64,000 bases of DNA from Simiduia agarivorans SA1 = DSM 21679. GTDB lineage: Bacteria > Pseudomonadota > Gammaproteobacteria > Pseudomonadales > Cellvibrionaceae. Made by a program: the position numbers and the translations under genes. The DNA is taken from the NCBI RefSeq assembly GCF_000305785.2, contig NC_018868.3:1912501-1976500 (forward strand). The letters run 5' to 3'. How positions within the stretch are numbered: the first letter of the stretch is position 1; every line of letters starts with the position of its first letter. Shown piece by piece: positions 1 to 64,000 of the stretch. Under the pieces are notes generated by a model that was not told the DNA's origin, made no database searches, and saw only the letters and a list, made by a program, of their open reading frames with translations.

Positions 1-483
1 AATCTGGGTATTGAAGCGAGCCAACCGCAGGGCTGCGCCAGCGCAGTAGGTAAAAGCGGCCGCCCAACCGAATTTGCCAAGGTCCTGTAACGCCCAACTG
101 AACATCACCAACGCGGGCGCCACGCCGAAGGAGACCATATCCGACAGGCTGTCGTACTGTTCGCCAAAGGCACTGCTGGTGTTAGTGAGCCGGGCAACGC
201 GGCCGTCCAGCCCATCCAGCACCATGGCTACGAAGATGGCAATCGCCGCCGCCTCAAAATTGCCGTTCATGCCGGCAATAATCGCGTAGAAACCCGAAAA
301 CAGCGCCCCTGTGGTAAACAGGTTTGGCAGCAAGTAAATGCCTCGATGGCGGACCTTGCGCCCGTTTTCCTCCACCTCTTCCACATGCTCATCGATTAGC
401 GCGGAATGCAAGGGATCAATGGTTTCCCCTTGAACCGCCTGCTCGTTTTCGACGGGCGACGCACTTTTTTTAGTCTCACTCAT
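1..483 (-). CDS. pssA: CDP-diacylglycerol--serine O-phosphatidyltransferase, partial (3' end outside window)
   Basis: Makes phosphatidylserine from CDP-diacylglycerol and L-serine at the inner membrane, the first step toward phosphatidylethanolamine. The frame opens with ATG at 483 and stays open to base 1, giving 161 residues. It has a charged N-terminal tail of about 45 residues, then a hydrophobic segment (NLFTTGALFSGFYAIIAG). The full CDP-alcohol phosphotransferase signature follows: DGLDGRVAR, then G-x3-D-x3-D in GEQYDSLSD. The acidic N-terminal extension fits the longer PssA proteins of Pseudomonas-type bacteria. The start lies 24 bp after nadE on the same strand, so the two may be co-transcribed. 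The C-terminal membrane helices are cut off by the window edge. Confidence 0.93.
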   Translation of the reverse strand, partial: MSETKKSASPVENEQAVQGETIDPLHSALIDEHVEEVEENGRKVRHRGIYLLPNLFTTGALFSGFYAIIAGMNGNFEAAAIAIFVAMVLDGLDGRVARLTNTSSAFGEQYDSLSDMVSFGVAPALVMFSWALQDLGKFGWAAAFTYCAGAALRLARFNTQI

Positions 484-507
484 TCAGAGTCACTCCAGAA
501 ATTCGAA

Positions 508-2130
508 TCAATCACCAATGGACCAGCCATTGGTGATGGGGTAACGCCGGTCGCGCCCGAATCCGCGCTTGGTCAAGCGCGGGCCAATAGGGGCCTGACG
601 TCGTTTATATTCATTAATGTCCACCAACCTCAGTACCCGCCGCACGTCGGCTTCAGCATGGCCTGCAGCAATGATATCCGCCGCGCTCTCATCCCGCTCA
701 ACGTAGCGCTCCAGAATATCATCAAGTACCGGGTAGGCAGGCAAGCTGTCTTCATCTTTCTGATCTGGCCGTAATTCTGCTGACGGCGGACGGGTAATGA
801 CCGAATCGGGGATCACCTCGCGCACCCTATTGCGATGCCTGGCCAGTTCAAACACCAGGGTTTTGGGCACATCTTTGAGAACATCAAAACCACCGGCCAT
901 GTCGCCATACAAAGTAGAATAGCCTACCGCCATTTCGCTCTTGTTGCCCGTGGTCAGGACCAGACTACCGTGCTTATTGGACATTGCCATCAAAATCACG
1001 CCGCGGCACCGCGCCTGCAGATTCTCTTCGGTGGTATCCAACTGGGTACCGGTAAATGCGGGAGCCAGACTCGCCATAAATGCTTCGTAAATTGGCTCGA
1101 TGCTCACCACATGGTATTTAACGCCCATCCGACGCGCCTGATCAGACGCGTCATCCTGACTCAGCTGGGAGGTATACCGGAACGGCATCATAACGGCCTC
1201 AACCCTGTCGGCACCCAATGCATCCACTGCGATTGCCAAAGTCAGGGCCGAGTCGATCCCGCCAGATAACCCCAATACCACACCGTTAAACCGGTTTTTG
1301 GTCACATAATCCCGCACACCCAATACCAGTGCGCGATAGACGCTCTCTAAAGAACACACATCTTCGGTTTGCTGCGCGGGAAGCAACTGCCCTGACTCAA
1401 GGTCCAACTCAATCGTAAAGAGCCCTGCGTCAAAAGCGGGCGCCTGCATCAGGCTTTTGCCCCCTGCATCCACCGCCATTGAGTGACCATCGAACACCAG
1501 TTCATCCTGCCCGCCAACCTGATTCACGTACAGTATGGGCATATTGCCCTCGACTGCCCGCTGCTTCAGCAGTGCGCGCCGCTCGGTGGTTTTTCCGCGA
1601 TGATAGGGTGAGGCATTGATATTGAGCATCAGGCGTGCGCCAGCATCCCTTGCCTGCGCCATGGGACCGGCCTGCCAAATATCCTCACAAACAGTGATCG
1701 CTACGGGCAACCCCCATAGATCTATCACGCAGGGCTGAGTGCCCGCCTCAAAATAGCGCTTTTCATCAAACACCTGGTAATTAGGCAGACACTGCTTGTA
1801 GTACTCGGCCACCAATTGCCCCTGATCGATCAACCCTGCGGCGTTATACACCCTGCCAGCCTTAACCCGGGGATAGCCCACGAGCAGCTTGATGGGTAAG
1901 CGCGCCTCGCACAGGGCTTGCAACGCACGATCAATGCGCCGCGCAAGACTGGGGCGCAGCAACAAGTCCTCAGGAGGATATCCCGTCAATACAAGCTCAG
2001 GAAACAGAATCAAGCCGGCCTGATGCTCGTCGATCGCCCGACGGGCGAACTCCAGCACCAGCCTTGTGTTGGCATCAATATCGCCTACCAGGGGATTTAC
2101 CTGTGCAAGCGCCATGGTCACTTTGGCCAC
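508..2130 (-). CDS. nadE: Glutamine-dependent NAD+ synthetase
   Basis: Final step of NAD biosynthesis: ATP-dependent amidation of deamido-NAD using glutamine. The N-terminal half is a nitrilase-type glutaminase: FPELVLTGYPPEDLL contains the Glu, the K of YYKQCLPNYQVFDEKRYF follows, and the Cys is in TVCEDIW. The C-terminal half is the synthetase, with P-loop LGLSGGIDSALT and TTGNKSEMAVGYSTLYGDM. I chose the GTG at 2130, which has AAGGTG just upstream and gives 540 residues, the usual length, beginning MAKVTMALAQVNPLVGD. The frame is open upstream to 2301, but that would overlap pilS on the other strand and add residues unlike the family. ATG at 2115 is an alternative start. Confidence 0.95.
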   Translation of the reverse strand: MAKVTMALAQVNPLVGDIDANTRLVLEFARRAIDEHQAGLILFPELVLTGYPPEDLLLRPSLARRIDRALQALCEARLPIKLLVGYPRVKAGRVYNAAGLIDQGQLVAEYYKQCLPNYQVFDEKRYFEAGTQPCVIDLWGLPVAITVCEDIWQAGPMAQARDAGARLMLNINASPYHRGKTTERRALLKQRAVEGNMPILYVNQVGGQDELVFDGHSMAVDAGGKSLMQAPAFDAGLFTIELDLESGQLLPAQQTEDVCSLESVYRALVLGVRDYVTKNRFNGVVLGLSGGIDSALTLAIAVDALGADRVEAVMMPFRYTSQLSQDDASDQARRMGVKYHVVSIEPIYEAFMASLAPAFTGTQLDTTEENLQARCRGVILMAMSNKHGSLVLTTGNKSEMAVGYSTLYGDMAGGFDVLKDVPKTLVFELARHRNRVREVIPDSVITRPPSAELRPDQKDEDSLPAYPVLDDILERYVERDESAADIIAAGHAEADVRRVLRLVDINEYKRRQAPIGPRLTKRGFGRDRRYPITNGWSIGD

Positions 2131-2250
2131 AAAACACCTTAGCTCGTTAAATGGGGGCGCTATTTTGATTGAAAGCGGCGCCCAAATCAAAATACCCGTC
2201 GGTATTTCTGCTGTTGTATAGTAAGCCCAGCCAAAAACAGAGAATCCAGA

Positions 2251-3858
2251 ATGTCCAGCGCGCAAGACAACAACAATATTCTCGGCCTGGAAAGCACCCA
2301 TACGCTGCTCCGCATCTACAGCTACTACCGGGTGCTGCTTGGCAGCCTGTTACTGTTCATGTTCCACGGCGGTATCACCACCCAAACGCTGGGTATCGTG
2401 TCGCCCGATCTGTTCTCTTATACCTGCCTGATTTATACCGCCATAGGGGTCATGACCCTGCTATCGCTTTGGCAAAAAAATTTCCAACCCTCAGAGCAAC
2501 AGCTCCTCGCACAACTGACCATCGACATCGCCGCCATTAGCCTGATGGTGGTCAGCAGTGGAAGTGCGACCAGCAGTTTGGGCTATCTGCTGATTATCAC
2601 CGTGGCCTACGGGGGAATTTTTCTGAACCAACAGCTATCGCTGTTGCTGGCGGCATTCGCAAGCCTTGCCGCCATCATGGTTGGCCTGACCGACGCGCTC
2701 AGCAAATCCGGCGGCGAACAAGGCCTGTTTTCCGCCGGCGCTTTGGGCGTACTTCTGTTTCTCACTGCACTGTTGTTCCGCTATCTGGCACAGAAACTTC
2801 AATCCAGCCAAACAGAAGCAGCTCAGCAAGCCGCTGTAGCGCAGCACCTGCAATCCCTAACCCAACAAATCGTGGAAAGAATGAATACCGGCATTATGGT
2901 TATCGATCCCGTTGGTCGTTTACTGTTAGCCAATAATGCGGCCTATAGGCTGCTTAGCCGCTCACCCCACGAACCGCTTGAAAACCTGCCCGAGAAAATT
3001 TTTGACATGCTCAATGCGTGGCGGCAGTCAGGTGCTCACAAACAGCAGCTATTCAAGCCAGAGGCCAGCAGCAAAGAGATCAGAGTAAGCTTTGCGGCAT
3101 TAAAAACCGATATCGAAGGAGATACGTTGGTTTTTCTGGAGGACAATCGCCAACTCATGCAACAAGCTCAACAAATCAAGTTGGCATCTCTAGGTCGCCT
3201 TACCGCCAGCATTGCACACGAAGTCCGCAATCCCCTGGGCGCCATCAGCCATGCAGGCCAGTTACTTGCAGAATCTGCCGATATAAGTCAGGCCGACCGG
3301 CAACTCACCAGCATTATTGCCCGCCATTCGGCTCGCGTGAACAATATTATTGAAAATGTACTGGAGTTATCCCGCCGAAAGCCCGCAAAAGCACACACCT
3401 TTGACCTGATCGAGTGGACTGAAAGTTTCGTTGAAGAATTTCAACACAGCAGGCTTGATACCTCAGACATCCAGGTCAGGCATCACGAAAGTTCACTGAT
3501 GGCCACCATGGACACCACACAACTGCATCAGGTTCTGAGCAACCTTTGTGACAACGGGCTGCGCTATAGTAAGCTCAAAAATGAAATCAGTGCACTACGC
3601 ATTGAAACCGGAATTGATGATCGCAGCGGATTGCCTTATATCGATGTAATCGATTTTGGTGAAGGTGTAGAGCCGGAACAAATTCAAGGCCTTTTTGAAC
3701 CATTCAGTACAAGCAGCCCCACTGGCACAGGCCTAGGGCTTTATCTATCCAAAGAATTATGTGATGCGAACGAAGCGAGCCTGGAATACAAACCAACAGA
3801 TGATGGAAAAAGCTGCTTCAGGATTTGCCTTGCGCACGATCAACGAGTATTGAACTGA
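2251..3858 (+). CDS. pilS: Type IV pilus sensor histidine kinase PilS
   Basis: Inner-membrane sensor kinase that, with PilR, controls pilin transcription; in Pseudomonas it senses pilin in the membrane. About 190 N-terminal residues contain several hydrophobic segments. A PAS-like region follows (TGIMVIDPVGRLLLANNAA), then the HisKA H-box SIAHEVRNPLGAISHAGQLL with His323. The HATPase domain shows N-box LSNLCDNGLRYS, DFGEGVE and STSSPTGTGLGLYLSKEL. At 535 residues it matches known PilS. Its stop codon overlaps the pilR start (TGATG), so the two are translationally coupled. It is divergent from nadE with about 120 bp between them. Family assignment is firm from the motifs plus the adjacent pilR and pilin genes. 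Confidence 0.95.
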   Translation: MSSAQDNNNILGLESTHTLLRIYSYYRVLLGSLLLFMFHGGITTQTLGIVSPDLFSYTCLIYTAIGVMTLLSLWQKNFQPSEQQLLAQLTIDIAAISLMVVSSGSATSSLGYLLIITVAYGGIFLNQQLSLLLAAFASLAAIMVGLTDALSKSGGEQGLFSAGALGVLLFLTALLFRYLAQKLQSSQTEAAQQAAVAQHLQSLTQQIVERMNTGIMVIDPVGRLLLANNAAYRLLSRSPHEPLENLPEKIFDMLNAWRQSGAHKQQLFKPEASSKEIRVSFAALKTDIEGDTLVFLEDNRQLMQQAQQIKLASLGRLTASIAHEVRNPLGAISHAGQLLAESADISQADRQLTSIIARHSARVNNIIENVLELSRRKPAKAHTFDLIEWTESFVEEFQHSRLDTSDIQVRHHESSLMATMDTTQLHQVLSNLCDNGLRYSKLKNEISALRIETGIDDRSGLPYIDVIDFGEGVEPEQIQGLFEPFSTSSPTGTGLGLYLSKELCDANEASLEYKPTDDGKSCFRICLAHDQRVLN

Positions 3859-5201
3859 TGAAAAAAACTGTCTTGCTGGTAGACGACGAACCCGACATTC
3901 TGGAGCTACTGGACATCACCTTGTCCCGCATGGGGTTGGATTGTCTTCGCGCGGAAAATATTGAATCAGCCCGCCAACAGCTCGTGAAACGCTCACCCGA
4001 CCTTTGCCTCACAGATATGAGGCTGCCGGACGGCAATGGATTAGACCTGGTCAAGCATATACAACAGCACTTCCAGAACACACCTATTGCTGTGATAACA
4101 GCCCATGGGAATGTGGACATTGCCATTGAGTCGATGAAAGCAGGCGCCTTCGACTTCCTCAGCAAACCCATCGACCTGGAACGCTTACGAACATTGGTAT
4201 CCACAGCGTTAAAGCTAGGTGAAGAAGCCGCCAGTAACGATGAGCTCATACTGGGACAAACACCTGCTATCAGACATCTGAATACCCAAATCACCAAGCT
4301 CGCCCGCTCCCAGGCGCCTGTGCTGATTACCGGCGAGTCAGGCTCAGGAAAAGAACTAATTGCCCGCTCCATTCATCTGAAAGGCCCGCGCAATGCAGAG
4401 CCGTTCATCGCGGTAAACTGTGGCGCCATCCCAAAAGACCTGATGGAAAGCGAGTTCTTTGGCCATAAAAAAGGCACGTTCACCGGCGCCACCGCAGACA
4501 AGTTGGGAATGTTTCAGGCCGCCCAGGGTGGCACGCTATTCCTGGACGAAGTTGCAGATTTACCCTTGGATATGCAGGTCAAATTGCTCAGAGCGATACA
4601 GGAAAAAGCCGTCCGGCCGGTTGGCGCGCAGAAAGAAGAGGCCATTGACGTACGAATCCTGAGCGCGACCCACAAAAATCTCCAACGCGAAGTTGAAAAC
4701 GGAAACTTCAGGCAGGACCTGTACTACAGAATCAATGTCATCGAAGTGCAGTCACCTGCGCTTCGCGAGAGAGCGGAAGACCTGCCGCTACTCACCAACA
4801 AAATACTCCATAAAATAGCCAATACCCACGGAGCAAAAACAGCAAGAATCACCGAAAAAGCTTTGGAGAAGTTGAAGCACTACAGCTTCCCTGGCAACGT
4901 CCGCGAACTGGAAAATATTCTGGAGCGCGCCTATACGCTATGTGAAAACGATACAATCGATATCAGCGACCTGCAGCTTTCTGAGCCGGAATCGACTACA
5001 GCCACCGACAATACACTGGCACCATCCACCCCAAGCATGCATGCGGGCACCTCTCTGGATACATACCTTGCAGACATAGAAAAAGAAGTGATAATCGACG
5101 CACTTGAGCGCTGCAAATGGAATCGGACACTAACGGCAAAGCAGCTCGGCATCAGTTTCCGATCGTTGCGTTATCGCCTCAAGAAATTGGGACTGGAGTA
5201 A
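3858..5201 (+). CDS. pilR: Type IV pilus sigma-54 response regulator PilR
   Basis: NtrC-family activator that, when phosphorylated by PilS, drives sigma-54-dependent pilin transcription. It has a receiver domain with acidic pocket DDEPD and phospho-acceptor Asp53 (CLTDMRLPDG). The AAA+ domain has Walker A GESGSGKE, the sigma-54 contact loop written GTFTGA rather than GAFTGA, and FLDEVADLPLDMQVKLLRAI as Walker B region. A Fis-type helix-turn-helix closes the protein (TLTAKQLGISFRSLRYRLKK). The start is the ATG at 3858 overlapping the pilS stop; the frame is open 33 bp further upstream but those codons lie inside pilS. It has 447 residues, typical of PilR. Confidence 0.95.
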   Translation: MKKTVLLVDDEPDILELLDITLSRMGLDCLRAENIESARQQLVKRSPDLCLTDMRLPDGNGLDLVKHIQQHFQNTPIAVITAHGNVDIAIESMKAGAFDFLSKPIDLERLRTLVSTALKLGEEAASNDELILGQTPAIRHLNTQITKLARSQAPVLITGESGSGKELIARSIHLKGPRNAEPFIAVNCGAIPKDLMESEFFGHKKGTFTGATADKLGMFQAAQGGTLFLDEVADLPLDMQVKLLRAIQEKAVRPVGAQKEEAIDVRILSATHKNLQREVENGNFRQDLYYRINVIEVQSPALRERAEDLPLLTNKILHKIANTHGAKTARITEKALEKLKHYSFPGNVRELENILERAYTLCENDTIDISDLQLSEPESTTATDNTLAPSTPSMHAGTSLDTYLADIEKEVIIDALERCKWNRTLTAKQLGISFRSLRYRLKKLGLE

Positions 5202-5311
5202 CAATCACACAAGAAAGAACATTGAATACTCGTGACACCGGCGCAAAAACTTGACCCGGATATTGGCTGGGATTAATTTGAGCGTGAACTATTCCAAGGA
5301 TGGAAAAGCGC

Positions 5312-5863
5312 ATGAAGAACGGAGCTCGTTCAAAACGCCCTATGGCCGGGCACACTCTACTTGAACTGTTGATTTATCTGACGCTGCTAGCGATATTAAC
5401 AGTCTCTGCTACAAGCTTAAGTAACCTCTATAGTACCGTTCTGTTCCGCATCAACGCCCAAGCGCTGCTAGGTCTGGTCAGTGCTACCAGAGAAACTGCG
5501 GTAAACACCCGCAGCCACACGTTTCTCTGCCCCAGCTCAGATACTGTCACTTGCAGCCCATCATGGACAAATCAATACTATCTGTTAATCGTCGACATAA
5601 ACGGCAATGCCCAGCCGGACCCGTCCGATAGGATTTTGAGAGTTACAAAAATCCCTCAAAGCATCAGAATCAGCTGGCAAGCATTTGGCAACAAGAGCAC
5701 ATTGAGGTTCACACCGGATGGTGTGACTGACAATCAAAATGGTCGGTTCCGCCTATGTCATACCGATCTCTCGGATCTGCAACCCGCAACAATTATAGTC
5801 AATAAGGCAGGCAGGCCTCGCCTGCATTTTATACCCGACGATAAAAGTCCATGCTCAATTTAG
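5312..5863 (+). CDS. GspH/FimT-like type IV pseudopilin, orphan copy beside pilSR
   Basis: Minor (pseudo)pilin-like protein of the GspH/FimT family. The N-terminus has the prepilin shape: short basic leader, processing glycine, then HTLLELLIYL with glutamate at mature position 5, followed by a hydrophobic helix. The body has the FimT-like features FLCPSSD, a Cys pair and a closing FTPDG...FRLCH segment. Position +1 of the mature protein would be His, which is unusual. I prefer ATG at 5312 because AAGGA at 5296-5300 is well spaced from it but abuts the ATG at 5300. Its last 4 bp overlap the 3' end of pilE on the opposite strand. It probably supplements FimU; a housekeeping role in T4P assembly is inferred. 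Confidence 0.8.
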   Translation: MKNGARSKRPMAGHTLLELLIYLTLLAILTVSATSLSNLYSTVLFRINAQALLGLVSATRETAVNTRSHTFLCPSSDTVTCSPSWTNQYYLLIVDINGNAQPDPSDRILRVTKIPQSIRISWQAFGNKSTLRFTPDGVTDNQNGRFRLCHTDLSDLQPATIIVNKAGRPRLHFIPDDKSPCSI

Positions 5864-6318
5864 CGCCAACAATAATCAGCTGACTCGGTGCCGGTAGCTT
5901 TCTGCACTCCAATATGGTTGATAGTTAATGTCTTGCATTTTTCATCAGTTGCCACCGGCGTGGCAGTTATTTCAAACCCACGACAGAGACTGTTAGTGGC
6001 CGGCGCACACCCATTCGGCGAGGTCGTAACCGATAATGTATAAAATCCTTCGGTACTTTTATCGGAGGCCATATTCAACCCGCATGCTGTTCCAGAGCAG
6101 CCATTGGGACCCACAAGGGTTTTAGTGTATGACAGGTACTGGGTGTAGAACCGCTCCTGCCTGCTCACTAACTCCATAATAGATGTCTTTGCATCCGAAC
6201 GACGCGCCTTGGTAACTTGGTCATTATAGGCAGGTATCGCCACTGCAACCAGCACAGCCACAACAGCAACAACCATCATCAGTTCAATCAGCGTAAAACC
6301 GCTTTCGTAGCGCTTCAT
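5860..6318 (-). CDS. pilE: PilE-like minor type IV pilin
   Basis: Minor pilin with a class III prepilin leader: MKRYESG followed by FTLIELMMVVAVVAVLVAVA, with mature Phe1 and Glu5. The C-terminal region has a Cys pair (CKTLTINHIG...DYCWR) that could close the D-loop as in PilE-type minor pilins. It has 152 residues from the ATG at 6318, which is preceded by GAGGGG; a GTG at 6330 lies in frame but is less well placed. It is the last gene of the minor-pilin operon, after pilY2, the same order as in Pseudomonas. It overlaps the orphan FimT-like gene by 4 bp tail to tail. Confidence 0.88.
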   Translation of the reverse strand: MKRYESGFTLIELMMVVAVVAVLVAVAIPAYNDQVTKARRSDAKTSIMELVSRQERFYTQYLSYTKTLVGPNGCSGTACGLNMASDKSTEGFYTLSVTTSPNGCAPATNSLCRGFEITATPVATDEKCKTLTINHIGVQKATGTESADYCWR

Positions 6319-6326
6319 TTGACCCC

Positions 6327-6620
6327 TCACTCTCTGTCGGAAACAATGGTAACTCGATTTATTGTCCCCGTTTCATGCGGCCCACGATCGAAATCAAACT
6401 CGACCAACATGCCCTGCTTCAGCGCATAACGGTTTACCGTCCGCCCTTTTTTATCGAAAAACTTTGCATTCAAGGCGAAACTGTATACGCGATCACCGAT
6501 AACTACATACTTGTACGACTCATCAACATGATCGATTTCTGCTTCGTCCAGCTCGGCAAAAGCGAGTACCGGCAACACTAGCCCTAGAAAAGCCATGCTA
6601 CGGATAATTGATTTGACCAT
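6327..6620 (-). CDS. pilY2: PilY2-like small exported protein
   Basis: Small secreted protein of 97 residues between pilY1 and pilE, the position of pilY2 in Pseudomonas. It starts at ATG 6620 behind an excellent TAAGGAG. A signal peptide ends near VLAFA. The mature part has the short conserved core VVIGDRVYSFALNAKFFD followed by YALKQGMLVEFD, like PilY2. The frame is open upstream to 6677, but that stretch lies inside pilY1. Function is poorly defined in the family; involvement in pilus biogenesis is inferred from the operon. It begins 10 bp after the pilY1 stop. Confidence 0.75.
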   Translation of the reverse strand: MVKSIIRSMAFLGLVLPVLAFAELDEAEIDHVDESYKYVVIGDRVYSFALNAKFFDKKGRTVNRYALKQGMLVEFDFDRGPHETGTINRVTIVSDRE

Positions 6621-6630
6621 AACAAACTCC

Positions 6631-9600
6631 TTAATGAATAACTGACCAGGATGTACGCCTGGACGGGTTATAGCCACCAGTTTGGGTTTTAAAGCTAATA
6701 ATCTTACCGGCAGAATCTGAAAGGAAAAGCCGATCGGACAGTTTACTTAAACCGCCGGGAATAGCACCTAATGACAACCCAGCTGTAGGCGTCTCATCGA
6801 ATACGCCGTCATTATTGTAATCCACCACCGTAAATGCGGGCATGCCACCAGTCATACGATCGGCGAACATCAGCCAACCGGTTCCGCCGGCAGAACATTG
6901 TGACGTTTCGGGGATTAGCGTCGCATAAAAAATCACCTTCTGATCAACCAGCATGTCGATCACGGTCCGCTCACCCGTTGACGGCGTGTCGTGATACCAA
7001 CCGAATTGCCCGCCGGTACCTGTTAAGTAGTTAACCAGATTGCTGGTCAACATCCGGGCCGTACCGCTGGTGGTAATCACCTGCTCAACCAGGTCATCAC
7101 GACTTTTACCAATGTGACTGGCACCGGCATCCCAGATACCGTAAGCGCTTTGCTGATCGGTATTAAAGTTATCATTTTTCGCAATAAACTGGCCGGTACC
7201 AAAATAAACCATCAGATTAGGCCAGGTAGACGCGTTTCGTCTGGTCGGATGCACACCGATGACAGGCATGGCGGTAATGGGTTGACGATTGGCTTTGGTG
7301 CACGTGGTACCTGCACAGGCCTGGAACAATGGTTTTGGTGTAGTGCTGTCTTTGTAGGCGACTCCCCAGTTAGAAGCGGTAGACGAAGTCAGGTCAAACA
7401 CCCAAAGATTACCGTGCAGGTCACCTGCATAAACCCGGTCTATATAGGCATCACCGGTATGATCAAGCAAGAACGGTGTCGACAAACCGTTGCAGTCGCT
7501 CGCAGAGTCTTCGCAGTTTGCGTTTGCAACACTGCCCTGCTCGGTATCTATAATAACTGAGCCTGAACCATCCAAATAAACAATAAACAATTTAGCTCGG
7601 CCGTCGCCGGTTGGGTCGCTATTGTAACCATTACCGAAAATAGCGGCCCACTTGCCATTGTTCAGACGGCCTATCTGAGGCTTACTGAAAGTATAACCAA
7701 GATCTTTGTGGGTGAACTCGAACTTCACAACAGTGCTGGCAAAACTTTCTCGCAACTTCGATGGATCGGTGACATCGAGCACGTATATTCCTTTGCCGCC
7801 GTAGTTCAGCGCGCCAACGAGGTATGTGGCCCATTTTCCACCGATGAATACATCCGCAACCGTCAGCGGGCCATCCACGTAGGGTTGATGACCATAGGTT
7901 TGCTGAGCCAAGAAATGCAGCCCTTCACCTGAGGCAGCAGAAGCAATCATCTCCGGCACATAAGCAAACACTTCATTACCTAATTTGGCATCGAATGCGT
8001 GCAACATGCCATCATTTGCACCAACAAACACCAAGGGATCGCGATTTTTGTAAGCTTCAATGAAGGTACTGTAACCGACAGATTCCATATTTTCGGGGTA
8101 GGCGGTCTTGGGCACGCCGGAATAGACCGGCGAGGAATTAATAATATCCCCCAGTCGCTTATTTGTACGGGAGCGGAACTTATCGGTAGCACCCCCCTCA
8201 TCGGTTCTCCAACCGCGCAAATAATTGACCAGTTTTTCAAGGTACGCCTGATTGGCAAGAATCTTGGTTGGGTCCGTTGTATTGGCGCTGTGCGGAGCGT
8301 TAGCCAACAGATCTGCCAACATGGCATTGGACATCTCGCTGGTGGTGGCCGTTTTGTAATTCAGCGGCGCACGGAATGGAACTCCCTTGTTGTTGTTAGA
8401 GGTGACAATATGCCGATCTTTCAGAAGAAGATTGCGCGACTCCAGAAGATCTCCGGCAGACCACTGTTTAATCCCCTTATTGCCATCGGCATCCAGGTTA
8501 TAAGCGGCCAGATCCCCATACCAACCTTTGGGCTGAAAATTTGCCTGAAAAACAAAGGTATCCGTGTCGATACGGGTGGAGTTAAAGGTCACAGACGACG
8601 CCGAGCCTTCGCGCTCATCAATACTCAGGAAAGCTTGCGACAACGCAAAAATCAACTCTTCCGTATCATTGGCTTTAAGGAATTCCCCCCTGCCGTTCCA
8701 CGCAGCATGGACCATATCATCTACGGTTTTGGCACCACCATCATGTGGATTTGTCCATTGGGGATCTTCCAATTCGCTGACAGGACCACCTTCTTTTCCT
8801 GTACCTTGGAGCCCACCTGAAGTTGAAAGCCCCAATGACACGGTGTAAGTCACCATATGTTGCGCGGTATTAGGATCATAAGGCTTGCCGGGCAGCTTGT
8901 CCGCCAGCGAGGGAGCCAAATCCCGTTGGTAATAATACATCGCCACATCGGCCAGGGTATTACTGTGGCTATCAGCATAGGACAAGCCCGAAAAGGGTTG
9001 ATCCGACTTATCGGCATTGCCAACATTCGGATCGTCGCCATTCCAATAACCGTCGGACATGATAATCGAATAGTTGGCTTGGCATTCCCCCCCCTTACTG
9101 GCAGGCAGTATCGGTGAAGTCAGGTTCCCATTAAAAAGATCTGTGTTTGATTGCGTATCAAAATACTTGCCGGCACTTTCCAACGTCCGCCTGAGAGGAG
9201 TTCCACCTGTAGAATAAATCCTGAACAGATTGTCCAGTAGCAACGCTTTACTGGCGGCAGCACTCGAATCAATTGGGGTAGTGATATCATCAATATCTTT
9301 TACACCTTGCGGTAAGAAGCCGTAACCGCTTGCATACCCGCCATTACCGTTGTTTTGATTGTTATGCAAGGTTGCCAGGCCGATGCGGGCCTTTGAATAG
9401 GTGATGATTTCAGACAAAGCCCTTTTGGTTACATCTTCCCGCGTACGATAATAGCTATACCAGTTCGCATAGTTTTTTTGCTGTTCAGCATTTAAATTTT
9501 TTACGTAAACCCGATCACTATCTTTAGTCGAGCACTCACCAAAGTCGTACTTTCCGTCAGCATCCTTATCATCCCATTCCCAGTAGGACCTGTTGGTAAT

Positions 9601-9978
9601 ATCGCTGGTGGTCCCTGCAAATGGGTTATTGTACGCGTTGGTAAGGCCTCTATCAGTAAAGGCATTGCCATTCTTGTCCTTACCGACCCACGGAGTGTAA
9701 ACGGTATTTGGATCGTATGTAATTGAGTTATACCCATAGCACAGCAGCAGCCTATTACGGTTATCCTCACTGCCGTCGGCACCATCCCTGTAAACATAAT
9801 CCCACCCCATCGAACCGGAGTCGTCCACCAACATTAATACGTTTGGCTGCACTTGCGTGGTCAGGAATAAGGGGGTTTTAGTTAACTCTCCCGGGGCAGC
9901 CTGAGCCCACAGCGGGGACAGGGCGAGAATAGCAACGGGAAGCGCCTTGAGCCTAAACTGAGGAAAATTACTCTTCAT
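6631..9978 (-). CDS. pilY1: Type IV pilus tip-associated adhesin/assembly factor PilY1
   Basis: Large secreted protein (1115 residues) associated with pilus tips, needed for pilus assembly and adhesion in Pseudomonas and Neisseria (PilC). It has a signal peptide (about residues 1-28, ending WAQA), then a von Willebrand A-like segment with the metal-site motif DDSGSMG. A central variable region follows, and the C-terminal half is the PilY1 beta-propeller (FVGANDGMLHAFDA, GDLHGNLWVFDL). Near the end is a calcium-loop-like motif, DYNNDGVFDE. ATG 9978 is chosen because AGGAG precedes it; an upstream in-frame GTG at 9996 lies in pilX. It overlaps the pilX end by 11 bp. Confidence 0.93.
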   Translation of the reverse strand: MKSNFPQFRLKALPVAILALSPLWAQAAPGELTKTPLFLTTQVQPNVLMLVDDSGSMGWDYVYRDGADGSEDNRNRLLLCYGYNSITYDPNTVYTPWVGKDKNGNAFTDRGLTNAYNNPFAGTTSDITNRSYWEWDDKDADGKYDFGECSTKDSDRVYVKNLNAEQQKNYANWYSYYRTREDVTKRALSEIITYSKARIGLATLHNNQNNGNGGYASGYGFLPQGVKDIDDITTPIDSSAAASKALLLDNLFRIYSTGGTPLRRTLESAGKYFDTQSNTDLFNGNLTSPILPASKGGECQANYSIIMSDGYWNGDDPNVGNADKSDQPFSGLSYADSHSNTLADVAMYYYQRDLAPSLADKLPGKPYDPNTAQHMVTYTVSLGLSTSGGLQGTGKEGGPVSELEDPQWTNPHDGGAKTVDDMVHAAWNGRGEFLKANDTEELIFALSQAFLSIDEREGSASSVTFNSTRIDTDTFVFQANFQPKGWYGDLAAYNLDADGNKGIKQWSAGDLLESRNLLLKDRHIVTSNNNKGVPFRAPLNYKTATTSEMSNAMLADLLANAPHSANTTDPTKILANQAYLEKLVNYLRGWRTDEGGATDKFRSRTNKRLGDIINSSPVYSGVPKTAYPENMESVGYSTFIEAYKNRDPLVFVGANDGMLHAFDAKLGNEVFAYVPEMIASAASGEGLHFLAQQTYGHQPYVDGPLTVADVFIGGKWATYLVGALNYGGKGIYVLDVTDPSKLRESFASTVVKFEFTHKDLGYTFSKPQIGRLNNGKWAAIFGNGYNSDPTGDGRAKLFIVYLDGSGSVIIDTEQGSVANANCEDSASDCNGLSTPFLLDHTGDAYIDRVYAGDLHGNLWVFDLTSSTASNWGVAYKDSTTPKPLFQACAGTTCTKANRQPITAMPVIGVHPTRRNASTWPNLMVYFGTGQFIAKNDNFNTDQQSAYGIWDAGASHIGKSRDDLVEQVITTSGTARMLTSNLVNYLTGTGGQFGWYHDTPSTGERTVIDMLVDQKVIFYATLIPETSQCSAGGTGWLMFADRMTGGMPAFTVVDYNNDGVFDETPTAGLSLGAIPGGLSKLSDRLFLSDSAGKIISFKTQTGGYNPSRRTSWSVIH

Positions 9979-10573
9979 ATTCGAACACTCCTGCACCGGT
10001 GCCGGTCATAAAGTAGGATTGAAGGACTGAATACACGGCGGTATCCCTCGCCCATCCTATGGCAGTCACTTTAAAAATATGGGGAGCGCCGCGCTCGATT
10101 ACCGCGGAAGGGCTCCATACACTAATGCCTGACTGGCTGCGCCGACCGACATATTCAATCGTATAACGGGGCTTTTTACTTTGTACGGCGCTCGATAGGT
10201 CATCAACCTCTACGCTGTTCGCAGCAGTCCAAATGGAAGGGTCAGCCGCATCAGCCAAGTCTGTCACCTGTTTAGCCAGCTTGGTCTCCAGAATAATGCC
10301 CGGCACGGGATAAGCCGAATAATACCCGGTATTGTCGCCGTTGAATTGAATCAGCTTTGACGTGGCCGTTATTTGCGTTGCAATAAATCGCTCTGCAGCC
10401 GCTAAGCCAGATTCAGCCGCCGCCCTGGCCAGCGTACGCTGCTGGGCGTTGGAGGCCATTTTTTCCTGCAAGGTACTGGATACCACTGACGACAACCCGA
10501 TCAGGCTCATCACCAACAGCAGCACCATCGCAACAACCAGAGTTGCGCCTTGCTGGTTTCTGTTAACTATCAT
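9968..10573 (-). CDS. pilX: Type IV pilus minor pilin-like assembly protein PilX
   Basis: Minor pilin of the PilX family. The N-terminus QQGATLVVAMVLLLVMSLIG is the typical PilX type-IV pilin helix, in which the +5 glutamate is absent. A helix with LARAAAESGLAAAERF follows, also a family feature. It has 201 residues. Its ATG overlaps the pilW stop (TGATG), indicating coupled translation, and its 3' end overlaps pilY1 by 11 bp. It is thought to join the FimU-PilV-PilW-PilX priming complex that recruits PilY1 to the pilus tip (family knowledge). Confidence 0.9.
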   Translation of the reverse strand: MIVNRNQQGATLVVAMVLLLVMSLIGLSSVVSSTLQEKMASNAQQRTLARAAAESGLAAAERFIATQITATSKLIQFNGDNTGYYSAYPVPGIILETKLAKQVTDLADAADPSIWTAANSVEVDDLSSAVQSKKPRYTIEYVGRRSQSGISVWSPSAVIERGAPHIFKVTAIGWARDTAVYSVLQSYFMTGTGAGVFEYEE

Positions 10574-11580
10574 CAGATTTCTCCTGGCAACTGGTTACGC
10601 AACATGAACACTTTGTTGACTTCCTTGGTAGCATACTTACTGCCATCCAAGGTTGGCGCGGTTTGCACGGAATTTAACGTCAGCGCAACGAAAACCCGAT
10701 CTACCGCGTTCCAGTCTGTTACTTTGTCTGCGGTATTGACGATCAAATTGCCCGCAGCATTACGCCAGCCGTAAGTCAGCTGAAAATCTTCAACCCCTTC
10801 CGCCATTTCTTCCCCATTGCGGAACAGTGCACAGTACTGACGAGCCGTATCAGAGCAGTCTACTTTGGCGTCAACACCAGATGCAGATGTCTGAATTCGC
10901 CACTCTACGGCGGAAGATTTACCACTAAACAAATAAGCAGTGGAACCTGTCACCACATTGGATTTACCGTATTCGCGCTGTAAACTGGTATACAAATTGG
11001 CTTGGCCGTCCACCGCCGTCGTGTTGTCATGATGAATGAGACCGTCATTGGCGGGGTCATTGGTAATCATGAATACATCCGCGAAGGAGCAATCAGACAC
11101 CATGACCACATCACCTTTTTTCAGCTCCTTGTAAAGGGGCTCAGACTCCAACAAAGGCACCGGGCTGGAAACACTTGCCATGCCAGGAGATTGCACCTGA
11201 AGCTGGGCTGACGCGCTGAAAAAGCGGGTACGGAGAATGTCACTCTTGCGCAATCCGCTGCCATCTTCACCGCCGAGCAAATTCGAAAAGTCATACTTGG
11301 TGGTAATATCTTTGATCAGATGAACCTGGATAAGGGAGTCATCGCCTGTTCCACCTTGATAGGGTATACAGCCAAAATATCCCGTTTGCGTGATATCAGC
11401 TTCCAGGCGCGAAAACAGATAACGCATATTTTCCTGTATTCGGGAGGTGGCTTCCTGACTTCTCTGAGTTTGCGTCGCGGTAAGGTACAGCTGGAATACT
11501 CCAGCCATAATCAACAAGCCGATAGTGATAGAGATCATCAGTTCAACCAGGGTCAAACCTAACTGCTTCTTCATTTTCAC
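10573..11580 (-). CDS. pilW: Type IV pilus minor pilin-like protein PilW
   Basis: PilW-family minor pilin with 335 residues. The leader MKMKKQLG is followed by mature LTLVELMISITIGLLIMAGV with Glu5, and then by the family-typical RIQENMRYLFSRLEADI. The large C-terminal globular part contains Cys-rich segments (DCSFADVF, CSDTARQYCALF). The start overlaps the pilV stop by 4 bp. It works with PilV, PilX and FimU to prime pilus assembly in the periplasm (known for the family). Confidence 0.9.
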   Translation of the reverse strand: MKMKKQLGLTLVELMISITIGLLIMAGVFQLYLTATQTQRSQEATSRIQENMRYLFSRLEADITQTGYFGCIPYQGGTGDDSLIQVHLIKDITTKYDFSNLLGGEDGSGLRKSDILRTRFFSASAQLQVQSPGMASVSSPVPLLESEPLYKELKKGDVVMVSDCSFADVFMITNDPANDGLIHHDNTTAVDGQANLYTSLQREYGKSNVVTGSTAYLFSGKSSAVEWRIQTSASGVDAKVDCSDTARQYCALFRNGEEMAEGVEDFQLTYGWRNAAGNLIVNTADKVTDWNAVDRVFVALTLNSVQTAPTLDGSKYATKEVNKVFMLRNQLPGEI

Positions 11581-12077
11581 AATCTGAACTCCACGCGGTA
11601 GCAGGTCAAATCAACGGCTGGATTCCCGCCACAGTTGGTGCCGTCGACACCTGTCCTATCCCGGTCCCACATAACGACAATCGTATAAACATTATTCAAA
11701 TAGGAGACAGTACCTCGCCCACCAGGCAAGCGCGATTGAATAATCTGCTGCCACTCATAAGTATCCATTGCCTTAATCTGGTCGGCAGTGCAGCCGGTGT
11801 CTTTGCAGGCCGGATCGGTCGCCGCATTGCCGGTATCAATATTGTGGTAGTCGTCGTCATCGTCAGTGGTCAATACATCGTTGTACGCCATGATGCGGTC
11901 AATCATGTCTTGCGCAATAATCTGCGCATCTGACGTATAGACGGCGGATTGGGTGCTTCTGACACTACTGAATTGCAACGCCAAAGCTCCCATCAGGCCA
12001 ACAGCCAGCACGAACAAGCCGACCATCAGCTCAATCATTCCACTACCTGTTTGATGTAATGGTGGTCTTATGGGCAT
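11577..12077 (-). CDS. pilV: Type IV pilus modification/minor pilin PilV
   Basis: PilV-family minor pilin, 166 residues. The hydrophobic helix MIELMVGLFVLAVGLMGALA and the following AQIIAQDMIDRIMAYN segment are characteristic. If cleavage is after the glycine of HQTG, the mature protein begins SGMIE, which places glutamate at position 5 but serine at position 1. Cleavage after the second glycine would put glutamate at position 3. ATG 12077 overlaps the fimU end by 10 bp. The operon order fimU-pilV-pilW-pilX-pilY1-pilY2-pilE supports the call. Confidence 0.88.
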   Translation of the reverse strand: MPIRPPLHQTGSGMIELMVGLFVLAVGLMGALALQFSSVRSTQSAVYTSDAQIIAQDMIDRIMAYNDVLTTDDDDDYHNIDTGNAATDPACKDTGCTADQIKAMDTYEWQQIIQSRLPGGRGTVSYLNNVYTIVVMWDRDRTGVDGTNCGGNPAVDLTCYRVEFRL

Positions 12078-12601
12078 GTGTCTTCCCTCACAGTAATAGA
12101 CATAGCGCCGGACGCGGCTAACACCGCTTGGTGAACACGCTTAGCATTCGGGTGGCAAAGGGTAACGCGGGTGGCACTTGCCGCAATTCGTTCACCCTGA
12201 GCATTAAAACCAAATGCACTGGCATCCACGGTGACAGAGGTATTGGTAGCAAGGCCTTTATCCGCACGCAAAATGCAGTCTTCTGTATCGGTACAGTTCT
12301 TAGTACCCAACTCAGGAGTCATATTGCCATTGCGATCGCGGAACAATATCCAGCCACTGACCCATTGTCCGGCAGCACAACTCTCACCATCAGATGATGG
12401 ACAAATAGATACATTGGCCGCCCGCGTGATCGATTCGGACCGGGCAAATGACAGCGCTGTCGTTAAGCGCGATACATCCGCTACGAGTGAACGCTCATTG
12501 ATGAAGTTGGTCAGGGAAGGAATCCCAACGCCCAGCAAAACGGAGGCAATAAGCACCACCACCATCAATTCAATTACTGTAAAACCAGAATATTTTTTCA
12601 T
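12068..12601 (-). CDS. fimU: GspH/FimT-family minor pilin FimU
   Basis: First gene of the minor-pilin operon. It has a short leader MKKYSG followed by FTVIELMVVVLIASVLLGVG, with Phe1 and Glu5, then LTTALSFARSESITRA, the GspH/FimT signature. The C-terminal part has Cys pairs (CPSSDGESC, CTDTEDC) and ends in VREDTCP. The start is taken as ATG 12601; a GTG two codons upstream is also possible and neither has a strong ribosome site. It has 177 residues. The roughly 150 bp upstream, before ispH, should hold the operon promoter, but I could not find a convincing -35/-10 or -24/-12 pair there. Confidence 0.85.
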   Translation of the reverse strand: MKKYSGFTVIELMVVVLIASVLLGVGIPSLTNFINERSLVADVSRLTTALSFARSESITRAANVSICPSSDGESCAAGQWVSGWILFRDRNGNMTPELGTKNCTDTEDCILRADKGLATNTSVTVDASAFGFNAQGERIAASATRVTLCHPNAKRVHQAVLAASGAMSITVREDTCP

Positions 12602-12751
12602 AGTCACGTTATATCAGAAGGTTGAGATACCTACCCGCCAAGGGCGATAAACGGAGGGCTTGAACGACCGGCGACAAGCCGTTGGGTGGGGTTTGACCAC
12701 AAGCGTGAACCCCGTCACATACGGGGCCTGAGCCCCGACCGGGAAAAGAGT

Positions 12752-13690
12752 TTACCTGAGCTCGCGGGGGAGGGAGAAGGCGATATTTTCGGGCGTGCCG
12801 GCCATTTCGAGCGGCGCCAGGGCCCCCATGGTTTCAAGCCGGCGGATCACACCCTGCACCAGCACCTCGGGTGCGGAGGCGCCTGCGGTAATACCGATCG
12901 CGCGTTTGCCGGTCACCCAGGCAGGGGAAATGTCGTCTTCCGTGTCAATCAGGTGGGCTTCGGCGCCGCAGCGCTCCGCCAGCTCCCGCAACCGGTTGGA
13001 GTTGGAGCTGTTGACCGAGCCCACCACCAACACCAGGTCACATTCCAACGCCAGCTGCCGCACAGCGTCCTGGCGGTTGGTGGTGGCGTAACAGATGTCG
13101 TCTTTGCGAGGCCCCTGAATAGCCGGGAAGCGCTGGCGCAATGCATCGATCACCTGCGCGGTGTCGTCCATGGAAAGCGTGGTCTGGGTGACGTAGGCCA
13201 GGTGTTCCGGATCTCGCACCACCAGGTCTCGCACATTGGCTTCGTCCTCCACCAGATAAATGGCACCACCATTACTATCGTCATACTGACCCATGGTACC
13301 TTCCACCTCGGGGTGCCCCTCATGGCCAATGAGAATGCACTCCATGCCCGCCTTGGAATAGCGCGCCACCTCGATATGCACCTTGGTCACCAGCGGACAG
13401 GTGGCATCAAACACCTTGAGCTTGCGCTGCTCGGCCTCGTTGCGCACTGCCTGGGATACCCCATGCGCGCTGAAAATCACGATGGTATCGTCAGGCACCT
13501 CGTGCAGCTCATCCACAAAAATGGCGCCGCGGGCGCGCAAGTCGTCCACCACGTATTTGTTATGTACCACCTCGTGACGCACGTAGATGGGGGCGCCGAA
13601 CACGTCCAGCGCCCGGTTCACAATATCGATGGCCCGATCGACGCCGGCACAGAAGCCGCGCGGATTAGCCAATTTCAGCTCAGCCGCCAT
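12752..13690 (-). CDS. ispH: 4-hydroxy-3-methylbut-2-enyl diphosphate reductase
   Basis: Last enzyme of the MEP isoprenoid pathway: reduces HMBPP to IPP and DMAPP with a 4Fe-4S cluster. The three cluster cysteines are visible at Cys14 ([13 protein letters not shown]), Cys98 ([11 protein letters not shown]) and Cys200 ([11 protein letters not shown]). The conserved FSAHGVS and [11 protein letters not shown] histidine motifs are present. It has 312 residues, the usual length. Its start overlaps the fkpB stop, and ileS-lspA-fkpB-ispH is a common gammaproteobacterial operon. Confidence 0.97.
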
Positions 13691-14127
13691 TACGCCGCCT
13701 CCACCGACAGAATCTGCACCTCAAACAGGATGTCCTTGCCGGCCAGCGGGTGGTTGAAATCCACCGTGACCTGGTCCTGATCAAAGGCCGTAATTACGCC
13801 GGGCAACTCAGCCTTCTGGGCGTCGGCAAAGGAAACCACCAGGCCCTCAGCGAGGTCCATATCCGCTGCGAAGGTATGCCGAGGGAAGGTTTGCACATTA
13901 TTCGGATTGGACTGACCGAACCCCTGTTCCGGGGCGATCACAAAGGTCTCCCGCTGGCCGGCAGTCATACCGATAAGCGGCCGCTCAAAACCGGGCAGCA
14001 GATTGCCATCCCCCACCACCAGCTGCGCGGGTTTACCGTCAAAATTGGAATCCACTACGCTGCCATCGCGCAATCGCAAAGCGAAATGCAGGGTCAACTT
14101 TGCCCCTTCTGCCACGGCTAGGGTCAT
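13690..14127 (-). CDS. fkpB: SlpA/FkpB-type FKBP peptidyl-prolyl isomerase
   Basis: Small FKBP-fold peptidyl-prolyl cis-trans isomerase and chaperone of the SlpA class, 145 residues. It opens with [18 protein letters not shown] and has [20 protein letters not shown], as in FKBPs. The inserted-flap region follows, then [20 protein letters not shown] near the C-terminus. It lies in the lspA-fkpB-ispH string and its start overlaps the lspA stop by 4 bp. The cellular client is not evident from sequence. Confidence 0.93.
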
Positions 14128-14624
14128 TTTCTTTCTACCTCATCGGGCGTTTTCTTTGTGAAAAACACCATATCAACAATCAGCAAAGCCACCCCCACAC
14201 AAATCGCGCTGTCGGCAATGTTGAAGGCGGGCCAGTAATAACTCTGGTAGTGGACGGAAATAAAATCCACCACGTATCCCAGTTGTACGCGGTCGATGAG
14301 GTTTCCGATGGCTCCGCCCAACACCAGCGAAAGTGCCAGCGATTCGAGCTTCTTGTCATCCGGCAAGCGCCAGATCCAGACCACCAGCACCAAGCTGACC
14401 ACCAAAGCAATAGCCGTAAAAAACCAGCGTTGCCAGCCGCCCTGGTCACTCAGGAAGCTGAACGCCGCGCCGGGATTGTGCAACAAGGTCCAGTCCAGAA
14501 AGGCATTCACCGGCACAGGCACACCGTAACTCAGCGACTCAGTGGCATACCATTTGGTCCATTGGTCGAGCACAATCATCAGTACCGCAATGGCGTAGCC
14601 AAACAATATTCGTTTAGACATCAT
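14124..14624 (-). CDS. lspA: Lipoprotein signal peptidase (signal peptidase II)
   Basis: Inner-membrane aspartyl protease that cleaves prolipoprotein signal peptides. It has four hydrophobic segments, and both catalytic aspartates are in place: Asp111 ([11 protein letters not shown]) and Asp138 (AFNIADSAI). DQWTK and [12 protein letters not shown] are also family motifs. The start is taken at ATG 14624, whose ATGA overlaps the ileS stop, giving 166 residues. ATG 14621 directly follows and is an alternative. The frame is open further upstream but only within ileS. It probably processes PrsT and the other lipoproteins of this window. Confidence 0.95.
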
Positions 14625-17425
14625 GCAAACGCCCGCGCTTCGCCCTGACCCGCCACGTTGTCCACACAACGCGCGCACAGCTCGGGGTGCGCTGCATTAG
14701 CACCCACATCAGCCCGGAAATGCCAACAACGGCCACACTTTTTGTGCACCGATTTAATCGCGGTCACTTTCAACCCTTTCACCTCGGTGGCAAAGCTTTC
14801 TGTTGGCGCGTCGGCGGATGACTTCAATTCGGCTTGCGAGGTGATCAACACGAAACGCAATTCGTCTTTCAATTTGGCCAACACCGCCTGCAGAGACTCA
14901 TCCGCATACAACGCCACTTCAGCGGAAAGTGATGCACCCAGCTCGCCTGCGGCACGACGCTCTTCCAGCACCTTGTTGACAGCCGTTTTCGCCGCCGCCA
15001 CCTGTGCCCATTCAGTTTTGCTCAATACAGCGTCACCGGAGGCTTGGGGGAATTCATACCACTCGGCCACGAACACCGGCACAGAGCGATCACCCGGAAT
15101 AAACTGCCACATTTCGTCGGCAGTGAAACTCAGGATTGGCGCCACCCAACGGGCGAAGGCCTCGATGATGTGGTACAGCGCCGATTGCGCCGAACGGCGC
15201 GCGCGGCTATCGGCCTGCGTGGTGTACTGGCGATCTTTGATAATATCCAGATAAAAGCCGCCCATATCCACCACACAGAAGTTGTGCAGTTTCTGGTAAA
15301 TCTGGTGGAACTGGTATTTGTCGTAGGCGCGCAGGATTTCAGCCTGCAATTCCGCTGCACGCTCCACTGCCCAGCGATCCAACGCGATCATGTCATCAAT
15401 GGCCACCAGATCCGTTGCCGGGTCAAAGCCGGCCAGATTCGAGAGCATAAAACGCGCGGTATTGCGGATGCGACGATAGGAATCGGCCGTGCGCTTCAGG
15501 ATTTCTTCCGATACGCTCATTTCGGTGCTGAAATCCGTCGCGGCCACCCACAGACGCAACACATCAGCGCCCAGATCGTTCATCACTTTCTGTGGCGGAA
15601 TTACATTGCCGATGGACTTGGACATCTTGCGGCCGTTTTCATCCACGGTGAAACCATGGGTCAGCACGGCTTTGTACGGCGCCTCATTATTGATTGCCAT
15701 CGCCGTTTTCAGCGACGACTGGAACCAGCCGCGGTGCTGGTCGCTGCCTTCGAGATACAGGTCGGCCGGGTACTGCAACTGGTCGCGGCGATTGAGCACA
15801 GCGTAATGGGTGACGCCGGAATCGAACCACACATCCAGCGTGTCGGTGACCTTGCTGTAATTATCCGCGTCATCGCCCAGTAATTCGCGCGCGTCCAGAT
15901 CGAACCAGGCGTCCATCCCGGCCTGCTCCACCTTCAACGCCACCTGCTCGATCAGCTCGGCCGTTTGAGGATGCAGTTCCTGAGTATCTTTATGCACAAA
16001 CAAGGCGATGGGCACGCCCCAGGTACGCTGACGGGAGATACACCAATCGGGCGATGAATCCAGCATGGAATCGATACGCGCACGGCCCCAGTCGGGAATC
16101 CACTGCACTTTTTCCACCGCGTCTTTCACCTGCGACAACAAACCGTTCTGGTTCATGCTCACAAACCACTGGGGCGTAGCGCGGAAGATCAGCGGCGTTT
16201 TGGTGCGCCAGCAATGCGGGTAGGAGTGGGTGATTTTGCTGTGCGCCCACAGCACGCCATTGGCCTTCAACAGATCAATGATCTTGTCATCCACCTTGTA
16301 CACATGGTCACCGGCGAAAAACTCCACCTGCGGACGGTAGTTGCCGTTGTCATCCACGTAATTAAGCGTGCCAATGCCATTGGCTGTGCCCACCACAAAG
16401 TCTTCCATACCGTGATCGGGTGCGGTGTGCACACAACCGGTACCCGCATCAGTAGTGACGTGATCGCCGGTGATCAACGGCAGCTGTTTGTTATAGAACG
16501 GATGATTGACCTTCAGGCCTGCGAGCTTGTCGCCGGAAAGTGTTACCAACACATCGCCCGATTCAACACCGGCCTGCTTCAGTACACTTTCGTACAAGGC
16601 TTCTGCCACCAGAATGCGTTCATCGCCGGCCTGTACCAACACGTAATCGAGCGCGGCGTTGATACTCACGGCCTGACTGGACGGCAGGGTCCAGGGCGTG
16701 GTGGTCCAGATCACCACCGAGACTTTGCCACTTCCGGGCAGGGATCCCATCCGCGCAGCCAGATCTGCCTGGTCGCTTACGGGGTAACGCACATAAATGG
16801 AGTTGGAGGTTTTATCCTGATACTCCACTTCCGCCTCGGCCAGCGCCGAGCCGCCCACCACGCTCCAGTACACAGGCTTGAAACCGCGCATCAGGTGACC
16901 GTTATCGGCAATGCGTCCGAGCGCCCGAATGATATCTGCTTCGAATTTGTAATCCATGGTGAGGTAGGGATTATCCCAGTCGCCCAGTACACCCAAACGA
17001 ATGAAATCGCGCTTCTGGCCTTCTACCTGCTTGGCGGCGTATTCACGACATTTCTGGCGGAAGGTTTTCACATCCACCTTGTCGCCGGCCTTACCCACTT
17101 TCTTTTCCACATTGTGCTCGATAGGCAGGCCGTGGCAGTCCCAACCGGGCACGTAGGGGGCGTCAAAACCGCTCAGGGTTTTGGCCTTGACGATAATGTC
17201 CTTCAGGATTTTATTGACTGAATGGCCAATGTGAATATCGCCATTGGCGTAGGGCGGGCCATCGTGCAAAATAAACTTGGGAGCACCTGCGCGGGCGTCG
17301 CGAATGATCTGATACAAGTTATCGCCGGTCCATTTTTTCAGGGTGTCCGGCTCGCGGTTAGCCAGGTTTGCCTTCATGGCAAAATCGGTTTGCGGCAAAT
17401 TCAGGGTGGGCTTGTAATCGGTCAT
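14621..17425 (-). CDS. ileS: Isoleucyl-tRNA synthetase
   Basis: Class Ia aminoacyl-tRNA synthetase charging tRNA-Ile, with an editing domain. HIGH motif at residues 65-68 ([10 protein letters not shown]); KMSKS at about residue 602. The editing-domain stretch [13 protein letters not shown] is present. A C-terminal zinc finger has paired Cys motifs, CGRCWHF and CARCVDN. It has 934 residues, the size of bacterial IleS type 1. It starts 22 bp after ribF, and lspA overlaps its stop. Confidence 0.98.
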
Positions 17426-17447
17426 CGTTCAGTCAGCCAATCGCTTT

Positions 17448-18383
17448 TCATTCACTAAAGTAAGCCCGGCCTGCCGCCATATCCTGCTGGATTTGCTGGC
17501 GCAGTGCGTCGAGCGATTCGAATTTCTGTTCATCCCGCAGTTTCTTGCAAAATTGCACGGCAAGCTGCACGCCATATAAATCTTTTTCCGTATCGAACAG
17601 GTGAACTTCCAATATGGGCTTGGCACCTTCGGCCACGGTGGGTCGAACGCCCACATTGGCCACACCGGTAAACTGCTCGCCACGGGCACTGGCCCGCACG
17701 GCAAATACGCCGGCCAGTGGCGACCGGTAACGGTGCAGGTGGACATTCGCCGTGGGTGCGCCAATGGTGCGTCCCAATTGCTGCCCTTTAACAACCTTAC
17801 CGGTCATACAGTAAGGGCGCCCCAACAGGGCCTCAGCCGTTTTGAGATCCCCCGCTTCCAACAGCTGACGGATACGGGTACTGCTGACCCTTTCTCCACC
17901 GAGCGTGAAGGTGGTGGTATCGGCTACGGTAAAGCCCAGCCGCTCACCTGCCGCACGCAAAAACGCAAAATCACCGGCGCGGTCACAACCAAAGCGGAAA
18001 TCGTCACCGATGATCAATTCGCGTACGCCCAAACCTTGCACCAACACCTGCTCAACAAAATCGTTGGCGGTCATGTTGCGCAAGCGGGCGTTGAACGGCA
18101 AGCAGATGACGCGATCCACGCCCACCGACAGCAAGGCGTCAACCTTGTCGCGCAAGCGCATCAGGCGCGCCGGTGCTTGTTCACCGGAAAAATACTCGTA
18201 GGGCTGCGGCTCAAAGGTCATGGCCTGGGCCTGCACGCCCAACGCCTGCGCCCGGGCTTTCACCTGCGCCAACATGGCCTGATGCCCACGATGTACACCG
18301 TCAAAGGAACCAATGGTCAATACCCCGCCGCGCCCGGAGGCAGGCAGATTGTGCAGACCACGAATGAATGACGCTTGAGACAT
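17448..18383 (-). CDS. ribF: Bifunctional riboflavin kinase/FAD synthetase
   Basis: Makes FMN and then FAD from riboflavin. The N-terminal nucleotidyltransferase has TIGSFDGVHRGHQAML and DFRFGCDRAGDF, and the linking stretch is SSTRIRQLLEAGDL. The C-terminal riboflavin kinase domain has GRTIGAPTANVHL and FDTEKDLYG. It has 311 residues. The gene order ribF-ileS-lspA is the classic gammaproteobacterial cluster. Confidence 0.97.
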   Translation of the reverse strand: MSQASFIRGLHNLPASGRGGVLTIGSFDGVHRGHQAMLAQVKARAQALGVQAQAMTFEPQPYEYFSGEQAPARLMRLRDKVDALLSVGVDRVICLPFNARLRNMTANDFVEQVLVQGLGVRELIIGDDFRFGCDRAGDFAFLRAAGERLGFTVADTTTFTLGGERVSSTRIRQLLEAGDLKTAEALLGRPYCMTGKVVKGQQLGRTIGAPTANVHLHRYRSPLAGVFAVRASARGEQFTGVANVGVRPTVAEGAKPILEVHLFDTEKDLYGVQLAVQFCKKLRDEQKFESLDALRQQIQQDMAAGRAYFSE

Positions 18384-18421
18384 CTTGAGCCCAGATTTGG
18401 CGAGGCGGCAGTATAACCCGT

Positions 18422-18454
18422 TGCCGGCCAGCGTGGCACCCGCGCTGGCCGGCA
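18422..18454 (-). terminator. Hairpin downstream of fklB
   Basis: A perfect 12-bp inverted repeat, TGCCGGCCAGCG at 18422-18433 and CGCTGGCCGGCA at 18443-18454, with a 9-nt loop. It lies 13 bp beyond the fklB stop. There is no clear T-run on the minus strand after it, so it may act as a weak or factor-assisted terminator or protect the 3' end. Confidence 0.5.
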
Positions 18455-18467
18455 GATTCAGACATGA

Positions 18468-19091
18468 TCAGCCGATGATATCCAGCAGCTCGACATCAAA
18501 CACCAGGGCCGCGAACGGCGGAATTGAGGCTCCCGCGCCACGTTCGCCGTAGGCCAGCTGGTAAGGAATATGCAAACGCCACTTGGAGCCCACAGGCATC
18601 AATTGCAGGGCTTCGGTCCAGCCGGCAATCACGCCACCTACGGGGAATTCCGCAGGCTCGCCGCGCTGGTAGGAACTGTCGAAAACGGTGCCGTCGGTCA
18701 GGGTGCCGTGGTAATGGGTACGCACGGTGGATTCGCGGCTGGGCTTGTCGCCACTACCTTCGTTGATGACTTCGTACTGCAGGCCGGAGGCCAGTGTCAC
18801 AACCCCCTCGCGCTTGCCATTCTCTGCCAGGTACGCCTCGCCATCGGCAGCAGCTGCTTTGGCCTGCTCGGCCTGTTTGGCGCGCATGCGTTCACTCACT
18901 TCCTGGAAGGCTTTCTGCAGATCGGCTTCTGCAACCTGGCTGTGCTTGCCCGCCAACATGTCGGCCAGACCGGCTACCACGGCGTCAGGCGCCAGACCTT
19001 CAAACGGATTGGACATCAACTGCTCTCCCATCTGGCGGCCAATTCCGTAGCTCACCTGCTTTTCAACACTTTCAAACTTCAAATCAGACAT
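18468..19091 (-). CDS. fklB: FKBP-type peptidyl-prolyl cis-trans isomerase, FklB-like
   Basis: Two-part isomerase. The N-terminal dimerisation helices (about residues 1-80) include SYGIGRQMGEQL and the KQAEQAK stretch. A C-terminal FKBP domain follows, with VRTHYHGTLTDGTVFDSSY, VIAGWTEALQLMPVG and a closing PPFAALVFDVELLDI. It has 207 residues from ATG 19091, which matches FklB; an upstream in-frame start at 19109 lacks a good ribosome site. No signal peptide is visible, so it is probably cytoplasmic, unlike FkpA. Confidence 0.92.
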   Translation of the reverse strand: MSDLKFESVEKQVSYGIGRQMGEQLMSNPFEGLAPDAVVAGLADMLAGKHSQVAEADLQKAFQEVSERMRAKQAEQAKAAAADGEAYLAENGKREGVVTLASGLQYEVINEGSGDKPSRESTVRTHYHGTLTDGTVFDSSYQRGEPAEFPVGGVIAGWTEALQLMPVGSKWRLHIPYQLAYGERGAGASIPPFAALVFDVELLDIIG

Positions 19092-19160
19092 GACTTTCTC
19101 GCTGGGCAAAAGGCGACCAGTTTAACAGAAAGCCCGGCCGGCTGTCCCGGGCCGCCCGAT

Positions 19161-19478
19161 TCAGTGGATGCGATGGGGGGCCAGCTCTATGGCCTCCACC
19201 TTAGGGCCCAGGAGACTGATGAAGCCATTATTGCGATCCTCACCGGTGGCAGTGAACTCAAACGCATAGATCCGGCGGATTCTGAGCCAGCCGGCACTGT
19301 CGCGCGCCACGGCCAATTTCCGCAGTGCTACCGTGGCGTCCAACAGCTGCACGCCGTGTTGCTCACAGTGGCGATTTGCAGCCTGTAGCGTCAGTTCTTT
19401 AAGGCGCGCTACCTGCAAGGCATACCAGCCAAACCAGAACACCCCGAAAACCCACAACAGGTCGGTCAACTCAAGCAT
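19161..19478 (-). CDS. DUF3301 family protein
   Basis: Protein of 105 residues with an N-terminal hydrophobic segment (LLWVFGVFWFGWYAL) that could anchor it to the membrane. A region resembling the DUF3301 family follows (CEQHGVQLLDATVALRK, RRIYAFEFTATGEDRNNG). The family has no known function. ATG 19478 is taken as start; a GTG one codon upstream is possible. The start overlaps the 3' end of the DUF3144 gene, and the pair follows murJ as in related gammaproteobacteria. Confidence 0.75.
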   Translation of the reverse strand: MLELTDLLWVFGVFWFGWYALQVARLKELTLQAANRHCEQHGVQLLDATVALRKLAVARDSAGWLRIRRIYAFEFTATGEDRNNGFISLLGPKVEAIELAPHRIH

Positions 19479-19776
19479 CACCGGCCTCGTCGGTATTGCC
19501 GATCAGGGTCTTGTAGTGATTGGCGTAATCTTCCAGATCGTCTGCCAACAAGCTGCGGAACTGGTTCACATAGTCTTTCAGCAACCCGTCCCGGTCATCC
19601 TTGAACGATGCCTTATCGATACTGCTTGCAGCGAGCGCATACGCATTGAAGCGCGAAGCGGCCACCATCAGCGCGCCCCCCACCTCGGTCAGCTCCAGCG
19701 ACTCGGGCGCATCATTGGCCCGCTCAATAAACTGCTCTACCAACTGCCAGAAGGCGTCATCATTTGTTTGTGCCAT
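19471..19776 (-). CDS. DUF3144 family protein
   Basis: Small, mostly helical acidic protein of 101 residues, MAQTNDDAFWQLVEQFIERA onward, including the family-like stretch ALMVAASRFNAYALA. Function unknown. The start at ATG 19776 lies 14 bp after the murJ stop; the frame is open further upstream but inside murJ. It has no signal peptide or membrane helix, so it is likely cytoplasmic. It is probably co-transcribed with murJ and the DUF3301 gene. Confidence 0.75.
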   Translation of the reverse strand: MAQTNDDAFWQLVEQFIERANDAPESLELTEVGGALMVAASRFNAYALAASSIDKASFKDDRDGLLKDYVNQFRSLLADDLEDYANHYKTLIGNTDEAGDA

Positions 19777-19790
19777 GCATTTAATTCCGA

Positions 19791-21371
19791 TTATCGATGT
19801 TTCAGATCCGCCATGCGCAAGCCAGCCAGAACCAGCAACCCCACATAAGCGATCAACCCCAGGCCACACACCAGCGCAAGCGCCAAAGTACGCTGCCACC
19901 AAAGACTGTCACCCCAGGCGGGCAACCAATAGAGACACAAGGCCAGCACAGCCACCATGCCAGCGTTCGCGACGCCGTATTGCCAGAACCGGCGACGCCA
20001 CCGGCCATCGCTCACCCAGACATTCTGGCGGCGCAACCGGCTGAACAACATGCCGGCATTGAGAAAGGCCGACCCTGCCGTGGCCAACGCCAGCCCCATA
20101 TGCCCCACCTGCCAATAGCTGTGCAAAGGCACCACGAACAACAGGTTCATCACCATATTGGCCACCATGGCAATGATGCCAATGCGCACCGGCGTTTTCA
20201 TATCCTGACGGGCGTAGAACCCGGGCGCCAGCACCTTGATGGCCATGAATGCGGTCAAGCCAAGGGCATAGGCACACAAACTCAGGCGCGACATGGCAAT
20301 ATCCGCCGCCGTAGTTTTACCGTACATGAACAGAGTAGCCAGAATGGGCTCTGCCAGAATCAGCAGCGCCAGACTGGAGGGCAGCGCAATCAGGAAAATC
20401 AAGTGCAAAGACCAGTTCATCGTCCGGCTGAAGCGCTCACTATCGGCGCCAGTGTGCTGACGTGACAAGCTGGGCAGGATGACCGTGGCAATGGCGACTC
20501 CAAACACACCCAGCGGCAGTTCCGCCAGGCGATCGGAGTAATACAGCCAGGACACCGAGCCCGTGGGCAAGAATGACGCCAGCACGGTGTCGAGCAATAA
20601 ATTGATCTGACTGACCGACACACCAAACAAGGCCGGCACCATCAGCGTGAGCACCCGCTTGACGCCGGGGTGGCTGAAGTTCACCGACGGCACCGGCAGC
20701 AAATGGATACGAGCCAGAAACGGCAGCTGGAACAACAACTGTACACAACCGGCGACAAAAACGCCCCAGGCCAGGGCCATCACCGGCTCGGAGATTTGTG
20801 GCGAGATCACCACTGCCGCCGTAATCAGGCTGACATTGAGCAACACCGGCGTAATCGCGGGCACAGCAAACCGGTCATAGCTGTTGAGGATGGCACCGGC
20901 AAAACCGGTGAGCGAAATCAACAATAGGTAGGGAAAGGTGATACGGATCATATCGCTCACCAAGCCAAACTTCTGTTCATCGGCGGCGAAGCCGGGGGCA
21001 AACAGATAGGCCACCACCGGCGCCGCCAGGCACGCCAGCACCGTGAGCAGGAACAGCACCGAGCCCAGACAGCCCGCCACCGCATTGATCAGCTCGCGCA
21101 CCGCCGCGTGCGAACCCCGCTCCCGGTATTCGGACAGCACCGGCACAAAGGCCTGCGCGAAAGCGCCTTCAGCAAACAGCCGCCGCAAAAAATTAGGGAT
21201 TTTGAAGGCCACAAAAAACGCGTCCGCACCCGCCTCTGCGCCGATGAAGCGGGCAAACACCACATCCCGCACCAGTCCGAGAATGCGGGAGACAAAGGTC
21301 ATGGAGGACACCACAGAGCTGGCGCGCAACAGCCCTACGGGCTTCTTATCGGGAGGGGAAATGTCGCTCAA
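19791..21371 (-). CDS. murJ: Lipid II flippase MurJ
   Basis: Flips the peptidoglycan precursor lipid II across the inner membrane (MVF/MviN family). It has 526 residues with about 14 hydrophobic segments. N-terminal signatures are TFVSRILGLVRDVVFARFIG, and FLRRLFAEGAFAQAFVPVLS, which contains conserved Arg and Glu residues of the cavity. The start appears to be TTG at 21371, with only a weak purine stretch upstream; no earlier convincing start and no suitable ATG was found near the family N-terminus. Confidence 0.95.
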   Translation of the reverse strand: MSDISPPDKKPVGLLRASSVVSSMTFVSRILGLVRDVVFARFIGAEAGADAFFVAFKIPNFLRRLFAEGAFAQAFVPVLSEYRERGSHAAVRELINAVAGCLGSVLFLLTVLACLAAPVVAYLFAPGFAADEQKFGLVSDMIRITFPYLLLISLTGFAGAILNSYDRFAVPAITPVLLNVSLITAAVVISPQISEPVMALAWGVFVAGCVQLLFQLPFLARIHLLPVPSVNFSHPGVKRVLTLMVPALFGVSVSQINLLLDTVLASFLPTGSVSWLYYSDRLAELPLGVFGVAIATVILPSLSRQHTGADSERFSRTMNWSLHLIFLIALPSSLALLILAEPILATLFMYGKTTAADIAMSRLSLCAYALGLTAFMAIKVLAPGFYARQDMKTPVRIGIIAMVANMVMNLLFVVPLHSYWQVGHMGLALATAGSAFLNAGMLFSRLRRQNVWVSDGRWRRRFWQYGVANAGMVAVLALCLYWLPAWGDSLWWQRTLALALVCGLGLIAYVGLLVLAGLRMADLKHR

Positions 21372-21410
21372 TCTCTGTGCCCAGCATTAAAAGAGCGCAG
21401 TGTAGCGGTT

Positions 21411-22634
21411 TTAACCCTGCTGCCAAAGCTCATCGAGATCAGGAAAGCTCCAATCCTCGGTCGGCTCCCGCCCGAGGATTTTATCGTCCACCTTAGCCAG
21501 GTCCACCAATTTGGGCGGAATACGGACCTCACTGATGGTACTGAAAAACACTTTCACCTTGGGTTTCAGCAAATTACCTGGATTCTGCTCTACCACCACA
21601 CCCAGCCGCTTAGAGCCTAGCCGCACCAACGATCCCACAGGGTATATGCCCAAACTTTTCACAAAGGCCTGAAAGATATGGGCATCGAAGTGGCCGTCGC
21701 TCCATTCGGCCATTTTTTTCAGGGATTCTGCTGGATCCCACCCCCGCTTGTAGGGGCGATTACTGGTGATGGCATCGTACACATCACACACCGCGGTCAT
21801 GCGGGCAAGCTCACTGATCTCAGCGGCCTTTAGCCCACGCGGGTAACCCGAACCATTGGTCTTCTCGTGATGATACAGACAGGCATTCAACACCTCGTCA
21901 CTGACGCCCCCCCTTTCCTTCAGCAGCGCCCAGCCTTTCTCGGGATGGGTTTTAATGATGGCAAACTCCTCATCGGTGAGCTTGCCGGGCTTATTCAGTA
22001 CCTCCATCGGCACCAGCGCTTTACCCAAGTCGTGCAGCAGCCCTGCCATGCCCGCCTCCCGTACCTGCGCCTCCTCCATACCCAGCTCCCGCGCCAGCGC
22101 AATCATCAACGCACACACCGCCACCGAGTGCATGTAGGTATATTCGTCAGCTGTTTTCAGTCTGGCCAGACTGATGAGCGCGCCCGGGTTGCGCGCCACT
22201 GAATCGGAAATCTCGTTGACCATGGCCTGGCAGTGTTCGGGGTCGACCGCCTTGCCCATCCTGGCCTCTGAAAACATCTGCTCGACTGCCGCACGCGCTT
22301 TTTGACAGATACGACTGGCCCGGCGAACCTCATCGGCCATCGACCGTTTGGGTTGAACCAACGGCTGCGCACCGGCAACAAGCGCCTCTACGTGCACATC
22401 CTGAGGATCAGGGCATTCTTCTGCCTGCTCCCGGGTAACATCGGCCCCTTTGGCAGTATCAATCCACACGTGGGTAATATTACTGGACATGACTTTCTGC
22501 CTGTCCTGCTCCGACTCCAGCAGGAACTTCGCCCGCCAGAAGGGATGCTCCATCCAGGAACCGCAAAACTCCTCTATATACATTCCCAACGTCAGCAGTT
22601 CTTTGGGGATCTTGCGTCTGTTTGATTCATTCAT
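21411..22634 (-). CDS. HD-GYP domain cyclic-di-GMP phosphodiesterase with DUF3391 N-terminus
   Basis: Predicted to hydrolyse cyclic-di-GMP and so affect motility and exopolysaccharide output. The N-terminal DUF3391-like region (about residues 1-130) has [20 protein letters not shown] and [12 protein letters not shown]. The HD-GYP domain shows [32 protein letters not shown] (complete HHE and GYP) and [11 protein letters not shown], so the metal ligands look intact. It has 407 residues. It lies upstream of murJ on the same strand with about 40 bp between. A link to the pilus or EPS genes in this window is only a guess. Confidence 0.9.
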
Positions 22635-22733
22635 GGGCGGAAACTACGTCCAATCCGGCTCAGCCCATTTAGCCTAGCCTGCCCCAATCAGGATCGCCAT
22701 AAAGACCACCCTACCGGGAATAGCAGCTGGCTG

Positions 22734-22761
22734 TTGACACTGGGCGTTAAATGAGCATAAT
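22734..22761 (+). promoter_or_regulatory. Sigma-70 promoter of rpsT
   Basis: Consensus -35 TTGACA (22734-22739), 16-nt spacer and -10 CATAAT (22756-22761). Transcription should start near 22768, about 40 nt before the rpsT start codon. The position and quality fit a highly expressed ribosomal-protein gene. Confidence 0.75.
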
Positions 22762-22807
22762 GTCGCGTCCTTGATTTGTACCTAGTGATTTTAACAGGAG
22801 CAACACG

Positions 22808-23074
22808 GTGGCAAACTCACCCCAAGCTAAAAAACGTGCTCGTCAGAACGAGAAGGCTCGTAAGCACAACGCCAGCCTGCGCTCCATGACGCGCACTTAC
22901 ATCAAAAAAGTGGTAGCAGCGATCAAAGCTGGTGACCAGGAAGCCGCAAAAGCAGCCTTCGCTGCCGCAGTACCTGTGATCGACCGCATTGCTGACAAAG
23001 GCATCATCCACAAGAACAAGGCCGCTCGTCACAAGAGCCGCCTGAACGCTCAGATCAAGGCCCTGGCTGCCTAA
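22808..23074 (+). CDS. rpsT: 30S ribosomal protein S20
   Basis: Primary 16S rRNA-binding protein of the small subunit. It has 88 residues, strongly basic, beginning [20 protein letters not shown] and closing with [20 protein letters not shown], both typical of S20. The start is GTG (22808), behind an AGGAG ribosome site; an unusual start codon is known for rpsT. Monocistronic, with its own promoter and a strong terminator. Confidence 0.97.
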
Positions 23075-23097
23075 AATCCCGAGCAGGATGACCCAAC

Positions 23098-23123
23098 AAA
23101 AACCCCGGCATGCCGGGGTTTTT
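23098..23123. terminator. Bidirectional intrinsic terminator between rpsT and proB
   Basis: A perfect 12-bp palindromic stem, AAAAACCCCGGC / GCCGGGGTTTTT, with a 2-nt centre. GC-rich core and T-run on either strand, so it can end both rpsT (plus) and proB (minus). Confidence 0.9.
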
Positions 23124-23167
23124 GCTTTTCTGGGACCGCACGCTTATCAAGTGCAGAGATAAACAGA

Positions 23168-24349
23168 TCAGTCTTTCCAGTCCACCAACACCAGATTGTC
23201 GCGATGGATCAGCTCCTGCTCATCCACATAGCCCAATACCGCTTCGATCTGATCGCTACCGGTACCAATCAGCTGACTGACCTCATCGGCACCGTAATTC
23301 ACCAGGCCGCGCGCGATTTCGGCGCCATTCAGATCCCGGCAAACCACCATATCCCCGCGGGTAAACTGGCCGCTGACCGCGCAAACGCCCACAGGCAACA
23401 GGCTTTTGCCTTTGTGCTGCAACGCCCGCACGGCACCGTCATCCAGCACCAATTCGCCCAGCGTCTGCAAATGCCCCGCCAGCCAGTTCTTACGTGCCGT
23501 CTTCGGCTCACAATCCGCATACAACAGGGTGCCCACGGACTCGGCAGCCCTGACACTGTCGAGCACTGAAGGTAAGCGACCACCCACTATCAGCGTGTGG
23601 GTGCCACTTCTCGCCGCCAGTCGGGCCGCCCGCACTTTAGTCACCATGCCACCTCGCCCCAGGGCTCCGCCATCGCCGGCCATGTCGTCCAGACGCGAAT
23701 CAAACGCCGGCAAATAGCTGAGCAAGCGGGCATCGGGGTTATTGCGGGGGTCGGCCGAATACATGCCGTTCTGGTCGGTCATCAAGACCAACACATCCGC
23801 CTCCACCAGGTTCGCCACCAAGGCCCCTAGCGTGTCGTTATCGCCAAATCGGATTTCATCGGTCACCACTGTGTCGTTTTCGTTCACCACTGGCACCACC
23901 CCAAAATCGAGCAATGTGGTCAGGGTTGAGCGCGCATTGAGATAGCGCTCACGATTGGACAGGTCGTCGTGGGTCAGCAACACCTGCGCGGTGTGCAGAT
24001 CGTGCTTCTGGAATTCCTGCTCGTAATTCTGCACCAGACGCATTTGGCCCACTGCCGCAGCGGCCTGAAGCTCGTGCATGGCGTGCGGGCGCACGGTCCA
24101 GCCCAGCCGCCGCATACCGGCTGCAACGGCACCGGATGATACCAGCACCACCTCGATACCGGCCTGCCGCAAGCGTGCAATTTGCGCCACCCACTCGGCA
24201 ATCGCCGGCTTGTCCAAGCCCTGGCCATTATTGGTCAGCAAGGAGCTGCCAATTTTTACCACCCAGCGCTGGCTGCGCGCCATTTGCGCGCGGGTTTTCA
24301 GATTCTGTGACTCGCTATTGCCATCATCCTGGCTATTGTGTGTACTCAT
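23168..24349 (-). CDS. proB: Glutamate 5-kinase with PUA domain
   Basis: First step of proline synthesis: phosphorylates glutamate to gamma-glutamyl phosphate. The amino-acid kinase domain has [24 protein letters not shown] and [20 protein letters not shown]. The second half has [20 protein letters not shown], and a C-terminal PUA domain contains [17 protein letters not shown]. It has 393 residues, about 20 longer than usual because of an N-terminal tail rich in Asn, Ser and Gln. ATG 24349 has AAGGG before it. It lies 12 bp after obg in the same operon; proA is not in this window. Confidence 0.96.
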
Positions 24350-24361
24350 AAATCCCTTGCA

Positions 24362-25606
<1,245 letters not shown>

Positions 25607-25632
25607 TCAACGCCAACCCCTTTCGCCCATAT

Positions 25633-25664
25633 AAAAAAACCCCATCGCAAGCGACAGGGCTTTT
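25633..25664 (-). terminator. Intrinsic terminator after rpmA
   Basis: Read on the minus strand, GCCCTGTCGC-TT-GCGATGGGG forms a hairpin with a small internal mismatch, followed by a run of seven T. It ends the rplU-rpmA transcript before obg. Confidence 0.8.
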
Positions 25665-25687
25665 CTTAAAAAACCGGAATAACCGAA

Positions 25688-25948
25688 TTAAGCAGCGGGA
25701 ACGATGCTTACAAACTTACGGTTGTTCGGGCCTTTTACTTCAAACTTAACAGTACCGGTCGCCTTAGCGAACAAGGTATGGTCTTTGCCGATACCTACGT
25801 TCTCACCAGCGTGGAAACGGGTGCCGCGCTGACGAACCAGAATGTTGCCTGCCAATACTTCCTGGCCGCCGAAACGCTTAACGCCAAGGCGTTTACTTTC
25901 CGAATCGCGACCGTTACGGGTACTACCACCAGCTTTTTTGTGAGCCAT
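25688..25948 (-). CDS. rpmA: 50S ribosomal protein L27
   Basis: Ribosomal protein near the peptidyl-transferase centre. It has 86 residues: [20 protein letters not shown], then [20 protein letters not shown] and a conserved C-terminus. It starts 17 bp after rplU. Confidence 0.98.
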
Positions 25949-25965
25949 GAGTCAATACTCCTCTC

Positions 25966-26277
25966 TTAACCTTTGATACCAGTGATTTTCACTTCGGTGA
26001 ACCACTGACGGTGACCTTGACGCTTCATGGAGTGCTTACGGCGACGGAACTTGACGATCATCACCTTGTCACCACGACCATGGCATACCACTTCAGCGGT
26101 AACCTTAGCACCCTCTACCAGAGGCGCGCCCAGAGAAACCTTGTCGCCATCGGCAACCAGCAGGACCTTGTCGAACTCGATGGTTTCGCCGGTCGCTACT
26201 TCGATTTTCTCCAGTTTGAGGGTCTCGCCCTCAACTACGCGGTGCTGCTTGCCACCACTTTCAAATACTGCGTACAT
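25966..26277 (-). CDS. rplU: 50S ribosomal protein L21
   Basis: Large-subunit protein binding 23S rRNA. It has 103 residues starting [14 protein letters not shown] at ATG 26277, directly behind a GGAG site; an in-frame TTG at 26289 is ignored. It carries the L21 signature [16 protein letters not shown] and ends with TGIKG. First gene of rplU-rpmA. Confidence 0.98.
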
Positions 26278-26375
26278 TTTCCGCTCCAATTAACCAAATT
26301 GGACGACACGAAGTAGCTCACCCACCTGGGCTCGCGTTTTATTAACTTGCGTCGTATGCAATTTCAGGGGGCGCG

Positions 26376-26404
26376 ATTCTACTGCATGGTTAAAATGCAA
26401 GCAA
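26376..26404 (-). promoter_or_regulatory. Probable rplU promoter
   Basis: On the minus strand, -35-like TTGCTT (26404-26399), 17-nt spacer and -10 TAGAAT (26381-26376). This gives a leader of roughly 90 nt before rplU. The -35 is weak but the -10 and spacing are good. Confidence 0.5.
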
Positions 26405-26446
26405 CCTCTGATTGCGTCGATTTCAGCCCTCCGACCCGTCTTTCGC

Positions 26447-26475
26447 TTGACACCCATGGAGCCCCTCCCTAGCAT
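26447..26475 (+). promoter_or_regulatory. Probable ispB promoter
   Basis: -35 TTGACA (26447-26452), 17-nt spacer and -10 TAGCAT (26470-26475). Start of transcription would be near 26482, leaving about 30 nt before the ispB ATG. It diverges from the rplU promoter. Confidence 0.55.
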
Positions 26476-26511
26476 CCCCCGCAATCATTCCGCTAACTAA
26501 AAGATGCCCCT

Positions 26512-27474
26512 ATGCTGTCGTTTCACCAGGCCGTGGCCGAGGATTTCAAGCAGGTCAACCAGCTCATCATCGACCAACTGCACTCCGATGTGGGCCTGGT
26601 AGAGAATATCGGCCACTATCTGGTCGAAGCCGGTGGCAAGCGCTTGCGTCCTTTATTAGTGCTGCTGTGCGCCAACGCCCTGGGCCTGGACGACCGGAAA
26701 AAGCTGGATCTGGCTGCCATTATCGAGTTCATCCACACCGCGACCCTGCTGCACGACGACGTGGTGGACGTCTCGGCATTGCGCCGCGGGCGCCCTACCG
26801 CCAATGCCCAATGGGGCAACGCACCCTCAGTACTGGTGGGTGACTTCCTGTATTCGCGCGCCTTCCAGATGATGGTGGGCATCGGCAGCATGGATATCAT
26901 GCGCATCCTGGCCGACACCACCAACACCATCTCCGAGGGCGAAGTCCAGCAGCTGGTGAACGCCAAGAACCCGGATATCACCGAAGCCGACTACTATACC
27001 GTCATCCATAAGAAGACCGCTGCCCTGTTCGAGGCCGCGTGCGAAACTGCTGCAGTCCTGGCCGGCGCGAGCCTGCAGATGCGCCAACAATTGCGCACTT
27101 ACGGCTACCACCTGGGCCTGGCATTCCAGCTGGTGGATGACGCGCTCGACTACGAAGGCGACGCCGCCAAGCTGGGCAAAAATGTGGGGGACGACCTGGC
27201 CGAAGGCAAACCCACCCTGCCCTTGCTGCGCGTCATGGCGGTGGGCTCTGAAGCACAGGCCGATACCGTCGCCCGGGCCCTGCGCGAAGGCGATGCCAGT
27301 GCGCTGCCCGCCATCCTCGAGGCGGTTCACGCCACCGGCGGATCGGCCTATACCATGGATGCCGCACGCGAACAGGTGGCTCGCGCCCTCGCGCAGCTGG
27401 CCGACCTGCCAGACAGCCAATACAAACAGGCACTGGTGGATCTGGCCAATTTCAGCATAGCCCGCGACCATTGA
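26512..27474 (+). CDS. ispB: Octaprenyl-diphosphate synthase (polyprenyl synthetase)
   Basis: Builds the polyprenyl side chain of ubiquinone. Trans-isoprenyl diphosphate synthase with both aspartate-rich motifs, LLHDDVVDVS and LVDDALDYEGD, plus GGKRLRPLL near residue 45. It has 320 residues. Location next to rplU-rpmA-obg is the usual gammaproteobacterial context for ispB. The chain length of the product (C40 or C45) cannot be read from sequence alone. Confidence 0.93.
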   Translation: MLSFHQAVAEDFKQVNQLIIDQLHSDVGLVENIGHYLVEAGGKRLRPLLVLLCANALGLDDRKKLDLAAIIEFIHTATLLHDDVVDVSALRRGRPTANAQWGNAPSVLVGDFLYSRAFQMMVGIGSMDIMRILADTTNTISEGEVQQLVNAKNPDITEADYYTVIHKKTAALFEAACETAAVLAGASLQMRQQLRTYGYHLGLAFQLVDDALDYEGDAAKLGKNVGDDLAEGKPTLPLLRVMAVGSEAQADTVARALREGDASALPAILEAVHATGGSAYTMDAAREQVARALAQLADLPDSQYKQALVDLANFSIARDH

Positions 27475-27637
27475 ACCCCCGTTTGCCCGCCCCCCAGTCT
27501 GGACAAGGCAGTCGCAGCCGGTAGAATGGCGGGCTTTGCACAACGGCAGACCGTCGCCACGCCGCTTATCAGAGCAGCTACAGTAAAGGGGCGACACGGT
27601 ATGACTTACAGAAACACACTAATAAAGCAGGCAAGCT

Positions 27638-28162
27638 ATGATTCCCGCTGACCGAAAGAATGCTTACGAGCGCGACGATTTACTGGAGTGCGGCCACGGC
27701 CGGATGTTTGGCCCGGGCAACGCCCAATTGCCTGTACCCAACATGTTGATGCTGGATCGCATCAGCCACATTTCCGATCAGGGTGGCGAATTCGGCAAAG
27801 GCGAAATCGTCGCCGAACTGGATATCACGCCCGACCTGTGGTTCTTTGACTGCCACTTCCCCGGCGACCCGGTCATGCCCGGCTGTCTGGGTCTGGATGC
27901 CATGTGGCAGTTGGTGGGCTTCTTTCTGGCCTGGAAAGGCAACAAAGGCCGCGGCCGCGCGCTGGGCTCAGGCGAGGTGAAGTTCACCGGCCAGATCCTG
28001 CCCACCGCCAAGAAGGTGACTTACCACATCAACCTGAAGCGCGTGATTGAGCGCAAACTGATCATGGGCATCGCCGATGGCCGTGTTTCAGTAGACGGCA
28101 AAGACATCTATTTCGCAAAAGACCTGCGCGTTGGCCTGTTCACCAACACCGACAGCTTCTGA
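27638..28162 (+). CDS. fabA: 3-hydroxydecanoyl-ACP dehydratase/isomerase
   Basis: Dehydrates 3-hydroxydecanoyl-ACP and isomerises trans-2- to cis-3-decenoyl-ACP, starting unsaturated fatty acid synthesis. It has 174 residues. Active-site His73 lies in [15 protein letters not shown] and Asp87 in [10 protein letters not shown]. It is followed by fabB 104 bp downstream; the pair is the standard FabA-FabB unsaturated fatty-acid module. Confidence 0.97.
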
Positions 28163-28187
28163 TATAACGCCCGTCAATCGTCTGGTA

Positions 28188-28228
28188 TCAGGGCAACTAT
28201 CGAACTCTTGTGCGATAATTGCCCCTGA
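28188..28228. promoter_or_regulatory. Imperfect long inverted repeat between fabA and fabB
   Basis: Left arm TCAGGGCAACTATCG (28188-28202) and right arm CGATAATTGCCCCTGA (28213-28228) pair except for one mismatch and one bulged base, around a 10-nt centre. There is no T-run, so it is not an obvious terminator. It could be an operator or an RNA hairpin affecting fabB expression. Confidence 0.45.
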
Positions 28229-28266
28229 CACCTGCATGGCACTGTGCCCCAATTTCGAGGTCAAGT

Positions 28267-29478
28267 ATGAAACGCGTTGTAGTTACCGGCATGGGCATCA
28301 CGTCCTGCCTCGGGACTGACAAAGAAACCGTTACCCAGGCGCTGCGCGAAGGCCGCTCCGGGATCAAGTTCAAACAAGAATATGCCGACATGGGCTTCCG
28401 CTCGCACGTGGCCGGCCAGGTTGAGATTGACCTGAAAGAACACATCGACCGTAAGACCCTGCGTTTCATGGGCGACGCGGCCGGTTACGCCTACGTTGCC
28501 ATGCAGCAGGCAATCACCGATTCAGGCCTGAGCGAAGAGCAAGTGTCCAATATCCGCACCGGCCTGATCATGGGTTCCGGCGGCGCCTCCTCCGCGAATC
28601 TGGTGGAATCCGCCGATATCGTGCGCGAAAAAGGCATCAAGCGCGTTGGCCCCTACCGGGTGACCCAGACCATGGGCTCTACCGTGTCGGCCTGTCTGGC
28701 GACCCCGTTCAAGATCAAGGGCTACAACTACTCCATCAGCTCCGCCTGCGCCACCAGTGCCCACTGCATTGGCAACGCCATGGAGCTGATCCAGATGGGC
28801 AAACAGGACATCGTCTTCGCCGGTGGCGGCGAAGAAGAGCACTGGACCCTCACAGCGCTGTTCGACGCCATGGGCGCCCTTTCCACCAAGTACAACGAGA
28901 CGCCCGACAAGGCCTCACGTGCCTACGACGCTGAACGCGATGGCTTTGTGATTGCCGGCGGCGGCGGTTGTCTGGTGCTGGAAGAATACGAACACGCGAA
29001 AGCACGTGGCGCCAAGATTTACGCCGAACTGGTGGGCTACGGCGCCACCTCCGACGGCTACGACATGGTGGCGCCCTCGGGCGAAGGCGCGCAGCGTTGT
29101 ATGCAGCTGGCCATGTCTACCGTCAATGGCGACATTGACTACATCAACTCGCACGGCACCTCTACCCCCGTGGGCGATGTGGCCGAGCTGGGTGCCATCC
29201 GCTCCGTGTTTGGCGACAAAACCCCGATGATCAGCTCCACCAAGTCACTCACGGGCCACAGCCTGGGTGCCACCGGTGTACAGGAGGCGATCTACTGCCT
29301 GCTGATGATGGAAAACAATTTCCTTTGCGCCAGCGCCAACATCGAAACCCTGGACGACGCCGCGGCCGGCATGAACGTACTCACCGAGTGCAAGGATGTC
29401 AGCATCAAGCGCGCCATGTCCAACAGCTTCGGCTTTGGCGGCACCAATGCTTGCCTGGTGTTTGAAAAGCTGGATTGA
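28267..29478 (+). CDS. fabB: 3-oxoacyl-ACP synthase I (beta-ketoacyl-ACP synthase I)
   Basis: Condensing enzyme elongating unsaturated acyl-ACPs. Catalytic triad Cys161 ([10 protein letters not shown]), His296 ([11 protein letters not shown]) and His331 (GHSLGATG) all present. It has 403 residues from ATG 28267, which has GAGG 6 nt upstream; an earlier in-frame start at 28219 would add atypical residues. Confidence 0.97.
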
Positions 29479-29493
29479 TCGATCATTCACGAT

Positions 29494-29526
29494 AAAAAAA
29501 GGCGCAACCCCGGTTGCGCCTTTTTT
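29494..29526. terminator. Bidirectional intrinsic terminator after fabB
   Basis: Stem GGCGCAACC / GGTTGCGCC (29501-29509 and 29512-29520), flanked by seven A on the left and six T on the right. It serves fabB on the plus strand and the RmlD-like gene on the minus strand. Confidence 0.92.
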
Positions 29527-29544
29527 GTTGAGGCGGGGTGGCCC

Positions 29545-30417
29545 TCAGGAAGCCTTTGCCGGCTCCAGATAACCCGTACGCTTGAGCCAGGACCTGAGCG
29601 CCGGCCTTAACCCCTGCCGCCAACTGCGGGGCTGAATGCCAAAGTTGTCGCGCACCCGCCGTAACTCCAGCACTGCACTGTTGTCGGTTGGGGTTTCCAG
29701 CTCTTCCAATTGCAGGGTCTGGCCAATCTCAGCCTCGATCATTTCACGCACTTTCTGCGCAAAAACAAGTTCGGAGCACACATCGCTGGAGCCGAAATGC
29801 ATCACACCCCAGTTGTCTGCGCCGTAGATAATTTGTTGGGTGATGGCATAAACGGCACGTACCACATCACTCACCAGCACCGGCGTGCCGCGCCAGTGGT
29901 CGGACACCACGGTTGCGCGCCCGGCCTGGAAATCTGCCAGCAATCGGGCCAGCAAACTGCCGCCTACCGTTGACAGCACCCAGCTTGAGCGCAGGCACAA
30001 TACCCTCGACAAGGCGTCTGCGAGCACGGCCTCCGCCTCGCTGAACACCTGCGAAAGCTCCGTTTCTGCCTTGGGCACATCGGCCTCTTTGTGACTGACC
30101 CGACCCTCGCCATGAAACACGCGATAGCTGGACAAATGCACCACGGCACAATCCCGTCCGGCCACCGCTTTGGCCAGACTGCGCGCTCCGGCTACCAGCA
30201 ACTCGGGCTTCACCGCCGCGCCCTCGCCCCAACCGGTGGTATTGAGGATCAGGTGCGGGGCTATCTGGTCCAGATAGTCGGCCACCTGCGCACTATCGCG
30301 CCAATCCAGGTCGGCCGGGTGCTCCGCAACGAAGCGATGCGTGGTGGACTCAAAACGCTGACGCAACCCCGACCCCAGTGGAGAACCGGTATCGGTCAGC
30401 AGGATATTGATCGCCAT
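29545..30417 (-). CDS. RmlD-like sugar-nucleotide reductase/epimerase family protein, active-site motif not recognisable
   Basis: NAD(P)-binding protein of the extended short-chain dehydrogenase/RmlD class, 290 residues. The N-terminal TDTGSPLGSGLRQRF matches the dinucleotide glycine motif, and LSSYRVFHGEG and LRSSWVLS are the RmlD-like strands. The expected catalytic YxxxK between them is not evident: the corresponding stretch reads ETELSQVFSEAEAVLADAL. It may therefore be a non-catalytic or altered-function relative. It is transcribed toward fabB and ends at the shared terminator. It is separated by 175 bp from the divergent prsK, so a role in the neighbouring polysaccharide locus is possible but unproven. 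Confidence 0.65.
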   Translation of the reverse strand: MAINILLTDTGSPLGSGLRQRFESTTHRFVAEHPADLDWRDSAQVADYLDQIAPHLILNTTGWGEGAAVKPELLVAGARSLAKAVAGRDCAVVHLSSYRVFHGEGRVSHKEADVPKAETELSQVFSEAEAVLADALSRVLCLRSSWVLSTVGGSLLARLLADFQAGRATVVSDHWRGTPVLVSDVVRAVYAITQQIIYGADNWGVMHFGSSDVCSELVFAQKVREMIEAEIGQTLQLEELETPTDNSAVLELRRVRDNFGIQPRSWRQGLRPALRSWLKRTGYLEPAKAS

Positions 30418-30592
30418 CGGGAATACTACTTACCGTAAAAAGCTTAACTTTACCCATCTGGGCCGTTCTTGACGAGCCCTGCACTTCCACCTTTCGGCAC
30501 GGCGGAAGGCGTCATGAAATGAACTGAGATGCCACCCGGGCCGATTACCGTTACAATGCGACTACTTTTTCCGCCAGTCACGGACGATTGCA

Positions 30593-32668
30593 ATGGAGTT
30601 TTCGCAGGTCTCGCTTACCGCCTATATCGGCGCCGCCATCATGGCCTGGGTGCTCGCCGCGGTATACCTGTTGGACTGGCGCCACCATCGCGCTGAACGG
30701 GCGTTGGGCGTCGCCGCGCTGGTTCACGGCCTGAACCTGGCTCTCACCGGCCTGACCTTCAGCACGCTGGCGGCTCCGCCTCAGGCCATGTTAGTAGTGG
30801 AAGCATTGCACTACGCCTGCTGGGCGCTCGCGCTGCGGACGTTGCTACAACACACCGGCAGGGCCAAATTACCCCGCGCGCAAACCCTGCTGTTCGCTCT
30901 GCCCTGGCCGATTGCCGGCGTGCTGTTGCTGGCTGCCATCACCCAAATGAATTTTCTGTTTTTCCTCGGTACCTGGATATCCCTGGCCTTGTCGGTCATC
31001 GCCCTGGTGTGTGTCGAGCAAACCTATCGCTTCGCCACCGAAAACAACCGCGGCAACAAGGTCATTGTCATCAGCCTGGGCGCACTGTTTCTGTACGACA
31101 CCTACCTCTACAGCTACGCCACCATCTTCCAGCAATTTGACCCCATGCTCTGGCAATCCCGCGCAGCCGTTTCCATCGGTGTATGCCTTTTCATGGCGCT
31201 GGGCAAGCAATTGCTGGGCAAACAGTCCAACATCAGCTCAGACCTGTCGCTATCACGCCCCATGGCGTTTTACTCCACCTCGCTGATTGCGGTGGGATCG
31301 CTGTTCATGGTGCTGGCGCTCGGTGGCTACTATGTGCGCATCTACTCGGGCAACTGGGGCTCGGTGGTTTATTCGTTGCTGGTAATCGGCGCGGTGCTGC
31401 TGGTGTTCTCCATGCTGGTATCGCGCTCCTTGCGAGAGCAGATGTCGGCCATCATCAACAAACACCTGTTCCGGCACAAATACGATTACCGCTCTGAATG
31501 GCTGCGATTAATCAATTTTTTGTCCATGCCCACCGATGGTAGCGAAGCCGCACAACGGGCTTTTTTGGCCGCCACGTCCATCACCAAAGCCTCCGGCGGT
31601 GCCCTGTGGCTGAAAAAGAGCGACCATTTTGACCCGGTGTTCCAGCTTGCCCTGCCCACGGGCAGCCATCCACCCAAGGTCGATACTGCCAGTGAGTTCT
31701 GCCGTATCATGCAGTCGCACGAATGGGTATTCCTGATCCATGCAAAACCCGGCCAATCACAGGCCAAGTACAACGAATTGCTGCCCCCTTGGGTGATCAA
31801 CAATAAACAGCACTGGCTGCTGCTACCATTGATGGCCGGTCACGAACTGGTGGGGTTCCTGCTCTTGTGTGAGCCACACAACGCCAACCCCATCACGTGG
31901 GAAGACCTGGATTTATTCAAAACCACCGGCAGGCAGCTGGGCAGCTACCTGAAATTGCATCAGCAATCCGAACAGCTGGCAGAGAACCGACAGTTTGACA
32001 CCTTCAACAAACTGGTCGCATTCATTGTGCACGACATCAACAATGTTATCGCCCAACAATCGTTGGTGGTGAAAAACGCAGAAAAACACAAACACAAACC
32101 CGAATTTGTGGACGATGCCATGCACACCATCGACAACTCCGTTGAACGCATGCGGCAATTGCTCAAGAAACTGTCGCCGGGCGCCAACGAACTGGTGCAG
32201 AAAGTCAAAATTCACGATGCGGTCCGGCTCGCCATCGACGAGAGCAAACAGTCGCGCTCAAAAATCAATAAGCAGTTAGACCTGGGCAGCCATTGGTTGA
32301 TGGCAGATCAGGTTCGACTGGTGATGACCATCAGTCATTTCATCAAAAACGCCGTGGATGCCACCGCAGAGCAGGGCGAGGTCCGTGTTACAATGACGCT
32401 GGAGCCTGCCCGCGCCACGATTCTCATAGAAGATACCGGCCACGGCATGGATAGCAATTTTATCCAGCACCGTTTGTTCAAACCCTTCGACACCACTAAA
32501 TCGGGCAAGGGCATGGGCATCGGGGCCTATTTGTCGCGCGAGTACATCAAAGAGCTCGGCGGCACACTAGAAGTCAGCAGTAAAATCGGTGAAGGCACCC
32601 AGGTGGTATTTACCCTACCGGTGCAATCCACGGAATCAGAAAAGATCAGGGAAGCCAGCAGACTATGA
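30593..32668 (+). CDS. prsK: XrtA/PEP-CTERM system histidine kinase PrsK
   Basis: Membrane sensor kinase of the exosortase-associated two-component system. The N-terminal half (about residues 1-285) has some eight hydrophobic segments. A GAF-like domain follows (about 300-460), then the kinase core with His480 in AFIVHDINNVIAQQ, N-box HFIKNAVDAT, DTGHGMD, FKPFDTTK and GKGMGIGAYLSREY. It has 691 residues, typical of PrsK. It overlaps prsR by 4 bp (ATGA). In Zoogloea, PrsK/PrsR with sigma-54 control expression of PEP-CTERM proteins (established for that group); the signal is unknown. Confidence 0.93.
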   Translation: MEFSQVSLTAYIGAAIMAWVLAAVYLLDWRHHRAERALGVAALVHGLNLALTGLTFSTLAAPPQAMLVVEALHYACWALALRTLLQHTGRAKLPRAQTLLFALPWPIAGVLLLAAITQMNFLFFLGTWISLALSVIALVCVEQTYRFATENNRGNKVIVISLGALFLYDTYLYSYATIFQQFDPMLWQSRAAVSIGVCLFMALGKQLLGKQSNISSDLSLSRPMAFYSTSLIAVGSLFMVLALGGYYVRIYSGNWGSVVYSLLVIGAVLLVFSMLVSRSLREQMSAIINKHLFRHKYDYRSEWLRLINFLSMPTDGSEAAQRAFLAATSITKASGGALWLKKSDHFDPVFQLALPTGSHPPKVDTASEFCRIMQSHEWVFLIHAKPGQSQAKYNELLPPWVINNKQHWLLLPLMAGHELVGFLLLCEPHNANPITWEDLDLFKTTGRQLGSYLKLHQQSEQLAENRQFDTFNKLVAFIVHDINNVIAQQSLVVKNAEKHKHKPEFVDDAMHTIDNSVERMRQLLKKLSPGANELVQKVKIHDAVRLAIDESKQSRSKINKQLDLGSHWLMADQVRLVMTISHFIKNAVDATAEQGEVRVTMTLEPARATILIEDTGHGMDSNFIQHRLFKPFDTTKSGKGMGIGAYLSREYIKELGGTLEVSSKIGEGTQVVFTLPVQSTESEKIREASRL

Positions 32669-34026
32669 GCAACGACAAACCCACCCTGCTTGTCATCGAA
32701 GACGACAAAGGGCTGCAAAGTCAGCTGCGCTGGCATTTTGAGGATTACAACACCGTATTTGCCGAGAATCGCCAGGATGCCTGCGCTGCCTTGCGCATGC
32801 ACGAGGCACCGGTTGTCATTCAGGACCTGGGCCTGCCACCCGACGCCGACGGTGTCGATGAAGGCATGAAATGTGTGCGCGATTTACTCAGGCTTTCACC
32901 CAACACTAAAATCATTGTCATGACCGGAAAGACCGGGCACGAGCATGCGGTGCAGGCCATTGGTCTCGGCGCCTATGATTACTACCAAAAGCCGGTGGAC
33001 CCAAACGCTCTGGACCTGGTGGTTAAACGAGCCTTCCATATTCATTCTCTCGAAGAAGAAAACAAGCGCCTTCAGCAACGGAATCAACAACCGCTGGAAG
33101 GCCTGATTACCAATGACGAGCAGATGCTGAAAATCTGCCGTACGCTCGAGAAAATCGCCCCCACCAACGTGACCTGCACCATCCTGGGCGAAAGCGGCAC
33201 CGGCAAAGAAGTGGTGGCGCGGGCGATTCACGAACTGAGCCCCAACGCCACCAAGCGCTTTGTCGCCATCAATTGCGCGGCCGTGCCGGAAAACCTGATA
33301 GAAAGTGAACTGTTCGGTTACGAAAAAGGCGCCTTCACCGGTGCAGCCAAACAAACCATCGGCAAGGTAGAGCTTGCCAACGAGGGCACCCTGTTTCTGG
33401 ATGAAATTGGCGACATGCCACTTAACCTGCAAGCCAAGCTGCTGCGCTTTTTGCAGGAGCGGGTCATTGAACGCGTGGGCGGACGCACCGAGATTCCCGT
33501 GGACGTACGGGTGATCTGCGCCACCAATAAAAATCTTGAACAAATGGTTGCGGACGGCAGCTTCCGCGAAGACCTGTATTATCGCATCAGTGAAATTACC
33601 GTCGACATTCCGCCGCTGCGGGAACGCAACGGTGACAAAGTGCTGCTGGCGCGCCATTTCAAGCGCAAATTTGCCAAAGAACACGGCCAGCAAATCACCG
33701 ACTTCACCGCCGACGCCCTGGCGGCGATCGAGTCCCATCGCTGGCCCGGGAATGTGCGTGAAATGGAAAACAAAATTAAGCGCGCCGTGATTATGGCCGA
33801 CAATAAAATGATCAACTGTGATGATCTCGGCCTGTGCGGTGATCACAATGCGCTCAGCCTGAATTTACGTCAGGTGCGCAGCGAAGCAGAAAAATCTGCC
33901 ATCGTGCGCGCGCTGTGCATCACAGAAGACAATATCTCAGCCGCCGCGAAACTGCTGGGCATTACCCGGCCCACATTTTACGACCTAATAAAAAAGCATG
34001 ACATAAATATTGGTAATGCCAGCTGA
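32665..34026 (+). CDS. prsR: XrtA/PEP-CTERM system sigma-54 response regulator PrsR
   Basis: NtrC-type activator, 453 residues. The receiver domain has Asp54 in VIQDLGLPPDADG, a hallmark of PrsR. The AAA+ domain has Walker A GESGTGKE, intact GAFTGA (YEKGAFTGAAKQ) and GTLFLDEIGDMPLNLQAKLL. The C-terminal Fis-like helix-turn-helix is NISAAAKLLGITRPTFYDLI. It is followed by two genes carrying a shared upstream element (34064 and 34650), and the second has a near-perfect -24/-12 promoter, so these are its likely local targets. Confidence 0.94.
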   Translation: MSNDKPTLLVIEDDKGLQSQLRWHFEDYNTVFAENRQDACAALRMHEAPVVIQDLGLPPDADGVDEGMKCVRDLLRLSPNTKIIVMTGKTGHEHAVQAIGLGAYDYYQKPVDPNALDLVVKRAFHIHSLEEENKRLQQRNQQPLEGLITNDEQMLKICRTLEKIAPTNVTCTILGESGTGKEVVARAIHELSPNATKRFVAINCAAVPENLIESELFGYEKGAFTGAAKQTIGKVELANEGTLFLDEIGDMPLNLQAKLLRFLQERVIERVGGRTEIPVDVRVICATNKNLEQMVADGSFREDLYYRISEITVDIPPLRERNGDKVLLARHFKRKFAKEHGQQITDFTADALAAIESHRWPGNVREMENKIKRAVIMADNKMINCDDLGLCGDHNALSLNLRQVRSEAEKSAIVRALCITEDNISAAAKLLGITRPTFYDLIKKHDINIGNAS

Positions 34027-34063
34027 GAGTGTGTCTGCCGCCCTGTCGGACATTAGCCACAAA

Positions 34064-34080
34064 GTCGGAAAAATTTACAC
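34064..34080 (+). promoter_or_regulatory. Candidate PrsR-binding element 1
   Basis: GTCGGAAAAATTTACAC, 109 bp before the lipoprotein start. It matches GTCGG-N8-ACA of the element at 34650. A second GTCGGA lies 19 bp upstream (34045-34050), about two helical turns away, as expected for tandem activator sites. Binding by PrsR is inferred. Confidence 0.5.
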
Positions 34081-34188
34081 CCGCACCAATGGCGTCACAC
34101 TTTGATGATTGTGGCGCCTAAATCCCTTGCACACGCGCACCAATCCTTCAGAATCCATTTGCATTAATGAGGTAAAGGTTATTTCGAA

Positions 34189-34641
34189 GTGCAATATAGT
34201 GTGAAGCACGTCTCAATTCTGGCGCTCGCTCTGTGCATCACGGCATGCGGCGGAGGTCAATCACAAACCTTTGCCCAGGAAGGCGCCAACAAACCCACGC
34301 CAACGCCCACCCCGGCGCCAACCCCAACACCCGAGCCGACACCCACGCCCACCCCCGCACCGCCAGAACCCGGCGTACACTACGTTAACGGGCAAGTACT
34401 GATCATGTGGGCGCCGCCCAGTCATCGGGAGAATGGTGACCAACTAACGCCATCAGAGATCGGCGGTTACGAAGTCAGGTTCCGGGAGTATGAGGCCCCC
34501 ACTTATACGTACCTTTTGCAAAAGCCCAATGCCGGCGACGCCATCCTCATTAACTACCTTGAAGGCTACTACGAGTTTGAGGTGGCAGCCTTCGATACCA
34601 ACGGCCTGTACAGCCGCTTTGTGCCGGTGACTCCCCAGTAG
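34189..34641 (+). CDS. Lipoprotein with Pro/Thr-rich linker and fibronectin type III-like domain
   Basis: Predicted outer-membrane or surface lipoprotein, 150 residues. The signal peptide ends in lipobox CITAC with lipidated Cys20. A linker of alternating Pro and Thr covers about residues 36-61. A single FN3-like domain follows, with QVLIMWAPPSHRENG, PSEIGGYEVRFREY and YYEFEVAAFDTNGLYS, the usual core of fibronectin-type surface domains. The start is GTG 34189, with GAGGTAAAGG upstream; a second GTG at 34201 is possible but poorly spaced. It carries the same upstream element as the PEP-CTERM gene, which suggests co-regulation by PrsR. Specific role unknown. Confidence 0.8.
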   Translation: MQYSVKHVSILALALCITACGGGQSQTFAQEGANKPTPTPTPAPTPTPEPTPTPTPAPPEPGVHYVNGQVLIMWAPPSHRENGDQLTPSEIGGYEVRFREYEAPTYTYLLQKPNAGDAILINYLEGYYEFEVAAFDTNGLYSRFVPVTPQ

Positions 34642-34649
34642 AACAATAC

Positions 34650-34665
34650 GTCGGTTTTTTTTACA
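34650..34665 (+). promoter_or_regulatory. Candidate PrsR-binding element 2
   Basis: GTCGGTTTTTTTTACA, same GTCGG-N8-ACA layout as the element at 34064. It lies about 63 bp before the -24 box at 34728 and roughly 97 bp before the expected transcription start, a normal enhancer distance for a sigma-54 activator. Inferred to bind PrsR. Confidence 0.55.
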
Positions 34666-34727
34666 TCAACCCAATCCATCTTCCTTTGAATGCTGGTAAC
34701 TGCTTGATATTACAAAGCATTTATCGA

Positions 34728-34743
34728 TGGCATGCATCCTGCT
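34728..34743 (+). promoter_or_regulatory. Sigma-54 (-24/-12) promoter of the PEP-CTERM gene
   Basis: TGGCATG-CATC-CTGCT fits the TGGCAYR-N4-TTGCW consensus with one mismatch. The invariant GG (34729-34730) and GC (34741-34742) have the correct 10-bp spacing. Transcription would begin near 34754, about 90 nt before the start codon. Together with adjacent prsR this is strong evidence for PrsR/sigma-54 control. Confidence 0.8.
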
Positions 34744-34844
34744 AACTAGTCTCTGCCCCAAGAAAACGGGCCTCGCCAAAGGCCTTAATCGGGCAGCAGA
34801 CTAACGGAGAAGCTCGCGCCCCGTGCCGTGCAAGGATGAAGAAG

Positions 34845-35594
34845 ATGAACGCTATTACACGTAAAATTTTGTCACTGTGTTTGGTTTTGGCCCCGGCCTG
34901 CGCCAGTGCCGGTGTGGTCGTAAACTACAATCCAGACGCCACAGCGGGTGAAGCTGCATTCCTGGCGTTCCTGAATGGCCCTACCGTGGTAGAAAACTTT
35001 GACAGCCTGGGTGGTGCAACGGTGGATGACAACACATTTCAAGGCAGCTGGGAGAGCCACGCGGCCAGCTACAGCACTAACGCAGGCACATTCACACTGG
35101 TTACGGCCGGTCAGGGCGGCAGCAACAAACACAATAACCACCTGATGATAGAAAGCGCAGAAACCGGCGAATACGGTCGCGAAGTTTTATCTGATTATCA
35201 GGGAGATTTGTGGCTCGACAGCAATGACGCCAGAAAGGTGTCCTGGACCTTCGACAACCCACAAACCTTCGGCATGAATGCATTTGGCTTTTTCCTGGCC
35301 GACGCTGCCGATATCAGTGCAAAACTGACGCTTATCTTTGATGACGGTAACTACTCCGATACTTACACTATCAATCCGTACACCCAAAGCGGCAGTATGG
35401 GCTATGTATCGGTAATCAGCAGCATGGCCATTGCAGGCGCAACGTTGACCTTCGATAACAGCACAGGCAACGATGGCTGGGGGATAGACGACATCACCAT
35501 TGGCACCGTCAGCGAGCCGGGCTCTGTGCTGCTGCTTACACTAGGCCTGCTGAGCCTTGGCGTGGCGCGGCGTCGCATTAAAGCAGAGAAATAA
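34845..35594 (+). CDS. PEP-CTERM sorting domain-containing exported protein
   Basis: Substrate of exosortase A. It has a signal peptide (MNAITRKILSLCLVLAPACA, cleavage likely after ASA) and a beta-rich body (VVENFDSLGGATVDDNTFQG, MNAFGFFLADAADISAKLTL, GWGIDDITIG). The C-terminal tripartite signal is EPGS at residues 224-227, a hydrophobic stretch, then ARRR at 241-244. ATG 34845 is preferred over 34836, because AAGG at 34832-34835 abuts the first ATG but is 9 nt from the second. It has 249 residues. It is the only PEP-CTERM protein recognised in this window and has its own sigma-54 promoter. It is probably cell-surface or matrix associated; the body's binding role is unknown. Confidence 0.9.
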   Translation: MNAITRKILSLCLVLAPACASAGVVVNYNPDATAGEAAFLAFLNGPTVVENFDSLGGATVDDNTFQGSWESHAASYSTNAGTFTLVTAGQGGSNKHNNHLMIESAETGEYGREVLSDYQGDLWLDSNDARKVSWTFDNPQTFGMNAFGFFLADAADISAKLTLIFDDGNYSDTYTINPYTQSGSMGYVSVISSMAIAGATLTFDNSTGNDGWGIDDITIGTVSEPGSVLLLTLGLLSLGVARRRIKAEK

Positions 35595-35605
35595 AACGCC
35601 TTTCT

Positions 35606-35625
35606 ACGCCGGCTTCTGCCGGCGT
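35606..35625 (+). terminator. Hairpin after the PEP-CTERM gene
   Basis: Perfect 8-bp stem ACGCCGGC / GCCGGCGT with a TTCT loop, 11 bp after the stop codon. The following sequence has few T, so termination may be incomplete. Confidence 0.55.
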
Positions 35626-35779
35626 GCCTTCCCGTCGCCCAAATCCCCACGCACCGATTCCCCCCTTCATTCATGCTAATCACAACATCTGTCTGATCAA
35701 TTGCTCATTAACATGCGAGCTGTGTTAACATTTCGCCCGCGAACAGACCCAATAGCAGGGATAGAAAGGGCAAAGATTT

Positions 35780-36862
35780 GTGATCATTGGTCATTTTATA
35801 GAGACGGAGCATCCCGGCGGCGCAGAGCAAGTTTTACTTGATATATGTGAACGTCTTCCAGAAAAAGGATGCACACCTGTACTGTTTCACTTTTCCCACC
35901 CATGGTTGGCTTCGGAATGTGAAAAACGTGGCATTAGTCAGGTGCCAATCCCCTTCCCCAAATTATTCAAGAAATCCTACCTTCTGCCTATATTCGCTGT
36001 GCGAATGGCAAAACTTTTGAAATTTCATAAAGTAGACGTGTTGCACAGCCATCTATTTGGCCCAATAGTCGGTGGTTCCCTTGCGGCTAAGCTTGCAGGT
36101 ATACGCCACATTGGCACCCTGCATGACACTTACATGATTGAAGAAAAACCCAGTAGGATTCAGCAAATCAAGTTGGCATCCGTGTTGGGCAGCCAATTGG
36201 TGGCAGTATCGCGCTCGATGCAGGATTTTTATATCAGCCGCCTAAATCGGGGCAAACGTGCAGTAGGCTGTATTTACAACGGGATCGACCTGCAAGAATT
36301 CGAGCCAACCCCAGCCAAACGCAGAACACTGAAATTTATTTGTGTAGGCAGGCTAGTACCACTGAAGCAGGTAGAAAAGGTCGCAGAGACCTTTATTCAA
36401 CTGGCTAGAGATTACGACGTATCGCTCACTATCATTGGCGGTGGTGACACCGCAATAAAACAGAGATTAGAAAAGCTGCAACATGCCAATCCCCAGCTCA
36501 ATATTGAACTCGCCGGCCAACAGTCAAACGTCAGTAAATGGCTGACCGAGTCCGACATTTTCGTTCAATACTCAACAACCGAGGGACTGTCACGCAGCAT
36601 TATTGAAGCTACAGCCGCTGGATTACCTTGCATTGTGAGTAATGTAGGGGGCAACAGTGAAATAGTAGAAAATGGCATTAACGGTTTTCTGGTAGACCCT
36701 GACAATTCGGACGAACTAATCAACGCAATGAAAAAGTTGTGCAATTCACCCGAATTACGCAACCGTTTTAGTGTAGCGTCCCGCCAAATAGCAAAAGAGC
36801 GCTTTTCAGCACCAAGCACACAAGCTCAATACCAATCGCTCTATGGAATCTCCAATGATTAA
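35780..36862 (+). CDS. Glycosyltransferase family 4
   Basis: Predicted cytoplasmic sugar transferase for the exopolysaccharide repeat. GT-B fold: the N-terminal [13 protein letters not shown] is the usual glycine motif. The C-terminal domain has [15 protein letters not shown], the [20 protein letters not shown] donor-site E-x7-E region, and [19 protein letters not shown]. It has 360 residues. The start is GTG 35780, with AAAGGG 9 nt upstream. Its last codons overlap the next gene. Sugar specificity cannot be read. Confidence 0.85.
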
Positions 36863-37409
36863 AGTACTAAAAAAAATATACAATCACTTCATTCGAAGAA
36901 AGCGCGAACTTTATATTCAAGATTTGGTAGACAAAGGGTTAAAGATCGGTAAGAACAGCATTCCAGTTGCAGACTTCTTTTTCGATCCCAGCCACTGCTT
37001 TTTAATCGATATTGGTGACAACGTAACCTTCGCGCCAAATGTCCGACTTATTGCACACGACGCTAGTAGCAAGTTTCTCACCGGCTACACCAAAATCGCA
37101 AAAATCACGATTCAGGACAACTGCTTTATTGGCGACTCAGTAATTGTTTTACCCGGCGTAACCATCGGAGAAGGCTCCATCATTGGTACCGGATCAATCG
37201 TTACCAAGGATGTGCCACCAAACAGTGTGGCTATAGGTTCACCCGCGAAGGTTGTTGATACGACAGAGAAGTATAAAAATAAACTCAAGTCACAAATGAC
37301 GAACTCTAAGCAGTTCGACGAGTCTTATCACATTCAAATTGCATCTGAGTCTAAAAGAAAAGAAATACTAGAAAGCATAGAAGCTTCAGGAACTTGTTTT
37401 ATAAAATAG
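36855..37409 (+). CDS. Left-handed beta-helix (hexapeptide) acyltransferase
   Basis: Probably O-acetylates or otherwise acylates a sugar. Hexapeptide repeats run from [18 protein letters not shown] through [20 protein letters not shown] to [17 protein letters not shown], followed by the typical AIGSPAKVV. The catalytic His of this class may be the one in IAHDAS. The chosen ATG 36855 overlaps the preceding stop codon; a start at 36843 is also in frame. It has 184 residues. It ends 4 bp from another acyltransferase on the opposite strand. DNA here becomes noticeably AT-rich. Confidence 0.82.
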
Positions 37410-37413
37410 CAAT

Positions 37414-37989
37414 TTATAACATGGGAAACAAAACTCCTTGTTTTTCTACGAACTTAGTACTTGCAGATATCTTACTATATGCAGGAACTACAGCGCCGCA
37501 AGGAATATTGGCCCCCGGCAACACAACCACGCCAGTACCTAGCCAAACATCATCCCCAATAAAAACAGCTCTAGGCTCATCAACGGAATCAATTCTCTTC
37601 ACACCAGGTGGCAAAAATATTTCATGTGCGTTTGAGTCCATAATTTGACAATTTGCCGCAACAAGACAGCGCTTGCCGAGAACTACTTTTTGTCTCGCAT
37701 TGATACAGCTCGCATGAAATCTTGTTTCCTCACCAATGGATATGACGGCACCTGAACGAACCACCAGCTTCACTGGCGAGTACATAGATAAATGATAATC
37801 ATCATTAAAAGAATTCAACAGCACCTTGCCGCCCAATTCCAAACGACCACCCTTTTCCAATAGCAAGACCGGCGCACCAAGCGTTCGCACATTTGAAAAA
37901 ACAATATTAGGACTAAAAAAACGTTTCACTCTTAAGGCAAACCAACCCTCTATGAGAGACATTGCTTTTTTAATTTTTGTGAAATTCAA
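37414..37989 (-). CDS. Hexapeptide-repeat acyltransferase
   Basis: 191-residue acyltransferase with hexapeptide repeats (SIGEETRFHASCINARQKV, VLGKRCLVAANCQIMDSNAH, FIGDDVWLGTGVVVLPGANI) and an AVVPAYSKI end. The His in MDSNAHEIF fits the usual catalytic position of the maltose O-acetyltransferase type. It lies downstream of the adenylate-forming enzyme, 9 bp apart, likely in one operon from 46024 to 37414 on this strand. The acceptor sugar is unknown. Confidence 0.82.
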   Translation of the reverse strand: MNFTKIKKAMSLIEGWFALRVKRFFSPNIVFSNVRTLGAPVLLLEKGGRLELGGKVLLNSFNDDYHLSMYSPVKLVVRSGAVISIGEETRFHASCINARQKVVLGKRCLVAANCQIMDSNAHEIFLPPGVKRIDSVDEPRAVFIGDDVWLGTGVVVLPGANIPCGAVVPAYSKISASTKFVEKQGVLFPML

Positions 37990-37998
37990 CGCAATTCC

Positions 37999-39384
37999 TT
38001 ATAGCACCTTTGAGACGACTGATCTGAACTTCCCCGCAGCATTTCTGGGTATTTCGTCGCATTTCACGACCTTGAACTCTATCCTGTCATCAAGTCTTTC
38101 GCGCAGATTTCCTTTGAGCCTATTGATTGGCTCTTCACCAGAATTACTATCAAGCACGACATTCAACACCAACAAATCAACAGCTTCCTGCACGATCTGG
38201 CACTCCACTATCCCAACAACACCTTTAAACGCAGGGTCTAGTCTTCCGACTCGACGTCCATCGGAAAGGGTTACTACATCATCCTGACGCCCTTCGATAC
38301 TACGAATTTTCAACGCATGGGACCCCGCCAACGCGCTCGAATCATCAAGAACTGTAACTCTATCGCCAATTCGATAACGAATTAAAGGCATTCCTTCATT
38401 CACAAATCCAGTCAACACCAAGGCCCCTGATTCACCTGGCAACACATGGCGACCATCCTCTCCTAACACCTCTGCAATACCATAGAACGGGTTTGCAATG
38501 TAGTGCTCTATCGTCCCATACTGAGCGAGAAAACCCGCCATTTCTGCCTGCCCGTACTGATCATATACAGGGCAACCAAAATAGCCCTCCAAAAAGACAC
38601 GCTGATGTTCATGTAGAGTTTCACTGGATGTGACGATGCATTTTAATCTTCCCCTATACCTGATTCCTTGGCTTAGGGCTAAACGAGAAAGCTCATAAAT
38701 AGCAGAGGGATAAGAGTCAATAAACTCAGGCGCCCAACGCTCAAGATCAGCCATATAAGCGGCCGCAGTTGAGGAAGAAATATGATAACTCGAACACAAA
38801 AGCGTATTCATAGCATAGTTAATGCGACAAAACCTTTTTCTCTCACCATTAGAAAAAAGCTTACGCCCTGCAAATGTGGCGCTTCTATCAAGCGACGAAA
38901 CACCACACTTCAATAAAAAGTTTTCAAAATGCGCATAATTTAACTTCAACGCATTCTTACTGCAGCTTATATTTAACGGAGCCCCCGAAGACCCACTGGT
39001 CTGAATTTCAACATGATCCCGCTCAGCAAGTCTGGCCTTAAATAATTCGGGAGAGCGGCGAACAATATCTTTATCTAGAATAGGAATGGATTTCAACATA
39101 TCTGCTACAGACATGTTAGGTCGCAATGTCAAATTTTCGTAGCAATCCTGATAATAGGGCACATTCTTCTTTGCATATTCAAGCAGCTTAAACAATCTAT
39201 TACCTTGATAATCAGTAACAAATCTTGAATCCTCAAAACCTATCGATAGATCTTTTACCTCATTAAGACACTGAGTAAAACCGGCCCCATACCGATCGGA
39301 CTTCAGTCTGTACCCATAAAAGGATAGCGCGAAATCCTGCAACCTGGCGGGCAAGGCCATGTAAACACTATCTAAACTCAACAT
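37999..39384 (-). CDS. PaaK-like adenylate-forming enzyme (phenylacetate--CoA ligase family)
   Basis: ANL-superfamily protein, 461 residues, of the type found in capsule and EPS clusters (CapK-like). Motifs seen: P-loop QTSGSSGAPLNIS, YDQYGQAEMAGF, PLIRYRIGDRV and C-terminal AGKFRSV with the catalytic Lys. It may activate a carboxylic acid or amino acid for attachment to sugar, in concert with the adjacent acyltransferase; the substrate is not predictable. No carrier-protein gene is visible next to it. Confidence 0.82.
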   Translation of the reverse strand: MLSLDSVYMALPARLQDFALSFYGYRLKSDRYGAGFTQCLNEVKDLSIGFEDSRFVTDYQGNRLFKLLEYAKKNVPYYQDCYENLTLRPNMSVADMLKSIPILDKDIVRRSPELFKARLAERDHVEIQTSGSSGAPLNISCSKNALKLNYAHFENFLLKCGVSSLDRSATFAGRKLFSNGERKRFCRINYAMNTLLCSSYHISSSTAAAYMADLERWAPEFIDSYPSAIYELSRLALSQGIRYRGRLKCIVTSSETLHEHQRVFLEGYFGCPVYDQYGQAEMAGFLAQYGTIEHYIANPFYGIAEVLGEDGRHVLPGESGALVLTGFVNEGMPLIRYRIGDRVTVLDDSSALAGSHALKIRSIEGRQDDVVTLSDGRRVGRLDPAFKGVVGIVECQIVQEAVDLLVLNVVLDSNSGEEPINRLKGNLRERLDDRIEFKVVKCDEIPRNAAGKFRSVVSKVL

Positions 39385-39385
39385 A

Positions 39386-40624
39386 TTACTGACTAATTTC
39401 CCAATAGTCCTGAGCTAATTTTGCCCCTATCGCGCAAAAAGAATATTGGCATTCGACCAATTCGCGCCCCCTCGCTGCCAAACGGCTACGTTTATCTTGA
39501 TTAGAAAGAAGATCAACAGTAGCTTCTACAAACTCATCTGCGCCGCTCGCGCATACAACACTTTCTCCATCGACAACATCAATACCTTCGCAAGCTATCG
39601 GATGCGCAACCATCGGAATCCCCATAGATAGCGCATCCAAAACTTTTAGCTTTGTGCCACCACCTACAAAAATAGGGCAAACATAAACTGCCGCAGAGTC
39701 TATATAACACCTAACATCATCGACAAATCCCGTGATAGTTACTTTTTCAGAAGAAACATATTTTCTAAGTTTCTCACCATCACGACCTACAATAGTCAAA
39801 GTTAGATCAGGCAGAAGCAATGACAACTTTGGCCAAACCTCTAACAGAAAGAATTTCATAGCGGAATAGTTTGGATACCAACCGATTCCACCAGCGAAAA
39901 TCAATCCTTTTCGCATTGAAATATCAACTGATTTTGATCGAAAATAATTCACATCCACACCATTAGGGGCAACAACGCCTCCAACACCAAGATTAGACTT
40001 CATCCTTTCCCGGTCAAGATCTGAACAATAAACATTGAGACTTGCGGCCGAACAATACTTTGCCTCTAGCCGTCTAATCTTATATGCGTCTAGAAGAAAG
40101 TATATTTTTTTGAAAAAATTGGACTCCTCTCTCGCTCGCCTATACTGCATATCTGATTCGATATTATGATGATTTATTATTACTGTATTTGCTGGCAGAC
40201 CAGCCACAGAATAACACATGCCAATTGAATCCAAATGGACAATCGCGTCTGGATTCTCGACCAATTTTTCCGCAATAATTGATTGAATAGCGGAAGACTT
40301 TACCCAGTATTCAATAAATGGCGATAAAGAAAAAAATGCCCCAGCAGCAGCAATGTATTTTTGAAGCGTATTTGTTACCGACCGATCTGCGGCGATAAAT
40401 TTAACATCTGCAGCCAACTTAGACAGCTGCTCCTGGCAGACATCTAAGCCACGATTCAAATCACCAAAATTATCACGCACCAACCTATCACTTCGAATAC
40501 ATATTAGGTCTATATCAAAGTGATTCGAAAGCTCTTTCAACAGATTGTAACTTCTTTGAAGGGCGCCGCCTTTTGGGGGATATGGAATAAAATGCGAGAC
40601 CCATATTAGCTTTCTATTCGCCAT
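39386..40624 (-). CDS. Glycosyltransferase family 4
   Basis: GT-B sugar transferase, 412 residues. The N-terminal WVSHFIPYPPKGGALQRSYN resembles exosortase-associated transferases. The C-terminal domain has FAGGIGWYPNYSAMKFFLLE, TITGFVDDVRCYIDSAAVYV and PIFVGGGTKLKVLDALSMG (donor-site region). It is encoded in AT-rich DNA. It ends 1 bp before the adenylate-forming enzyme starts. Sugar specificity unknown. Confidence 0.85.
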   Translation of the reverse strand: MANRKLIWVSHFIPYPPKGGALQRSYNLLKELSNHFDIDLICIRSDRLVRDNFGDLNRGLDVCQEQLSKLAADVKFIAADRSVTNTLQKYIAAAGAFFSLSPFIEYWVKSSAIQSIIAEKLVENPDAIVHLDSIGMCYSVAGLPANTVIINHHNIESDMQYRRAREESNFFKKIYFLLDAYKIRRLEAKYCSAASLNVYCSDLDRERMKSNLGVGGVVAPNGVDVNYFRSKSVDISMRKGLIFAGGIGWYPNYSAMKFFLLEVWPKLSLLLPDLTLTIVGRDGEKLRKYVSSEKVTITGFVDDVRCYIDSAAVYVCPIFVGGGTKLKVLDALSMGIPMVAHPIACEGIDVVDGESVVCASGADEFVEATVDLLSNQDKRSRLAARGRELVECQYSFCAIGAKLAQDYWEISQ

Positions 40625-40672
40625 TCGAAAATCTTCCTTGACTCAAAATAAACTCCCATTCAGGCTTTATAC

Positions 40673-42130
40673 TTAACAGTCTGCATTCGTCATCGGAGGG
40701 CATGGTGCGAGCTCATCCGGAATTCCGATCTTATCATTTCTATTTGGGTATGCGCCGAGATCACTACCATTTTTACCCGCGCCACGGGCCGGCGAATCCG
40801 GCATCAACCGAAAGTTACCACCAACAACATTATAAAACTTTGGATCACCCTCAATAGATGAAGACTCTGCATTGGATTGAACATCCATATCCATTCCTCG
40901 ATAAGGCTTCAATGCCAAAGCTGATCGCCAAGCAGACAGATTCTGAAACACCTCTTCTTCGGCTGAGTAATAGAGCCCAGCCTGAACAGAAAATAGGGGA
41001 TATGCTAGGTTGTGGTCCGTATACTTAATGCTTGGGCCATATCGTTTTGTAGGATTGGTAAATATAACTGAACTATAGATAGTTCTGAATGCAGGTGACT
41101 GAGCGAGATCCAAGCCCTTCTGAATGTTCGTGCTCACTCCGTAAAAAATATTATTATATATTTCTACATTTTTGGTTCCACGAACCTCAATGCCACCTGA
41201 GTTCACAACGGTATTATTGAAAATCTTCAAACCGTTTGCTTGAACTGATGACTGATAAGTATCGTCATCGTAAAAACCACCGCAGTTATAAACAATGTTC
41301 TGTGATATTACATTATCTACGTGATGACCTGGCGCTGTATCATTATTGCTCAGCTGTATGGCGTCGAGAATTGTATCGTGAAAATAGTTCTTCCGAATAA
41401 TCGTGTTCCCTCTACTCTCATCATCTGGATACTTGTAATAGATGCCATTCGCTGCGTTATATATCTCATTGTTTTCTATCGTAACTTCCCACATGCGATA
41501 GGAATGAACCCCTGCGCCATTTTCCTTCGCCATATCGCCGCCAACTCGTATATCGTGAATCAGGTTATTGGCTATATAAGCCTTTCCTACTCTATCGGCC
41601 CTTATACCGCCGACGTTTGTACCTGACGGCCCGTCAATCGTATGTATATGATTGCCCACGACGGAAATGCCGTAGTTTCGTGACACAGAACCGCTTTGAA
41701 TCCAGACTCCAGCAAACTGACAATTGCGGAGCTCAAAGCCACGTATCTCCACATACTCAACCCCGTAAATTGTAAAACAGGGTGCTTGCATATTGTTATC
41801 TATGACAACGGACTTTCCCTCTACCGCTTTGAATACAATAGGGCTATCAGAGGTTCCAGAATTCTTGGGCCGAATACCCCACCATTGCGTACTCGGCGGC
41901 ACTGGATCCGGTTCGCTATATACTCCCTCATCTACATAGACCGTATCACCAGCAACAAGATTTTGGGCCGCATGCTGAATCGTTAACCAAGCTGAAGACG
42001 GCGATAGACCATCATTGCTGTCTGAACCTGCTTTTGACACGTAATATTGCTCAGAATACGCTACTTCGGCAGCTAAGAACGAGCACAGCGCTACAAACAG
42101 GACTATGACGTTTTTAATTAATAGATTCAC
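40673..42130 (-). CDS. Exported right-handed parallel beta-helix protein
   Basis: 485 residues from GTG 42130 (AGAGG upstream). The frame is open to 42208, but the GTG puts the signal peptide at the N-terminus (NLLIKNVIVLFVALCSFLAA). The mature protein begins YYVSKAGSDSNDGLSPSSAW, a DUF1565-like opening. Coil repeats follow (VEYVEIRGFELRNCQFAGVW, IANNLIHDIRVGG, VTIENNEIYNAANGIYY, IIRKNYFHDTILDAIQL). Such folds are found in polysaccharide lyases, epimerases and adhesins. It lies between glycosyltransferases, so a role in trimming or editing the polymer is likely, but catalytic residues are not identified. Confidence 0.83.
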   Translation of the reverse strand: MNLLIKNVIVLFVALCSFLAAEVAYSEQYYVSKAGSDSNDGLSPSSAWLTIQHAAQNLVAGDTVYVDEGVYSEPDPVPPSTQWWGIRPKNSGTSDSPIVFKAVEGKSVVIDNNMQAPCFTIYGVEYVEIRGFELRNCQFAGVWIQSGSVSRNYGISVVGNHIHTIDGPSGTNVGGIRADRVGKAYIANNLIHDIRVGGDMAKENGAGVHSYRMWEVTIENNEIYNAANGIYYKYPDDESRGNTIIRKNYFHDTILDAIQLSNNDTAPGHHVDNVISQNIVYNCGGFYDDDTYQSSVQANGLKIFNNTVVNSGGIEVRGTKNVEIYNNIFYGVSTNIQKGLDLAQSPAFRTIYSSVIFTNPTKRYGPSIKYTDHNLAYPLFSVQAGLYYSAEEEVFQNLSAWRSALALKPYRGMDMDVQSNAESSSIEGDPKFYNVVGGNFRLMPDSPARGAGKNGSDLGAYPNRNDKIGIPDELAPCPPMTNADC

Positions 42131-42211
42131 TTGACGGACCTCTCGACGCAGATAACAGCAAAATCGACTAGATAATACTAGTGGAAGCGGCTGTAGTCTG
42201 TTGTCCATTTA

Positions 42212-43351
42212 TCAATTTCCGTTTATAACTTTTTTGTATAGCTCTATCGTTTTTAAGTAATACTGACTTCTACCATATGGCCCACCCTCACTAACGTTAA
42301 CAAGAGCCGCTTCTGCAAGCTCTTTCCGCAACTGAGGGTCATCCATAAGCGTTAATAGCTTTTTCTTGAGGTCATCAATATTTTTAGACTCAAAAAGCAA
42401 TCCGTCTTTCATGTCTGTAATGACCGTTGGAATGCCTCCAGCGGCTGCCCCTAAACGAGCAACACCGCAAGCCGCAGCCTCAACCAAAATTCTACCCATT
42501 GCCTCAGATCTGGAAGGAAGAACCAAAATTGATGCGCGACCTAAAACTGCGGGCATCTCAGAACGATCGATCGGCGGCTGATAGACAATTCCATCACAAT
42601 CCAAAATCAAATTATCAAGAATAGTTCTGTCTGGAAACCAACCCAATATACGAAGACGCCAATCTCTCCTTTCGCTATAGATCTTTTTAAAAGCCTCAAC
42701 CAGCAAGTCAACCCCTTTCCTATACAGCGGGAATCCAACGAATAGAATTTCATTTTCCTGCTTGCGCGGAGTAAATCTGGAGACATCGACATAATTAGGA
42801 AAAACACTTACCTCAAGATGCTTTACATCATTTGCAAAATAGTCAAGCTGCTCCTTGTAAAGCAACTTGGCTCCACCTGCATTTTTTAACACGAATCGCT
42901 CAACTGTACGCATCATGAACAGCTTCAAACTCTTTGATAACCCTTTTGGCATATCTACGTAATTATCTTCGCCAGCATAGTCCCCGTTCACTTCAACCAT
43001 CAGCTTTGACTTGAAGATCCACTTCATGATCACACCAAGCAGGCCAGTCTTAGTTGGATCGTAAGTTGTCACCAAATCTACGTTCTCTTTACCACGAACC
43101 GCCCTCACTTCGCGAATCGCCATAAAAAGCATTCCTATGGCAGCGACCCATGATGCAGGCCGCCTAGAGGCCATAGTATATATTTTAAAATTAGCGTATT
43201 CGTAAACTGCATCCTTATTCGAAACAGTAAACACCAAACCACGAAATTCCTTAGACAAACTTTCAACGCGCTCTTTTAGATCGGAGGATACGTTATATCT
43301 CGGCCCTGGAAATAGCATTACAATAAATGGCAAATCAGTTTTTGAATTCAT
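42212..43351 (-). CDS. Glycosyltransferase family 4
   Basis: 379 residues from ATG 43351, which has AAAGGG upstream; an in-frame GTG at 43369 would lengthen the overlap with the preceding gene. The C-terminal GT-B domain has LFVGFPLYRKGVDLLVEAF, VLGRASILVLPSRSEAMGRI and EAAACGVARLGAAAGGIPTV. A middle basic/hydrophobic stretch, MKWIFKSKLMVEVNGDY, is common in family 4 enzymes. Likely adds one sugar of the repeat unit. Confidence 0.85.
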   Translation of the reverse strand: MNSKTDLPFIVMLFPGPRYNVSSDLKERVESLSKEFRGLVFTVSNKDAVYEYANFKIYTMASRRPASWVAAIGMLFMAIREVRAVRGKENVDLVTTYDPTKTGLLGVIMKWIFKSKLMVEVNGDYAGEDNYVDMPKGLSKSLKLFMMRTVERFVLKNAGGAKLLYKEQLDYFANDVKHLEVSVFPNYVDVSRFTPRKQENEILFVGFPLYRKGVDLLVEAFKKIYSERRDWRLRILGWFPDRTILDNLILDCDGIVYQPPIDRSEMPAVLGRASILVLPSRSEAMGRILVEAAACGVARLGAAAGGIPTVITDMKDGLLFESKNIDDLKKKLLTLMDDPQLRKELAEAALVNVSEGGPYGRSQYYLKTIELYKKVINGN

Positions 43352-44585
43352 TTGAAACCCTTTTCTCACGAACCAGAAGCTCTAAAACAACATACAGCGC
43401 GACAACATGCCACACCACTGGATAGTACAAAGTTGTAATGAACAAGCTGGATATAAAATAGCCCACTAGACCTGTAAATATGATTTGATAGTATATGCTT
43501 GATTTTCTATCTAACCCGCTATTTTCCATCCCCATTTTCATGCATCTTCTTAGCACCCCATAAAAACAAATAATGTAAAGCACAGTTCCTAGGGTTCCAG
43601 TCTCTGCAATAATGGTGAATGGCAATGAATGCGCCCATCGACCGCCAAGTGATTTTCTATTTGGGTCATACTCTGGATGAAGATATTCATAGTGAGAGAC
43701 ATTATACGGGTAGTTATTCGCGCCCACCCCAACAACTGGATTGTGTTTATACATTATCCAGGCTATTTCCCAAGAGTATATCCGCTCGTTTCTAGTGCCA
43801 TCACTAGAATCAAAGATACTTACAATTTCCTGTTTATAGTGATCACCGCCTGGAAAGAGTGGCAACGAAATAAAACCAATCACGGAGAACACTACGCCAA
43901 AGATCATTCCCTTTATTATCTTTCCAGAAAAGTATAGCAAGCATCCTATAACCGACATCAAACCAAGAAAGCCGCCTCGAGAAGAAGTAACAACTATTGC
44001 AAGGGATATTACGAGCCCAGCAAGCCCCCAAAATATTTTATGCTTAGCCCCACTCCCCAATTTATAAACACCAACTGAAACAGCAAGGCCAACACAGAGA
44101 GTAGCGGCAGCATCATTTTCATCCCAAGTAAAAGAGCCGGCCCCCCTACCTCCGTTTTTAAATACTACAATCGCTAGAATCAACGACACTATTCCAAAGG
44201 CTGGAATAAATCGCTCAAAATTATTATTAGCTAGAAGAATTGCAATAGTCGGAATAATCGCTGTAAACAAAAAAATTATGTAGGTCAAAGACTTATCATA
44301 TGCGTGAAAATTGTTGACAGCAAAAGGGATGTTGACGATCAAAACAAGAGTAAACAGTGCGTAATACTTAACCTCTCGGATTTTTAGGACTTGCCAGATT
44401 CTAACTTTAGTCAAAACAATAAATACCATCATGACACCTAGCAGCCCTGACAGGCGCAAAACTGACAAAGCAGGTATCATTGAATTCTGGGGCCGACAGT
44501 ATTCCATAAAATAGTAGGAAACAAGCAACAAAAATGCCCATTTGGGCATATCTGCGGACTTGATGATTCGGTCAATCTGACTCAT
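43335..44585 (-). CDS. O-antigen ligase/Wzy-type polymerase family membrane protein
   Basis: Integral membrane protein, 416 residues with about 11 hydrophobic segments. It has the family's large periplasmic loop, with YSWEIAWIMYKHNPVVGVGA, and an earlier SSRGGFLGLMSVIG, as in PF04932 proteins. In this locus it most likely polymerises the polysaccharide repeat units, or links glycan to protein; the two roles cannot be separated by sequence. It overlaps the flippase stop by 4 bp. Strongly AT-rich. Confidence 0.85.
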   Translation of the reverse strand: MSQIDRIIKSADMPKWAFLLLVSYYFMEYCRPQNSMIPALSVLRLSGLLGVMMVFIVLTKVRIWQVLKIREVKYYALFTLVLIVNIPFAVNNFHAYDKSLTYIIFLFTAIIPTIAILLANNNFERFIPAFGIVSLILAIVVFKNGGRGAGSFTWDENDAAATLCVGLAVSVGVYKLGSGAKHKIFWGLAGLVISLAIVVTSSRGGFLGLMSVIGCLLYFSGKIIKGMIFGVVFSVIGFISLPLFPGGDHYKQEIVSIFDSSDGTRNERIYSWEIAWIMYKHNPVVGVGANNYPYNVSHYEYLHPEYDPNRKSLGGRWAHSLPFTIIAETGTLGTVLYIICFYGVLRRCMKMGMENSGLDRKSSIYYQIIFTGLVGYFISSLFITTLYYPVVWHVVALYVVLELLVREKRVSNEFKN

Positions 44586-46024
44586 TTCTTTCTTATAATC
44601 TCCAATAGCGCTCTAATATCAGCTCGCATAAAAACTATAATTAGCAAGCCATAAATAAGACCGCCTGATGCCACAGCGCAGATCAACCTAAGCAATGGTG
44701 ACAACTCATCGTATAGGATCGACACGCACCATAGAGACACTATAAACACAACATTAACTAAGATCACATCTATAAATGATTTTAGGAATTCCCCAATGCT
44801 AGAACTGATTCGCGGAAGCACATACTTCAAAATCTGTATGTAAAGCAACGGATATACGAGCAGTAACGCAAGAATCATTCCCTCAAGATGCCATTGAGCC
44901 CCAACAAGCATGGCAATCAATGACATCACAGCCAAAGTTATCTGAAATTTAAATACTTCGTTTACTCGGCCAATACTTTCGAGGAATCTTGGCAACAATA
45001 ACAGTGAGACAGACATAGCCGCTACGCAACAGACCAACTGCAACGCAGTTTTCATTGGCAGCCACTTATCGGTCAGCACTATGAGAATGAGATCTTCGGC
45101 AACAAACGCCGCGCCCAGTAGAATTGGGTAAGAAACAAATACCAGATACCGGTGGAACCTGAACAATAAGTTCTTAGAAAGCTCCACATCATCCTGAACT
45201 TTTGAAAGACTGGCAAACGCTATACTCTGGAATAAGCCACCAATTTTATCCGTCGGCATTCTAGCCAGCGTTTCAGAGAACTGGAGGTAGCCGGTGCTCA
45301 CCTCCCCCAGTACGCCACCGGAAACAATCACGCTTGTTTTTCCATTGAAAAACTGAACCATTCGGGACATCATTAATCCAACGCCAAAGCGCGCAATCGG
45401 CTTTACCTCCACCCAGGAATAGTGAAAACTTGGTCGCCAGGAAGAACCATAAAAATAAATGACAGTAAGCACCAGCTCACCTGCGAGCGTGGAAACCACC
45501 AAACTCCAGATCCCATATCCTGACCAGGCAAGCAAAAATGCCGTTAGCGTGATAATGAATCCACCCGTCATTCCGGCTAGTGATGTGAAACGGAAGTCCA
45601 GCTCTTTTAATTTGATTGCACGAGGAATGATACTCAGCCCGGAGATTAACAAAATGAACGCAGCCACCCTGATAACGTCGGTGAGCATAGGGATGGCATA
45701 CCATTTCGCTATAAAGGGTGCCAGACAGAAGAGGATGCCGAACACCAAGCCATTGAGGCCCATGCTCAGCCAGAAAACCCCGTCCATCTCGGCTTTAGTC
45801 ACGCCCTTTTTTTGGATCACCCCGGCACACAATCCAAGCCCGCCCAGCATAAGTGACAAGCCCACAAAGATGCCAGATATCGCAACGATGCCATAATCTG
45901 CCGGCGCTAATACGCGTGCAACATAGATAGTAGAAATCCAGGAAAAAACCTGAGCAGAAGCTTTGCAGGCGGCCTCCCAGGCAAAACCGGAAACCAGCTT
46001 TTTATGAAGATCCATTTCTGCCAT
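44582..46024 (-). CDS. Oligosaccharide flippase (Wzx-like, polysaccharide transporter family)
   Basis: 480 residues with about 12-14 hydrophobic segments, starting KLVSGFAWEAACKASAQVFS. ADYGIVAISGIFVGLSLMLG resembles the PST/Wzx N-terminus. It should flip undecaprenyl-linked repeat units across the inner membrane. It is first in a minus-strand operon extending to 37414 (flippase, polymerase, glycosyltransferase, beta-helix, glycosyltransferase, adenylate-forming enzyme, acyltransferase). The gene upstream is divergent. Confidence 0.87.
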   Translation of the reverse strand: MAEMDLHKKLVSGFAWEAACKASAQVFSWISTIYVARVLAPADYGIVAISGIFVGLSLMLGGLGLCAGVIQKKGVTKAEMDGVFWLSMGLNGLVFGILFCLAPFIAKWYAIPMLTDVIRVAAFILLISGLSIIPRAIKLKELDFRFTSLAGMTGGFIITLTAFLLAWSGYGIWSLVVSTLAGELVLTVIYFYGSSWRPSFHYSWVEVKPIARFGVGLMMSRMVQFFNGKTSVIVSGGVLGEVSTGYLQFSETLARMPTDKIGGLFQSIAFASLSKVQDDVELSKNLLFRFHRYLVFVSYPILLGAAFVAEDLILIVLTDKWLPMKTALQLVCCVAAMSVSLLLLPRFLESIGRVNEVFKFQITLAVMSLIAMLVGAQWHLEGMILALLLVYPLLYIQILKYVLPRISSSIGEFLKSFIDVILVNVVFIVSLWCVSILYDELSPLLRLICAVASGGLIYGLLIIVFMRADIRALLEIIRKK

Positions 46025-46151
46025 ATGACCGTTATCCCTGTGTCATGCCTTCAGCTTGAAACGACCACCGAATAGCGGCCAAACGAGGGCATATATTGTA
46101 AAACGATTTAACGCTGAACTATACTGGTTTTTTGACGATAAGGAGGCAGCG

Positions 46152-46823
46152 TTGATCAGCTTGCTACGCCAAAGGATACAGGCACTTAGAATCCAACGAT
46201 TGCTAAACTCACTCCACCGCTCCGCCACCATCGGAGATCACTTCGAAGTTGACGGCGGCGCCTCTATCTGGAACGAGTCCAAAGATCCGACCAAGGTGGT
46301 GATTGGCCACCATACCCGGCTAACGCGCTCCACCATCGTGTGCAAGGCTAATGCTAAAGTACGAATCGGCAACTACAGCGTACTGCAAGACAGGGTCGCT
46401 ATTCAGTGTGCCAGTGAAATCACCATCGGGAATTACGTCGGCATCGCCTCCGGCACTGTGGTATCTGATAACAACACCCATGCACTTGGCGCAGAGAACT
46501 GGATCAAACACCGGATAACAGTGGCGCCTGGCGGCCCTGGTTACCCGGGGCTCGGCAATGGATGGGAACTCAGCGACAAGGCGCCAATCGTCATTGCAGA
46601 CGCAGTCTGGATTGGCGCAAACTGCAGGGTATGCAAAGGTGTCACCATTGGTGAAGGAGCGGTTGTAGCCTCCCATTCGGTCGTAACCAAAGATGTTGCA
46701 CCCTATACGGTCGTTGCAGGCAACCCCGCCAAACCCGTCAAACAGCTTGATGCGCCATCAGAAGCCATAGAGGCCATTGCAGCCCGCATCCTGGCTGAGC
46801 AAAACGCCTCAGTGAGCCGGTAA
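46152..46823 (+). CDS. Hexapeptide acyltransferase (LbH family), probable TTG start
   Basis: The family core begins SATIGDHFEVDGGASIW and runs through VVIGHHTRLTRSTIVCKAN, EITIGNYVGIASGTVVSDNN and VIADAVWIGANCRVCKGVTI, ending YTVVAGNPAKPVKQL. Probable O-acetyltransferase for sugar or polymer, with His in SDNNTHALG as likely base. TTG 46152 is preferred because a full AAGGAGG (46140-46146) sits 5 nt before it, giving 223 residues. The frame is open to another TTG at 46056 that has no ribosome site. The 3' end overlaps the SGNH hydrolase gene by 15 bp on the other strand. Confidence 0.8.
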   Translation: MISLLRQRIQALRIQRLLNSLHRSATIGDHFEVDGGASIWNESKDPTKVVIGHHTRLTRSTIVCKANAKVRIGNYSVLQDRVAIQCASEITIGNYVGIASGTVVSDNNTHALGAENWIKHRITVAPGGPGYPGLGNGWELSDKAPIVIADAVWIGANCRVCKGVTIGEGAVVASHSVVTKDVAPYTVVAGNPAKPVKQLDAPSEAIEAIAARILAEQNASVSR

Positions 46824-47501
46824 TACAGCCTTTAGCCCGCGCACCAAGGCACGGTACCCCTGCTCATTCAGGTGGAGACCATCCGCCTCATAATATTCTG
46901 CTGCAGGCAGGCCATCGGCACCCTTCAAGAATGGATTCGGATCAATGAAGCGGCAATTAGATACAGACCCGCAGAGCTGCCCTGCAGCCTGGTTATAGCC
47001 TGTGATTCTGTTATTAATGCCATTGCATCCACTTGCAAACAACTCCAGCTGCAGCCCAATCACATTGATATCCGGGCTTTTACCAATAAACTCCAGGGTT
47101 GCCGCCAAAGCTCTCAACGTTTGCGTCTCTCCTGCATCACACAAGTCATTGTAGCCTGCAAGTATATATACCGCAGCTGCGTGATGAATCTTGGGATACT
47201 GATGCAAACGGTGTGAAAGCGCTGCCAAAGTCTCACTGCCTATGGACAGGTTGATCGAATTAAGCGCCACCTGAGATACATCAAGGCCCTGCATAGTGGA
47301 AGCACCGAGAAATACATGCGAGCTCGAAGTGATGGATCGAGCCAAGCGCTTATGGTGATCAGCCAGTACTTTCCGATAATTTGCATAGGCATCCGGACGC
47401 CCCACGCAAACATACCAAGTGGTTGCAAATGCCAACAGGCCCAGTAAGCTAGCGATACCTAGCAATTTGATCCAACTGGATTTCCCTAACCACCATTGCA
47501 T
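46809..47501 (-). CDS. Membrane-anchored SGNH/GDSL-type hydrolase
   Basis: 230 residues. The N-terminal hydrophobic anchor (about residues 10-32) puts the domain in the periplasm. SGNH blocks are visible: FLGASTMQGLDVS (nucleophile Ser in GAST), ILAGYNDLCDAGE (Asn block) and DGLHLNEQGYRAL (Asp-His block). Such enzymes deacetylate or acetylate polysaccharides. With the opposing acyltransferase next to it, it could tune acylation of this EPS. No ribosome site stronger than average was noted. Confidence 0.82.
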   Translation of the reverse strand: MQWWLGKSSWIKLLGIASLLGLLAFATTWYVCVGRPDAYANYRKVLADHHKRLARSITSSSHVFLGASTMQGLDVSQVALNSINLSIGSETLAALSHRLHQYPKIHHAAAVYILAGYNDLCDAGETQTLRALAATLEFIGKSPDINVIGLQLELFASGCNGINNRITGYNQAAGQLCGSVSNCRFIDPNPFLKGADGLPAAEYYEADGLHLNEQGYRALVRGLKAVLPAH

Positions 47502-47524
47502 TTCAAATAACCCTTCCGAGGCCC

Positions 47525-48529
47525 ATGCGAAAAATCATTCCCGCCACTAAATCCGTAATAAAATCGGCCTTGCAAGCCATCGGCGCGGTTGCCTTTCACG
47601 CAACCTCCAGTAGCGATCGGGATGCTCTGACGATACTAATGTACCACAGAGTGCTCCCCGCGGATGATCCGCGCTACGCTGAAGAAGAACCCGGCATGGT
47701 GGTTGAGCCTCAAACGTTCGATTTACACTTAGAGATATTAAGTCAGCACTTTGAGGTCATTGGCTTACAGAGTTTTCTGACCGACAAAACCACCAAATTA
47801 AGCAAAAAACCCAAATGCGCTATCACTTTTGATGATGGCTGGGCAGACAATTATCAGTTCGCCTGGCCGCTACTCAAAAAGCACCGGATGCCCGCCACTA
47901 TCTTTCTCGCGTCAGACTACATTGGGACCGATCTCGATTTTTGGCCTAATCAAGTCAACCGGCTATTGAAGCATGCGCGCGACGCCTTCTTAAATGCCTT
48001 CACTCTAGACGTGGACATAAATCCGCAATTAACCGAAAGGGAGTTCGGCTCCAACCTGATTCGCAGCTTAAAACGCCATACAGACAAAGAAATTTACCGC
48101 GCTCTGGACGCACTTCCCCCCAACCTGCAATCGCTTCGTCGAGCGGACGTGCCGGGCCTGATGAATTGGACGCAGGTGATGGAAATGGCCCAAGACCCTC
48201 TGATTGATTTCGGATCACATACGAGAAAACATTACCGCCTGAACCTGCTTAACGACGAAACTGACCTTACTTCGGAAATTGTTTTAAGCAGGAATGATAT
48301 CGAGCAAAAATTAGGCAAGCCGGTTTTGCTTTTTTGTTACCCCAACGGCAATACCTCGAAACAAACCGAACAACTGGTAATGACTCATTACACCGGTGCA
48401 GTGACTACTGAGAATGGCAAAAATCCATTACCCTTAGCATCGACACACCTTTTAAAAAGGATAGCTATCCACAACGATGCAACCCGCACCAAAATAGCAT
48501 TTAAATCTAGGCTTTCTGGCCTGCTTTAA
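47525..48529 (+). CDS. Polysaccharide deacetylase (NodB domain)
   Basis: 334 residues, carbohydrate esterase family 4-like. Motif 1 is ITFDDGWADNY with both aspartates; motif 2 is DFGSHTRKHYRL, the metal-binding H-x3-H; then VLLFCYPNG. XrtA loci usually carry one deacetylase of this type, in which N-deacetylation of hexosamine residues is expected. No obvious signal peptide, so it may act in the cytoplasm or be exported in another way. It overlaps a second, opposing deacetylase gene by 23 bp. Confidence 0.88.
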   Translation: MRKIIPATKSVIKSALQAIGAVAFHATSSSDRDALTILMYHRVLPADDPRYAEEEPGMVVEPQTFDLHLEILSQHFEVIGLQSFLTDKTTKLSKKPKCAITFDDGWADNYQFAWPLLKKHRMPATIFLASDYIGTDLDFWPNQVNRLLKHARDAFLNAFTLDVDINPQLTEREFGSNLIRSLKRHTDKEIYRALDALPPNLQSLRRADVPGLMNWTQVMEMAQDPLIDFGSHTRKHYRLNLLNDETDLTSEIVLSRNDIEQKLGKPVLLFCYPNGNTSKQTEQLVMTHYTGAVTTENGKNPLPLASTHLLKRIAIHNDATRTKIAFKSRLSGLL

Positions 48530-49544
48530 ATCGCTGCTTTCGCAATACGGTTTTCGCCTCTTCTATCCAGGTAGAGTACTGAATAAAATCGTCGTATTCA
48601 GCGGGCAAAGCATAGCGAGGCAGCGTATACATATTCGTATTTGAATCTATTAGCATAGAACCTGGAACAGCAGTCACCGCAGCTTGCATACCCGACCGGG
48701 CGACCAATGAAGCCTCCCTGGCCGAATAGTCAGTAGACTTGCCCACGGGATAACAAAATACCGACAGTGGAGAATCACACATTTCCTGTAGATCCAGCCA
48801 AGAACCCGCAATTTCATCCTGCGCGCGCTGATCATCCAGACTCGTCAGAATCCTATGCGTTCGCGAATGCGGCCCTATAAGCATTCCATCATTTTCAAGC
48901 GTGCGTACGGAGGACAGATCAATAGTTTGATATTTTTCGGTAGGCTTCGTGGGCACTAACACCCCCGCAATTTCAGCGATATCATTCAGCGCCTGGTCTA
49001 CCTGTTCGGGCTGCTGCAGTTTTATCCTGCAAACCAAAGATTCACAAAAAGCCTCTTTCCCAGCGAACGCATCCAGATCAAACCGGGCGGCCAACGCTGA
49101 TAGGGCTTGAGGATTCTCAAAAGCCTCATCAACCAAAAACTGCAGCTTAGCGTCCCAGATCCAACTTCCCTGCTTAATTATTTCCGTCGGCAAAAAATAT
49201 GTGCAGGGCACATCGTATTGTTTGAAAATTGGCAGCCCAATATCCAAGTGATCCTGATAACCGTCGTCTATCGTAAACGCGACGGCCGGACGATTAAGAC
49301 GTTCACCTAACGATATATAGTTCATGGCCTGCTCGAGCGAAATAATATCTACCTTCTTCCGCCTCAAAAACTCCAAAAACCGCTTAACCTGGCTCGTGCT
49401 GTGTCCAGGCAATTCGAGGTCTGGTATCTCGAACCTATGCAACATAAAGACCGGAATGAAAGTGCCACGCGTGACAGCAGGCCACAATCCAAATGGAAGG
49501 CGCCCCATCGTTTTTACAAGTGCTGACTTTATATTTCCACGCAT
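48507..49544 (-). CDS. Polysaccharide deacetylase (NodB domain), second copy
   Basis: 345 residues. Motif 1 VAFTIDDGYQDH, motif 2 IGPHSRTHRILTS, then VFCYPVGKSTDYS. The metal-site Asp and His residues are kept. It is diverged from the neighbouring deacetylase rather than a recent duplicate. Its start overlaps the exosortase stop (shared base 49544), so it belongs to the xrtA operon. Predicted to act on hexosamine units of the EPS. Confidence 0.87.
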   Translation of the reverse strand: MRGNIKSALVKTMGRLPFGLWPAVTRGTFIPVFMLHRFEIPDLELPGHSTSQVKRFLEFLRRKKVDIISLEQAMNYISLGERLNRPAVAFTIDDGYQDHLDIGLPIFKQYDVPCTYFLPTEIIKQGSWIWDAKLQFLVDEAFENPQALSALAARFDLDAFAGKEAFCESLVCRIKLQQPEQVDQALNDIAEIAGVLVPTKPTEKYQTIDLSSVRTLENDGMLIGPHSRTHRILTSLDDQRAQDEIAGSWLDLQEMCDSPLSVFCYPVGKSTDYSAREASLVARSGMQAAVTAVPGSMLIDSNTNMYTLPRYALPAEYDDFIQYSTWIEEAKTVLRKQRFKAGQKA

Positions 49545-51037
49545 TATTGACTCGCCTCAGAAACAACCACATCCATAGAAGCTGCTACTGCCGAAAAATC
49601 GAGCTGCCGAAACTGATTCCACTCTTCATCCGTACATCGACGAGACTTGCAGAGATAACTTAGGGTATGAAGAGCTGATACTGATTCACCGGTCAATCCG
49701 TTTAACGCCTCGTAAAGCTTTAATTTAAGCGAGTGCGTAGTCGCATATCCACCAACTCGATACTGCCAAGCCACTAAACGGCCCCGCAATGCGCCATATA
49801 ACTGCTTGACATTGAATCCATCAATATTGGTAGTGCGCACAGCAACCTCTTCACGGAGCGCGATGTCATTAAGATAATAAGCAAGTTCCTTTCCCTGTTC
49901 TTGCTTAAAATAGAGCAACAGATCAGTCCGAACCGGAATACCAGACAAACTCCCCTCCCAAGCAGAATATTCGTCATAACCTAAAAAACGAACAGACGGC
50001 TCCGGCGCATGCAATGGTCTAAAGCCTGGCATCGTAAATCGACCTGACGCAGCAGGGACATCTGGAGAGTTTAATACTCGCGATATAATAAGTGTGGAAA
50101 CAGCAAGACTAGCGCTTAGAAGGACCGCAGCAATGACCCGTGTTTTAATGGCCTGGGAATCGGGTTCCGGCGCCGCTTCCGACGTTTCTGCTCCACTCGC
50201 GGCCCGCCTCATCAGCACAAACATGAATAACCCGAAGAAAGCGAGATAGACAACCCAACCATAGAATTCATGGTCATAAACCAGCGCGCTTTCCATTTTG
50301 GAATAATGAGCAATCAGTACCAACGAATATATTCGGACCCAGTTGGCAACCACGCCAACAACACAAGCCGCCAAAACAATCATTACGCGCTGAGTGAAAA
50401 GAGGGAAGTACAAGGCCGCCATAATAATAGAAAGCGCCAGACTGGTTAACAAATAGACCAAGCCACTACATCCGTGCGCAACCTCAAGAACACCATACGC
50501 CAATTCAATTTTAAAACCATCGATGTAAGCTGGAATCTGCAGTATCTCGAGCCCGAACTCTGTAACAGCCACAGCCACAACCCTGAGAGGTACGCTCAAA
50601 ACTTCCCAAAAGGGGATGGCAGTATACAAAAGCCCTATGGGGATTATCGTTGCCCTAGCAGCGGCCCCGCCAAACACACCGTACACCCATGCAAACAACA
50701 GAGCAGGCATTAACAGCAACATTACAATGCGGACCTGCACATAGTCTGCAAGAACAAATAAACCCCCCATAGCAACACAGGTCATCATTGCTAGAAACGT
50801 TTCATACTTTGCAGCAGCAGCTGCAAAAGCTCCGTCCTGTTGATGCCGCTCATACAAAAGGTACAACGTACAAGCCAGCACCATATAACCATGTGCATAG
50901 GTTTCTGAAAACTTGCCCCAGTAACCTGCCAGCGCACGCCATGCTTCAATAACAGGCAAGAAAAAGACCAGTAATAGCAGCACTAAAACAACATTGGTAA
51001 AATTGCGGTTTCTCGACAATCCAGCAACTACTGACAT
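49544..51037 (-). CDS. xrtA: Exosortase A fused to EpsI domain
   Basis: Membrane transpeptidase-like enzyme that processes the PEP-CTERM signal. The N-terminal 8-TM exosortase domain (about residues 1-290) has catalytic Cys190 (VAHGCSGLVYLL), Arg235 (NWVRIYS) and His256 (YDHEFYGW). The C-terminal domain (about 310-490) is EpsI-like: MPGFRPLHAPEPSVRFLGY and YYLNDIALREEVAVRTTN. EpsI is a separate gene in many systems and fused in others. GAGG precedes ATG 51037. Its predicted local substrate is the PEP-CTERM protein at 34845. It overlaps the upstream glycosyltransferase by 10 bp. Confidence 0.95.
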   Translation of the reverse strand: MSVVAGLSRNRNFTNVVLVLLLLVFFLPVIEAWRALAGYWGKFSETYAHGYMVLACTLYLLYERHQQDGAFAAAAAKYETFLAMMTCVAMGGLFVLADYVQVRIVMLLLMPALLFAWVYGVFGGAAARATIIPIGLLYTAIPFWEVLSVPLRVVAVAVTEFGLEILQIPAYIDGFKIELAYGVLEVAHGCSGLVYLLTSLALSIIMAALYFPLFTQRVMIVLAACVVGVVANWVRIYSLVLIAHYSKMESALVYDHEFYGWVVYLAFFGLFMFVLMRRAASGAETSEAAPEPDSQAIKTRVIAAVLLSASLAVSTLIISRVLNSPDVPAASGRFTMPGFRPLHAPEPSVRFLGYDEYSAWEGSLSGIPVRTDLLLYFKQEQGKELAYYLNDIALREEVAVRTTNIDGFNVKQLYGALRGRLVAWQYRVGGYATTHSLKLKLYEALNGLTGESVSALHTLSYLCKSRRCTDEEWNQFRQLDFSAVAASMDVVVSEASQ

Positions 51038-52128
51038 GTAGCCACCTCAGCTTGTCGCGCACCATAGAGCTCGCACATCCTCACTGCCATCTGATCAGCG
51101 GAATAACGCCGCATAAAACGATCATCTCGGCAGGATTCCTGCCCGGCTACCACCTGTAATGCTTCCAGCAAAGCATGGGGTTTAGATTGATCATAAATGT
51201 GGCAACCGTTGAAACCTTTCAAACTGCCCAATCCACCTACACCGTTACATACCAAGTGCCTACCCAAAGCCAATGTTTCCAAGCCAACCATCGGCATACC
51301 TTCATGCTCCGAGCACATGACCACCGCGTGGAACTGAGAGAGATAGCCGGCAGAGTTGTTGACATGACCGTGGAAGCTGACCCTATGTTCAAGACCCGCG
51401 GCTTTGACACTGCCCATCAACGATGATCGCTCCGACCCATCGCCAACGATATGAAATCGCCAATGACTGTCAGGGTTCATGCTGCAATGTTCAGTTGCCG
51501 CCTGTATAAACCTATCAACTCGCTTTACAGGCTCTAGCCGGCCCACTATGCCAATGTGCAATTTATCCTGCTCCAAATCCTTGCTCGCAGCCGCTACGGC
51601 AGACTCGAGAGCACATAGATCAATGGCATTTTCAACCAAACTCACTCGAGAGCTGCCCAGCTGTGCTTGCAGCTCTGGCAACATAGGCTCAGATACAGCG
51701 ATGGTACGTACGCATTTACGACGAGCCATCCATTGATCTAAGCCACGAAGAACACGCTGAGGAATCGATGGTGTAAATTCGGCCCCGCCGTGCACGGTAC
51801 GGAACAATTGCATTCCGCCACTCAATCCTTTGCAGAGCGCTGCGATCAGATGTTCTTTTAGCCGGTGGCTGTGGATAATATGAGGCTGGAAATCACGAAC
51901 TATTTGCCTGGAGGCAAACACTAGGGTAGCGAAACATAATTTGGATTCATCAAGAACGTATACGGGGATTTTGTCCTTACGCAGGCGCAGCGCCAACTCA
52001 CCCTCATTCAACAACAAGACCCTGACATCAAGCCCTTGTCGTTTCAGGTTGCGAACCAGCATCCAAATCTGGACTTCCGCGCCAGCCCACAAATCGCCAG
52101 ACGCCACGTGTAAAACCTTTGATACCAT
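51028..52128 (-). CDS. Glycosyltransferase family 4, exosortase-associated type
   Basis: 366 residues. KVLHVASGDLWAGAEVQIWM opens the GT-B fold. The C-terminal half has IGIVGRLEPVKRVDRFIQA, VSFHGHVNNSAGYLSQFHAV and VMCSEHEGMPMVGLETLALG. It resembles sugar transferases regularly encoded beside xrtA. First gene of the operon with xrtA and deacetylase; diverges from the GT2 gene at 52204 with a 75-bp gap that must hold promoters for both. Confidence 0.87.
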   Translation of the reverse strand: MVSKVLHVASGDLWAGAEVQIWMLVRNLKRQGLDVRVLLLNEGELALRLRKDKIPVYVLDESKLCFATLVFASRQIVRDFQPHIIHSHRLKEHLIAALCKGLSGGMQLFRTVHGGAEFTPSIPQRVLRGLDQWMARRKCVRTIAVSEPMLPELQAQLGSSRVSLVENAIDLCALESAVAAASKDLEQDKLHIGIVGRLEPVKRVDRFIQAATEHCSMNPDSHWRFHIVGDGSERSSLMGSVKAAGLEHRVSFHGHVNNSAGYLSQFHAVVMCSEHEGMPMVGLETLALGRHLVCNGVGGLGSLKGFNGCHIYDQSKPHALLEALQVVAGQESCRDDRFMRRYSADQMAVRMCELYGARQAEVATCQ

Positions 52129-52203
52129 GGGCGAACCCCTTGCAAATCCTTTTACAGCCCGCTATTTTACCACGCTTGCAATTATATTTGGAACGGACGT
52201 CAA

Positions 52204-53352
52204 ATGTTAACCGCGGCATTCTGGATCAGCTTGCTGGGAGTGGTTTACAGCTATTTCCTCTACCCTTTCATACTGCTCTTGCTTACCAAAGCCAAGAATG
52301 CAAAGCCTTCGGCTGAGAACATAACCAACGAGTTGCCGTTTGTCTCATTGGTCATTACCGCGTACAACGAAGAGCGGAATATCGCAGACAAGCTTGATGA
52401 CACCTTAAAGGTTACCTACCCCGGGCAACTCGAAATAATCGTCGCATCAGATGGCTCAACCGACAAAACCGACGAAATCGTCAACGCCTATGCGGATAGG
52501 GGTGTAAAGCTGGTCCGGCCGGAACAGAGACTCGGCAAGGAAAACGCCCAAAAACACGCTATTGCTCATTGTGCTGGCAGTATAGTGGTTTTTTCGGATG
52601 TTAGTACAAAAATACCGGAAGACGCCCTGGTTCACGTTGTAAAGTATTTCGACGATCCGCGTATCGGCGCGATTTCATCCGAAGACCGCTTCATCGCCAA
52701 TGACAACAACGAGACACCGGGCGAAGGCCTGTATGTTCGCTATGAAATGTGGCTACGCAGCCTGGAATCCAAACTCGCAGGGCTGGTTGGCCTGAGCGGT
52801 TCTTTTTTTGCTGCCCGCATCAATATTTGCCAGGAGTGGGACATCCGATCGCCGAGTGACTTCAATACGGCACTGCAGTGTGCCCGCCAGGGGTACAAGG
52901 CCGTTACCGCACCCGATGTATTGGGATACTACAAAGACTTGGCCGACCCTAAAAAGGAATACCAACGTAAGTTACGCACTGTCATCAGAGGCATGACCGC
53001 CGTATCGCGCAATCCTGCCTGCCTCAACCCTCTGGCATTTGGCTTGTTCGCATTTCAGCTGTTCAGTCACAAAATCATGCGCTGGCTGGTGCCCTGCTTT
53101 ATGGTTGCCTGCTTATTCCTTAATGCCATCCTGGTTATGTCCGGCGGCGCCTGGATTTACCAGGCCCTGTTAGCCTGTCAGCTTGGCTTCTACAGCCTGG
53201 CGCTGCTTGGTCACGCCCTACCAGCGCTGCAGTCCGTGAGTGTGATCCGCTTGATGGTATTTTTTGTTCGCGTTAATTTCGCGCTGTTAGACGCAGGCAT
53301 ACAATTCGTTTCCGGCAAGCGAATGACGGTGTGGGAGCCATCCAAGCGGTGA
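52204..53352 (+). CDS. Membrane-associated glycosyltransferase family 2
   Basis: 382 residues. A short N-terminal TM helix, then the GT-A core: VSLVITAYNEERNIADKLDD, IIVASDGSTDKTDEI (DGS), VVFSDVSTKIPEDAL and a diverged GLSGSFFAARINI, followed by QCARQGYKAV and YYKDLADPKKEYQRKLRTVI, a QxxRW-like region. Several C-terminal TM helices complete it. This architecture is typical of polymer-building or chain-extending transferases. Its stop overlaps the start of the next gene (TGATG). Confidence 0.87.
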   Translation: MLTAAFWISLLGVVYSYFLYPFILLLLTKAKNAKPSAENITNELPFVSLVITAYNEERNIADKLDDTLKVTYPGQLEIIVASDGSTDKTDEIVNAYADRGVKLVRPEQRLGKENAQKHAIAHCAGSIVVFSDVSTKIPEDALVHVVKYFDDPRIGAISSEDRFIANDNNETPGEGLYVRYEMWLRSLESKLAGLVGLSGSFFAARINICQEWDIRSPSDFNTALQCARQGYKAVTAPDVLGYYKDLADPKKEYQRKLRTVIRGMTAVSRNPACLNPLAFGLFAFQLFSHKIMRWLVPCFMVACLFLNAILVMSGGAWIYQALLACQLGFYSLALLGHALPALQSVSVIRLMVFFVRVNFALLDAGIQFVSGKRMTVWEPSKR

Positions 53353-54485
53353 TGTTTGGCACAGCCGCCCCCGTGGGTGAAAGTATCTTACTGTCTACGC
53401 AGGAACCGCCAGGTACTCTCCTTGACGGGCATCTGACAAGCTATTTCGAATCCGGCACGGCGGCGCTGGCAGCAGCAATACGGTTAACAAGGGACTCGCG
53501 TCAATTGGCGAGGCCTCACGTCATAATTCCCGGCTACTGTTGTCCCGACTTGGTTGCTGCCTGCCTATACGCGGACGTCGAAATCCGAGTGGCAGACACG
53601 CTGCCAGATGCACCCTTTTATTGCCGCCAGTCACTTGATGCCATGCTGGATTCGGATACATTAGCTGTCATTTGCGTCAATTTTTGCGGATTGCATGAGC
53701 ATATTGAGCACGTAAAAGAACTGCTCCGCGCGCGCGAATCAAAAGCCATCATCATTGAGGATTGGGCCCAATACCATCCACAGGCCTCAGACACGCGGAT
53801 GCCAATTGACGGGCTGGCAATTCGTTCTTTTGGCAAAGGGAAACCTGCGAGTATATTGACCGCTGGCGCAGTCATCTGTTCGCCGAATTTCAAACAGCAG
53901 GCCGGGAAAAGTTGGGAAAACTTCGAATTTGCACCGCCGTCGTTATCACCGCTTAAGATCTGCGCATTTAACACGATTCTGACCCCCGAAGTGTATCGCC
54001 TCGCGCTTTTGTTTGGCGTCATTCGCCCAGGCAAAACCGAGTTCCACCCACTAAAACAAGTAACCAGATACCACGCGGCAGATATGCAGCTCCTGGCCGC
54101 CAATATCGCAGCCTGGCAACGAGGGCCGAATCAGGCTCAACAGGCCATTGTGGCCCACCTGGAAGATCATACTGGCATGCAGCCCATCAACGATCTCAGT
54201 CACTATCGACAGAGCCGCCTGCTCAGAATTCCAGTTCTATTGCAAGACAAGGTCCACCGGGATGAAGTGCTTCGCAAGGGTGCGAGCCTCGGTCTGAGCC
54301 CAATGTATCAGAAACCCATAATAGAAGTTGCAGGCGTCCCAACGGACGCGATTACACGACACGATTGCAAAAACGCTGCAGTGCTCGCCGACAGACTGAT
54401 TACCCTACCCTGTCACGGCAGGCTGCGAGCGACACAAATCAATAAGCTTTTACAACTGATATCCGGATCAAACGCCCATGACTAA
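53352..54485 (+). CDS. DegT/DnrJ/EryC1-like PLP-dependent aminotransferase
   Basis: 377 residues. Fold-type I PLP enzyme: FESGTAALAAAIRL matches the SGTAAL phosphate-binding motif, IIEDWAQYHPQ the ED.AQ ring contact, and RSFGKGKPAS supplies Lys at the Schiff-base position. The GEGG motif normally following is altered to TAGAV. It may make an amino sugar or transfer an amino group to another EPS precursor. ATG 53352 is embedded in the preceding stop (TGATG); an earlier GTG at 53331 is less likely. It overlaps the FemAB gene by 8 bp. Confidence 0.78.
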   Translation: MFGTAAPVGESILLSTQEPPGTLLDGHLTSYFESGTAALAAAIRLTRDSRQLARPHVIIPGYCCPDLVAACLYADVEIRVADTLPDAPFYCRQSLDAMLDSDTLAVICVNFCGLHEHIEHVKELLRARESKAIIIEDWAQYHPQASDTRMPIDGLAIRSFGKGKPASILTAGAVICSPNFKQQAGKSWENFEFAPPSLSPLKICAFNTILTPEVYRLALLFGVIRPGKTEFHPLKQVTRYHAADMQLLAANIAAWQRGPNQAQQAIVAHLEDHTGMQPINDLSHYRQSRLLRIPVLLQDKVHRDEVLRKGASLGLSPMYQKPIIEVAGVPTDAITRHDCKNAAVLADRLITLPCHGRLRATQINKLLQLISGSNAHD

Positions 54486-55761
54486 GCCTACACCCAAAGA
54501 GCTTAAACGGCAGATAAAACAGCTAAGACAACGGATTTCAGCGACTCGCAAAGCGATAGAGGCACGCGAGGGTGAGGATACCAGCGATTTGCTAGAGCAA
54601 AACAGGGTCGACAGTGCAGATTTGAAGCTGCTGGAAAAATCGCTTAAACAGCAACTAAATAAGGTCTGCGATTCCAACGAAGACGAGATCAAGGCACTAA
54701 TTCCTCCTGCGTTTGAACCTCTGCAAAAACGCGCTGGCACTGACTTCACGATCATTGAGGCCGACCTTGAATCACAAGGCTGGCAGGAATTCTCTGAGAA
54801 GCATACGCGAACAACCAGTTGCCACGGCCCCGCGCTTTTGAACGCGATTCATCAGGCCTATCAACATGACGCTATAGTCCTGTTAGCGAAGGAGGGCGAC
54901 GCCATTCTTGGCGTTCTGCCTATCGTAATACTCGACAGCCCTATTTTCGGTCGCTACGGCGCCTCAATTCCTTATTTTAATTATGGCGGCCCACTCACCC
55001 ACTATTCCGATGTTGCTGAAGCGCTTATTGCTTATTGCAAAACCCTGCTGACAGAATACCAACTCAAACACATACTCATCAGAACCTGTCTGGAGGGATT
55101 GCCATTCAGCTGCTCAACAGATAAAGCATCCATGATTCTTCCGCTGCCCTCCAACAGCAGCGCGCTGGATGGTTCATTAGGCTCAAAAGTAAGATCGCAG
55201 GTTAAAAAAGCCGGCGATAATTCATTCAGCTTCGAAACGGGGCATTCGGATTTACTGGACGACTTTCACAAGGTACTTTCTGAGAACATGAGGGACCTTG
55301 GGTCTCCCTTTCACGGCAAAACATTTTTTACACACTTACTTAACCAACTCGGTGAGCGATGCATCTTAGCCGTGGCTTACCTTGATGATCATCCAGTATC
55401 CGCAGGCCTGCTCGTAGCAAGTGACACTACGCTGGAAATTCCATGGGCGTCCACAACCAGAAGTGGCAATAGATTAAATGCCAACATGTGGTTCTATCAT
55501 CAAGTCCTGACTTATGCGGTAGAACACAATTTCGCATTCTTTGACTTTGGACGATCAAGCATTGACGCAGGGACCTTTAAGTTCAAAAAGCAGTGGGGCG
55601 CCAACCCTGTACAACACTATTGGTACACAATATCGAACACCCAACAAAGCTCTGCTGCCCCCGCTGCGAAGGAGTTTGGTCTTTTAGTGAAGTGCTGGCA
55701 ACAGCTACCCGTATGGCTTGCGCGTCCGATAGGTGCTTATATTATTCGGGGTATCGCGTAA
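54478..55761 (+). CDS. FemAB family protein, XrtA/PEP-CTERM system-associated
   Basis: 427 residues. A charged coiled-coil-like N-terminus (about residues 1-70, KELKRQIKQLRQRISATRKA) precedes a FemAB/GNAT domain with GSKVRSQVKKAGDNSF, SENMRDLGSPFHGKTFF, EIPWASTTRSGNRLNANM and FDFGRSSIDAGTFKFKKQWG, the typical signature of this XrtA-associated family. FemAB proteins transfer aminoacyl groups from tRNA; the XrtA version's substrate is unproven. Last gene of a three-gene plus-strand operon; overlaps the opposing GNAT gene by 20 bp at its 3' end. Confidence 0.88.
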   Translation: MTKPTPKELKRQIKQLRQRISATRKAIEAREGEDTSDLLEQNRVDSADLKLLEKSLKQQLNKVCDSNEDEIKALIPPAFEPLQKRAGTDFTIIEADLESQGWQEFSEKHTRTTSCHGPALLNAIHQAYQHDAIVLLAKEGDAILGVLPIVILDSPIFGRYGASIPYFNYGGPLTHYSDVAEALIAYCKTLLTEYQLKHILIRTCLEGLPFSCSTDKASMILPLPSNSSALDGSLGSKVRSQVKKAGDNSFSFETGHSDLLDDFHKVLSENMRDLGSPFHGKTFFTHLLNQLGERCILAVAYLDDHPVSAGLLVASDTTLEIPWASTTRSGNRLNANMWFYHQVLTYAVEHNFAFFDFGRSSIDAGTFKFKKQWGANPVQHYWYTISNTQQSSAAPAAKEFGLLVKCWQQLPVWLARPIGAYIIRGIA

Positions 55762-56791
55762 TATTCTTATTGCGCTTGAGACAATCATTTAATTGGTAGG
55801 CAAGTTTTAACCCGATTGAGCGAACCACATAGTAGTCCCCCATGGAAAGGGTATTGTTGGCAATCGACGCTTTATAGTTTGCCGACTTGCCGTCACCTGC
55901 CATAAAGTCATAATAGTGACAACGAGATAAGCTAAACGATTGCTCGATCTGCATGCCAAAATGAACCATGCCCAGAGATACCCGCCCAAAATCCAGCGCT
56001 GAAAATCCTGATTGCAGATTGTAGACCCACCCATCAAGTTCTACGTCGAGCATGACGGATACACATTTATCATCGAGCATCAGAGCAGACAGATCGACGC
56101 ACCCGCCTTCTTGCTGCAAGTGAGTCAGAAACAATCTTATAAACTGCTCCGACTCTCCAACAATACACGGCTTTCCCCAACGCACCTCATGAAATTGATT
56201 CAAGATCTTCAGGAAATGGTCAATATCCGGCCAAAGATTACGCCGGTGAAGCTCGCCTCTTTTCTGAAGTCGACGACGCCCACCCAGCACCCTATCTCTT
56301 GTGGACTTTCCGAGACCTGCGCAATAATCATCAAACGTTGCATTGGCTGTATTGATGCCATATGCCGGCATATCCTCCCGCCGCATTAACAGATATCCAC
56401 GCGTAAGGCAGTACTGTTTGAGTAAATCCACTTCGAAGTCTTTGTCGAGAAGGCCACGCAAATAAAGCTGATCCCATTGCCCCGACTCTGCTTCCTGTAA
56501 AAACAGGGAGAAGTCCGCCGGCGAATTGAAACATAAATATTCGCTAGCAAACCCTTCGAGACAAGGTGTAGAGATGGCTTTCGGCGCCGCGCTTTGGAAT
56601 CTAAGCAACTTGGCAAGGTTGATGGGATATTGAATCAGGTTGGACGAGTGGCCGGAATAAATCGGCCGTTCCGGCACGTCGCAGGGCCAGACCTGATCCC
56701 ATGCCCTGAGCCATGACGCCGAACGGAACAAACCGGGCCGTACTGCGCAGGCACCTGGAGTGCCTGCGTGCATTAACTTACTATCGTTCAA
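55742..56791 (-). CDS. GNAT/FemAB-like acyl- or aminoacyltransferase (Acetyltransf_6 type)
   Basis: 349 residues. The C-terminal GNAT-like half has GKSTRDRVLGGRRRLQKRGE, NQFHEVRWGKPCIVG, LDVELDGWVYNLQSGFSAL and YYDFMAGDGKSANYKA, features of the BcsL/CelD group. It follows prsT with a 4-bp overlap, so it is at the end of the secretion operon. It probably modifies a polysaccharide or lipid-linked precursor in the cytoplasm; the exact donor is unknown. Confidence 0.8.
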   Translation of the reverse strand: MNDSKLMHAGTPGACAVRPGLFRSASWLRAWDQVWPCDVPERPIYSGHSSNLIQYPINLAKLLRFQSAAPKAISTPCLEGFASEYLCFNSPADFSLFLQEAESGQWDQLYLRGLLDKDFEVDLLKQYCLTRGYLLMRREDMPAYGINTANATFDDYCAGLGKSTRDRVLGGRRRLQKRGELHRRNLWPDIDHFLKILNQFHEVRWGKPCIVGESEQFIRLFLTHLQQEGGCVDLSALMLDDKCVSVMLDVELDGWVYNLQSGFSALDFGRVSLGMVHFGMQIEQSFSLSRCHYYDFMAGDGKSANYKASIANNTLSMGDYYVVRSIGLKLAYQLNDCLKRNKNITRYPE

Positions 56792-59427
56792 AGGCGGCTT
56801 CTTGCACGTTCCAGATGGGTCGCGATTTCAGCATTGTCCGGCGCAAGTCGACTTGCCTGCTCGAGTAACTTTACCCCCTCCTGCACTTCACCCGCCTCGA
56901 CCATAAACCAGCCCAACGTGTCGATAATCGCTGGCGAAGAAGGGGCTAAATCGTACGCACGACGAGCAAGCTTCAGGGCTTCTTCAATTGAATCTTTTTG
57001 AACGATCCATGCCAGATTGTTCAGCACCACAGGTTGGGCCTTGTTGATTTCCAACGCTTTCAAATAGTAAGCCTTTGCGCCACTTTCGTCTTTTTCCGCC
57101 TGTGCATTCATGGCTTTGTATACCAGGGGCTGGGCGGAATCGGGCAAACCGCTATGCCATTCATCCAGAAATAACGCAGCCTTGGTGAGCTCGTTTGCCT
57201 GACGTAACATAACAAACAATGCCTGCCCGGCAAGATCGGAAGGGGCGTGATCCCAGCTAGTACGGTATGCCATCAATGCATCAGGTAACTTTTTCTGGTG
57301 TTCAAAAATTTTACCCTGCAGGTATGCGCGCGTAGCCTGATCGCCTTGCCCCGCATTAAACTGGTCGAGCATTGATTGTGCACTGGCTGCATTTCCTGCA
57401 TCCAACTCCAGCTTGACCAAATTTGCCAGATAGCCCATGTGGCGTGGCATTTCAGCCGCAGCATTCAGGAAGTGTTTTTTCGCTAAATTAAGATCGCCAT
57501 TGGCGTATGCTTGAAAAGCTTTCTGCTGATAAGCCTCCGCTGCCAATGCATGCGCACGCTCAAACCCAGGACGCTTTTCCAACACGATTTCTGACAACTG
57601 TAAAACCTTGTCATAATCTTTCTGCCGCAGCGCCAGATTGGCCAAAGTGTATTCAGGTTGCCAATACTCATCGGGTATCTTAAGCGAAGCCAACCGTGCC
57701 TCAGCAGTGTCGATGATATTCCGGCGATACAGGCTAACCACCCAGCGCTCGTAAGCAAAAAGTGCTGCCGGCATTGCAACCATCGCATTTTCCCAGTCTT
57801 GAGTAACCTTTACCGGCTCACCCATCTTTTCGTGCACTTCTGCCAATGCGGCATAAGTAATTGACGCAACTTTCTTGTCGTCCATACTCAAAGCGCGTTC
57901 GAACGCAGCTTCCGCCTTCTTCAACTCACCCTGGCTGTTTAAATACCACCCGGAAAAGAAATAACCCTGCGGCAACTCCGGGTGGGATTTCATAAACTCA
58001 TTAATCAGCTGCTCAAGCAGATCGACTTCTCCAACGGCCGCCAATAGGCGATAGTAAGCCTGCTGCACAAGCAGATCGGTTTTAGCTAAATCGTAGGCCT
58101 TACTGAGCTGGGCGCGAGCCTGCTGCTCTTTTCCTGATTGGTTATAGGCGGCTGCCAAAGCAATTCGCAGCCTCGCCTGCTCCGGTTTAAGTGCGAGGCT
58201 TCGCTCCAGTGCACGCACCACGTCCTTCGGGTCAGACTTTAATTCGGCAAGCGCCAAGCCATAGGTTGCCCAAATTGCGGCATTTTCCGGCTGCAGCTCA
58301 CACGCCCGCTGAAGCATAGATAGCGCTGCATCGGGTTGCTGGGTGCTTAGCTTTGCAATGGTCGCCGCCTGGATAACTTCCGGCGTAACCGTTTCCGCAT
58401 CAACATACTGACCAAACAATTCATCTGCACGATCAAAATTTCCTAACTTCTGCGATACAACACCCAGCAAGGTACCCGCATTCTGATCTTCAGGAAATTG
58501 ATCATGCAGTTCCTGTAATATTTTACTGGCGCCCTCAAGATCACCACTGGAAAAACGTTCCAGTGCTTCTGCAAACCGCTGTTGCGCTGAAATCCCTTCC
58601 GGATTGGCTTCGCTCAGTATTTTTTGATAGGTATAAGCTTCTGTGGCACGTCCCAACTGGGTGAGAGTTTCGATGAGTCGCCCCAAAACGGTGGCACGCT
58701 CTGCTGTCAGCACATCTGCGCTCTTCAGGGTGGCAAGCGCTTCGGTGTAATAGCGTTCCGCGGCTTCACGCTCATTAAAATAAAGGGCAATATCGCCTCT
58801 TAACGTAAGCGCCGGAAAATAATCAGGGTGCGACTCAATAACGCCATCGAGAAGCTCCTTCGCTGCAAGCGGATTATTGCCTGCCAGCTGATAAGCTGCC
58901 TCCAAATAACCTCGAAGTGACAGGGTTTCTTTCCCACTGACCTTGCCTAACTCTTTGATATGCTGCTCAAGGCCGGCGTAGTCATTGAGATAGAGCAGAG
59001 CCTCTCCCTTAACCTTAAAATAGCGCAACCCCTTTTCAGTATCAGGGCTCAGGACGATTGTATTCAACACTTCTATTGCTGATCGATATTTCTTGCTGGC
59101 CACATAGGCTTCAGCTAATGCAATGGCTAAAAAATCGCTTTGCGCAACGACCTCTTCCGGTATCCGCTGCGTTTGCCGGAATGCTCCAACTTGGTTATAC
59201 ACATTCGCCAGCAACTCATAGGCGGGCACCAGTCGCTCACCCTGCTGAATGACATTTCTGGCTTCCAGCATGGCAGCGCGATACTGCCCCTGCCGGTAGT
59301 AGGATTGAGCCGACTTCAGATGGCGCTCCGCCTTATCTTGCTGACTTTCCTTATCGCTCGCACACCCTACCGCGCCAAAAAAAAGCACTGCAATACATAG
59401 TGCTGCGAATGTGAGCCGATTAATCAT
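56788..59427 (-). CDS. prsT: PEP-CTERM system TPR-repeat lipoprotein PrsT
   Basis: 879 residues. Lipoprotein signal with GAVGC lipobox (Cys about residue 22), then tandem tetratricopeptide repeats across nearly the full length. Examples are AERHLKSAQSYYRQGQYRAA, SHPDYFPALTLRGDIALYF and the closing IIDTLGWFMVEAGEVQEGV. The size and repeats match the PrsT family that accompanies XrtA EPS loci. It probably acts as a periplasmic outer-membrane scaffold for polymer export. Codes on the minus strand between the GNAT protein and the barrel gene. Confidence 0.92.
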   Translation of the reverse strand: MINRLTFAALCIAVLFFGAVGCASDKESQQDKAERHLKSAQSYYRQGQYRAAMLEARNVIQQGERLVPAYELLANVYNQVGAFRQTQRIPEEVVAQSDFLAIALAEAYVASKKYRSAIEVLNTIVLSPDTEKGLRYFKVKGEALLYLNDYAGLEQHIKELGKVSGKETLSLRGYLEAAYQLAGNNPLAAKELLDGVIESHPDYFPALTLRGDIALYFNEREAAERYYTEALATLKSADVLTAERATVLGRLIETLTQLGRATEAYTYQKILSEANPEGISAQQRFAEALERFSSGDLEGASKILQELHDQFPEDQNAGTLLGVVSQKLGNFDRADELFGQYVDAETVTPEVIQAATIAKLSTQQPDAALSMLQRACELQPENAAIWATYGLALAELKSDPKDVVRALERSLALKPEQARLRIALAAAYNQSGKEQQARAQLSKAYDLAKTDLLVQQAYYRLLAAVGEVDLLEQLINEFMKSHPELPQGYFFSGWYLNSQGELKKAEAAFERALSMDDKKVASITYAALAEVHEKMGEPVKVTQDWENAMVAMPAALFAYERWVVSLYRRNIIDTAEARLASLKIPDEYWQPEYTLANLALRQKDYDKVLQLSEIVLEKRPGFERAHALAAEAYQQKAFQAYANGDLNLAKKHFLNAAAEMPRHMGYLANLVKLELDAGNAASAQSMLDQFNAGQGDQATRAYLQGKIFEHQKKLPDALMAYRTSWDHAPSDLAGQALFVMLRQANELTKAALFLDEWHSGLPDSAQPLVYKAMNAQAEKDESGAKAYYLKALEINKAQPVVLNNLAWIVQKDSIEEALKLARRAYDLAPSSPAIIDTLGWFMVEAGEVQEGVKLLEQASRLAPDNAEIATHLERARSRL

Positions 59428-59448
59428 TGCTTGCTTCCCTTCCGGACG

Positions 59449-60738
59449 TCACTTAAATGTATAGGTCAAACCTATGCCAAGAATATTCTGGTCATAGTCG
59501 ACCTGAGCCTGTCGCTGCTCATAGCTATAAAAAACTCTTGCCGCCAGCTGCGCGCCGAGTGTTTTCTCCAATCGCACATCGATACGATCGGCCTCATAAC
59601 CAAAGAGCGCATCGCTCCTGTAATCAAGCTTGGAGCGCTCATATTGAACGAAACTTCGAAGACTCTCGCTAAAACGGTAGCGGAAGCCAGCCGTAAACGC
59701 CTCCGTTGATCCATCTCGAATGTCTCTTCGATAATCGTCGTATTGGTATCGGTAGCCTAAAGTCGTTTCGCAACGGCCACATAACCCCTGTGACGTCCAG
59801 ACCGCGCGAGCACGCTGTCGCTCAATTTGATCGACGCCCACGCCATCCGCCTCTGGATTTTCTGGCACATCGTCTAATAATGCACTGCCAGATGACGTAT
59901 CAGTAATGTCTTGCGAAAGCTCGAACAGAAAACGATTGACTGAAGAGTTGTAATCCAACGTCAGATAAACACTCGGCGCTTCGTAATCAGCACCGTTATC
60001 CTCAAAAGTCGCTTTGTTATAGCCCAGCTTCAGCTCGTAGCTCAGCAGGCGCAGCCGGCTATTCCACGCAATGCCACCAAACTGGTTTTCATAATCATCC
60101 AAGGTGCCATTAGGGTACTCGACACTCCTGACGCCACCATAGGCCTGAAAAAAACTGACACTCGATACATCTCGCTGAAACGTTAGCGATGCAGTTTTTG
60201 GCTCACTGTCACGCAGACTGTTGTACCGGTAGGAAACCTGCTCTGCCCGCCCCGCCAATGTGAGCGAATTAACCGAGCCGAACCTGGCAATCAGCGAAGG
60301 CTCCACATACCAGACCGATCTATCATCCAGGTTTTCTGAGATTGGAGCGTCCTCGGGCGCATTGTAGACAGATCGCCGCTCGTTCCCCACTGCGAGGCTC
60401 GCCCAACCTTTTGGCTTGCCAAGAAATAGGCTTGCACGACCATCCAGTTGGTTTCTATCGTCCTGCGAATCTTTGCTGTAATTCAGATAGCGAGCCGTGT
60501 AGTCAGCATCAAACAGGTACCAGCTGCCCTTATAGTCCGCATACAATCGAGCCGTGGCCTCATCTTGCCGCTCTTCAATCTGGTTGACATCGGATTTTCG
60601 GGCGTTGTCATCCTGACTAACGGCTACCCCGACAGAACCTCCCCAATCACCTTCGGCAACAGCCAAAGATGTAACCAGTGGAGCAGCAACAAACAAGACA
60701 GCCGATATCGCATTGCGCTTTCTGCTTACCCTGTTCAT
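59449..60738 (-). CDS. PEP-CTERM system-associated outer membrane beta-barrel protein
   Basis: 429 residues with a signal peptide (about residues 1-29, ending AVA). Many alternating beta strands with aromatic ends follow (TARLYADYKGSWYLFDADYT, ARVFYSYEQRQAQVDYDQ), and a final strand IGLTYTFK resembles a BAM signal. It corresponds to the family regularly found after the kinase in XrtA operons, and may form or aid the export pore. It has no enzymatic motif. It lies 21 bp upstream of prsT. Confidence 0.88.
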   Translation of the reverse strand: MNRVSRKRNAISAVLFVAAPLVTSLAVAEGDWGGSVGVAVSQDDNARKSDVNQIEERQDEATARLYADYKGSWYLFDADYTARYLNYSKDSQDDRNQLDGRASLFLGKPKGWASLAVGNERRSVYNAPEDAPISENLDDRSVWYVEPSLIARFGSVNSLTLAGRAEQVSYRYNSLRDSEPKTASLTFQRDVSSVSFFQAYGGVRSVEYPNGTLDDYENQFGGIAWNSRLRLLSYELKLGYNKATFEDNGADYEAPSVYLTLDYNSSVNRFLFELSQDITDTSSGSALLDDVPENPEADGVGVDQIERQRARAVWTSQGLCGRCETTLGYRYQYDDYRRDIRDGSTEAFTAGFRYRFSESLRSFVQYERSKLDYRSDALFGYEADRIDVRLEKTLGAQLAARVFYSYEQRQAQVDYDQNILGIGLTYTFK

Positions 60739-60758
60739 AACAGCATTCCTTTTTTGCT

Positions 60759-61961
60759 TTAATAATTGAAAACCAATCCAGCAAACCGACCCCGACCAAC
60801 AGCGTCAACACCGGCCATCACTTCGTCCTTCGTCGCCTTGCCAAAGGGCACCAGCAGCAAGGCTTTATCGCAATACTGCGCCAATATCCTTGCCTCAGTG
60901 CTGGACTGAATCGATGGCGCATCCAGGATAATGAACCTATCCGGATAACGATTTTTTATTTCATTAATAAACAGTTTCATTCGCTGTGTGTAAAAAAGCT
61001 CAGCAGCAGACTCATTCGAATCCGCTCCCGGAATAACCCTGACTCGTTCAACACCGGAGGAATAGATGATCTCCTCAATCTGAACCTTACTATCTTGCAA
61101 ATAGTGCGATAAGCCTTTAGTGATTACACCATTTACATAACGATCCGCACATGAATCATACGGATTGCAGTCTACGTACAAAGCGGTTTTATTCGGATCA
61201 AGAGCAAACGTTGCGGCCAGGTTATAGGCAAAAAAGCTGGCGCCTCCACCGACCTTCAGCGAGGAAACCAGTACAACCAGGTTATCGTCCTGCGCGCCCT
61301 CCAGGAGCTTTATCCGCACTTCGCGTAGTGCATTGAGAATTTCACGCTGACGCATACCAACGTAAACGACTTTCCTCTCAATGAGTTCATCCTGTGTCCA
61401 AAGAGGCGACTGCACCATCTTCCGAATATTTGCTATGGGCTTATGCATGCTGGATTGCGACGCCTGATCGCCCAAAGGTTTTTCCATGGTGACTCCGACC
61501 GACTGACTATTTTCCATTGGCTTTACTTGCTCTCGACCGTCTCTACCGCTGTTTGGTTCGCGCACGGGCTGACCTTCATCACCTTCACCGGCGTTTGCTT
61601 TGGCACCCGACAAATTCGCTCGCTCTAGTAGCAATCGAATTTTTCTCGCCTCTGCATTTTTCCCCTGATACTGCAGTGAATCGGCAAGTTGTGCCATAAC
61701 CACAGCCTTTTGCAGGTCCAGCGGCCCCCCTTCGGGAAGCAGCTTCAACGCTGCCCGGGTGTATATTTCGCATTTTGCGTACTGGGATTTACCCATTGCG
61801 ATCGCACCCTGCAAAAGCAACGACCGGTAGTGTGTTGGGTGATCCCTGAGCAGAGAATCAAGCAGCTCATAGGCCTGATCAGCATGCCCTTCCTTCAACG
61901 CGCGATCGGCGGCATCAAACTGCTGCTCTACCGTATCTATTTTTCGAGTTGTCGCACCCAT
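60759..61961 (-). CDS. TPR plus BY-kinase/ParA-like protein with degenerate P-loop
   Basis: 400 residues. The N-terminal part (about 1-115) looks like TPR helices (AYELLDSLLRDHPTHYRSLL). The C-terminal part aligns with the XrtA-associated tyrosine autokinases: LYVDCNPYDSC for Walker A', FIILDAPSIQ for Walker B and AQYCDKALLLVPFGKAT. The Walker A box, normally PGEGKS, reads VGGGAS with Ala241 in place of the P-loop Lys. No tyrosine cluster is seen at the C-terminus (it ends FNY). It may be a pseudokinase partner of the Wzz protein. ATG 61961 has AAGG upstream. Confidence 0.8.
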   Translation of the reverse strand: MGATTRKIDTVEQQFDAADRALKEGHADQAYELLDSLLRDHPTHYRSLLLQGAIAMGKSQYAKCEIYTRAALKLLPEGGPLDLQKAVVMAQLADSLQYQGKNAEARKIRLLLERANLSGAKANAGEGDEGQPVREPNSGRDGREQVKPMENSQSVGVTMEKPLGDQASQSSMHKPIANIRKMVQSPLWTQDELIERKVVYVGMRQREILNALREVRIKLLEGAQDDNLVVLVSSLKVGGGASFFAYNLAATFALDPNKTALYVDCNPYDSCADRYVNGVITKGLSHYLQDSKVQIEEIIYSSGVERVRVIPGADSNESAAELFYTQRMKLFINEIKNRYPDRFIILDAPSIQSSTEARILAQYCDKALLLVPFGKATKDEVMAGVDAVGRGRFAGLVFNY

Positions 61962-61979
61962 TCATTTACCTTCCGCGCA

Positions 61980-63488
61980 TTACATGCGCATGTCGTACCA
62001 GTAGAGTGCCAACCCGATGTAGGCAACCATGGCAAAGGTGACTAAAAAGAGTACAACCAAAACGTCTTTTCTAATCAATCGTTGAGCCAGCGGTGAGTCG
62101 TAATGTGGGACCACCCCCACCAGCGGAATTTCTGGCGGCATTTGCTGTTGCAGAATCCTGGTTGAACGATAGTGAGGGTCAATCAACACAACCAGAATCA
62201 AAATACCGAAAGGCGCCAAAAAGCCAAGTAACGGAGCCGCTGCCGCAAAATGAGCGTAATGAATGCCTGACGGCCGGAGAGGGAAAGTAGCGGGATCCTG
62301 AATGCGATAGGTAACCCCCTGCCCCTCCTGATCCAGCGTCATGGATAAGCGGGCAGACTCTTTACGCTGGAGCATTTCCTCATAGACATCGCGTGTTACA
62401 TTGTAATCCCGCGTTAACTCCGAAAGCTGAGCCTGATTCGCCGCCACCCGTTGGGCGCGCTCATGCTCCTGCTGCATGAGTTTTTCCAATGACTCCTTGC
62501 GTCGCAGTTGCGCTCTTAATTCAACCTCGGCAAGCGAAACCTGCTTGCGCAGCTCTTCATACAATGGATTCTCCACTGTTTGCGAAACCACATCGCCTTC
62601 GGTTTTTGCCTGCGCAATCAATGTATCGATTTCATTGATTTGTGCCCTCAGGGACACCACATCCGGATAGCTTTCCTGGTAACTCAGGAGCAACTGTTCA
62701 ACATTAGCAGACAATCGAGCCCTGCGAGCCCTCAAGTCGTCCAACTGACCTTTGGCCTGGAGATACTGACCCTCGCTATCCAATTGCTGCTTTATCGTTC
62801 TGATACGGGACTGGCTCTCTTCGATGGCGATATTGAGCGTTTCAACATCAATTCTGAGCTGGGCAATACGCGCACTCACAGACGCCTCGGTACCATCCAA
62901 ATTATTGGACTTGAACTCTTTAAGACGTTCTTCAGCCAATTCCAGCTGCCGCTTGTATGACTGCACCTGGGCATCTATAAAATTGAATGCCCCCATGCTT
63001 TCTTCACGTTTTTTACGCTCCGTGTAGTTAATAAACAGCGTTGTTACAGCATACAAGGTCTCGAACGAATCATCCTGACTACTCGAGGTGTATGTAATGG
63101 AGAAGTAGTTTGCTTTTTCGGATTTAACCCATAAGCCATCCCGAATTCGACGCACCACCCGATCAACCTGCTCCGGCGTCATAGTCGGCGATATCTTGCC
63201 GGTTTCCCGACCTGCCGCTTCGAGAATAGAACGCCCATAAATAATTTCGCGCGCCTGCGCGGAATGATCAACCTCTGTTACCGACGCCCTACCCTTTAAC
63301 AAAGGCTCAATGATGTTGGTCACATCGGAATACAGCGAGACACTGGTGGTGTATTTGTGAGGCCATAAATAGCCCACACCTAAAATTGCAAAACTAAGCA
63401 GCACGAACATTGCAGCAGCCACAAACCGCCACCGTATAAGTTCCAGCTTCAGTGCTCGCAATAACTCTGCAATTAATACTTTATCCAT
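61980..63488 (-). CDS. XrtA-associated polysaccharide chain-length determinant (Wzz/PCP family)
   Basis: 502 residues. An N-terminal TM helix (about 24-43) is followed by the periplasmic PCP domain (KYTTSVSLYSDVTNIIEPLL) and a long helical coiled-coil region (about 170-390). A conserved Pro-rich segment (ATFPLRPSGIHYAHFAAAAP) precedes a second TM, and a last hydrophobic segment lies near the C-terminus. It sets chain length and couples export, together with the kinase-like protein next to it. Upstream neighbour is the export protein. Good match to the exosortase-associated length-determinant family. Confidence 0.92.
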   Translation of the reverse strand: MDKVLIAELLRALKLELIRWRFVAAAMFVLLSFAILGVGYLWPHKYTTSVSLYSDVTNIIEPLLKGRASVTEVDHSAQAREIIYGRSILEAAGRETGKISPTMTPEQVDRVVRRIRDGLWVKSEKANYFSITYTSSSQDDSFETLYAVTTLFINYTERKKREESMGAFNFIDAQVQSYKRQLELAEERLKEFKSNNLDGTEASVSARIAQLRIDVETLNIAIEESQSRIRTIKQQLDSEGQYLQAKGQLDDLRARRARLSANVEQLLLSYQESYPDVVSLRAQINEIDTLIAQAKTEGDVVSQTVENPLYEELRKQVSLAEVELRAQLRRKESLEKLMQQEHERAQRVAANQAQLSELTRDYNVTRDVYEEMLQRKESARLSMTLDQEGQGVTYRIQDPATFPLRPSGIHYAHFAAAAPLLGFLAPFGILILVVLIDPHYRSTRILQQQMPPEIPLVGVVPHYDSPLAQRLIRKDVLVVLFLVTFAMVAYIGLALYWYDMRM

Positions 63489-63516
63489 AAATCCTCTTCA
63501 CAACTGCCAATAGCAG

Positions 63517-64000
63517 TCAGAACGCCCTTTCCGGCACAGTGACAATATCGGACGGAATCAATGGGTAGTTGGTATCGGTTTTACCCTTATTGATTAAATC
63601 ATCCAGATAGATGGGATAGACCTTGGTTTCACCATTGATCCGGCGGTACAGTTTTGCGTTATTACCCGACGCAAATTCATTGGTACCACCTGCCAGCAAA
63701 ACCAGATCCAGGACCGTGATACCCTCGCGGTAAGGAATTGACTGAGGTGCCTGAACAGCCCCTGTAATACGGATGCGTCGCTGGAAATCGGCGCTGCTGG
63801 GATTTACCACGATTACGGTAACCTGGGGATTTCTCACAAAGCTTTTCAGCCCTTGGGTAATCTGGCCAGCAAGCTCTACCGGCGTGTGACCAGCGGCAAC
63901 AATGTCGCCGATAAGCGGCATAGATATCTTGCCGTCAGGGCGGACCGGCACTGCCACACTCAGCTCCTCATTGCGCCATACACTAATTTGCAGCGCATCG
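63517..64000 (-). CDS. Polysaccharide export protein (Wza family, XrtA-associated), 5' end outside window
   Basis: Outer-membrane export lipoprotein family. The frame stays open to the right edge, so the true start lies beyond 64000. The visible 160 residues begin with QISVWRNEELSV and continue PVRPDGKISMPLIGD, the conserved poly-export motif, then a SLBB-like domain (RIRITGAVQAPQSIPYREGI) and SDIVTVPERAF at the end. It starts the visible secretion operon (export protein, chain length, kinase-like, barrel, PrsT, GNAT). Confidence 0.9.
   Translation of the reverse strand, partial: DALQISVWRNEELSVAVPVRPDGKISMPLIGDIVAAGHTPVELAGQITQGLKSFVRNPQVTVIVVNPSSADFQRRIRITGAVQAPQSIPYREGITVLDLVLLAGGTNEFASGNNAKLYRRINGETKVYPIYLDDLINKGKTDTNYPLIPSDIVTVPERAF

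What the first reader, a model, noticed from the sequence alone, without database searches (positions are those of the whole stretch)
34650..34743. Near-consensus sigma-54 promoter plus candidate enhancer in front of the PEP-CTERM gene, next to prsKR
TGGCATG-CATC-CTGCT (34728-34743) has the invariant GG/GC at the right spacing. GTCGGTTTTTTTTACA (34650-34665) lies at a standard activator distance. With prsR less than 1 kb away this makes a self-contained circuit: PrsK/PrsR to sigma-54 to an exosortase substrate. Sigma-54 control of PEP-CTERM genes by PrsK/PrsR is known in Zoogloea; the DNA element here is my own reading.
Basis: partly seen in the sequence, partly recalled or inferred. Interest (0 to 1): 0.72.

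Follow-up and report, generated by a model that had tools for sequence, protein, structure and literature searches.

The report
PrsR-controlled sigma-54 promoter of PEP-CTERM gene

Summary
TGGCATGCATCCTGCT (34728-34743) and GTCGGTTTTTTTTACA (34650-34665) lie before the PEP-CTERM gene next to prsKR, 62 nt apart. The upstream element is not new: Haft et al. 2006 describe it as 'motif 1', the predicted PrsR site, followed by a spacer of 62.8 (SD 10.6) nt and a sigma-54 'motif 2'. Homologous promoters keep both motifs, not the spacer. New here: of 182 PEP-CTERM loci from 48 other genomes, 109 have a strong pair, and the gap is quantised near 41, 52, 63, 74, 85, 96 and 107 nt; 101 of 109 lie within 2 nt of 63+11k. 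The pooled period is 11.0 bp (bootstrap 10.8-11.25). The same kind of clustering is published for Vibrio qrr sigma-54 enhancers, so the principle is known; its occurrence in PrsR promoters is the addition. Caveats: PrsR binding is inferred, and rpoN of this assembly carries a frameshift.

The parts
34650..34665 (+). PrsR-type activator site (Haft motif 1), GTCGGTTTTTTTTACA
   Evidence: 23.4 bits with its own row left out; conserved in homologous promoters
34728..34743 (+). sigma-54 -24/-12 promoter (Haft motif 2), TGGCATGCATCCTGCT
   Evidence: 17.3 bits with its own row left out; conserved in homologous promoters
34666..34727 (+). 62-nt spacer; sequence little conserved, length 62-64 nt in 13 of 15 homologue hits
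34836..35594 (+). PEP-CTERM (SEP variant) protein gene, likely start at 34845
   Evidence: TIGR02595 17.3 bits vs 16; alignment of starts
30593..32668 (+). prsK, histidine kinase
   Evidence: TIGR02916 548.8 bits vs 300
32665..34026 (+). prsR, response regulator of the NtrC class (GAFTGA, recalled as the sigma-54 contact loop, is in the translation)
   Evidence: TIGR02915 703.9 bits vs 502.6
34064..34079 (+). second copy of the activator element, GTCGGAAAAATTTACA, without a GGN10GC partner 25-125 nt downstream
34189..34641 (+). small lipoprotein-like gene (named by reading) between prsR and the PEP-CTERM gene
   Evidence: homologue beside the PEP-CTERM homologue in 8 of 14 loci L106-L119
49544..51037 (-). 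exosortase gene of the same locus
   Evidence: TIGR02602 145.2 bits vs 105.55; XrtA model TIGR03109 188.4, under its 208 cut-off
56788..59427 (-). prsT-like TPR protein gene
   Evidence: best match TIGR02917, 263.9 bits, under its 312.2 cut-off

Best explanation
This is a PrsR-dependent sigma-54 promoter of the kind predicted by Haft et al. 2006. PrsK phosphorylates PrsR; PrsR binds GTCGG-N8-ACA at 34650-34665; the DNA between bends so that its AAA+ ring touches the sigma-54 polymerase closed at 34728-34743 and opens it with ATP; transcription starts near 34754 and makes a surface protein for the exosortase. Activator site and promoter must lie on a fixed face of the helix, so evolution changes their distance mostly in whole turns of about 11 bp; the window's 62 nt belongs to the commonest class. 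Shown here: the sites, their conservation, their association with PEP-CTERM genes and the quantised spacing. Inferred: PrsR as the binder, phosphorylation, loop geometry, activity in this strain.
For: Sites and spacing match motif 1, spacer and motif 2 of PMC1569441 section 7. 6 of 9 PEP-CTERM genes of this genome have motif 1 (at most 1 mismatch) plus a sigma-54 site at 50-64 nt. 5 exact elements within 400 bp upstream of these 9 genes, 0.053 expected; without the window's own gene and site, 4 against 0.047. 13 of 15 homologue hits in the family (the window's included) have the pair with a gap of 62-64. In five aligned promoters the invariant runs upstream of the ribosome-binding and start region are GTCG, TTACA, TGGC and TGCT. 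109 of 182 PEP-CTERM loci elsewhere have a pair of 24 bits or more; best mirrored control 14.8. Gap period 11.1, R 0.755, 0 of 20000 smoothed-bootstrap sets as high; on 32 promoters of 9 new genomes with period and phase fixed beforehand, mean cosine 0.70; one per genome, 36 genomes, R 0.76, 0 of 20000. An unrelated distance (motif 2 to frame opening, n 77) gives R 0.14.
Against: rpoN is split by a frameshift in this assembly. 3 of 9 own PEP-CTERM genes lack the pair: two have no motif 1 and no well-formed nearby sigma-54 site, one a good sigma-54 site only. 73 of 182 loci elsewhere have no pair of 24 bits or more (a few have cut-off upstream DNA). 8 of 109 gaps deviate by more than 2 nt (60, 66, 66, 71, 77, 81, 82, 101); in the replicate alone the best period is 10.0 and its one-per-genome test is weak (n 9, p about 0.01). 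Promoters of one genome are not independent. In a first, cruder scan of the 61 PrsK loci, 13 pairs were found against 3 in mirrored sequence, and 6 of the 13 did not precede a PEP-CTERM-like gene. No binding or expression data.
Confidence: 0.9

Rival explanations
1. The sites are conserved and were functional in the lineage, but the promoter is silent in this strain because sigma-54 is lost; the gene is off or transcribed from another promoter.
For: rpoN of this genome gives two TIGR02395 hits in different frames, 275.2 and 218.4 bits, each under the 277.35 cut-off; the three congeners searched have one full-length hit each.
Against: Both rpoN halves otherwise read on as expected, as for a recent change or a sequencing error; the six promoters are not decayed.
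Confidence: 0.15
2. The promoter is sigma-54 dependent but another enhancer-binding protein, not PrsR, binds the upstream element.
For: Binding was not tested here; [quoted passage not shown]
Against: Haft matched motif and PrsR by phylogenetic profile; a Zoogloea PEP-CTERM gene is stated to depend on PrsK-PrsR (PMC9012009 passage).
Confidence: 0.06
3. The copy at 34064 is a working second enhancer: either for a promoter of the lipoprotein-like gene or, over 0.6 kb, for the PEP-CTERM promoter.
For: Perfect consensus, in no ORF of 110 aa or more; 23 of 109 promoters elsewhere have a second same-orientation copy within 250 bp, against 2 mirrored and 4 inverted ones.
Against: No GGN10GC partner 25-125 nt downstream; not seen before the lipoprotein-like gene of Simiduia aestuariiviva; it lies 586 bp from the other copy, while copies elsewhere were only sought within 250 bp; a site of equal score (19.6 vs 19.1 bits) falls inside a coding gene of the window at 52638, so chance is not excluded.
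Confidence: 0.25

Closest known systems
PEP-CTERM cis-regulatory site, motif 1 + motif 2 (Haft et al. 2006, PMC1569441; section 7 and passages seen)
   Same: Motif 1 ending in TTTACA, spacer mean 62.8 nt, sigma-54 motif 2, before PEP-CTERM genes in genomes with PrsK, PrsR, PrsT; motif 1 sometimes repeated
   Different: Spacer given as mean, SD and range; in the held text 'phase' and 'spacing' do not occur and 'helical' only in a reference title
pepA promoter of Aquincola tertiaricarbonis RN12 (PMC9850573, passages seen)
   Same: TGGCAC / CTGCTT, start mapped by primer extension, RpoN1 dependent, predicted enhancer upstream
   Different: Experimental; pepA lies beside prsT, not prsR
qrr sigma-54/LuxO enhancers of Vibrio (PMC4740811, passages seen)
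   Same: Loop lengths of 61 natural enhancers cluster about 11 bp apart, from about 80 to 120 bp
   Different: One set of qrr RNA genes in one genus and another activator; here PEP-CTERM genes of 36 genomes, with gaps down to 41 nt
in vivo LacR loops (PMC1762422, passages seen)
   Same: Fitted helical repeat 10.95-11.60 bp in cells, as the 11.0 here
   Different: Engineered repressor loops

Membership tests
sigma-54 (-24/-12) promoter | GG and GC at the fixed register with TGGCAC / TTGCW context (consensus recalled) | tested here: met
   conserved in relatives
sigma-54 (-24/-12) promoter | A functional sigma-54 in the cell | tested here: inconclusive
   rpoN present but frameshifted in this assembly, full-length in 3 of 3 congeners
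Haft PEP-CTERM cis-regulatory site | Motif 1 ending in TTTACA, 32-92 nt before motif 2 | tested here: met
   gap 62 (definition)
Haft PEP-CTERM cis-regulatory site | Non-coding position before a PEP-CTERM gene, 23-221 nt from the start codon | tested here: met
   92 or 101 nt between motif 2 and the start; site in no ORF of 110 aa or more
Haft PEP-CTERM cis-regulatory site | Genome encodes PrsK, PrsR and an exosortase | tested here: met
   all over cut-off
Haft PEP-CTERM cis-regulatory site | Genome encodes PrsT | tested here: inconclusive
   best match of 56788-59427 is TIGR02917, 263.9 bits, under its cut-off of 312.2
Haft PEP-CTERM cis-regulatory site | Bound by PrsR | not testable with these tools
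   needs footprinting
PEP-CTERM protein | C-terminal PEP signal, membrane helix, basic tail | tested here: met
   TIGR02595 17.3 vs 16 bits; but the motif reads SEP and PF07589 is missed (18.5 vs 20.7)

The most novel reading that the evidence does not exclude
The PrsR regulon is a natural ruler: in the sampled Pseudomonadota the enhancer-promoter distance is held to one helical face, changing in steps of 11.0 bp from about 41 to 107 nt, so genome sequence alone reads out the in vivo helical repeat of loops of about 58-124 bp between site centres (own arithmetic), and second PrsR sites tend to the same phase (23 copies, 22 of 20000 null sets as high; one per genome, n 14, p about 0.05).
Probability: 0.75. 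Interest if true: 0.5.

Novelty: new member of a known kind. Interest (0 to 1): 0.42.

Why it matters
The quantised spacing turns a loose description (mean 62.8, SD 10.6) into a mechanistic constraint: PrsR would have to face sigma-54 polymerase from one side over very short DNA. It gives a simple rule for recognising likely PrsR promoters and a clean test (5 versus 11 bp insertions) in floc-forming and biofilm bacteria.

Tried and rejected
GTCGG-N8-ACA alone as mark of the regulon: rejected, 127 sites against 164 for the reversed pattern, and 25 against 36 for GTCRN6TTWACA. Of those 25, four have a good sigma-54 partner at 50-64 nt and all four precede PEP-CTERM genes; one more (L125) has a poor GGN10GC at 58 inside coding sequence. 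The site at 52638 (-) as promoter of the exosortase operon: rejected, inside a coding gene, and its only GGN10GC is poor. TGGCGCC...TTGCA at 34112-34131 as promoter of the lipoprotein-like gene: GG-GC spacing 4 nt too long.

Rows dropped before counts. Four hits under the PEP-CTERM cut-off in the own genome (L040-L043) are not among the 9. From the class listing, capped by the tool, I took the 29 foreign loci fetched plus 96 further listed rows, chosen before seeing their upstream DNA; rows that were truncated at a contig end, very short or very long in frame, duplicate, or at the end of the list were not taken. In the replicate I took 24 loci and 33 stretches; rows of G000, G250 and G282, already used, were dropped, and a few others (truncated or very long frames) were not taken. 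The 16 + 16 training sites are 6 from the own genome and 10 from family relatives, two near-duplicates left out. The named PrsK loci and the own genome are not in the gap statistics. Motif 2 was required to have GG and GC.

Full report
What is there. Both sequences are at the stated places. The -24/-12 element TGGCATGCATCCTGCT (34728-34743) has GG and GC in the sigma-54 register; of three GGN10GC in 34001-34860 it is the only one with a proper flank. GTCGGTTTTTTTTACA (34650-34665) lies 62 nt upstream. They precede a PEP-CTERM gene (34836-35594, likely start 34845; the signal reads SEP and passes TIGR02595 narrowly, 17.3 vs 16 bits, but not Pfam). Upstream are prsK (30593-32668) and prsR (32665-34026), both far over their NCBIfam cut-offs, and a small lipoprotein-like gene (34189-34641; named by reading). 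Further on, the window holds an exopolysaccharide locus with an exosortase (49544-51037; TIGR02602 over cut-off, XrtA model under its own), a prsT-like gene (56788-59427, under cut-off) and an XrtA-type chain-length gene (61980-63488, over cut-off).

It fits a published element. Section 7 of Haft et al. 2006 (PMC1569441; section read in full) describes a 17-nt motif 1 ending in TTTACA, predicted to bind PrsR, then a spacer averaging 62.8 nt (SD 10.6, range 32-92), then a sigma-54 motif 2, upstream of 99 of 167 proteobacterial PEP-CTERM genes, with PrsK, PrsR and PrsT matching by phylogenetic profile. The logos (Figure 5) are not held, so the match to motif 1 rests on the text. PMC9850573 (passages) maps a pepA start at TGGCAC/CTGCTT and shows RpoN1 dependence in Aquincola; PMC9012009 (passages) states that a Zoogloea PEP-CTERM gene depends on RpoN and PrsK-PrsR, citing work I did not see.

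The window lies in a 4.3-Mb single-contig genome with 9 PEP-CTERM hits over the cut-off. Six of the 9 have motif 1 (two of the six with one mismatch) and a sigma-54 site further on: gaps 51, 64, 50, 62, 52, 53; two of the six have a second copy of motif 1, 66 and 76 nt upstream, the latter with one mismatch. One of the 9 has a sigma-54 site only; two have no motif 1 and no well-formed nearby sigma-54 site. Of 127 exact GTCGG-N8-ACA sites, 5 lie within 400 bp upstream of these 9 genes against 0.053 expected (Poisson P 3e-9); leaving out the window's gene and site, 4 against 0.047 (P 2e-7). The pattern as such is not enriched genome-wide (127 vs 164 reversed).

Conservation. A search of 144 genomes of the family found homologues of the PEP-CTERM protein in 14 (15 hits, the window's included); 13 of the 15 hits carry the pair with a gap of 62-64 nt, the two weakest hits do not. 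In the alignment of the window's promoter with four relatives the invariant runs are GTCG, TTACA, TGGC, TGCT and the region of ribosome-binding site and start; the spacer has only scattered invariant columns. In Simiduia aestuariiviva (L044; evidently congener G127, contig length 96494 in both) prsK, prsR and the lipoprotein-like gene are followed by two PEP-CTERM genes, each with its own pair (gap 64), and an exosortase-like gene (the last named by reading). prsR next to the homologue was otherwise found in one more genome (L109); most loci of that call carry only 1.5 kb of flank, so this is a lower bound. A cruder scan of the 61 PrsK loci (972,210 bases) gave 13 pairs against 3 in mirrored sequence; 7 of the 13 precede PEP-CTERM-like genes (two of these with variant C-termini), 6 do not.

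Quantised spacing. I built weight matrices from 16 motif-1 and 16 motif-2 sites of the family and, without any gap preference (10-130 nt allowed, GG and GC required), took the best pair in each of 125 PEP-CTERM loci from 35 other genomes of the class. 77 loci score 24 bits or more; the best mirrored control is 14.8. Their gaps fall in clusters at 41, 50-53, 61-66, 71-77, 85-87, 95-97 and 105-108, with single values at 101 and 117, and none at 54-60, 67-70, 78-84 or 88-94. The best period over 6-20 bp is 11.1 (R 0.755); 0 of 20000 smoothed-bootstrap sets reach it; it holds without the main peak (n 42, R 0.74) and with one promoter per genome (n 27, R 0.83). Only one pair of loci with equal gaps has spacers more than 55% alike.

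Replicate. With matrix, threshold, period and phase fixed, 57 loci from 13 new genomes (phylum sample) gave 32 strong pairs from 9 genomes with mean cosine 0.70 (V-test p about 1e-8, paralogues not independent; one per genome n 9, mean cosine 0.54, p about 0.01). Here gaps of 54 and 60 occur, gaps of 81-83 in two genomes are off the 11-bp series by 2-4 nt, and the best period of this set alone is 10.0. Pooled, 109 promoters in 36 genomes: period 11.0 (bootstrap 10.8-11.25); 101 of 109 lie within 2 nt of 63+11k, where an even spread would give about half; one per genome R 0.76, 0 of 20000; an unrelated distance gives R 0.14. 73 of the 182 loci have no strong pair. Second motif-1 copies (23 of 109 promoters, sought within 250 bp; 2 mirrored, 4 inverted) also tend to this period (22 of 20000; one per genome n 14, p about 0.05).

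Meaning. The simplest mechanism is the classical one for NtrC-class activators (general knowledge): PrsR must reach sigma-54 polymerase from a given face over a short loop, so mostly whole-turn changes survive. 11.0 bp agrees with helical repeats fitted to LacR loops in cells, 10.95-11.60, rather than about 10.5 in solution (PMC1762422, passages). PMC4740811 (passages) reports the same kind of clustering, about 11 bp apart, for 61 Vibrio qrr enhancers, so the principle is known. For PrsR/PEP-CTERM promoters I found no such report: Haft's held text has no 'phase' or 'spacing' and 'helical' only in a reference title; a search for PEP-CTERM with 'helical phasing' gave 0 papers; and the listings for PEP-CTERM with PrsR, PrsK, sigma-54, rpoN or enhancer-binding protein (in full, 58 with 30 of 42 shown) have no title on it. 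The library lacks most subscription papers.

What stays open. PrsR binding, phosphorylation and promoter activity are inferred. rpoN of this genome appears as two pieces in different frames, each under the family cut-off, while 3 of 3 congeners have it full-length; error or true loss cannot be told here. Of the 150 bases scanned around the break only one run of four equal bases was reported, none longer. The second copy of the element at 34064 has no sigma-54 partner and was not seen in the one congener read there; its role is unknown.

Noticed in passing
G000:C1:3870712-3872165 (-), L175/L176: rpoN is split by a frameshift in this assembly; full-length in the three congeners searched. Described only.
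   Followed up: partly
34064-34079: Second perfect activator element between prsR and the lipoprotein-like gene, with an imperfect repeat at about 34045 just before it and no sigma-54 partner.
   Followed up: partly
34189-34641: Small proline/threonine-rich lipoprotein-like gene, with a homologue beside the PEP-CTERM homologue in 8 of 14 loci L106-L119; no known domain over cut-off.
   Followed up: partly
L066, L068, L071: In three gammaproteobacterial records (two Methylomicrobium or Methylotuvimicrobium, one MAG) the same pair (gap 64) precedes a 279-aa protein without a PEP-CTERM-like end: a possible PrsR target of another kind.
   Followed up: no
L280, L326 (G381), L297 (G403): Gaps of 81-83 nt, off the 11-bp series; perhaps lineages with another effective helical repeat.
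   Followed up: no
L036 (G000:C1:4217504): A PEP-CTERM gene with a near-perfect sigma-54 site (TGGCACTCGGATTGCTT) but no recognisable motif 1 upstream: perhaps another activator.
   Followed up: no
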